From assembly GCA_030749035.1 (NCBI GenBank), contig JASMKV010000006.1, positions 1 to 32,881 of the forward strand: a stretch of DNA of 32,881 nt, written 5' to 3'. Below, one piece after another: positions 1-32,881 of this stretch. The notes beneath the pieces are model-generated. The model made no database searches. It was not told the DNA's origin and saw only the letters and a program-made list of their open reading frames with translations. The translations under genes were made by a program, and so were the position numbers. How positions within the stretch are numbered: the stretch's first letter is position 1; every line of letters starts with the position of its first letter. This DNA comes from Myxococcota bacterium. GTDB lineage: Bacteria > Myxococcota > XYA12-FULL-58-9 > JASMKV01.

Positions 1-112
1 TCTCCGGTTCAAAGCCTGCTAGGCAGCTTCCCGAAGCTTATCGCAGCCGTCCACGTCCTTCATCGCTCGCTAACGCCAAGGCATCCGCCGTATGCCCTTT
101 ATAGCTTAAACC
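1..112 (-). rRNA. rrl: 23S ribosomal RNA, 5' end (partial)
   Basis: Read on the minus strand, this is the conserved 5' end of 23S rRNA. It begins with GGTTTAAGC and continues through the hallmark blocks GGATGCCTTGGC and GCGATGAAGGACGTG, which are nearly invariant in bacteria. The rest of the gene continues off the left edge. It follows tRNA-Ile and tRNA-Ala in the usual spacer order. The exact mature 5' end is placed by analogy with other bacteria. Confidence 0.95.
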
Positions 113-415
113 ACATTTTCTTTTGAAAATACGATTAAAGCCAGGGTTGATTATATAGCAGTTCACCTTGATCTATTTAGATCATCTATCTAATTTTATT
201 ATATTTTTTTCACCTTGTTTGATGGTGAGATGACCTCGACAAAAATAATATTTTTGTTGAGGTTCCCAAAATTGAAGTTCAGCAATTAATATCTTAATTA
301 ATAAGAATAAATTACAAACTTTTTTTACTAGAATTCAATTGTCAAAGAACATGCTTACAGCCTTTTTTAAACGGCCTAAGACTCAAATCTTTATATCTTT
401 AATGCGCTTTTTAGA
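113..415 (-). other. Transcribed spacer between tRNA-Ala and 23S rRNA
   Basis: This is an AT-rich stretch of about 300 bases with no credible coding region. It separates tRNA-Ala from the 23S 5' end and should be part of the precursor transcript. The only recognisable element is a boxA-like antitermination sequence at 351-342. The pairing partner for a 23S processing stalk would lie beyond the window, so it cannot be tested here. Confidence 0.75.
342..351 (-). promoter_or_regulatory. boxA-like antitermination element in the rRNA spacer
   Basis: On the minus strand the sequence reads TGTTCTTTGA, followed by CAATTGAA. This is the usual form of the spacer boxA ahead of 23S, which recruits NusB/S10 antitermination factors. 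An almost identical element (TGTTCTTTGG) lies ahead of tRNA-Ile at 665-656. Confidence 0.6.
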
Positions 416-491
416 TGGTGGAGCCGAAGGGGATCGAACCCTCGACCTCAGGCTTGCAAAGCCCGCGCTCTCCCAGCTGAGCTACGGCCCC
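416..491 (-). tRNA. tRNA-Ala (anticodon UGC)
   Basis: The minus strand folds as a complete 76-nt cloverleaf. The acceptor GGGGCCG pairs with CGGCTCC, the D-arm contains AGCTCAGCTGGGAGAGC, the anticodon loop is TTTGCAA with anticodon TGC, and the T-arm contains GGTTCGATCC. CCA is encoded at the 3' end. It is the second tRNA of an rRNA spacer-type Ile-Ala pair. Confidence 0.97.
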
Positions 492-538
492 ATCGAGCCA
501 TGCACTGGGGTTAAGTTTGGATGCGTTGCCTGCCCTTA

Positions 539-615
<77 letters not shown>

Positions 616-655
616 GTACCCAAGAATTAACCGCACTCGGCGCATTATAAATTTT

Positions 656-665
656 CCAAAGAACA
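656..665 (-). promoter_or_regulatory. boxA-like element in the leader ahead of tRNA-Ile
   Basis: The minus strand reads TGTTCTTTGG followed by AAAATTTA, matching the spacer boxA at 351-342 in nine of ten bases. boxA normally sits in the leader ahead of 16S. Here it sits about 40 nt ahead of tRNA-Ile, which fits an antiterminated transcript that starts directly with the tRNAs. Confidence 0.5.
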
Positions 666-699
666 CACGGAACCTTGAGGTCCCGTTCGAGGAGGCGCT

Positions 700-727
700 A
701 TTAACCAAAAGCGCATCATAAGGTCAA
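700..727 (-). promoter_or_regulatory. Candidate promoter of the tRNA-Ile/tRNA-Ala/23S unit
   Basis: On the minus strand a -35-like TTGACC (727-722) is followed after 16 nt by a -10-like GTTAAT (705-700). A GC-rich discriminator, AGCGCCTCC, comes next, as is common at stringently controlled stable-RNA promoters. A start near 693 would give a leader of about 75-80 nt containing the boxA. The region 616-944 holds no gene. A perfect TATAAT at 649-644 is an alternative -10, but it has a poor -35 and lies within the boxA-containing leader. Confidence 0.4.
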
Positions 728-944
728 CTAAAAAATAAGGTTTTTGTGCGAAAGAGAATAAAAAAGTCACATTTGTTCAACCATACGATCGGTGCCACAC
801 TTGCAGAATAATGTGGATCCGATAAAAACTCGGCAAACCCCTTAAAAACACTGATTTTCCATAGGATTAACATGGGCTTAGGCCGGTGACTTCTTTTGCT
901 TGAAATATTGTGTCCAGGGCCTTGCCGATGATATGCTTGACCGC

Positions 945-1592
945 ATGAAAACGATTCTTAGCATAGCATTGGTACTCACCATAAGCGGCTGTTCGACGGC
1001 TGAGCTTATTTACATTGACGACATACGTCCACACGCTGGCAGCCACGATGCCACAAGCAGTGAAAGCGAAACCTATCTCTACGATGTTGACGCCTACGCC
1101 GACACTTGCTGCACCATCGATGAGGATACTGGTCTTCCCAAAGCCTGTGTGAACCTGCCCGTCTTTAATCATCGCGCCACTGTCACCTTCGTCAATGACA
1201 CTCCGCTGCCCGAAAACACGACGAATTCCAATTACGGTACGGCCACAATCCAGAATATGGATATCGAATATACCTCCAATCAAGATGGCCCCGACCTGCC
1301 CAAACTAAGTGCTGCGATAGACACAAAGATTCCTGCCGGCACACCAACCCCTGTCTTGACTGATTTGTTCAACAATCAAACGAAGAAATATTTTCGCGAA
1401 CTCAATGAAGCCCTAGGCGATAACAAAGTAACCGCTGCACAAAGCTATACAGCGAAATATATATTCACGGGCACGAATGATTTAAAAATCAAGGGACATG
1501 TCGTTTTCAATATTGGCGATTATAACAGCTGCTCATCAGATTACCCGATTTCATTTAGTGCCTATGGCAACTCGCTGGTAAGTGGTGAATAA
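945..1592 (+). CDS. Hypothetical lipoprotein (215 aa)
   Basis: The frame is open from a TTG at 900, but ATG 945 is preferred. It gives a clean lipoprotein signal peptide: a K2 positive end, a hydrophobic core and a lipobox ending ISGC with C16 as the lipidated residue. The mature part is about 200 residues with several Cys (an adjacent CC pair, a later CSSD) and looks beta-rich and hydrophilic. No family is recognised. No strong ribosome binding site is seen. It is divergent from the rRNA unit and 69 nt ahead of the kinase gene. It is predicted to be tethered to the envelope; its function is unknown. Confidence 0.75.
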   Translation: MKTILSIALVLTISGCSTAELIYIDDIRPHAGSHDATSSESETYLYDVDAYADTCCTIDEDTGLPKACVNLPVFNHRATVTFVNDTPLPENTTNSNYGTATIQNMDIEYTSNQDGPDLPKLSAAIDTKIPAGTPTPVLTDLFNNQTKKYFRELNEALGDNKVTAAQSYTAKYIFTGTNDLKIKGHVVFNIGDYNSCSSDYPISFSAYGNSLVSGE

Positions 1593-1602
1593 TGTACGCA
1601 AA

Positions 1603-1616
1603 CCCTTGCGCAAGGG
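1603..1616. repeat. Perfect 14-bp palindrome CCCTTGCGCAAGGG
   Basis: A perfect two-fold palindrome lies 10 nt after the lipoprotein stop and 46 nt before the kinase ATG. It has no U-tract, so it is not a standard intrinsic terminator. It could be an operator for the kinase gene or a short hairpin. It could also be chance. Confidence 0.3.
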
Positions 1617-1661
1617 AACGATAGCCGCCTAAGAGATGTATACCTCCTGAAGGAATAAACC

Positions 1662-3194
1662 ATGCGCGTTGTACTCGGACCCATGCTTAGCCAAGGCGGT
1701 ATGGCCGAGCTCTACCTGGCCACGCGCCATGGCCCCAAGGGTTTTGAGCGCCGCTTTGTTGTCAAACGTATCCTGCCGCAGCATTCACGTGATCCGGTTT
1801 TCGTAAAGCGACTCATACGCGAAGCCACCATTGCCGCGAATCTCGACCATCCCAACATCATCGACACCATCGAGCTTTCAGAAAAGAATGGCGAGTATTT
1901 CATTGTGATGGAATACTTAAGCGGAAAAAATCTTTCCGAAATTCTCGACTCATTACGCTTGCGCACCGATAGCCTCGTCCCACAAATTGCCGCACATATC
2001 GTTTACCAAGTCGCAGATGCTTTGGTTTACCTGCATGAACAGCGCGATAAGAATGGTAAGAACAGAGGCCTCACGCATCGGGATATTTGTCCAGCCAATA
2101 TTATGGTGACAAGAAATGGCGCCATTAAACTCATTGATTTTGGCATCTCTAAAGAAATGGACAGCGAACCCATCACACTTAACGGTAAAACATTGGGTAC
2201 CCCCGCGTTCATTTCACCACAAAGAGCCTTTGGCCACGACATCGATCAACGTGAAGACATCTATGGCTTAGGCGCGGTCTTCTATGCGATTCTGGTCGGC
2301 GAAGCCCCTTTTAACCAAAAGGATTACATCGATAACCCCAACCTTAGTGAACGCATCGGCAAAAGTGATCTTTTTAGTGTCTTCCCACCCACAATGGATT
2401 TACCGCGCAAAGTACAGCAGATCATCAAAACATCAACAGCGGGAGAGCCTGCAAAGCGTTATAACGACATGCGTGCGATGCATAGCGCGCTACGAGATTA
2501 TTTAAATACCGAACCCATCGTCAACAGCAGCATTTTGACCAAATTCATGACCGACCTTTTTGGAACCGAGCGCATCGAAACAAGTCATGTCGGCCCCGCA
2601 CCCATTGCGCACGCCAAATCAGAGGACTTTATTGAACTCACACCGATTGTGAGCCGCATTCATCCACGCGTGAGCGCCCCCAATACACAGAAAGCAAAGG
2701 GGCTCACCGGGCCCATGGCCGTGCTTACTCTTCTCCTTATCCTTTTTGTCGGCGTGAGTGCTTTTTATATTAAACTAAAGCTCTTTCCTGAGTCCACGCC
2801 CCCACAAGAAACGAGCGTCCAAAGAGTCACCAAAGTCTCTCCCAAAGCGGATCCTATTGTAGAAGAAAAATCACCGCAGCCTGCACCCCAAGAGCCCATT
2901 AAGACACCGCCACAAAAGCCAAAAGATTTACGCCCTAAAACGCCCCCAAAGGTAAAAGAAGTCGAGGCGGCTCAGCCCGAACCCCCAACAACAATCAAAA
3001 CTGGAACGCTTGTTGTGCGATGCGAAAGCTGGGGCTGGATCCACCTTGATGGTAAAGCCATAGGAACCTGCCCCATTAACGGCAAAGTGCTCCCCACGGG
3101 TAAACATGTTGTCGAGCTCAGAGATGATTTTGGCAATATAAAGCAAAACATCAACATTAAAGAAGGTAAGACATCTGTCGTTGATTTTCGATAG
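1662..3194 (+). CDS. Membrane-anchored Ser/Thr protein kinase with C-terminal PEGA domain
   Basis: This Hanks-type kinase carries all core motifs. The glycine loop is SQGGMAELYLA (about 10-20), the ATP lysine is K35 (VVKR), the alpha-C glutamate is E54, the catalytic loop is HRDICPANI (139-147), the Mg motif is DFG (159-161), and the activation segment is GTPAFISPQ in place of APE. The kinase domain runs to about residue 285. A juxtamembrane linker, one transmembrane helix at about 348-370, a Pro/Lys-rich spacer and a PEGA-type beta domain (about 447-510) follow. The kinase therefore faces the cytoplasm and the PEGA domain lies outside. A good AAGGA site precedes ATG 1662. It is first in a plus-strand run with the rhomboid, subtilase and FKBP genes. 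The substrate is unknown. Confidence 0.93.
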   Translation: MRVVLGPMLSQGGMAELYLATRHGPKGFERRFVVKRILPQHSRDPVFVKRLIREATIAANLDHPNIIDTIELSEKNGEYFIVMEYLSGKNLSEILDSLRLRTDSLVPQIAAHIVYQVADALVYLHEQRDKNGKNRGLTHRDICPANIMVTRNGAIKLIDFGISKEMDSEPITLNGKTLGTPAFISPQRAFGHDIDQREDIYGLGAVFYAILVGEAPFNQKDYIDNPNLSERIGKSDLFSVFPPTMDLPRKVQQIIKTSTAGEPAKRYNDMRAMHSALRDYLNTEPIVNSSILTKFMTDLFGTERIETSHVGPAPIAHAKSEDFIELTPIVSRIHPRVSAPNTQKAKGLTGPMAVLTLLLILFVGVSAFYIKLKLFPESTPPQETSVQRVTKVSPKADPIVEEKSPQPAPQEPIKTPPQKPKDLRPKTPPKVKEVEAAQPEPPTTIKTGTLVVRCESWGWIHLDGKAIGTCPINGKVLPTGKHVVELRDDFGNIKQNINIKEGKTSVVDFR

Positions 3195-3235
3195 TCCTTG
3201 GCAAAAACCATATCGCACAGTTTAAAAAGGATAGG

Positions 3236-4492
3236 ATGAATTTTCCTTTACAAAAAATAGCGGGCCACGGAACCTCCTACTTTAGACCCGATTCAAATGG
3301 TTTTTTTGGCCCCAACAAGGCCGACCGATCCAGGATTTTCCAAAAGGATTTTCATCTTGGACGCATCCCGTGGCTTACACTAAGCCTTATCGTTTTGCTT
3401 TCTGGAGTTTACATTTTTTGGCAAGGCGCGGGTCAGCAAAGTCTTGAGCAATTGCTGCGCTCAGGGGCCCGTCACCCGGTTTTACTCTTTGAAGCCGGAG
3501 AATGGTGGCGACTCTTTTCTGCAAATTTCATTCACATGTCCACATGGCACTTGATACTTAATCTGATCTTTCTACTCAACCTTGGCGGCCCTGCAGAGTC
3601 TATCTTTCATCGTCGGGACTACGCTCTTTTGCTTACAGGATCAGCCTGTATTTCTTCACTGATCTCGGTGTGCATCGAATCACAAATATCCTGTGGTGCA
3701 AGCGGCACCATTTTTGGTATTTGGGGTGGATGCAGTGTTTTTGGCATCCGCTATCGCGACTTTTTGCCCTTACGTTACAAGCGTTATTTTATTGGCACGG
3801 TTATCCCTTATGCCCTTGTTGCACTCTATATGGGGTTCTCTTTTCCCGGCGTTGACAACTGGGCGCATCTAGGTGGCCTATGCAGCGGCATTGTTTTGGC
3901 GCTCAATTTCAAACCACGCATTCTTGGCTATGACAAAAGTCAACGTTCAGTCATGGTGATGGTATGTCTTTGCTTAGCCTGTGTTTTGGCGCAAGCCGCA
4001 ACCCCTTCCTATGTACCACTGACACCAAAAAAACTTATTCAAAACCCGGCAACATCAATATTGATCCCGCGACACTGGAACAAGTCATACGAAAAACACA
4101 ATGTGCAAATGCAAAGCTTTGCTTATCATAACGCGTTGGGCGCAGGGGTTGGCTTCGAATATAAAGACAGCACTTCGACGCAGGGTTTAGAACAGGTTGT
4201 GAAACAATTTATATCGACAGAGTTAGAAAACTATCTCACCTACCAAAACATCATCGGCATTGCCATTGAGGAAAGTGACATCACCACACCAGAGGGTCTA
4301 AAGTTAAAAAGTCTCTCCACAAGAACGAGGGAGGACCAAACCATTAATCGCCGCGATTATTATCTTGGCCTATCCAACAACAAGCGCATCATCATCAGTT
4401 TTCAAGCCCCCGATTGGTTGTGGGCGACCTACGAACCAACATTTCAACGCATCGTCAATAATCTGCGCACAGGCCGCACCATCGAGGAATAA
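3236..4492 (+). CDS. Rhomboid-family intramembrane serine protease with C-terminal soluble domain
   Basis: Rhomboids cleave transmembrane substrates inside the bilayer using a Ser-His dyad. Here the dyad is S156 in GASGTIFG and H211 in NWAHLGG. The upstream signature HMSTWHLILN gives the conserved H-x(4)-H-x(3)-N helix. The N-terminal 45 residues are cytoplasmic-looking, followed by the six-helix core to about residue 225. One more hydrophobic helix comes at about 238-255. A soluble C-terminal domain of about 160 residues has no recognised family and is unusual for a minimal bacterial rhomboid. AAAAAGGATAGG immediately precedes the ATG. The stop is 5 nt from the subtilase start, so the two genes are likely co-translated. 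Confidence 0.92.
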   Translation: MNFPLQKIAGHGTSYFRPDSNGFFGPNKADRSRIFQKDFHLGRIPWLTLSLIVLLSGVYIFWQGAGQQSLEQLLRSGARHPVLLFEAGEWWRLFSANFIHMSTWHLILNLIFLLNLGGPAESIFHRRDYALLLTGSACISSLISVCIESQISCGASGTIFGIWGGCSVFGIRYRDFLPLRYKRYFIGTVIPYALVALYMGFSFPGVDNWAHLGGLCSGIVLALNFKPRILGYDKSQRSVMVMVCLCLACVLAQAATPSYVPLTPKKLIQNPATSILIPRHWNKSYEKHNVQMQSFAYHNALGAGVGFEYKDSTSTQGLEQVVKQFISTELENYLTYQNIIGIAIEESDITTPEGLKLKSLSTRTREDQTINRRDYYLGLSNNKRIIISFQAPDWLWATYEPTFQRIVNNLRTGRTIEE

Positions 4493-4497
4493 AGGCC

Positions 4498-6588
4498 ATG
4501 GGACTTGTCTCGCTTTTCATTCTTCTAGGCACCTTAAGTTCCCCAGAGCGTGTCATCATTGGACTTAATGCGCAGGATTTGCGACACACGCAAGAGCAGG
4601 CCCGGATCAAAGAGCTTCTCTATGTGCTTGATGGGCAATGGGTGACAACCCTGCCTTACGCCCTGGTGGTGGACGTTCAACATGCCCAAAACGCCATACG
4701 CACACTTAAACAAAGATCAGACGTTAAATGGATTGAAATCGAACAAAGTATTCCTGTGCAAGTCAAAAGCACACCCAACGATCCTTACTATACACAACAG
4801 TGGTATTATTCCCCTGTCAACAACGACGTTCATATTCATATTGATTCCCACTGGGAGAACATTTTAAGCAGTGCGTGGCCCAATGAGACAAGCCTGATCG
4901 CTGTCTTTGATGATGGTTTCGACTTAGCGCATCCCGATTTAATCAATCGATTTATAAACAGTGGACAGAACTTTTCAAGCGATGTGGAACTCGACGATGC
5001 CAGCGCCCAAATCCACGACAATCACGGTACCCAAACCGCTGGCGTCATTGCCGCCGAAGGCAACAACAACATCGGCTTGGTCGGTGTCTGCCCTGGATGC
5101 AAACTTTTACCCATTCGTCTCATTGGCAACGGTGGCAGCGAAGAAGTCTTTACCACAGGCAGCGCGACCGCTGAAGCACTTGTCTGGGCTGTCGATCAAG
5201 GCGCGGCCATACTCAACAACAGCTGGGGCCCACCGGACAGTTCCGGTTTAGATCCGCTTGCAGATTCGGAGATATGGGCACTTCCCCAAGTTGTCCGCGA
5301 GGCCTTTGCCTACGCGCTTAAAGAAGGACGCGGCGGCCTTGGTGCTGTGATTGTCTGGTCAGCGGGTAATGGTGCTGAACCCATTGCCTATGACGGCTTC
5401 GCCAGCGCGCCGGAAGTCTTTTCCGTCGGCGCACTGAGCCAAGCTGGGCAACTGTCCTACTATTCTGATTATGGTCCAGCCATCGATCTTGTCGCCCCAT
5501 CAAGCAGTGGCAGCCAATGGGGCAAAGTCGTGACCACTGATCGACAAGGCACAAGCGGTGTCGAGAGCGGTGACTACAATACCGACTACGGCGGCACCAG
5601 TGCCGCCACCGCCATGGTCTCAGGCGCCACCGCCTTAATCGTCGCCGCCTACCCGCATCTTAGCGCCGCCCAAATCATGGAATCCTTGACACAAAGTGCG
5701 CAGCCTATCGACGAAGAAAATGCTTATTACGATGACACAGGACAATCACACTACTATGGGCATGGCCTTCTGGATATTGCCGCAGCATTGAGTTGGGCCG
5801 CCAGCTACACCGATGGATGCACGCTCAGTCTTGAAGCTTGCGGCAACGAACAAGACGACAACTGCAACGGCATCATCGACGACATCGAACAATGCACCTC
5901 TTGCGTGCCCGATCAGCAAAGCGAAATCTGCGATGGCAAAGACAACAACTGCAATGGCTTTGTCGATGAACATTTTGTCTGCAGTGATCTCGACAAACCC
6001 ACCTGCGCCCCTTGTACAAACTCTAATCAGTGTCTCCTTGGCAGCTTGTGTCGCAGCGCTGAGGACTTTGGCGGCACCTGGTGTTTCCCGGAATGTGAAG
6101 AGGATATCGAATGCCAGGATAATTTTGTTTGCCAAAACAACTTATGTCAGCCGCCATCGCCTTCGGGCTTTGCCGCATGCCTGAGTTATTTATATTGTCA
6201 CCAGGAAGAAACCTGTGATGGCCATGACAACGATTGTAATGGCCTCATTGATGATATCGATGCCACATCGTTAGCCAATTTATCACAAAGCACCTGCGGC
6301 GGCTCCGGACTCTGCGCCTTCGATGTGCCCTTTTGTATCGACGGTACTTGGCAATGTGAACGCCACGAATATTGGCAGGAAAAAGAAACCCGCTGCGATG
6401 GGCTGGATAACGATTGTGATGGACTTGTGGATGAACTTGCCTCTTGTACCACCAAGAATATTGTATCCCGACGGCCGAGTTCCTGTACAAGCACCAGCGG
6501 GCAAGACTTCTGGCTCATTTTTCTACTTTGGGGCCACATGCTGCTCATGGGCTCTACCAGACGGTGCTTAAAGCGTGATCGGTGCTAA
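4498..6588 (+). CDS. Subtilisin-like (S8) protease with MopE-type repeats and C-terminal membrane/sorting tail
   Basis: This exported serine endopeptidase has its catalytic triad as D138 (AVFDDGFD), H176 (NHGTQTAGV) and S368 (GGTSAATAMVSG), with the oxyanion region NNSWGP. A short hydrophobic N-terminus, probably a signal peptide, and a propeptide-like stretch precede the catalytic domain (about 110-435). After it come four Cys/Asp-rich repeats of the MopE putative metal-binding type, such as CDGKDNNCNGFVDE and CDGLDNDCDGLVDE, between about 445 and 650. The extreme C-terminus has a Cys, then a hydrophobic helix (WLIFLLWGHMLLMG), then an Arg/Lys-rich end. That layout resembles MYXO-CTERM or GlyGly-CTERM sorting tails. 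AAAGG overlapping the rhomboid stop acts as the binding site. Confidence 0.93.
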   Translation: MGLVSLFILLGTLSSPERVIIGLNAQDLRHTQEQARIKELLYVLDGQWVTTLPYALVVDVQHAQNAIRTLKQRSDVKWIEIEQSIPVQVKSTPNDPYYTQQWYYSPVNNDVHIHIDSHWENILSSAWPNETSLIAVFDDGFDLAHPDLINRFINSGQNFSSDVELDDASAQIHDNHGTQTAGVIAAEGNNNIGLVGVCPGCKLLPIRLIGNGGSEEVFTTGSATAEALVWAVDQGAAILNNSWGPPDSSGLDPLADSEIWALPQVVREAFAYALKEGRGGLGAVIVWSAGNGAEPIAYDGFASAPEVFSVGALSQAGQLSYYSDYGPAIDLVAPSSSGSQWGKVVTTDRQGTSGVESGDYNTDYGGTSAATAMVSGATALIVAAYPHLSAAQIMESLTQSAQPIDEENAYYDDTGQSHYYGHGLLDIAAALSWAASYTDGCTLSLEACGNEQDDNCNGIIDDIEQCTSCVPDQQSEICDGKDNNCNGFVDEHFVCSDLDKPTCAPCTNSNQCLLGSLCRSAEDFGGTWCFPECEEDIECQDNFVCQNNLCQPPSPSGFAACLSYLYCHQEETCDGHDNDCNGLIDDIDATSLANLSQSTCGGSGLCAFDVPFCIDGTWQCERHEYWQEKETRCDGLDNDCDGLVDELASCTTKNIVSRRPSSCTSTSGQDFWLIFLLWGHMLLMGSTRRCLKRDRC

Positions 6589-6641
6589 AACCATACCTTT
6601 TTGCTCGACTCCAGCCCACCTTTAAGTATAAACACGGCGCT

Positions 6642-7550
6642 ATGAAAACATTATTATCTTATATATCCGTACTGTCATTTATCCTCTGTCTCCATGCCTG
6701 CACCAAAGATGCGGAGACAAAAACCGCCGAAACAAGCGCAAAAAAAGAGGTTCAAACTGAAACTCCGAAAGCTGCTGCCACAAAGGCACCTGCGCCGACA
6801 CCACCGGCATCCATCCCAGCTCCAGCAGATGTTGCGGCAGCGCCTGCAGACGCTTTAAAAACGGCCTCTGGCTTAGCTTACAAAGTGCTGAGCAAAGGCA
6901 CTGGGACCAGCAAACCTAAAGCCGAAGATACGGTTGAAGTACATTACTCAGGCTGGACCACCGATGGGAAAATGTTTGATTCAAGCTTAACACGCGGCAA
7001 GCCGGCAAAATTCCCCCTCAACCGGGTGATCCCTGGTTGGACCGAAGGCCTCCAACTCATGGTCGCCGGTGAAAAGACCCGTTTTTGGATCCCCGTTGAA
7101 CTGGCCTACAACAATCGTCCCGGACGCCCTGCGGGCACACTCGTCTTTGATGTTGAGCTTTTAAGCATCACCGAAGCACCCAAACCGATTGCGGCACCGG
7201 CGGACGTCGCTGCGCCACCAAAAGATTCCAAAAAAACCGCCTCAGGTCTGCATTATAAGGTCCTGGCGAAAGGCAAGAGCGACAAAAAGCCGAAAGCCAC
7301 CGACCGCGTAGAAGTTCATTATTCAGGCTGGACAACAGACGGTAAGATGTTTGACAGCTCAGTCATGCGCGGGCAGACCGCCACCTTTCCCTTGAATGGT
7401 GTCATCAAAGGCTGGACCGAAGGTCTACAACTGATGAGCGAGGGTGAAAAAGCGCGCCTTTGGATCCCTGCAGAACTTGCCTACGGCAATCGTCCTGGGC
7501 GACCAGCAGGTATGTTGGTGTTCGACGTCGAACTCGTCGGCATCAAGTAG
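6642..7550 (+). CDS. Lipoprotein with two tandem FKBP-type peptidyl-prolyl isomerase domains
   Basis: The protein catalyses cis-trans isomerisation of X-Pro bonds and is probably a folding factor at the envelope. ATG 6642 is chosen over the upstream GTG at 6582 because it gives a lipoprotein signal with lipobox LHAC (C20). A disordered Lys/Ala/Pro linker follows, then two full FKBP domains of about 105 residues each, at about 72-176 and 192-302. Both contain VEVHYSGWTTDGKMFDSS, the GWTEGLQLM segment and RPGRPAG-LVFDVEL. The second has the usual AYG while the first has AYN. The near-identity shows an internal duplication. It lies 53 nt after the subtilase. Its 3' end overlaps the convergent regulator gene by 8 nt. 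Confidence 0.93.
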   Translation: MKTLLSYISVLSFILCLHACTKDAETKTAETSAKKEVQTETPKAAATKAPAPTPPASIPAPADVAAAPADALKTASGLAYKVLSKGTGTSKPKAEDTVEVHYSGWTTDGKMFDSSLTRGKPAKFPLNRVIPGWTEGLQLMVAGEKTRFWIPVELAYNNRPGRPAGTLVFDVELLSITEAPKPIAAPADVAAPPKDSKKTASGLHYKVLAKGKSDKKPKATDRVEVHYSGWTTDGKMFDSSVMRGQTATFPLNGVIKGWTEGLQLMSEGEKARLWIPAELAYGNRPGRPAGMLVFDVELVGIK

Positions 7551-8961
7551 GTTCTTTATTCTCATCCATTTTGCGATAAATCGTCCTGGTCGCAATGCCT
7601 AAAAGACGCGCTGCCGTTTTTTTATCGCCATCGGTTCGCGTTAAGGTCTGTTCGATCACCTGTTTTTCGATTTCGGCAAGAGGCGTACCAAAAGGAATCG
7701 ACAGACTCTCACCTGACTCTTCAGTGCTAACCTTTTTGAGCTGCTTGATGTTATCGGGCAGATCGTCCAAACCGATCAATTCGCGACAGCACAAAACCAC
7801 CGCGCGTTCGACAACGTTCTCCAGCTCTCTGACATTGCCTGGCCATAAATACGCATCTAAAGCCTTTAGAGCTGCATCCGAAAATCCTTTAACCACCTTA
7901 TTGTTCTTTTCACTGTAGCGTCTTAAAAAATGATGCGCCAACAAAACCACATCACCATGTCGTTCACGTAAAGGTGGCACACCAACCGGAATCACATTCA
8001 AGCGGTAAAAAAGGTCCTCTCTAAAAAGACCTTCATGGACCGCTTTATCCAAATCCTTATTGGTTGCAGCAATCACGCGAACATCAACATTCTTCGTGTT
8101 CTCGCCACCTACCGGCTCGATTTCCCCTTCTTGCAGCACTCTTAAAAGGCGAATTTGTACCGCGCCACTCGTTTCTGCTATTTCATCCAGGAGAATGGTG
8201 CCTCTGTCAGCTCGGTCAAAACGGCCTTCACGACGCTCAATGGCGCCTGTAAAAGCACCTTTTGCATGGCCAAAAAGCTCACTCTCCAGAAGATTTTCAG
8301 GCAATGCTGCACAGTTGACTGCAATAAAAGCTTTGCTCGAGCGCAGTGATAGTCGATGCACATGGCGTGCAAGCAAACCTTTGCCGGTGCCACTTTCGCC
8401 GGTCAAAAGAATTGTCGCCTCGGATTTTGCGGCTTGGCTCAACACGGCCATGCAATTTTGCATGCTTACGGATTTCCCAACCAAGTCATCTTCGCCAAAC
8501 TCCTCAACGCGCTCCCGTAAAACGCGATTCTCATTCACCAAGGCACGGCGCTCCAAAGCCCGTTGCGCTGAACGCACCACAATTGCTCTTTTCAAAGGCT
8601 TGGGAATAAAATCGTACGCCCCTTGCCGCATACAATCGACGGCATTTTCAATCGTTCCAAAAGCTGTCATCATCACCACTTCGATGCTCGGAGAAATCGC
8701 CTTGACCGCCTTGAGCAAATCGATGCCACTCATCTTTGGCATCATGATATCTGCCAGAACTAAATCCACCGTTTCTTTGCGAATCAGATCGAGCGCTTCC
8801 TCACCACTGTCGGTAATCGAAACACGATATTTCTCTCTTTGGAAGATTCGCTTCAGAGAATCGAGAATACCCAACTCATCGTCAACCACAAGGACATGGG
8901 GTACCTCAAAAGATGCATCCTCAACATGGTCCGATGTTTTTTCTTCTGCTAACCCTTGCAC
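7543..8961 (-). CDS. Sigma-54-dependent response regulator, NtrC family
   Basis: This is a three-domain bacterial enhancer-binding protein. The receiver domain (about 21-135) has the acidic pair D27/D28, phospho-acceptor D71 (LVLADIMMP), T99 and K121. The AAA+ domain has Walker A GESGTGKG (188-195) and the sigma-54 contact loop GAFTGA (235-240). A Fis-type helix-turn-helix lies at the C-terminus (GDKKTAARLLGIATRTIYRK). It activates sigma-54 promoters by ATP hydrolysis after phosphorylation. The start is GTG 8961, with AGGA about 10 nt upstream. No histidine kinase lies nearby, so it is an orphan here. It diverges from the polymerase gene with only 29 nt between starts. Confidence 0.95.
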   Translation of the reverse strand: MQGLAEEKTSDHVEDASFEVPHVLVVDDELGILDSLKRIFQREKYRVSITDSGEEALDLIRKETVDLVLADIMMPKMSGIDLLKAVKAISPSIEVVMMTAFGTIENAVDCMRQGAYDFIPKPLKRAIVVRSAQRALERRALVNENRVLRERVEEFGEDDLVGKSVSMQNCMAVLSQAAKSEATILLTGESGTGKGLLARHVHRLSLRSSKAFIAVNCAALPENLLESELFGHAKGAFTGAIERREGRFDRADRGTILLDEIAETSGAVQIRLLRVLQEGEIEPVGGENTKNVDVRVIAATNKDLDKAVHEGLFREDLFYRLNVIPVGVPPLRERHGDVVLLAHHFLRRYSEKNNKVVKGFSDAALKALDAYLWPGNVRELENVVERAVVLCCRELIGLDDLPDNIKQLKKVSTEESGESLSIPFGTPLAEIEKQVIEQTLTRTDGDKKTAARLLGIATRTIYRKMDENKEPT

Positions 8962-8990
8962 TTTTGCTCATCCTGTGAATTCACAAGCCT

Positions 8991-10667
8991 ATGGAACTAC
9001 TCCACGGCACCAAAGCCATCAATGAAGCACGACGCATCATTCGCCACAGCCAATCAATACCCATGATCAATGTCGATCCGATGGCCCGCGACGGCCACGC
9101 ACCGAAACTGATAACCATCAGCACTGCAGAGGAAACCATACTACTAACCCCCGCAAGAACACCAGAACTTAGCGACCTTTTTGCTGAGTTCGAGCTTTTT
9201 GGTGCCTATAAAGCCAAGGAACTTCACAAGATTTTAATCAAATTTTGTCACCACGCGCCAAAAAGATGGGCCTGCCTCTACTTGACAGAACAACTCATCC
9301 AAAACGGTCTTGGCGTTGAAACCAGCATCGAGGCGGTGGCGAACCGTTACGGTTTCAATGACTTACCGGACCCCACAACCGGCTTTGAAGAGCTCATCGC
9401 GTATAATCAAATGCTTGCACAAATTGTCGAAAAACAAATTGGTGCTTTGCGGACCAATCAACTCAACTTGGTTTCGAAAATTGAAGCATCGGCGATAGCC
9501 GCCATCGCTTCCATGGAAATTCATGGCATGCCCTTTAACTCTGAGATGTGGGAAACCTTGGCGCAACGAAACGAAACACAGCAAAAGACGCTTTACAGCC
9601 AAATCGCGAATCACCTGAGTGAAAAGGCCAGCCAACAAAAACTCGGTGAGATGGACACCCATGTCGACATTGACAGTGACAAAGAACTCAAAAGTCTCTT
9701 GGCGCAATTGGGATTTGAGGTCCCTAATTTGCAAAAATCGACATTAAGCACTCTCCCTGAACCGCTGGGACCCTGGTTCAAAGAGTACAGCGAGCTTGGC
9801 AAGTTGGTCTCAACTTATGGCAAAAGCTTCCTGAAATATGTGGGTGACGATGGCCGCATTCATCCCACCTTTGAGCAGATTGGTGCTGGCTCTGGACGCA
9901 TGGCTTGTCACTCACCCAATTTACAAGCCATGGTCAAAAGCCAGGAGCATCGCGCTTGTTTTTGTACCGACGAAAATCGAACTCTTATTTCTGCAGACTA
10001 TGCCGCCTGCGAGTTGCGTATCTTGGCGGAGATGAGCCGTGACCCCTTTTTCTTACAAGCCTTCGAAAAAGGCGAAGATTTGCACGCACGCGTGGCCAGT
10101 GAAATATTTCAAAAAACGGTGAGTAAAACAGAAAACCCTGAGCTTCGACACAAAGCCAAATCCATTAATTTCGGCCTTGCCTATGGCATGGGTCCAGCAG
10201 GCTTAGCCCGCACACTCGACATCAGCAAACATGCCGCAGAAGACCTTTTAAATAAACATTTTGAAAAATTCCCCAGGGTCAAAAGTTTTCTCGAAGACAA
10301 TGCGCAACATTCGCTGCAACGGGGTTTTGCACAAACGCTTAGCGGCAGACGTCTTGCCATTAGCTCAGAACAAATGATTGACAACCGCAATGCCGCCCTT
10401 CGCCTCGCCAAAAACATGCCCATTCAAGGCACCAATGCCGACATCACCAAGATTGCTTTGGCCACGATTGCGCAGGGCTTAGAACAATATGACAATGCTT
10501 TTTTGGTCAATGCGGTACACGATGAAATTGTCGTTGAATGCGAAGAAAACCAGGCTGAGGAAGTCGGCAAGTTTATCAAAAAATCGATGATGGATGCGGG
10601 CGCCGAATTACTTAAAGAAGTGATCCTTGAAGTTGACGTTGAGGAGAGCAGGATTTGGACCAAATAA
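8991..10667 (+). CDS. Compact family-A DNA polymerase with degenerate exonuclease domain
   Basis: The polymerase domain is intact. Motif A is ISADYAACELRILAEMS with catalytic D336, motif B is RHKAKSINFGLAYGMG with R386, K390 and Y398, and motif C is VHDEIV with D511. At 558 residues it is far shorter than classical Pol I (about 900) and has no 5'-nuclease domain. The N-terminal 110 residues align with a Klenow-type 3'-5' exonuclease fold, but the DxE motif reads DPM (29-31) and the ExoII/ExoIII acidic residues are not apparent. Proofreading is therefore probably lost. The role is likely repair or gap filling rather than the main Pol I. No clear ribosome binding site precedes the ATG. Confidence 0.9.
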   Translation: MELLHGTKAINEARRIIRHSQSIPMINVDPMARDGHAPKLITISTAEETILLTPARTPELSDLFAEFELFGAYKAKELHKILIKFCHHAPKRWACLYLTEQLIQNGLGVETSIEAVANRYGFNDLPDPTTGFEELIAYNQMLAQIVEKQIGALRTNQLNLVSKIEASAIAAIASMEIHGMPFNSEMWETLAQRNETQQKTLYSQIANHLSEKASQQKLGEMDTHVDIDSDKELKSLLAQLGFEVPNLQKSTLSTLPEPLGPWFKEYSELGKLVSTYGKSFLKYVGDDGRIHPTFEQIGAGSGRMACHSPNLQAMVKSQEHRACFCTDENRTLISADYAACELRILAEMSRDPFFLQAFEKGEDLHARVASEIFQKTVSKTENPELRHKAKSINFGLAYGMGPAGLARTLDISKHAAEDLLNKHFEKFPRVKSFLEDNAQHSLQRGFAQTLSGRRLAISSEQMIDNRNAALRLAKNMPIQGTNADITKIALATIAQGLEQYDNAFLVNAVHDEIVVECEENQAEEVGKFIKKSMMDAGAELLKEVILEVDVEESRIWTK

Positions 10668-10677
10668 GTTTGATGGG

Positions 10678-11400
10678 TCAATAGATCCCCGGAATAAAAC
10701 GCCAACGCACTTTTTCACAGTAGGCCCTATAGTCCGGGTCCATACCCAAATGCCTCTCTTCGGTGAGTGCCCTTAAGAAGTAAATCACTGTCCAGAACCC
10801 CATACCCAGCGCGAACCCAACATTAATCACCGGCAACATCGTTATCCACCACATGCCCACCTTAGAAATATACGCGGGATGACGAACCAACGAATAAGGA
10901 AAACGACCAACAATACCCCGATTCGTCAAATTGGAAGCCTTGGGCCCTAAGGCCACTGAAGCCCAGGTGTAAATAACCAGAAGCGCCCCCGTAATACAGC
11001 GCATGATGATGGTTGAGGTTTCATCCCAATAAGCCCGGTCATCGTTGGCCCCCCAAGGCACACCCCAAAAGCCATTAAAGGGTGGGTAACAAGCCAGTGC
11101 GACAAACCAGCCCAAAAATGTCGGTTCCACTGAGCGAATTTTATTATTCCACTTTTCGAACTCGAAAAGATAGCCAACCGAAAAAATCGCTGTATCCACA
11201 AAAAACAAGGCTGAGATAAAGATATGATAAAAAAGATATTTATCAGGGTTGCCCCAAACACGATCAAAGTAAGAAAGATGATTGCCAACAAATTTAAGCA
11301 TGATGGGCAGAAAGAAAAACTTCACCGCCATAAAAAGAGCCGAAACCTTCTCTTCCTGCGTGAATCGTCGAAACTCACCACCTCCTAAGGCGCAAAACAT
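10678..11400 (-). CDS. ICMT-like membrane methyltransferase, C-terminal piece of an amber-split gene
   Basis: The 240-residue frame is rich in membrane helices. It ends with the isoprenylcysteine carboxyl methyltransferase / phospholipid methyltransferase signature: GRFPYSLVRHPAYISKVG, then the EERHL and DYRAYCEKVRWRFIPG segments that bind S-adenosylmethionine. ATG 11400 has no ribosome binding site. Upstream the same reading frame continues through SYG to a TAG at 11412-11410, and then into another 98-residue membrane segment. The original protein was therefore probably about 320-340 residues. This piece alone lacks the first helices and may be non-functional unless the stop is read through. 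Its natural substrate cannot be told. Confidence 0.75.
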   Translation of the reverse strand: MFCALGGGEFRRFTQEEKVSALFMAVKFFFLPIMLKFVGNHLSYFDRVWGNPDKYLFYHIFISALFFVDTAIFSVGYLFEFEKWNNKIRSVEPTFLGWFVALACYPPFNGFWGVPWGANDDRAYWDETSTIIMRCITGALLVIYTWASVALGPKASNLTNRGIVGRFPYSLVRHPAYISKVGMWWITMLPVINVGFALGMGFWTVIYFLRALTEERHLGMDPDYRAYCEKVRWRFIPGIY

Positions 11401-11409
11401 GCCATAGGA

Positions 11410-11706
11410 CTAAGACAATAAACGATAACTGTGATTAGGCGATAAGGACTCCCGGTGGCGCAAATAATAAAAAGGGGAAAACCCTAAATAACCAACATAA
11501 CACGTGATTAAAGCCTGACGGGCAAAGTCATTCAGAAGCCGTCCATAGTAGGGCAACAAAAAATACACAAGAAGAGCGATGCCATAAACCAATGCGGACG
11601 AAAGGTAATACCTAACCCATGTGACTTTCTCTTCTTTTGGCTCATCCATCAACTCAAAAAACACCAATTGATGTCTATTGGCAACACCTTTTCTTTTGAA
11701 GTGCAC
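11410..11706 (-). pseudogene. N-terminal piece of the ICMT-like methyltransferase, ended by an in-frame TAG
   Basis: The frame is open from GTG 11706 (98 codons); ATG 11649 (MDEPKEEKVTW) is an equally plausible start. It encodes two hydrophobic segments (about 34-52 and 62-80) and stops with RLLS-TAG. The TAG is followed in the same frame by SYG and then the 240-residue downstream piece, with no shift of phase. TAG is an ordinary stop in this genome (the kinase and FKBP genes end with it). A nonsense mutation or a base error is therefore the simplest reading, and programmed readthrough is less likely. It diverges from the SDR gene with 38 nt between starts. Confidence 0.6.
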
Positions 11707-11744
11707 CTTGTTGCCAAACTTGCTTTCGTGGTAAATCCTTAAAG

Positions 11745-12467
11745 ATGGGAGAAGAAAATATTCTTATCACAGGCGCTGCCTCAGGCATGGGGCTGGCGAT
11801 AGCACAAAAGCTTGGACAAAAAGGTCGACACATCTTGTGTCTGGATATCGATGAGAAAGCACTCACACAAAACTGCAACAGACTCAATGAGACATCCGGT
11901 GCGCATTATAAACCCATTGCTTGTGACTTAAGCAACACGGCAAATCTTCTTGAGAGCTTTGAGGAAATACCCAGACTAGAGCATCTGGTGCATTGTGCCG
12001 GCATCGCACTTCCGGATGATTGGAAAAGCACAAGCGATAAAGACTGGGATGAACTTCTGCACATCAACTTCATCGCGGCCTGCCTTGTTATCCAACAAGG
12101 CGCTAAAATCCTGAGCGCGCATCAAGGTGGTAATATTATTTCGATATCCTCCGCAGCAGCCATCAAACCGATGCCTTCGCAAGCGGTGTACAGCGCGGCA
12201 AAAGCTGGCCTCAACGCTCTTCACAAAGCCCTGCGTGAAGAATTTCGCCCACACAACATTCGACTCACAACCATTAACCCTGGACCTACAAAAACAAATA
12301 TTTTGCGGCGCTTTTCTGAGGACTATCTTGAAGAGTTTAAAGTGCTTGAGGAGCCCCGACTCGCAGCCAGTGACATTGCGGCAATTGTCGATTTTGTGGT
12401 CGCAAGTCCAAGCCATATCAGCTTCGATGATATAACCCTTACGCCAAGTGCTTGGGCGTGGAATTAA
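11745..12467 (+). CDS. Short-chain dehydrogenase/reductase (first of a coupled pair)
   Basis: This classical SDR oxidoreductase of 240 aa has a Rossmann nucleotide-binding motif TGAASGMG (9-16). Asp follows beta-2 (CLDIDE), which favours NAD(H). HCAG stands in for NNAG, the active-site Ser lies in ISISSAAA, and the Tyr-Lys pair is Y149/K153 (YSAAK). The PGPTKT segment after beta-6 is typical. The substrate is not predictable. Its stop overlaps the ATG of the next SDR as TAATG, so the two are translationally coupled. The methyltransferase gene is divergent from it. Confidence 0.93.
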   Translation: MGEENILITGAASGMGLAIAQKLGQKGRHILCLDIDEKALTQNCNRLNETSGAHYKPIACDLSNTANLLESFEEIPRLEHLVHCAGIALPDDWKSTSDKDWDELLHINFIAACLVIQQGAKILSAHQGGNIISISSAAAIKPMPSQAVYSAAKAGLNALHKALREEFRPHNIRLTTINPGPTKTNILRRFSEDYLEEFKVLEEPRLAASDIAAIVDFVVASPSHISFDDITLTPSAWAWN

Positions 12468-13198
12468 TGTTCTCTCTTAAAGGCAAAGAAGTGCTTATTA
12501 CCGGGTCCACACGAGGACTTGGGTTTGCGCTGGCAAAACGCTGCCTCCAGGAAAAAGCCTCCGTGACCATACACGGGTCTAAGACGAAAAGCGTCGAAGA
12601 TGCTCTTGCCAAGCTTGAGCACGAAAATGCTCAGGGTGTGGTCGCTGACCTCCGGGAGATACAAAACATAGAAACGCTCTTTAAGGAATTTACGCACGAG
12701 CAAAAACCTCTGGACCTCTTTATCAATAATGCAGGGCGCACCTTGACTGGATATTTTCTGCAGCAGGAAACCAGTGATCTTGTTGACCTCCTGAATTTAA
12801 ACACGCGAGCTCCTCTCTTGTGCGCAAAACATGCCTTAACATTGATGGCCAAAAACAAGACCGGAACCATCATCAACATTTCCTCCAATGCAGCAGCAGC
12901 GCCAATGCCGCTTCTGGCCGCTTATTCGGCAAGCAAGGCAGCCCTAAGCGCCTTTAGTAAAGCATTTCGTGCCGAATGCGCAGACGAAGACGTAAGGCTC
13001 TTTTGGATCGAGCCCGGGGCTATTGCAACAGGCATCACATCATCCTACACCAAGGAGTTTATAGAGCGTTATGACGGCAATATTACGCGATTGAATCCGG
13101 ATGATGTCGCTGAACATATTATTCATATTTACCGAAGCGACAAATTAAACCATCAACACGTTGTGTTCGAACATTTTAGCGCAACGCATAAGTCATAA
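12467..13198 (+). CDS. Short-chain dehydrogenase/reductase (second of a coupled pair)
   Basis: ATG 12467 is preferred over the upstream in-frame TTG at 12452, because it overlaps the previous stop (TAATG) and begins directly before the Rossmann strand. The motifs are TGSTRGLG (12-19), NNAG, INISSNA with the catalytic Ser, and Y153/K157 (YSASK), followed by PGAIATG. It has 243 residues. A GSK segment after beta-2 suggests NADP(H) more than NAD(H). It is only distantly similar to the first SDR, so this looks like an old duplication or a recruited pair. The 3' end overlaps the convergent S51 peptidase by 6 nt. Confidence 0.92.
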   Translation: MFSLKGKEVLITGSTRGLGFALAKRCLQEKASVTIHGSKTKSVEDALAKLEHENAQGVVADLREIQNIETLFKEFTHEQKPLDLFINNAGRTLTGYFLQQETSDLVDLLNLNTRAPLLCAKHALTLMAKNKTGTIINISSNAAAAPMPLLAAYSASKAALSAFSKAFRAECADEDVRLFWIEPGAIATGITSSYTKEFIERYDGNITRLNPDDVAEHIIHIYRSDKLNHQHVVFEHFSATHKS

Positions 13199-13891
13199 GA
13201 GACGAGCTTCAATTTCCTCTTCCACCACCCGACCTTCACGCAAACACACCTTATAGGCTCCGGCGCCGACACGGCTTGTGACAACCTCGTGCAGCCCCTC
13301 ATCCACAAAACAAAGCGCCACATCATCATCCGCCGCCAGTCCGGCTGGAAAACCACCACCAATCAATTCATGGTAGCGAGGTCGGCGCAACACTTCGCCA
13401 TCGTAGTGTGGGCAAGCGCTGCCTTTAAGTAAGCCCAGACCATCGATACGGCCCTCAAGTTGCGGGCCATAAGAGTCCGTCACCACCGCCTCAAACCAAC
13501 AAAGCATCCCCGCGCTCACGCCACAAAGCACAATTCCCTTCTCGTAGGCCTCTCGTAGAATCTTATCAAGCTCATGTACGCGCCACACCGCCAACATATT
13601 CATCACATTCCCACCACCCACATAAATGATGTCTTGGCTTAAAAGAAATTGACGCAGATCCCGGCCATCATGACTAAAGAGGCTTAAGTGACTCGTATCG
13701 GCCCGATCTGCAGAGAAGGCTGTGTAGAAGCGTTCAATATAGCCGGGGGAATCCCCACTTGCGGTGGGCAAAAAACAAATGCATGGCTTTGTTTTATCCA
13801 CCAAAGATAAAAGATAATCGTCCAGGCAACGATGTTGAGGCTCTAAGCCGACACCACCACCACCCACACCTACGATAACCCGTTTCGTCAT
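13193..13891 (-). CDS. Peptidase S51 family protein (dipeptidase E / cyanophycinase-like)
   Basis: The protein has 232 aa from ATG 13891. An upstream extension of 14 codons is open, but MTKRVIVGVGGGGVG is the natural first beta-strand. S51 features are the FLPTAS strand, YVGGGN (90-95) and the nucleophile elbow GVSAGM with S126. The His/Asp-type partners are probably in the following PHYDGE segment. Family members cleave Asp-X dipeptides or cyanophycin, and this one looks like the generic peptidase E branch. It is cytoplasmic, with no signal peptide. It is convergent with the SDR pair, and no functional link with its neighbours is evident. Confidence 0.88.
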   Translation of the reverse strand: MTKRVIVGVGGGGVGLEPQHRCLDDYLLSLVDKTKPCICFLPTASGDSPGYIERFYTAFSADRADTSHLSLFSHDGRDLRQFLLSQDIIYVGGGNVMNMLAVWRVHELDKILREAYEKGIVLCGVSAGMLCWFEAVVTDSYGPQLEGRIDGLGLLKGSACPHYDGEVLRRPRYHELIGGGFPAGLAADDDVALCFVDEGLHEVVTSRVGAGAYKVCLREGRVVEEEIEARLL

Positions 13892-14020
13892 AGAGAAAAG
13901 CCTAACAAAGAGGCCTATGCCTGTCCAAGCCAATCAACGCCGAAAGCCCAACCTTTTTATCCCAGGCCTCATGACACCACCACATCAGCATGCTATGCAT
14001 GGGCTCATCACGGCCACACG

Positions 14021-17000
14021 ATGAATACTCCTCCCCCAAACAAAAGACACAAAAAAGAACGACTCGCTCTTCTTGCGGCTGGTCTGTTTTTGCTTTTCAT
14101 CTTCACAAGTCCAGGCGTCGACAAATTAACCGGTTTTGCGGGAGGGGCCCGTGATGATGCGACCGGCTGCGGGGGTGATGTCAGAGATCTGGAGAGCAAG
14201 CCATCAAATACCACCGATTCTCAAGCTGCGGGGAAAGGTGGCGCACCTGACTTTACAGAATCTTTGAGCGCAAGTGCTGGAACGCAAGCGACTTCAGAAT
14301 GCTCTGTGCTTCTTGACGAAAAAGCGATGATGAGCCAGGGTAATTGGCAGCTTGTTTTCCTTACAACATCCGATGAGGAAATCTCTGCTGATGAATACGC
14401 AACCTTCACCATCGTTCCTGCAGCTGAACTTCCCGCTGGCGTCAATGCGACCCACCCCTGGTTTCGCGTTGAATTGCATACACTGCCCCCCGACACAGTC
14501 CAGCGTCTGCTTTTGACCCGAACCATCACGGATTGTTCGACTAACGCATTCAAACAAAAAATACGTCGCCTGCATGTGGATTTTACCCTCTATCCGGATC
14601 TTGACGATAATGTTTCCTATGATGGAGCGTTCATCAAATCGGCCTATCTCTTCGGAAACGTTGATGCACCTGACACCCAAAACTCCTGGAAGACCGCATT
14701 TCATCAGGATCTGCGGGCTTACCCTGAATTCCCAGATCTCTCTCCAGGTTATAGTCATTCCAAAACGCTATTCTTAGACTCTTTCCTTGAACAATCGGTA
14801 TCCGATGCCCCCCCCCAGCTGAAAAAGACGGGACTCAGTTTTGAATTTAAAAAGGATGAGGAAAAACTTTTTAGCTTCCCCTTTACCATCCTCATTCGCA
14901 GCATCGAATTTGGCGATGCATCCCTCGCATCCATCATGGAGAAAAAGGCGGGTGACTTCTTCTTTCGCTTTGGTTCAGAAGCCACACTGACTTGGGGTCA
15001 TGATGCCAAAACCTGGCAATATGAAAACACCAATGCAGACGTTGATTTCAGCCAGAGTAAAGCGATTGAAGAGGATGAGACTCAAGAACTCTTTGAAGCG
15101 ATCATTGACTATGAAGCAAAGGCCGCCTACCTGGGCTTTAAGGTCTGCTGCTTTACGGAAAAAGACCTTTTTAATCTCGAAGACATCAAAGCGTTTAACA
15201 ACGGCCCCTTATCACCGACATTGGTTCAGGAATTCATTGCAGCACAAAATTATTCTCCGGACATTCAACTTGCAAGTGCCCTGCTCGATGAGACCTACGG
15301 TTTTAGCAATATGGATGCGAGCACAGAGGTGAGCGCTGATCTTGCCCAAAGCGGTTGGCTCAACACCATGGTTCTTGAGACCACGCCCTCCCTCGACCCC
15401 TTTCACCGCCATCTTCTCATCGGAGAAGAGGCCACCCCCTATCAAGCCCAATTTAAAGTTGAACCCAATACAAGTTATATGGCGCTTCTGCTTTCAGGCA
15501 CGAACGGCAATTTTATTAAGGGTGGTCACAATGCTGGAAAATATCTCTGGGATCCCAATACGCGCCACATAAGCCAAATCGATTGCCCACAGGCAGATTG
15601 TTATAACGGCTCGATACCCGTGCCCCAAATCGAAGGTCCCACACAGCACCCTCTGCTCTATAAAGAGCCCTGGAATTTCAAGGACTATCAAGAGCTTTTC
15701 GCCCATTTTTGGTCGCATCGCTTTACGCTGCATCCCTTCGTCGTGCATGCCGATGCTCAAGGCATGATACGGCTCGAATTTGCTCCCGATGGGCGCATGT
15801 TTCCAATCAACGCCCTGGCCCTGCGTCAAATTGACAACAATGCCGATTCAAATCAGGTGAGCAATGCGTTGGCACTGCGCATGCACAAAAAGCTGCACAC
15901 CTACCATGAAGCTTATCTCGATGCCGAAATCAAACCCGTATGGCCCCTTGCCTGGAAAGCCATTGGTGACCAAACTTTTCCTCAAGATGAGCTCAGCCTC
16001 TACCGTCGCCGTTTGGGCAATAATTTGAACCCGCAGATCGATCCACCTGCAAAGTGGCTGGAGGATATTGAAGATGGCATAGAACTTACGGTTGCCCAGG
16101 GCGAAAGCGGCCACCTGATTCTCGGTATGCGCTCAAGCTACAAGCAGAGCAAAGATTTTGACATTTTGACGAGTTCCCTGCAAACAACAAGTGGATTAGC
16201 CATTCCCACACAAAACATTCGAATTCAAAGTTTTCGTATCGACACGCGTTATATCAATCGTTCGAGCTATTTAAAGCGGCGTTATCGCTTCGAACAGTCG
16301 ACCCTGCATCCATTGGCAACATGGAATAAGAAACTGCGTCCCGGTTTCAATCGCGAAGTGTTGATGACAATCGACACACAAGATCTGGCGCCTGGTCATT
16401 ATAAGGGTCGTATCGTTTTGGACATCAGCAATCTCAATCGGATTTCCATTCCTCTGGAAGTCGAGATTCAGCCCTTCACCCTCGATTGGAAAGACTTATC
16501 ACCCAGTTTTTATAAACCCTATCTGTCGGGGCCAGCAGCCTTGCGTTGGTGGGTCAAAAGCAAAGACCCGGATTACAGCTGGACATGGACGGACTATTGG
16601 GAGCAAGAAGAGTACCAAGAAGCCTATAATCAAGTGGCTGAGCAAATGCGCCAACAACATTTCAGCCAGTCTGGCACCTTTGACTATAAATTCAATATTG
16701 AGGAGAAAATAAACAACGCATGCAAACCCACACATATGGCCGTCCCCAATACAAGTTGGTGCTTTAAACGACACGACATCACGACACTGCAAATCGCCGC
16801 GATGTTGGGCCCCGAAGCCGCGAGCATTCATCCTGGAGAGCCCAACGCCGATTGGTCGAGTCAGCAAACGCTGCATCCACAACGGAGCATCGCTTTAAAT
16901 GCCCACAGTGTTCTGGCTAAAAAATATGCCAAGGAAGACACCTATCTTTTCGGCTATGCCAGTCAATGGGGCGAATATTTACATTATACGTTGGATCAAA

Positions 17001-18139
17001 GCATCATTGATCAGCAAAAGGAAAGTTTTAAGGTGATCATCAAAGATCTCTTGAATGTGCTGCAGGGTACCGATCTTCAACTCATCATCGATATTGCCGG
17101 CGAACACGCAAATTATCCGGACATCTATACCGGCAGCGGTGCAGCCCTCGGTGTCAGCCAGGATGTGCCGGAGGGCCAGTACCGGGCCGTGCAGGTTCTC
17201 ACCATGCTCAAAGCGGCGATTGGCGAGCTGATGACAGAAGTGAGTACAGAAGAACTGGAGCTTTTTGCGCCAAACCTGCCCGTGCGTATCGCCATGGCCG
17301 GCAACGGACTGCTCGATCTCTATGGTGCTTTTGCGATCAAAGAACCTCCGCCCGAAGCCATCAACACAGCCGACAACAATGAGTTCAGCACAGCAAATAT
17401 ACAACCGCTCCTGGGACCGAACGCACAAACCATGGTGGATATTCTGATTGTCAATATTGGCCTGCTGGGCGCCATGTCCATACCAGGCATGGAACATCTC
17501 TCTATCCCCGAGTGGTTATATCAACAAGGCATCGAGGTTTGGTTTTATAATTTCAGCGGCGTCGACAATGTCCACGCCACTTCCCGCTTTGGCTACGGTC
17601 TTTATCAATTCGCCTATCGCTGGAAGACACAAAAAAAGCCCAACCAAACCTATGCTCTTTTCGATTCGACATTGCCGCTGCAGCGTATGATGCGTGAGGC
17701 TTACCACAGCCCGGGCAACAATGAGAATTTTAATCATATGGACAGCGACTCCATGCCCTGGGCGATGGTTGAAATGGCCTACAAAGAAGAAAGCAACCTG
17801 GATGAATCAACGGATTCGGAGCCCTTCACGATTGCGCCCCGCTTAAGCTATACAGAAGCTGTCAGCGGTGCCCAGGACTTTGCCTACGCCTTAAACGCTT
17901 GGGATTTAGCCACGCAAGCCCTCAGCCATTCCAGTCGAAAAACACAGGCGTTGGGCAACAAAGTTCTACGCTATTTAAAATCTTTGGCCTGGAAAATTGA
18001 TTTGCGCGTCAATTTCGACGGTGATCCAAAAAACGTTGGGGTCATTCCTATGCCCGTAGGGTGGAGCGGTCAAACGCTTGATGAAATTCAGGCCAAACTT
18101 ATCGATTTTATTGCGCAGCTGCATGCTGAGTTGGACTAA
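14021..18139 (+). CDS. Large exported glycosidase-like protein (1372 aa)
   Basis: A basic N-terminus and one hydrophobic segment (about 14-30) indicate a signal anchor or signal peptide. The first 770 residues are beta-rich and unassigned. At about 774-823 a beta-sandwich reads LAPGHYKGRIVLDI and IPLEVEIQPFTLDW. This form of domain commonly precedes TIM-barrel glycoside-hydrolase-like modules of the DUF4091 type. The following part (about 830-1300) has Trp/Tyr-rich barrel-like strands, and the segment VWFYNFSG with FGYGLYQFAYRW resembles their C-terminal end. The fold call is tentative and no catalytic acid pair can be named. No ribosome binding site is obvious. A run of nine C lies inside the gene at 14808-14816. 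Confidence 0.7.
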   Translation: MNTPPPNKRHKKERLALLAAGLFLLFIFTSPGVDKLTGFAGGARDDATGCGGDVRDLESKPSNTTDSQAAGKGGAPDFTESLSASAGTQATSECSVLLDEKAMMSQGNWQLVFLTTSDEEISADEYATFTIVPAAELPAGVNATHPWFRVELHTLPPDTVQRLLLTRTITDCSTNAFKQKIRRLHVDFTLYPDLDDNVSYDGAFIKSAYLFGNVDAPDTQNSWKTAFHQDLRAYPEFPDLSPGYSHSKTLFLDSFLEQSVSDAPPQLKKTGLSFEFKKDEEKLFSFPFTILIRSIEFGDASLASIMEKKAGDFFFRFGSEATLTWGHDAKTWQYENTNADVDFSQSKAIEEDETQELFEAIIDYEAKAAYLGFKVCCFTEKDLFNLEDIKAFNNGPLSPTLVQEFIAAQNYSPDIQLASALLDETYGFSNMDASTEVSADLAQSGWLNTMVLETTPSLDPFHRHLLIGEEATPYQAQFKVEPNTSYMALLLSGTNGNFIKGGHNAGKYLWDPNTRHISQIDCPQADCYNGSIPVPQIEGPTQHPLLYKEPWNFKDYQELFAHFWSHRFTLHPFVVHADAQGMIRLEFAPDGRMFPINALALRQIDNNADSNQVSNALALRMHKKLHTYHEAYLDAEIKPVWPLAWKAIGDQTFPQDELSLYRRRLGNNLNPQIDPPAKWLEDIEDGIELTVAQGESGHLILGMRSSYKQSKDFDILTSSLQTTSGLAIPTQNIRIQSFRIDTRYINRSSYLKRRYRFEQSTLHPLATWNKKLRPGFNREVLMTIDTQDLAPGHYKGRIVLDISNLNRISIPLEVEIQPFTLDWKDLSPSFYKPYLSGPAALRWWVKSKDPDYSWTWTDYWEQEEYQEAYNQVAEQMRQQHFSQSGTFDYKFNIEEKINNACKPTHMAVPNTSWCFKRHDITTLQIAAMLGPEAASIHPGEPNADWSSQQTLHPQRSIALNAHSVLAKKYAKEDTYLFGYASQWGEYLHYTLDQSIIDQQKESFKVIIKDLLNVLQGTDLQLIIDIAGEHANYPDIYTGSGAALGVSQDVPEGQYRAVQVLTMLKAAIGELMTEVSTEELELFAPNLPVRIAMAGNGLLDLYGAFAIKEPPPEAINTADNNEFSTANIQPLLGPNAQTMVDILIVNIGLLGAMSIPGMEHLSIPEWLYQQGIEVWFYNFSGVDNVHATSRFGYGLYQFAYRWKTQKKPNQTYALFDSTLPLQRMMREAYHSPGNNENFNHMDSDSMPWAMVEMAYKEESNLDESTDSEPFTIAPRLSYTEAVSGAQDFAYALNAWDLATQALSHSSRKTQALGNKVLRYLKSLAWKIDLRVNFDGDPKNVGVIPMPVGWSGQTLDEIQAKLIDFIAQLHAELD

Positions 18140-18146
18140 GATTGGT

Positions 18147-18166
18147 GTGTGTCAAATCGGACACAC
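18147..18166. repeat. 7-bp inverted repeat GTGTGTC / GACACAC
   Basis: Perfect 7-bp arms (18147-18153 and 18160-18166) flank a 6-nt loop. The repeat lies 7 nt after the stop of the large protein gene and about 70 nt before the next lipoprotein. No U-tract follows on either side. It is either a transcript-end hairpin that does not terminate intrinsically, or an operator for the downstream gene. Confidence 0.35.
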
Positions 18167-18237
18167 GGTATTAAAAAGACTCCCCTCGGTTATTCCTCGA
18201 CAATTCCTGTATCTTTTGGCACAAGTCTTTAGAAGTC

Positions 18238-18963
18238 ATGCTCTCATTTTTTTCAAATAAACTTTGCTGCACCTTCGTTCTGGGCTTGGGGCTCACGGCG
18301 TGCAATCTTGCGCCTCCTGACGAGACTCTCTTTGGCGAGACAGACACAGAGACCAACACGGAGTCATGCACTGGCGAGGCATGTGCGCCAAGTGCAGAGC
18401 AAGACGATGACACACCAACCGTCATCACCGACTGGGCCGGGAACCTCTCCATCAACTTGCACACCAGCAGCGACTTGCTCACAAATCTACAAACGATCAG
18501 TGGTGATCTCCAGATTGGCCCCGATGAAGCCATCACTTTGCCCGCCCTCACAAGAATCAATGGAAGCTTAATCATTCAAGACAACGATGCACTTTTAAGC
18601 TTAAGCGCCCCCAATCTGCAAAGTATTGGCGGTGATTTGTTCCTAAGTGCAAACAATCGCATGACAGACTTACAACTGCCTGCTCTGGAAAATATTGGTA
18701 TGAATCTGCGCATTGTCCAAAACAAAAATATTGAAACAATCAACATTAACGCTTTAACCCAAACAGCTCTAAGCTGTAGTATTTCACATAATATTGCACT
18801 TGCGGCGCTACAACTCGATGCATTGACCAACGTTGGATTCAGCCTGGAAATCACAGGCAACACAAACCTACCTGCCTGTGCCGCCGAAGCCATCGCCGAC
18901 AATCTAAGCTCGGGCAGCTCCAGCATCAGCGATAATGACAACTCCGCAACATGCGATGAATAA
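18238..18963 (+). CDS. Lipoprotein with receptor-L-domain-like leucine-rich repeats
   Basis: The signal peptide ends in lipobox LTAC with C22 lipidated. An acidic, Thr/Glu-rich linker follows (about 23-65). The rest is a solenoid of about 22-24 residue repeats of the form L-x-x-I-x-G-x-L-x-I, such as LPALTRINGSLIIQDN and LPALENIGMNLRIVQN, as in receptor L-domain / leucine-rich repeat lipoproteins. The C-terminal part has a Cys pair that could cap the solenoid. It is a likely surface binding or scaffold protein; the ligand is unknown. It is convergent with the FrzS-like gene, 38 nt away. Confidence 0.85.
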   Translation: MLSFFSNKLCCTFVLGLGLTACNLAPPDETLFGETDTETNTESCTGEACAPSAEQDDDTPTVITDWAGNLSINLHTSSDLLTNLQTISGDLQIGPDEAITLPALTRINGSLIIQDNDALLSLSAPNLQSIGGDLFLSANNRMTDLQLPALENIGMNLRIVQNKNIETININALTQTALSCSISHNIALAALQLDALTNVGFSLEITGNTNLPACAAEAIADNLSSGSSSISDNDNSATCDE

Positions 18964-19001
18964 AATATAAAAGATTGTTAAAAACTGAGAAGTTGAAAGA
19001 C

Positions 19002-20093
19002 TTACTCACCCAGGCCCGCATCATCAAGTAAGTTTAAAGCCGTGTTGATCGTGTTTTGCGCCTCACGTCGAATATCCGATGCCTTATCAATTTCACCGTG
19101 AAAGTTCTTTGTCGTATCCGCCAATTGCGCCAGCTCTTTCTTCAAGCGATCGCGCTCCTGTATCACGCTTTGCAATCTTGCCAGAAGGGGTTCAATTTTC
19201 TGCGAAAGTGTATGCCAGGCTGCTGCGGTGGCTTCTAACTCCTGCCGGACTTTACTTAATTCGCCCGTGGCCTGCTCTACCGCAAGCGTTGCTTCCTGGG
19301 TTAAACGCTGCTCTGCACCAATCACACCGGCAACATGGTTCAAGCGCTGATCCAAATCGTTCGCAGGTGTATGCTGCGTATAACCGCCCTGCGTCGAAGT
19401 GCCGCTTTGGGTAAAATCAGTCAAACCAGGACTGGAACTCCATGACTGACCTAAACTTTTTGCCATCGTTTTGCTCTCCAAGCTCAAAGGTGATTCTGCT
19501 AAACCATCTGTTTGGGCAAAGGGCAACTCTTTTTCAACGAGATTTTCGACTTCTCTGGGCTCTGAAAGCGGCGGCACGGGCTCATTCACCACCGTATCTT
19601 CACTTTCCAAAAGGTTTGCCACACTCGATTCTTCAGCTTTAAGCTCGACATCCTCAACATGCGTCAGCTCAGCACTTTGCGCTTCGCCAAGCGCAATGTC
19701 CGCCTCGCTTTGGGCAATCACCTCACCGTTGAGTAATTTTTGACTGACTTCACGCAATTCCTCAATTTGATAAGGTTTTTTGATATAAGCATCAGCGCAC
19801 GTCTTTAAACGCCTGTGCTGCGCAAAGGTCTCATCGGAGGCCTGGCTTGAGGCTAAAATCATTGGGATTTCAGCAAGTTTACCATCCTTTTTGATTTTAT
19901 TGCAGAGTGAGTATCCACTCCCCCGCGCCAACTCCACACTTAAAACAATGAGTTCGGGTGGCTCTCGACGGGCTTCGGCCATACCAGCCATGCCATCACC
20001 GAAAAGTTGGGACTGCAAACCCAAACCAATCCACAACGACTCCAAATGGTCGGCTACACTGCTGTCACTGTCGATGACCAAAACTTTTCCCAT
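19002..20093 (-). CDS. FrzS-like pseudo-receiver / coiled-coil protein
   Basis: An N-terminal receiver fold (about 1-122) keeps D8/D10 and the KKP lysine, but has Ser (S52 in LIVLSVELARGSGY) where the phospho-accepting Asp should be. Phosphotransfer is therefore unlikely. Two stretches, GYSLCNKIKKDGKLAEIP and FAQHRRLKTCADAYIKKP, closely recall the pseudo-receiver of Myxococcus xanthus FrzS, a polarly localised motility protein. An acidic disordered linker (about 125-240) leads to a C-terminal coiled coil (about 250-355) without a DNA-binding domain. It should work by protein-protein contact and localisation. It is transcribed divergently from the beta-propeller lipoprotein. Whether it controls motility here is inference. 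Confidence 0.8.
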   Translation of the reverse strand: MGKVLVIDSDSSVADHLESLWIGLGLQSQLFGDGMAGMAEARREPPELIVLSVELARGSGYSLCNKIKKDGKLAEIPMILASSQASDETFAQHRRLKTCADAYIKKPYQIEELREVSQKLLNGEVIAQSEADIALGEAQSAELTHVEDVELKAEESSVANLLESEDTVVNEPVPPLSEPREVENLVEKELPFAQTDGLAESPLSLESKTMAKSLGQSWSSSPGLTDFTQSGTSTQGGYTQHTPANDLDQRLNHVAGVIGAEQRLTQEATLAVEQATGELSKVRQELEATAAAWHTLSQKIEPLLARLQSVIQERDRLKKELAQLADTTKNFHGEIDKASDIRREAQNTINTALNLLDDAGLGE

Positions 20094-20260
20094 GATACTC
20101 TATGGCTACCACTCTTCGGACCAAGAAAAAAGCCCGGCGCCCTTGAAAAAGTCACTCTGCACACGATCGTGGATAAAGGGCCAAATCCCTCTCCAGATTG
20201 ATTGCCCCGGAGGCAGAATCTTGCTAGACCATCGCAAAAATACGATGACCGGGAGCAAAT

Positions 20261-22165
20261 GTGCTGACTTTACAATTGATTAGGTTCTTTTTGGTTTTGG
20301 GCTTGGGCATGTCCTTGAGCTTTTGCAACGGTGCCCAGAAAAAAGATGACGACAACAATGATACGCCTGACGACAACAATACAATTGCACCCAGCCTACC
20401 CAATTATCCCGATTTGCAATGCTTGGGCACAAGCTCCTACATTCTTCTATCCGGAACGCAAAATGTCACCCAGCTCATCGAAAATGAGGATGCATGTTTA
20501 GTTTATGCGCTGAGCCCAACCAACAAGAGCATTTACTTTATCAACATCAACACCGACAGCGTGATAAAAACCATCACCCTCGCACACGAACCCACGCATA
20601 TGACTTATCAACCCGAACAGGAACATCTCTTTGTCTCTTCAGCGGCCGGGAAAACGATTTATGCATTTGATGCCGAAACCGGTGACACCGTCGGACAGGT
20701 CGTGACCAACGAAGTACCCTACCGCATTGCTCCAGCGACAAATTTTCGTTTATTTTATGTCGAAGAAACAGGTTATTCTGCCATCTATGAAGTCAATTTC
20801 AGCACCGAGCAATCAAGCGCCTTAACCGGACAAATTTACCATGAGCCCAGTATCCTTACATCTGCAGACGGTAACCTCCTCTATGTTGGGGAAAGCAATG
20901 TTGCCGGAGGCGAACTTTTTGCCCTTGATGCAGGCAGTGACGAATTGACACAGCTCGATACCTTCACATTTGATAATGGCTTTACGCCCCCATCGCCAGA
21001 ACGATTTCTCGCCTTGAATGAAACCCAAAAGCATCTTTTCTTTGCCAAGCGTATTTTCTCCACAGAAGACCTCTCGCACATCATCGGCTGGCTGGGCACA
21101 GACATCTTGCACGTTAACCATGAAGGCAGCATTGCGGCCTCCACACAGGCTCTCTACGACACAGCGACTTTTTTAGATTTTGAAAACCGCACAAACCCTG
21201 AAGCCACAATGACCTTTTCAAAAGATGGTTACTGGCTCTACGAGTTTGATCCTGTCGGTGGACTGCTCTACCGTCAAGACCTGGCAACGCTCGTGGGCAG
21301 CCATGCGTTAAACGACTTAAACGTGAGTGCTGGCGAACTCTCGCAACACGATTTTATTCAATTGTTGGCAGACCCGAACAGAGACATCATCTACGCGCTC
21401 AACGGCGGAAAAAATCAAATCCTTTTCATCGATGCGACCACGCTCCTGGCCACACGCGCCGAAGTGATTGGCTCGCAGCCAGTCCATATGGCCATCGATA
21501 GCGAAAACGACTTACTTTATGTGGCGACTTTCGGCAGCACCGAAATCGCCGTTGTAGACCTGACCACACAAACCAAAGCTTTCAATGGCACGATTCAAAC
21601 AACAAGTAATCCATACCGTGTGGCGGTCCATGATCAGCGTTTGGTCTACGCCGAGCAGGATGGACAAAATGATTTGCATTTCATCAACCTAAGCACCGGC
21701 AGCCTGAGCTCAACCTTAGAAGCGACGCTCTACCAACCGTCCTTAACCTTTGATGCAAGTGGACAGTATCTCTATGCGGCCGAAAGTGCTTCTTTGAATG
21801 CGGGGCTCAAGCGTTACGACCTACAAAATGGCGAATTCCAGGAAAGCGCAGCCAGCAGCGCAAACTATTCCTATCCCGGACGCAGAGTTGTTTTTAGCGA
21901 CGACTGGGTCTACTTTGCCGGCCATCGATTTAATGCCACGACGCTTGAAATTGATTCCACCTGTGATTTTGAGGACGAAATCCTGGCGCTCTCCCCCGAT
22001 GAACATTATGCGCTTTCAGATAAACGCATTTTTGATATCGAAGACTGCAGCGAAGTTGGCGGCTTACCTTATGAATCCGGCTTGGTTGTGGTCGACCGCA
22101 ACTCCGAAAAAGTTTTCCAATTTGATAATATTACCGGTGTCTTTGAAGTTCAGGCACTGCCTTAA
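20261..22165 (+). CDS. Beta-propeller (YVTN-like) lipoprotein
   Basis: GTG 20261 is preceded by GGGAG at a 6-nt spacing and gives a signal peptide with lipobox LSFC (C22). A short Asp/Asn-rich linker follows. The remaining 580 residues consist of repeated four-strand blades such as KSIYFININTDSVIKTI and HLFVSSAAGKTIYAFDAETG, typical of YVTN/WD-like propellers. At least a dozen blade-like units can be traced, which would make two propellers. No catalytic motif is seen, and a surface binding or scaffold role is likely. A weak promoter (TTGCCC, 17 nt, TAGACC) can be drawn in the 167-nt divergent gap. Confidence 0.85.
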   Translation: MLTLQLIRFFLVLGLGMSLSFCNGAQKKDDDNNDTPDDNNTIAPSLPNYPDLQCLGTSSYILLSGTQNVTQLIENEDACLVYALSPTNKSIYFININTDSVIKTITLAHEPTHMTYQPEQEHLFVSSAAGKTIYAFDAETGDTVGQVVTNEVPYRIAPATNFRLFYVEETGYSAIYEVNFSTEQSSALTGQIYHEPSILTSADGNLLYVGESNVAGGELFALDAGSDELTQLDTFTFDNGFTPPSPERFLALNETQKHLFFAKRIFSTEDLSHIIGWLGTDILHVNHEGSIAASTQALYDTATFLDFENRTNPEATMTFSKDGYWLYEFDPVGGLLYRQDLATLVGSHALNDLNVSAGELSQHDFIQLLADPNRDIIYALNGGKNQILFIDATTLLATRAEVIGSQPVHMAIDSENDLLYVATFGSTEIAVVDLTTQTKAFNGTIQTTSNPYRVAVHDQRLVYAEQDGQNDLHFINLSTGSLSSTLEATLYQPSLTFDASGQYLYAAESASLNAGLKRYDLQNGEFQESAASSANYSYPGRRVVFSDDWVYFAGHRFNATTLEIDSTCDFEDEILALSPDEHYALSDKRIFDIEDCSEVGGLPYESGLVVVDRNSEKVFQFDNITGVFEVQALP

Positions 22166-22217
22166 AAAAAGATACGCACTTAAAATTGCCCTCAGAAAGT
22201 TCTAAGTGAGATAAATC

Positions 22218-25200
22218 ATGACAAAAAAATATTTTATTACTTCTATAATAATCGGGGCTTTACTCAGCGCTTGTCATTCCGGCGGCGTTGACCTTATTGG
22301 CCATGCGCCTACCGTCGACACCGGCGGTCCACATATCACCTGGGACCCTTTTGCTGAGCCACTCCCCGAAATCCCCTTTCCCAACAATGTCGGTACCAGA
22401 CCCGACAGAAAATCGCCCACAGGACTGCGTATCAATGCGAGCATGATTGCGCCCACGGAATTTGAACAAGACCTGCGCACCAAGCTTGCCGGTTTAGATG
22501 GCTTTGGCACATCGGCCCCCATGTGGATACAATTTGAATCGCCCGACCCAACCCAACCCGAGATTGCCAAACTTGATCTTGCCGCCATCGCGGCAGCACA
22601 AACCGGTGACATCAACTTTAATGACGACGTGGTCCTGCTCATCAACGTGAGCCCTGAGAGTCCAACCTATGGTGAAGCTTCGGTGCTTGATTTTGGCAAT
22701 GGCAATTTCCCCATGACCCTCGAAGACACGGATATGTTCGATTATGACCCCCGATCGACATCGAGTAATCTCATTTTTGATGTGGAAGACGAAGACAGCG
22801 ATGCGGATGGTGTCTTTGATGTTTGGGAAGACACCAATCAAAACGGCATCCTCGATGCGGGCGAAGATGTAGACGGTGACGGCAAACTCGATACCCACGA
22901 GGACTCTGACAACGATGGCGTCTTTGATAGAGGCAACATCTGGGGACCAGATGGACACAGCTATCACGACCTCATTACCTTTTATGAGCAGGAAACAAAC
23001 ACCCTGACCTTCCGACCCGTTTATCCTTTAGAAGAGCGCACCACCTATGCGGTGGTGATCACCAAAGACCTCGTCAACGAAGATGGCAAAAGCATCGTCT
23101 CGCCTTTTGACTACGTTCACCATCTCCAACAAAAAGCTGCCCTCAAACCTATCTTCGAAGATGGGCTCTTAACCCCCTATGGCCGAAATGCTGATGATGT
23201 GGCTTTTGCCTGGACCTTCACCACCCAAAGCGTCACCAACGATTTGGTCCGTATCCGTGAAGGCCTACGTGGCTATGGCCCCTTGGCACATTTAAGCTCA
23301 GACTATCCAGCTGAAATTTTAAGTCTGGAAAAGATGAACAGCTCGAGCGGCGTCACCGCTTACCATCTCACCCCCGAAAAACTGGTTGGCGCCATTCGTG
23401 TGCTTTTCGATAATCTTGAAATCGCCAACTACGAAAGCAACCGCATCAATGAATTGGTCGATACCTACGGTGCTGTCGACTATATGGTGGCTGGCGACTA
23501 TCGCTCTGTAGATTTCCTCGATGCGGGCGGTGGTTCCTTTCAAATGGAAGCCGAACAAGGCATCGCCACAACCGAAGAAAGCAGTCTGCGCTTTATTATG
23601 GTTGTTCCGAAGAAAGAATACGCCAAAGATGGCAAACCTTTTCCTGTCGCGCTCTATTGCCACGGACATACCTCTCTTAAAGTCGAAGCCCTGGCCTTTG
23701 CTGGCGTCTTGGCCAAGTTTGGTATTGCCACCTTTGCCATCGACGCGCCGGGCCATGGTATTCCCATCGGTGGTCCTTACGACGTTATCGTTGAAGGCCT
23801 TCTTGCGCAGCTTGCAGGCGATGACCTTATCCCTTTCTACAACGCGCTCAAAAAAGACCGGGCCAAAGATTTAAACAACGACAGCATTTATGAACCGGGC
23901 GGTGACTTTTTTACCAACGACTCTTTCCATACACGCGACATCGTACGCCAAACCAATGTCGACTACGTGCAAGCAGCCCGAACATTACAAGCTTTTGACG
24001 GCGTGACTACATGGTCTATGGATCTTAATGGCGACGGCGTTGCCAACGATATTGCCGGCGATTTTGATGGGGATGGACAAGTCGATTTAGGTGGCACCGA
24101 TGTCGATTATTTTGCCCTTGGAACCTCTATGGGTGGCATCAATTCAACAATTTTAGCCACAATTGAACCCACCATTGTGGCCGCCGCACCGATGGCACCT
24201 GGTGGTTCTCTTTTAGAAGTCGGCATGCGTACCGAGCTCGGTAATGTTGTACACTCGGCGTTGATGCCCATGCTTGGGCCCATGCTTATCGCCGAACCCA
24301 AAGGCAACGCGGCGCAATGCGAAAACGATGCGGCTTGCCTTTATAATTTAAAATGGTTGGTCAACGATGTGTTCACCCACAAACTTCTGGCCTTTGCCAC
24401 CGTTGGTGAAATTGTTGATGGCGAAGTTGTCAACGAATTACGCCCTGGTGATATCATCAAACTCTATAACCTCAAGTCCGGCGAAATGGATCAGGCACAA
24501 GTCCATGCGGACCGGACCTTCAGGATTCATTTGGCTTCGGACAAATACGATCCAGTGCGCGTCACCGTTGAGCGTCCCAATGGCACCATCTACAAAACCA
24601 TCGACACCTTTGAGTACGACGTGAATGGTTTTCAAGGCGACGACTTTTTGAAAGAAACGCCCTTGCTTTCGGTTCAACAAGGCTTTGGCCACCGGCGCAA
24701 CACACCAAGTCTGCGGCGACTCTTAGGTCTTGGGCAAATTATTTTAGAGCCAGGTGATCCCATCAACTACGCACCGCGCTACCGTGACCCGCTGGATATT
24801 ATGCCAGAAGGCAAAGTCCCCACCAACTTGCTCCTGATCCTCACCGCCGGTGATTTTACGGTACCTGTTTCTGCAGGTGTTGCTTTGGGCCGCGCCGCTG
24901 GCATCATTGGCTACAAAGAAATCGACGAGCGTTATGGCAAATCGCAAAACCAACTGCTTATCGATACGCACGTCATGGAATCGGTGGATAAACTGAAATA
25001 TTTTGAAACCAGCGATTGTTATTATGACAACCGCAGCATCAATTTTGATATCGATGATGTCTCCAACGGACTGCACTGGGATGATCCACCTCGCCTTGGC
25101 AAAATTGCCCGCGCACCAGAATGTGACGGCGACAATCCCCCGGCAAGCTGTACAAACGCGTGTCCGGTCTTACCGCCCCTGCGAGCTGTCCTGGAAACGG

Positions 25201-25451
25201 AATCAGGCACCCATGCGGTACGTATCCCCATGCTCAAATCCCGCGGTCAGCATGCACTCGATCTGCCGGACTCCACAGTGGAATTTGACCCAAGCACATT
25301 CACGTTCAATCAAATTGGGCATTATCTGATCAACCAGGGACAAATGCTTTCCGATCATCCCTGTCTGGCGACCAATGACTGCTCGACCTGTGCCGGTGAA
25401 GCCGATTGTCCGCAAATCCCAAAAGCATCCTACCTGGATTCGGGACTCTAG
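22218..25451 (+). CDS. Large alpha/beta-hydrolase lipoprotein with Ca-binding-like Asp loops (1077 aa)
   Basis: The lipobox is LLSAC, with C19 lipidated. The N-terminal third is beta-rich, Ig-like. An Asp-rich stretch at about 190-240 (DSDADGVFD, DTNQNGILD, DVDGDGKLD, DSDNDGVFD) matches thrombospondin-3/EF-loop Ca-binding repeats. A hydrolase core begins near 470 with ALYCHGHTS (oxyanion region) and AIDAPGHG, and has the nucleophile elbow GTSMGG with S637. A second Asp-rich loop (DLNGDGVAND, DFDGDGQVD) sits directly before this elbow. His/Asp partners are not assigned. It is probably a surface esterase or lipase whose loops need calcium. It starts 52 nt after the beta-propeller lipoprotein, in line with co-transcription. 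Confidence 0.85.
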   Translation: MTKKYFITSIIIGALLSACHSGGVDLIGHAPTVDTGGPHITWDPFAEPLPEIPFPNNVGTRPDRKSPTGLRINASMIAPTEFEQDLRTKLAGLDGFGTSAPMWIQFESPDPTQPEIAKLDLAAIAAAQTGDINFNDDVVLLINVSPESPTYGEASVLDFGNGNFPMTLEDTDMFDYDPRSTSSNLIFDVEDEDSDADGVFDVWEDTNQNGILDAGEDVDGDGKLDTHEDSDNDGVFDRGNIWGPDGHSYHDLITFYEQETNTLTFRPVYPLEERTTYAVVITKDLVNEDGKSIVSPFDYVHHLQQKAALKPIFEDGLLTPYGRNADDVAFAWTFTTQSVTNDLVRIREGLRGYGPLAHLSSDYPAEILSLEKMNSSSGVTAYHLTPEKLVGAIRVLFDNLEIANYESNRINELVDTYGAVDYMVAGDYRSVDFLDAGGGSFQMEAEQGIATTEESSLRFIMVVPKKEYAKDGKPFPVALYCHGHTSLKVEALAFAGVLAKFGIATFAIDAPGHGIPIGGPYDVIVEGLLAQLAGDDLIPFYNALKKDRAKDLNNDSIYEPGGDFFTNDSFHTRDIVRQTNVDYVQAARTLQAFDGVTTWSMDLNGDGVANDIAGDFDGDGQVDLGGTDVDYFALGTSMGGINSTILATIEPTIVAAAPMAPGGSLLEVGMRTELGNVVHSALMPMLGPMLIAEPKGNAAQCENDAACLYNLKWLVNDVFTHKLLAFATVGEIVDGEVVNELRPGDIIKLYNLKSGEMDQAQVHADRTFRIHLASDKYDPVRVTVERPNGTIYKTIDTFEYDVNGFQGDDFLKETPLLSVQQGFGHRRNTPSLRRLLGLGQIILEPGDPINYAPRYRDPLDIMPEGKVPTNLLLILTAGDFTVPVSAGVALGRAAGIIGYKEIDERYGKSQNQLLIDTHVMESVDKLKYFETSDCYYDNRSINFDIDDVSNGLHWDDPPRLGKIARAPECDGDNPPASCTNACPVLPPLRAVLETESGTHAVRIPMLKSRGQHALDLPDSTVEFDPSTFTFNQIGHYLINQGQMLSDHPCLATNDCSTCAGEADCPQIPKASYLDSGL

Positions 25452-25483
25452 GGCTCTTTTAAGAGTAAAGCGACTGTAATAAT

Positions 25484-25502
25484 TGCATATTTTTTGTATG
25501 CA
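25484..25502. repeat. 6-bp inverted repeat TGCATA / TATGCA
   Basis: The arms at 25484-25489 and 25497-25502 flank a T-rich 7-nt loop, and TTTT follows. The repeat lies in the 123-nt gap between the hydrolase and the next lipoprotein. It is AT-rich and weak as a terminator. It may instead be an operator ahead of a possible -10 (TAGACT, 25521-25526). Confidence 0.25.
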
Positions 25503-25574
25503 TTTTGCTCTGTGTTCGGCTAGACTAAGCATCTATCACCAGCGGCCAGCCTTGGCTTAAAAGGAGAATAGATC

Positions 25575-27236
25575 ATGCGTCATGCTTTACTCGTTACGTT
25601 CGCACTTACGCTCATGGCATCGGTCGGATGCAAAAAGCGCGACCCTTTGGGTTGTAAAAGTAACGATGCCTGCCCTTCGGGCTACGTCTGTGGAACCAAC
25701 AGCACCTGCACAAAAATTTGTAGTGCCGATGCGGACTGCCCAACCGGTTTCATCTGTGAATACGAACTGTGTCAGAGCGGTGCGCGCCAAAATCCCCCAC
25801 AAATCGACACGCTCACATCAAATGGCACAAGCACTTGCAGCGGCAGTGCCACGGTCAACGGCGCGGCTTATGATATTAACGAAAATTGTATCGGCACCCA
25901 GCTTCTTGTCAGTGGTGAGGATTTAAGCGGTGGTGACTGGTGGATGATTCATGAAACCGAAAGCGACAACAACATTCATCTGACCCTGAATGAAACAAAC
26001 TCCACCGATGTGTTGGCGGTACTTGATTTCCCCGGCACCTTAAGCGTTCTCGATGGCGGCATCTATCTTTTGAGTGTCTCCAATGAAAACGGCACCGACA
26101 CCCTAAACATGACCGTGCTTAAAGGTGACCCCGGTGAAGATGGCACTGCAGGCGCCACCGGTGCGGCCGGTACGTCATGCAGCGTCGAGCAAAGTGGTGA
26201 AAACGCCACCATCACCTGCGGCGAGACCAGCGCCAGCATCAGTGCCGGGGCAGCTGGAACATCCTGCACTGTGCAGGAAAGTGGTGACGATGCCATCATC
26301 ACTTGTGGCAGCGACGATCCAGTGACCATCAGCGCCGGTGGCGGTAGCGGTGCAAGCGCCACCCTTACCACCTACACAAGCACAGGTGATCCTGCTGCCT
26401 TTGTCGCAAGCTCCGCAAATACAGCAACCGAAGATATAGCACTCGACCGGGCCCATTTCAGTCTGGGCGCAACCAATGCGGGGTCCGCCTATATCAAAAT
26501 TCCCGACAGTGTCATGACCGACTACTGCCAGGATGCGGACGGTTGTAGCTTAACCATGGGTGCCAAAAAATGGCCGAATGAAAGCACAGGCGCCTTGTTT
26601 CCCGCCACCCACAGCGCCTATCCATGTCAGTTTTATATGGACGATGCGCGCGGCTGGATGACCTCGAACGGCTGTAATAAATATATGGAAACGTTCTTTT
26701 TCTATGAAGACCCCGATGACACATTTCATGCCTGTAATACCCATGCAGATTGTGAAGCAAAAGCCAAAGGTCTCTTTTGTACTTATGACATCACCGACAA
26801 CGACACGCACTACTGCGCCTATTCTCTGGCCTGGGCGCCTTTTGGCAGCGGCATGTCCGGCACCGACGGCGACAGCAATGAAAACCACAGCATCCTGCAT
26901 TACTATGGGTCCTGTTATTTAAGCGAAAGTAAGCCCTGCACAAGCACCGCCGACTGTCCTGCAACCTATAACGACAGCTGTGAGAATGGTGTTTGTCAAG
27001 CAGCCCCCGCAAGCTGCGGCGATATCAGCGAATGCCCTGCCGGGTACAACAGCGCTTGTAATGGTGGTCTATGCGAAAACGAAAGCGGGGAAAACTACAA
27101 GGCACAAGCACAGCCCAACGATGCAGACGATGGTTTTTACTTCATCATGGCCCACTCGACATGGTCTGGTAACAGTGCGGACGAGCGCGGCTGGACCGAT
27201 GCAAACCGAACTTGCGAATTGACGATTAAAGACTAG
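25575..27236 (+). CDS. Cys-rich lipoprotein with short collagen-like segment (553 aa)
   Basis: A perfect AAGGAG precedes ATG 25575. The signal peptide ends SVGC (C19 lipidated). Next come two Cys-rich modules of the form CPSGYVCG and CPTGFICE (about 26-70), a beta-sandwich region, and a short Gly-X-Y collagen-like stretch (GDPGEDGTAGATGAAG, about 190-205). Two copies of a Cys repeat follow (GTSCSVEQSG then TITCG; GTSCTVQESG then IITCG). The C-terminal 250 residues contain more CxxxADC and CPAxYNSxC modules, probably disulphide-bonded outside the membrane. No enzyme motif is seen. It is a probable surface adhesin or structural lipoprotein. Confidence 0.85.
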   Translation: MRHALLVTFALTLMASVGCKKRDPLGCKSNDACPSGYVCGTNSTCTKICSADADCPTGFICEYELCQSGARQNPPQIDTLTSNGTSTCSGSATVNGAAYDINENCIGTQLLVSGEDLSGGDWWMIHETESDNNIHLTLNETNSTDVLAVLDFPGTLSVLDGGIYLLSVSNENGTDTLNMTVLKGDPGEDGTAGATGAAGTSCSVEQSGENATITCGETSASISAGAAGTSCTVQESGDDAIITCGSDDPVTISAGGGSGASATLTTYTSTGDPAAFVASSANTATEDIALDRAHFSLGATNAGSAYIKIPDSVMTDYCQDADGCSLTMGAKKWPNESTGALFPATHSAYPCQFYMDDARGWMTSNGCNKYMETFFFYEDPDDTFHACNTHADCEAKAKGLFCTYDITDNDTHYCAYSLAWAPFGSGMSGTDGDSNENHSILHYYGSCYLSESKPCTSTADCPATYNDSCENGVCQAAPASCGDISECPAGYNSACNGGLCENESGENYKAQAQPNDADDGFYFIMAHSTWSGNSADERGWTDANRTCELTIKD

Positions 27237-27246
27237 GTGAACTTTT

Positions 27247-28074
27247 CTGCCAGCTCAAGTCGACAAAGACCTGTGTGACGCCTTAAGCCGAGGCATCCTG
27301 TCACCGGCCGAAATTGGCGCTATTCCTCCTGAAGAACTCGACGCAGGCTTTGCGCTGGTTTGTATTTATCTCGACATGGGCCGACTCGAACAAGCCGAGC
27401 TCTGTCTCGAGGGCCTGATCGCCCTCTATCCCTACGACAAAAGATTTTGGCGCGCCTTAGGGATTATTCAACAAAGACAATATGCCTGGGAAGATGCCAA
27501 TGAAAGTTTGGGCTGCGCCCTGCTTATCGATCCGGAAGACACCTACAGTCGCTGCCTTTTGGGTGAAACGCTCCTCTATCTTGGCGAAAAAGAGGCGGCC
27601 CGGGTTGCTTTGGAAAAAACCAAAAACTCAAACAAACCCTATGTGCAAAAACGTTCGGTCGATTTGCTCAAGATTATTGCGAAACTCGGCGCGATTGAAC
27701 CCATGCCAGGTTCTGCATCCAAAAACACAGAGAATCAGAGCACACAAACCACAACCATTATGCTCGATGCGGACACGGCTTTGCCTTTGCAAGAGAGTCT
27801 TTTTGCCGACGATCCCACCCGCACCCAAGTCAGCACCGATGCACAAGAGGCAACCCAGACACAAATGACGACCAATATATCCAAAGAAACCACACAAGTT
27901 TTTGTTGCCCAAACGGCAGAAAACACAAATACGGCCGATCCCGAGCGCACCAAAACCATCACCTATCATGCCAATCAAGATGTGGCCGCCGCCAATCAAA
28001 GCTTTGAGCATACGGCCATTGTTAAACGACGCTATGGGCAGGCGTTTATTGAGAAGGATGAAGACCATGGCTAG
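27247..28074 (+). CDS. Type III secretion class II chaperone (SycD/LcrH-like) with Thr-rich tail; probable CTG start
   Basis: Residues 8-125 match the TPR chaperones that hold type III translocators. A first helix (ALSRGILSPAEIGAIPPEEL) is followed by TPR pairs around FALVCIYLDMGRLEQAELC, YDKRFWRALGIIQQ and DPEDTYSRCLLGETLLYLG. The first ATG in frame (27376) would cut off this helix. No ATG, GTG or TTG lies between it and the TGA at 27238-27240. CTG 27247 has AGGTGA 6 nt upstream and restores the full domain, giving 275 aa. The tail (about 160-275) is disordered, with about 22 Thr. The next gene overlaps by 8 nt. The chaperone family call is firm; the presence of a type III system is inferred. 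Confidence 0.8.
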   Translation: MPAQVDKDLCDALSRGILSPAEIGAIPPEELDAGFALVCIYLDMGRLEQAELCLEGLIALYPYDKRFWRALGIIQQRQYAWEDANESLGCALLIDPEDTYSRCLLGETLLYLGEKEAARVALEKTKNSNKPYVQKRSVDLLKIIAKLGAIEPMPGSASKNTENQSTQTTTIMLDADTALPLQESLFADDPTRTQVSTDAQEATQTQMTTNISKETTQVFVAQTAENTNTADPERTKTITYHANQDVAAANQSFEHTAIVKRRYGQAFIEKDEDHG

Positions 28075-28750
28075 ATCGGGCACGCCCTTAAACAACCCCA
28101 TGGTCGTCCTCCCTTGGGCCAGACGACAAATTCATGAAGAGGAACTCAAGCTTCAACAAGACCAGGCGGCCGGGCTTCAAAATAAACAAATTGGCCTTGA
28201 TGATGCGTTGGTGCAATCTGACCGTTTTGAAGTACGTGCGCGCCAACAGAAAAATAAGAACTTACCCGAGGCACTGGCACAGTGGCATCTGCCCTATTCA
28301 CCGCCAGCCCACATCCCCGAAGAAGATCAGCCTCTTTTAAATGAAGACAGGCTTATTGGATTGGCCATTGTCCTGGATATCTTAACGACCCAAACCGCAG
28401 CCTTAAAAGAAAACCCACTCATCCTCACGCAATTACAAAGTACGCTTTCGGAAAGTGGCGAGTTGGGCGGCATTGATGCGGCTGGCCGCCAGAGGCTTAT
28501 CGATTTTGCCAAGGGCCCCGCTGGCCGCGCAAGACACCTTTTGGCCAAACGTTTTTTTGATGCGGCCCAGGAAGAACTCCAACCGGATGCTGAAGAAGCG
28601 GCCATCCATATCATCCCGGCACACCTGCAATGCACGCCACAAAGCGTCGCCACGAGCTTAAAAACACTCCAAACCTTTGCACAGATTTTACGCGATGAGG
28701 TCAAACTTCGGCTCGGTCAGCCCGAGCCGATGAACGAATATCAAGCTTAA
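28067..28750 (+). CDS. Hypothetical protein coupled to the SycD-like chaperone (227 aa)
   Basis: ATG 28067 overlaps the chaperone stop (ATGGCTAG) and has AAGG about 9 nt upstream. A longer reading from 27902 lies inside the chaperone gene and is rejected. The protein is hydrophilic. It has a charged helix at about 22-65 (EEELKLQQDQAAGLQNKQ), a Pro-rich hinge (PYSPPAHIPEEDQP) and a helical C-terminal half. It has no signal peptide, membrane segment or recognised family. The tight coupling suggests it works with the chaperone, as a secreted substrate, co-chaperone or cytosolic secretion component. The stop is 3 nt from the convergent giant gene. Confidence 0.75.
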   Translation: MARSGTPLNNPMVVLPWARRQIHEEELKLQQDQAAGLQNKQIGLDDALVQSDRFEVRARQQKNKNLPEALAQWHLPYSPPAHIPEEDQPLLNEDRLIGLAIVLDILTTQTAALKENPLILTQLQSTLSESGELGGIDAAGRQRLIDFAKGPAGRARHLLAKRFFDAAQEELQPDAEEAAIHIIPAHLQCTPQSVATSLKTLQTFAQILRDEVKLRLGQPEPMNEYQA

Positions 28751-28753
28751 AGC

Positions 28754-31700
28754 TTAAATACCAAATTTCTTGATATGGGCAGCAATTTGCTCTTCTGTAT
28801 TACTGACACCCCAATTGAAGAGGCCTCCGGCAAGAAGATTCTCATGCAAGGCTTTACGCGCCCCACGACTCAAATTCTTGAGACAGGGATGGAAAGCGCC
28901 GCCCGGGGTCTTGGCGAATTCACGGGCAAAACCATCGCGATACTCCCACAAAATCCTGCTCTCCTTATAAAGGGTTTCGATAATCTTCGAAGCGGTTTGC
29001 GGATTTTCATTCGCAAGCGCCTGTAAAAGTTCAATCTGATGCGCGCTGTTGCCAGCGTTGTAATACCTGCCCATCGCTTTGGCTAAATCATCGACATAAC
29101 CGCTGTTGGGCCCGATCTCTGCCAGGCGCTCTGCTGCTTTTGCCGTGTCCATGCTGCCTAAGACAAAATACAAATCGTCATACATGAGCATGGCGAGGTC
29201 TTTTTTCATCGCTGTGGCTTCATGCAAGGCCACGTGTGCAGCTTTATCACTGTTGGCTGGGTACTCAACCATATTACCTGTTGTACGCGAGCGAAGCATA
29301 TGGTTCGCCAGGGATGTATCCAGAATATCCAAGGACGCCACGGGTAAGGTCCCCAAAGGCACATTTTGGTCGACAAGCTCTCGCGCCAAATTTTGAATAA
29401 ATTCTTTATCATCCATATTGGCTTCGACAATTTTCTTTGTCAGCAACTCATCGCGAGCGCTGCCTTCATAACCAGCGCTGACTTTCAAAAATTGTGCAAT
29501 CTTAGCAGGGTTTTTGCCCAAGCTATTCACCAAAGCTTGCATACCAATACCGTAAAAGTCTTTCTTCAAGTCTGCAGACTTCGCTTGTGAAGCATCAAAG
29601 CCTTTAAGTTGCTCTAACGCCGAAAGTAAATCCGTCACGCCAACCTTATCGGCCTCAACGCCGCTTTCAATCTTACCGGAACGAATTTGCGCATTCACTT
29701 GTCCCACCAAGGTGGTATTGGCTGCAACCTGCTTGGCAAGATCCAAATCGGTTTGCAGTGCGCGATGGGCTTCCATCGTTTGCGGACCAACCGCCCACTT
29801 CGATTCAGCTCCGGATTCAGGTGCGCTTAAATAACCGTCATTGGTTAAAATCGCCTTATAATCGTTTCCGAATTTGCGAAAACCGGCTTGATCTTTAGGC
29901 ATGGCACAACCCACAACCTCGACCATCGTTTGTGCTGTACGCGCTGCTTGTGGCAACGAATCTAAAACAGCCAACATGCCTTCAGCCCGCTGCTCTTTCC
30001 ACAGAGGTCCAAAAAGGTCCAACGCGTTCTCTGTCGCCGCGCTACACATGCTGTAGCTTGCTGTACCGACCGCTTGCTCCGGTAAACCAAAAGTCACCAA
30101 TGCACGCTGGGTATCCTCAAGCTTCACCTTCACATTGACAGTCGCAAAGTGATTATCCAAAACGCCCAAAACGGCTTCATTATCCATAGAGGCAATATCG
30201 CGAACGTTATCGCCAATAAGGAAATTCAAACCAGCACGCAGGTGTTCATTCACCCACTCCTCCGAAGCCCCTTGAAGGCTCTGATGGGCAAGAAGCTTGG
30301 TCATGGGGACATCTGTCTCAACCACAGGCGGCGTGTTAACCACCTCAGGCTCAGGCGTATTCGTGACAGTCTCGACACTTGGTGTGATCGGGGTTGAAAC
30401 AACCTCTTCGTCACGACCATCACCCGTAATGATGGTTCCTGAAACATCAGCGCCTCCGCTGTTGCTTACCGGCGGCTGAACCGTTGTGTTCGATGTATCG
30501 CTTTCGGTATTGACCACTGGCACATCAGGTGTGTCATCAATAACCACCTCTTCAGCTCTTGTCGTAATGAGCCCAATCACCGCTTCTGGATTGTCAGGAG
30601 GCACGCGTGTGCCCACATCCAAGCCAGCACGACGTCCGGCTGCCAAAAGCGCAGGCCATTCACCTTCACTTGGTAAAGTGCCATTGCGACGATGCGCTTC
30701 TAATTCAAGACGCGCAAGTCCCATAATGGTGGGTAGGGTCACTGTCGTGGTGACCAACGACTTGGCCAGGCCTAAATTAATCACACTTGGCATCATCGCC
30801 GGTGTGGTTAAGGTGCCCGTATCCATCGCATTGAATAAAGTTGGGATATTAAAATCACAACCGATCGTATGAATGGTCATGGGCTCTGGCACAACCACGG
30901 CCTCTGTCGCCGAACCAACAACATTAATCGGGGGAGTCACCGGAGGTGGAGGTGGCATTGTGCCGGTTGTTCCACTCAATCCGCCACCAATAAATCCGCC
31001 TGGAGGAGGAGGAGGCGTCACGTCGCCACCTGGATTGGTGCCAATGCCATCACCACCTGGTGGTGGTGGTGGTGGTGTGACAGGATCGGTTGTACCGATG
31101 CCATCACCACCGGGTGTCGGTGGTAACTCAGGTATGGGATCAATCGTTCCAGGGCCAGTATCACCTGGTGTTGGTGGCAACTCAGGAATAGGATCAATCG
31201 TTCCAGGGCCGGTGTCACCTGGCTCTGGTGGAAGTTCTGGGATAGGATCGACTGTTCCCGGACCGTCTTCAACTGGGTCAACGATCGTATCGTCCGTAGG
31301 TTGTTCAACATTCGGATTTTCTTTATTGAGCAAATCCTCAATACCGCTCATGATCAACGAGGTCAGCGCACCAACCGTAAAACCGATTCCCGCGTCCCTA
31401 AATGCCCCATCGACAAGCGTCTTGGTGCCATCATAAATTCCATCTTCCCAAGTACTCAGTTCTGTCGCACGGTACACGCCGCCAACCCCAACCGCAGTTC
31501 TGGCGGTTGCCACACCATCATAAAGCGCTTTCGTCCAAATCGAGGCATCCGGCGAAAGCAGTGCCAGGTTATTGACCTGAAAGTGCACCATCAGTCCTGC
31601 AGCTCCACCGCGAACAGCATCCTTAAGCAACTTCACCGGACGTCTTTCACCTAAAATGAAATCCGTTCCCGTTTTTGCACCGGCACCGACCGCCGCAAAA

Positions 31701-32881
31701 AGCCAAGGTGACGCTTGTGGCGCCGCAATAATCGTCCCGGCAATCGCCAGGGACATGGCCACGTTCGTCGCCATTTCCACACGGGCTTCTTTAAGCTGGT
31801 CGTACTGTGAAACGCGATGCAATAAATCTGCATACTGCGTGCGAATCGAATTGAGATCCGCTTCAGTGATTTGCTGACCACTGGCTTCCTTCATAGCCAC
31901 ATTACGTACCGCTTCACCCACACGCAGGGCCGTATCTTCAAGGCCTGCACCATGGGGTCCAAAGAAATCCATGAGCATTTCATTGAGCACGTTGCCTCTG
32001 GAGTTCGCCACCATGTCACGAATATCCTGAGTCAATTGCGCCTCAGAAACCTTCATCGCTGTCGCAAAATGTGCCGAGCCGCCGGCCGCATCAACCATCG
32101 CCCGAAGGTTTTCTATGGCCGCTGCATTTTGAATGCCGGCAGTGGCGTAGTCCGTATCGCCAAAATTATCTGAGAGCCACTGTGCTGGATCACCAAAATG
32201 GGTTGCAATCCACTCGTTGACCGCCGGATCACTTGACGTGTTGAGATAAGCGTTGATTTCCATCGACAACATATCCACATCCTGTGGCATGATTTGCGCC
32301 AATTGCGCCGCGTGCCTTACGCCCACACCTTCCAAGCCATTAAGATCATCAAGTAATGGGTTCCTGCCATTTTCAACATCGAACACACGACCGGTCATCC
32401 GCGCGTATTCGGTCATGGCCACGACTTTTTCCAGGGGTGATGCACCAGCCAGGACGGAGATAATGGTATCGCCATCGGTTTTACCAAAGATACCAAAGGC
32501 CCCCGGCTCATTCATCGCGTACACAAGCCGCTCAGCTGACGTTAAGCTGGCGTTCTCTAAGAGCGCTAAAGCGCGTTGCTGTACTTTTGAACCATCGGCA
32601 ATCTCCAACTTCGCATCACCACCATAGAGCTTACTTAAAAGGTCCTTCGACAAGGCTTCTTGATCGCCATTGCCATAACGCTGGGCGTAAGCCGCGCGCA
32701 CCTCACCAAGATACACCTGGCGTTGCTCTAAAGTCATGTCCGGCTGATCGAGAACCTCGTAAACAACCTCTTCTTTGGTCCCCTTCAGTCCCAGGAAGCC
32801 ACCATCTAACGCATTACTCAAACGAATCGCCGCTGCTTCAGGAGAATTGAAACCTTTGCCTTCCATGGTGATACGCGCCAA
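28754..32881 (-). CDS. Giant protein with hydrophobic patch and Pro-rich repeat spacer (5' end outside window)
   Basis: The frame is open to the window edge. A TTG at the edge could be read as a start, but the gene more likely continues. 1375 residues are visible. The first 520 are mostly helical, with a hydrophobic region at about 365-405 (VAMSLAIAGTIIAAP, WLFAAVGAGA) and a second at about 420-435. Residues 525-670 form a Pro/Gly/Asp-rich spacer with 18-residue repeats. The last 500 residues are again helical. No signal peptide is visible and no family is recognised. Convergence with a type III chaperone pair and the hydrophobic patch suggest a large secreted or translocator-like protein; this is inference. 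Confidence 0.8.
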   Translation of the reverse strand: MARITMEGKGFNSPEAAAIRLSNALDGGFLGLKGTKEEVVYEVLDQPDMTLEQRQVYLGEVRAAYAQRYGNGDQEALSKDLLSKLYGGDAKLEIADGSKVQQRALALLENASLTSAERLVYAMNEPGAFGIFGKTDGDTIISVLAGASPLEKVVAMTEYARMTGRVFDVENGRNPLLDDLNGLEGVGVRHAAQLAQIMPQDVDMLSMEINAYLNTSSDPAVNEWIATHFGDPAQWLSDNFGDTDYATAGIQNAAAIENLRAMVDAAGGSAHFATAMKVSEAQLTQDIRDMVANSRGNVLNEMLMDFFGPHGAGLEDTALRVGEAVRNVAMKEASGQQITEADLNSIRTQYADLLHRVSQYDQLKEARVEMATNVAMSLAIAGTIIAAPQASPWLFAAVGAGAKTGTDFILGERRPVKLLKDAVRGGAAGLMVHFQVNNLALLSPDASIWTKALYDGVATARTAVGVGGVYRATELSTWEDGIYDGTKTLVDGAFRDAGIGFTVGALTSLIMSGIEDLLNKENPNVEQPTDDTIVDPVEDGPGTVDPIPELPPEPGDTGPGTIDPIPELPPTPGDTGPGTIDPIPELPPTPGGDGIGTTDPVTPPPPPPGGDGIGTNPGGDVTPPPPPGGFIGGGLSGTTGTMPPPPPVTPPINVVGSATEAVVVPEPMTIHTIGCDFNIPTLFNAMDTGTLTTPAMMPSVINLGLAKSLVTTTVTLPTIMGLARLELEAHRRNGTLPSEGEWPALLAAGRRAGLDVGTRVPPDNPEAVIGLITTRAEEVVIDDTPDVPVVNTESDTSNTTVQPPVSNSGGADVSGTIITGDGRDEEVVSTPITPSVETVTNTPEPEVVNTPPVVETDVPMTKLLAHQSLQGASEEWVNEHLRAGLNFLIGDNVRDIASMDNEAVLGVLDNHFATVNVKVKLEDTQRALVTFGLPEQAVGTASYSMCSAATENALDLFGPLWKEQRAEGMLAVLDSLPQAARTAQTMVEVVGCAMPKDQAGFRKFGNDYKAILTNDGYLSAPESGAESKWAVGPQTMEAHRALQTDLDLAKQVAANTTLVGQVNAQIRSGKIESGVEADKVGVTDLLSALEQLKGFDASQAKSADLKKDFYGIGMQALVNSLGKNPAKIAQFLKVSAGYEGSARDELLTKKIVEANMDDKEFIQNLARELVDQNVPLGTLPVASLDILDTSLANHMLRSRTTGNMVEYPANSDKAAHVALHEATAMKKDLAMLMYDDLYFVLGSMDTAKAAERLAEIGPNSGYVDDLAKAMGRYYNAGNSAHQIELLQALANENPQTASKIIETLYKESRILWEYRDGFAREFAKTPGGAFHPCLKNLSRGARKALHENLLAGGLFNWGVSNTEEQIAAHIKKFGI
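31010..31264 (-). repeat. 54-bp tandem repeat coding for an 18-residue Pro-rich unit
   Basis: Three well-conserved 54-bp units (31264 down to 31103) encode GPGT(V/I)DPIPELPP(E/T)PGDT. Two decayed units, GIGTTDPVTPPPPPPGGD and GIGTNPGGDVTPPPPPGG, extend to about 31010. They lie in frame inside the giant protein gene and probably form an extended, stiff linker. Copy number could vary between strains. Confidence 0.85.

What the first reader, a model, noticed from the sequence alone, without database searches (positions are those of the whole stretch)
27247..32881. Possible undescribed secretion module: SycD-like chaperone, coupled unknown protein and a giant convergent protein
Class II chaperones normally sit beside the hydrophobic translocators they bind. 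Here the neighbours are a 227-aa unknown protein (8-nt overlap) and a protein over 1375 aa with a hydrophobic patch and no visible signal peptide. Neither resembles known translocators. This may be a new type III substrate set or a reuse of the chaperone outside type III secretion.
Basis: inference. Interest (0 to 1): 0.6.

Follow-up and report, generated by a model that had tools for sequence, protein, structure and literature searches.

The report
Annexin giant beside type III chaperone
In one order of uncultured Myxococcota that carries a type III secretion machine, a chaperone of the kind that escorts that machine's pore proteins is encoded with a small unknown protein and, in most species, back to back with a very large annexin-repeat protein; this makes the large protein a good but untested candidate for export by the machine.

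Summary
The three ORFs are real. The chaperone reads from a CTG at 27247 and is SycD-like: best natural match over its length in the PDB is SycD, 1e-9, but it scores 36 bits against a 105-bit NCBIfam cut-off. The 227-aa gene overlaps it by 8 nt. The giant converges on that gene with a 3-nt gap. The window is a whole contig, so the giant is cut off; about 584 further N-terminal residues lie on contig C339. The genome does encode a non-flagellar type III system (SctN, SctR and SctV over cut-off; SctU just under). The chaperone/227-aa pair occurs in 7 of 8 genomes of this order and in none of the other 187 genomes searched in the phylum. The giant occurs in 5 of those 7, always converging on the pair. 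New point: the giant's N-terminal part carries annexin repeats (annexin VI, 2e-14), followed by a conserved moderately hydrophobic segment, a Pro-rich linker and a novel helical C-terminus. Best reading: a lineage-specific type III chaperone module whose likely client is the giant. No sequence test shows secretion or binding, and the pair persists without the giant in two genomes, so the 227-aa protein may be the main client. AlphaFold models were unusable.

The parts
27247..28074 (+). SycD/LcrH-like TPR chaperone (275 aa from CTG), about 150 residues of TPR domain followed by a Thr/Gln-rich tail ending in a TAIVKRR motif
   Evidence: TIGR02552 4.4e-9 (36.2 bits, cut-off 104.8), Pfam TPR over cut-off; family profile finds SycD 1.2e-9, PcrH, AcrH as best natural full-domain matches in the PDB; tail motif TA(I/V)xxRR recurs in relatives
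27234..27249 (+). AGGTGA Shine-Dalgarno-like sequence and CTG start codon of the chaperone gene
   Evidence: sequence TAGGTGAACTTTTCTG, in-frame TGA at 27238 rules out an earlier start; alignment with the starts of relatives
28067..28750 (+). 227-aa protein of unknown family, translationally coupled to the chaperone (8-nt overlap); N-terminal VVLPWA motif, helical C-terminal half
   Evidence: no Pfam/NCBIfam hit; family in 7 of 8 genomes of the order and 0 of 187 others in the phylum; alignments
28754..32881 (-). C-terminal 1375 residues of the giant protein, convergent; cut by the contig end
   Evidence: homologs in G002, G004, G006, G007
31262..32881 (-). conserved central region of the giant (window residues 1-540): helical repeats (annexin-like by eye only) and hydrophobic segment
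   Evidence: alignments A1/A5, 25-46% identity; profile finds it only in the five giant-bearing genomes, with one shorter paralog and one weak match in G002
31724..31780 (-). conserved hydrophobic segment VEMATNVAMSLAIAGTIIA (window residues 368-386)
   Evidence: Kyte-Doolittle mean 1.5-1.8 at the same place in relatives
30650..31262 (-). Pro/Gly/Thr-rich linker of the giant (approximate limits)
   Evidence: sequence; composition kept, sequence not, in relatives
28757..30304 (-). C-terminal helical domain of the giant, no known family; its first 190 residues also end an 837-aa protein on own contig C130
   Evidence: alignment A8, blastp to C130 4e-8

Best explanation
[quoted passage not shown] The TPR protein is a diverged class II (SycD-type) chaperone with a long disordered tail. 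It is made in a translationally coupled pair with the 227-aa protein, which most likely acts with it, either as a small client whose extended N-terminal VVLPWA stretch sits in the TPR groove, or as a co-chaperone. The back-to-back giant is the probable large client: it lacks a signal peptide, has a membrane-active architecture (annexin repeats, a moderately hydrophobic helical segment, a flexible linker, a large C-terminal domain), and in this lineage is found only beside the pair. In this picture the chaperone keeps the hydrophobic giant soluble and hands it to SctV for export, and the giant then acts at or across a target membrane. Shown: the genes, the type III system, the conserved arrangement, the annexin homology. 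Inferred: chaperone-client binding, export, and the role at a target membrane.
For: Type III genes in the same genome: SctN 607 bits (cut-off 605), SctR 224 (209), SctV 843 (692), SctU 354 (358), SctJ, and separate flagellar genes on C198. SycD-type TPR by family profile. Trio in G000, G002, G004, G006 and G007 (four genera), with the giant always converging on the 227-aa gene (3-49 nt apart) although the giants have diverged to 25-46% identity. The giant is found in no searched genome that lacks the pair. Coupled start/stop: 4- or 8-nt overlap in five genomes, 2-3 nt gap in two. Annexin: PF00191 3.8e-7 over gathering cut-off in G004, annexin VI 2.4e-14 over two repeats with the family profile. 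No N-terminal hydrophobic segment and a conserved internal hydrophobic one.
Against: The chaperone misses the LcrH_SycD cut-off, and single-sequence search ranks designed TPR proteins and PEX5 above SycD. The pair persists without any detectable giant in G001 and G005. The giant is on the opposite strand, so is not co-transcribed with the chaperone. The class II binding motif (PxLxxP type) is no more frequent than chance in the giant or the 227-aa proteins, though the SseC-like protein lacks it too. The trio is not next to the sct operons. Other annexin-repeat proteins in the phylum have no SycD-type neighbour.
Confidence: 0.5

Rival explanations
1. The functional unit is only the chaperone plus the 227-aa protein, a substrate:chaperone pair working like SctX:SctY, where a small substrate and its TPR chaperone dock on SctV together. 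The giant is a linked but separate gene.
For: The pair is kept in 7 of 8 genomes, the giant in 5; only the pair is translationally coupled; the chaperone also hits the SctY model at 1e-6; YscX:YscY bound to YscV is a documented precedent (abstract of PMC9163089, listed).
Against: A SctY-like candidate already lies in the sct operon (C414), although that one too scores slightly better as LcrH_SycD than as SctY; the giant is always exactly beside the pair where it occurs, which a neutral linkage would hardly keep at this divergence.
Confidence: 0.25
2. A SycD-like TPR protein reused as an adaptor outside type III secretion, for instance an assembly factor for a cell-surface or intracellular annexin scaffold.
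For: Sub-threshold chaperone score; long disordered tail that classic class II chaperones lack (own knowledge); bacterial annexins are otherwise described without secretion-system links (PMC3894181).
Against: All genomes with the pair have type III genes; several other SycD-type chaperones in the genome sit by type III genes or secreted-protein-like genes.
Confidence: 0.15
3. Inherited synteny with no functional link among the three genes.
For: The order is small (8 genomes); a ParA-like ATPase gene also stays beside the pair or the giant in four of them.
Against: Upstream neighbours of the chaperone gene differ among the genomes while the trio order is kept.
Confidence: 0.1

Closest known systems
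Class II type III chaperones (SycD/LcrH, PcrH, IpgC, AcrH)
   Same: TPR domain of about 150 residues that aligns along the SycD structure; coupled to a neighbouring gene; type III system in the genome
   Different: Score below the family cut-off; 100-250-residue Thr/Gln-rich tail with repeated TAxxxRR motifs; neighbours are not YopB/YopD-type translocators
Bacterial annexin-repeat proteins (PMC3894181)
   Same: Large, multi-domain, sometimes with hydrophobic segments; known from Myxococcales; some carry toxin domains
   Different: No secretion-system neighbour is described there; this giant has no recognised toxin domain and sits by a type III-type chaperone
YscX:YscY (SctX:SctY) substrate-chaperone pair
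   Same: Small protein with a TPR chaperone next to it
   Different: No match of the 227-aa protein to any Pfam or NCBIfam model; it is longer and not in the sct operon
Myxobacterial needle-less type III system (T3SS*) of Cystobacterineae (PMC3459982, PMC10849154)
   Same: Same phylum, non-flagellar type III export genes
   Different: Here a tandem SycD chaperone, a weak SseC-like protein and needle-like C-terminal domains are also present; the described T3SS* lacks needle and translocon

Membership tests
SycD/LcrH class II chaperone | Score over curated LcrH_SycD cut-off (TIGR02552, 104.8 bits) | tested here: not met
   36.2 bits, E 4.4e-9
SycD/LcrH class II chaperone | Three-TPR domain aligning over SycD | tested here: met
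   Family profile positions 23-147 on SycD 9-138, 1.2e-9; PcrH and AcrH next
SycD/LcrH class II chaperone | Non-flagellar type III system in the genome | tested here: met
SycD/LcrH class II chaperone | Gene beside hydrophobic translocator genes | tested here: not met
   Neighbours hit no translocator model
SycD/LcrH class II chaperone | Binds client through a PxLxxP-type peptide | tested here: inconclusive
   Motif at chance frequency in the candidates, but also absent from the SseC-like protein; binding not testable here
Annexin (PF00191) | Annexin repeats over gathering cut-off | tested here: met
   G004 giant 30.5 bits (cut-off 25), G007 26.0 bits, profile to annexin VI 2.4e-14; own-genome piece alone only 14.2 bits
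Annexin (PF00191) | Type II calcium loop GxGTDE | tested here: inconclusive
   GFGTDE in G007, GWGNDK in G004, degenerate in the window's own genome (by eye)
Type III translocator (SseC/YopB) | Match to SseC/YopB/YopD models | tested here: not met
Type III substrate | sct-dependent export | not testable with these tools
   no N-terminal hydrophobic segment is only compatible with it

The most novel reading that the evidence does not exclude
A 1,600-2,000-residue annexin-repeat protein is delivered by a needle-type type III system in Myxococcota with a dedicated class II-like chaperone and a new co-factor, acting as a membrane-binding injected or pore-lining protein against prey or host cells.
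Probability: 0.3. Interest if true: 0.75.

Novelty: new variant of a known kind. Interest (0 to 1): 0.5.

Why it matters
Bacterial annexins have been catalogued without a known route out of the cell or a function. A conserved link to a type III chaperone would give both, and would make the role of type III secretion in free-living Myxococcota testable; the described myxobacterial system lacks needle and translocon. It also adds an orphan chaperone/co-factor family restricted to one order.

Tried and rejected
AlphaFold2 of the giant's central region (mean pLDDT 47) and of the 227-aa protein (39) gave no usable fold, so no fold search was run. A PDB profile match of the central region to protein A was set aside as a short single-helix, fusion-tag match. 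The 227-aa profile hits to coronavirus spike coiled coils were set aside as coiled-coil noise. I first took the absence of SctV in G003 as a negative control for co-occurrence; this was wrong, because G003 carries the rest of the sct operon, so co-occurrence with type III is consistent but not discriminating (type III genes are in 8 of 8 genomes). Profile comparison did not show that the C-terminal domain or the window-side repeats are further annexin repeats; the latter are annexin-like by eye only. The two pieces of the giant on contigs C6 and C339 were analysed apart and not joined.

Full report
Check of the observation. The window is an entire contig of a 527-contig, 97.7% complete genome. 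The chaperone frame is open from the stop at 27238; the only plausible start near the position where relatives start is a CTG at 27247, seven bases after AGGTG. The 227-aa ORF starts inside the chaperone's last codons (ATGGCTAG). The giant converges with a 3-nt gap and runs off the contig. C339:1-141 repeats its first 47 residues exactly and continues the frame to an ATG, giving about 1,960 residues over the two contigs. The two pieces were studied separately.

Is there a type III system? Yes. SctV on C84 scores 843 bits (cut-off 692), SctN 607 (605), SctR 224 (209), SctU 354 (358), with SctJ below cut-off on C414 and FliO/SctS/SctT-like genes beside SctR; a separate flagellar set is on C198. 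Several SycD-type chaperones exist: two next to SctU on C113, one on C57, a tandem one on C200 that is over the family cut-off (131 bits) and lies beside a weakly SseC-like 456-aa protein. The C200 locus looks more like an ordinary translocon locus than the window's trio does.

What the chaperone is. Its family profile finds SycD (1.2e-9), PcrH and AcrH as the best natural PDB matches over the whole TPR domain, with designed TPR proteins also high. Alone it hits TIGR02552 at 4.4e-9, far below the cut-off. It works like a class II chaperone on sequence grounds but is not a certified member. Its Thr/Gln-rich tail with TAxxxRR motifs is conserved in character and is not a feature of classic class II chaperones (own knowledge).

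Conservation. The 227-aa family is present in 7 of 8 genomes of the order (6 genera) and in none of the other 187 genomes searched in the phylum. It is coupled to the chaperone in all seven: 8-nt overlap here, 4 nt in G002, G005, G006 and G007, and 2-3 nt gaps in G001 and G004. The giant's central region is present in five (G000, G002, G004, G006, G007) and in each the C-terminal end of the giant converges on the 227-aa gene at 3-49 nt. In G002 and G007, as in the window's genome, the giant is split between contigs, so its continuity there is inferred, and the C-terminal piece in G002 is only weakly similar. G001 and G005 keep the pair with no detectable giant. The named relatives are groundwater or other environmental Deltaproteobacteria/Myxococcota MAGs: JACRCV010000118, JAKLEG010000182, MGST01000253, JALHOP010000020. 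Type III genes are in all eight genomes including G003, which lacks the pair, so presence of the system does not discriminate.

What the giant is. The N-terminal part (on C339) carries at least two annexin repeats: PF00191 is over gathering cut-off in G004 and G007, and the family profile of that stretch finds annexin VI at 2.4e-14 and many annexins after it. The calcium loop is intact in G007 (GFGTDE) and degenerate in the window's genome. The window part holds further helical repeats that look annexin-like by eye but are not confirmed by profiles, a conserved moderately hydrophobic segment, a Pro-rich linker, and a C-terminal domain of unknown family that is shared in part with an 837-aa protein on C130. 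There is no N-terminal hydrophobic segment in the relatives whose N-terminus is held. Structure prediction failed.

Mechanism. The most economical account is a chaperone unit dedicated to a lineage-specific type III cargo. The pair is the constant element, so the 227-aa protein is either the obligatory partner or a small client; its conserved VVLPWA stretch near the N-terminus would suit a TPR groove (inferred; the G002 member lacks it). Where the giant exists it is always next to the pair and has features that need a chaperone before export, namely size, a hydrophobic segment and no signal peptide. Published bacterial annexins include fusions to toxin domains and were proposed to aid delivery at membranes, without a known export route (PMC3894181). 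In the same phylum a needle-less type III system of Myxococcus xanthus is needed for prey lysis (PMC10849154). An annexin-based type III cargo would fit both but is not shown.

Novelty. I found no report linking annexin repeats in bacteria to a type III chaperone in the held library; that library lacks most subscription papers. I rate it a new variant of a known kind.

Noticed in passing
L010:6847-8157 (G000 C113), L057:11987-13267 (C339), L009:8407-9456 (C57): Three larger proteins share a C-terminal stretch ending in an IRN/IRK-like sequence; the C113 one, inside the sct locus, weakly matches the type III needle subunit family (PF09392, 1.2e-4, below cut-off). This suggests needle-like domains at the end of larger proteins.
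   Followed up: partly
L063:2-982 and 1067-2437 (G000 C200): Tandem (double) SycD chaperone over the family cut-off beside a 456-aa weakly SseC-like protein and two further unknown proteins (312 and 771 aa): probable translocon locus in Myxococcota, where the described type III system lacks one.
   Followed up: partly
L057:2258-3163, L049:11900-12919, L050:4625-5542, L053:5249-6241: A ParA/MinD-like ATPase gene (53-70% identical) sits beside the giant or the chaperone pair in four genomes.
   Followed up: no
L101 (G003 C114): A complete-looking sct operon in a genome rated 100% complete in which no SctV or FlhA homolog was found.
   Followed up: partly
G001:C339, C204, C51; G008:C172; G022:C277, C124; G029:C271, C629: Stand-alone annexin-repeat proteins of about 470-1190 aa (open frames) elsewhere in the phylum; no SycD-type neighbour was found in the stretches read.
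   Followed up: partly
window 22218-25451: 1077-aa lipoprotein-like protein with an alpha/beta-hydrolase region resembling VolA/Pla-1 phospholipases (TIGR03502, 8e-16, below cut-off).
   Followed up: no
window 25575-27236: 553-aa Cys-rich lipoprotein-like protein ending 10 nt before the chaperone's CTG start; a similar-looking Cys-rich protein precedes the chaperone gene in G002.
   Followed up: no
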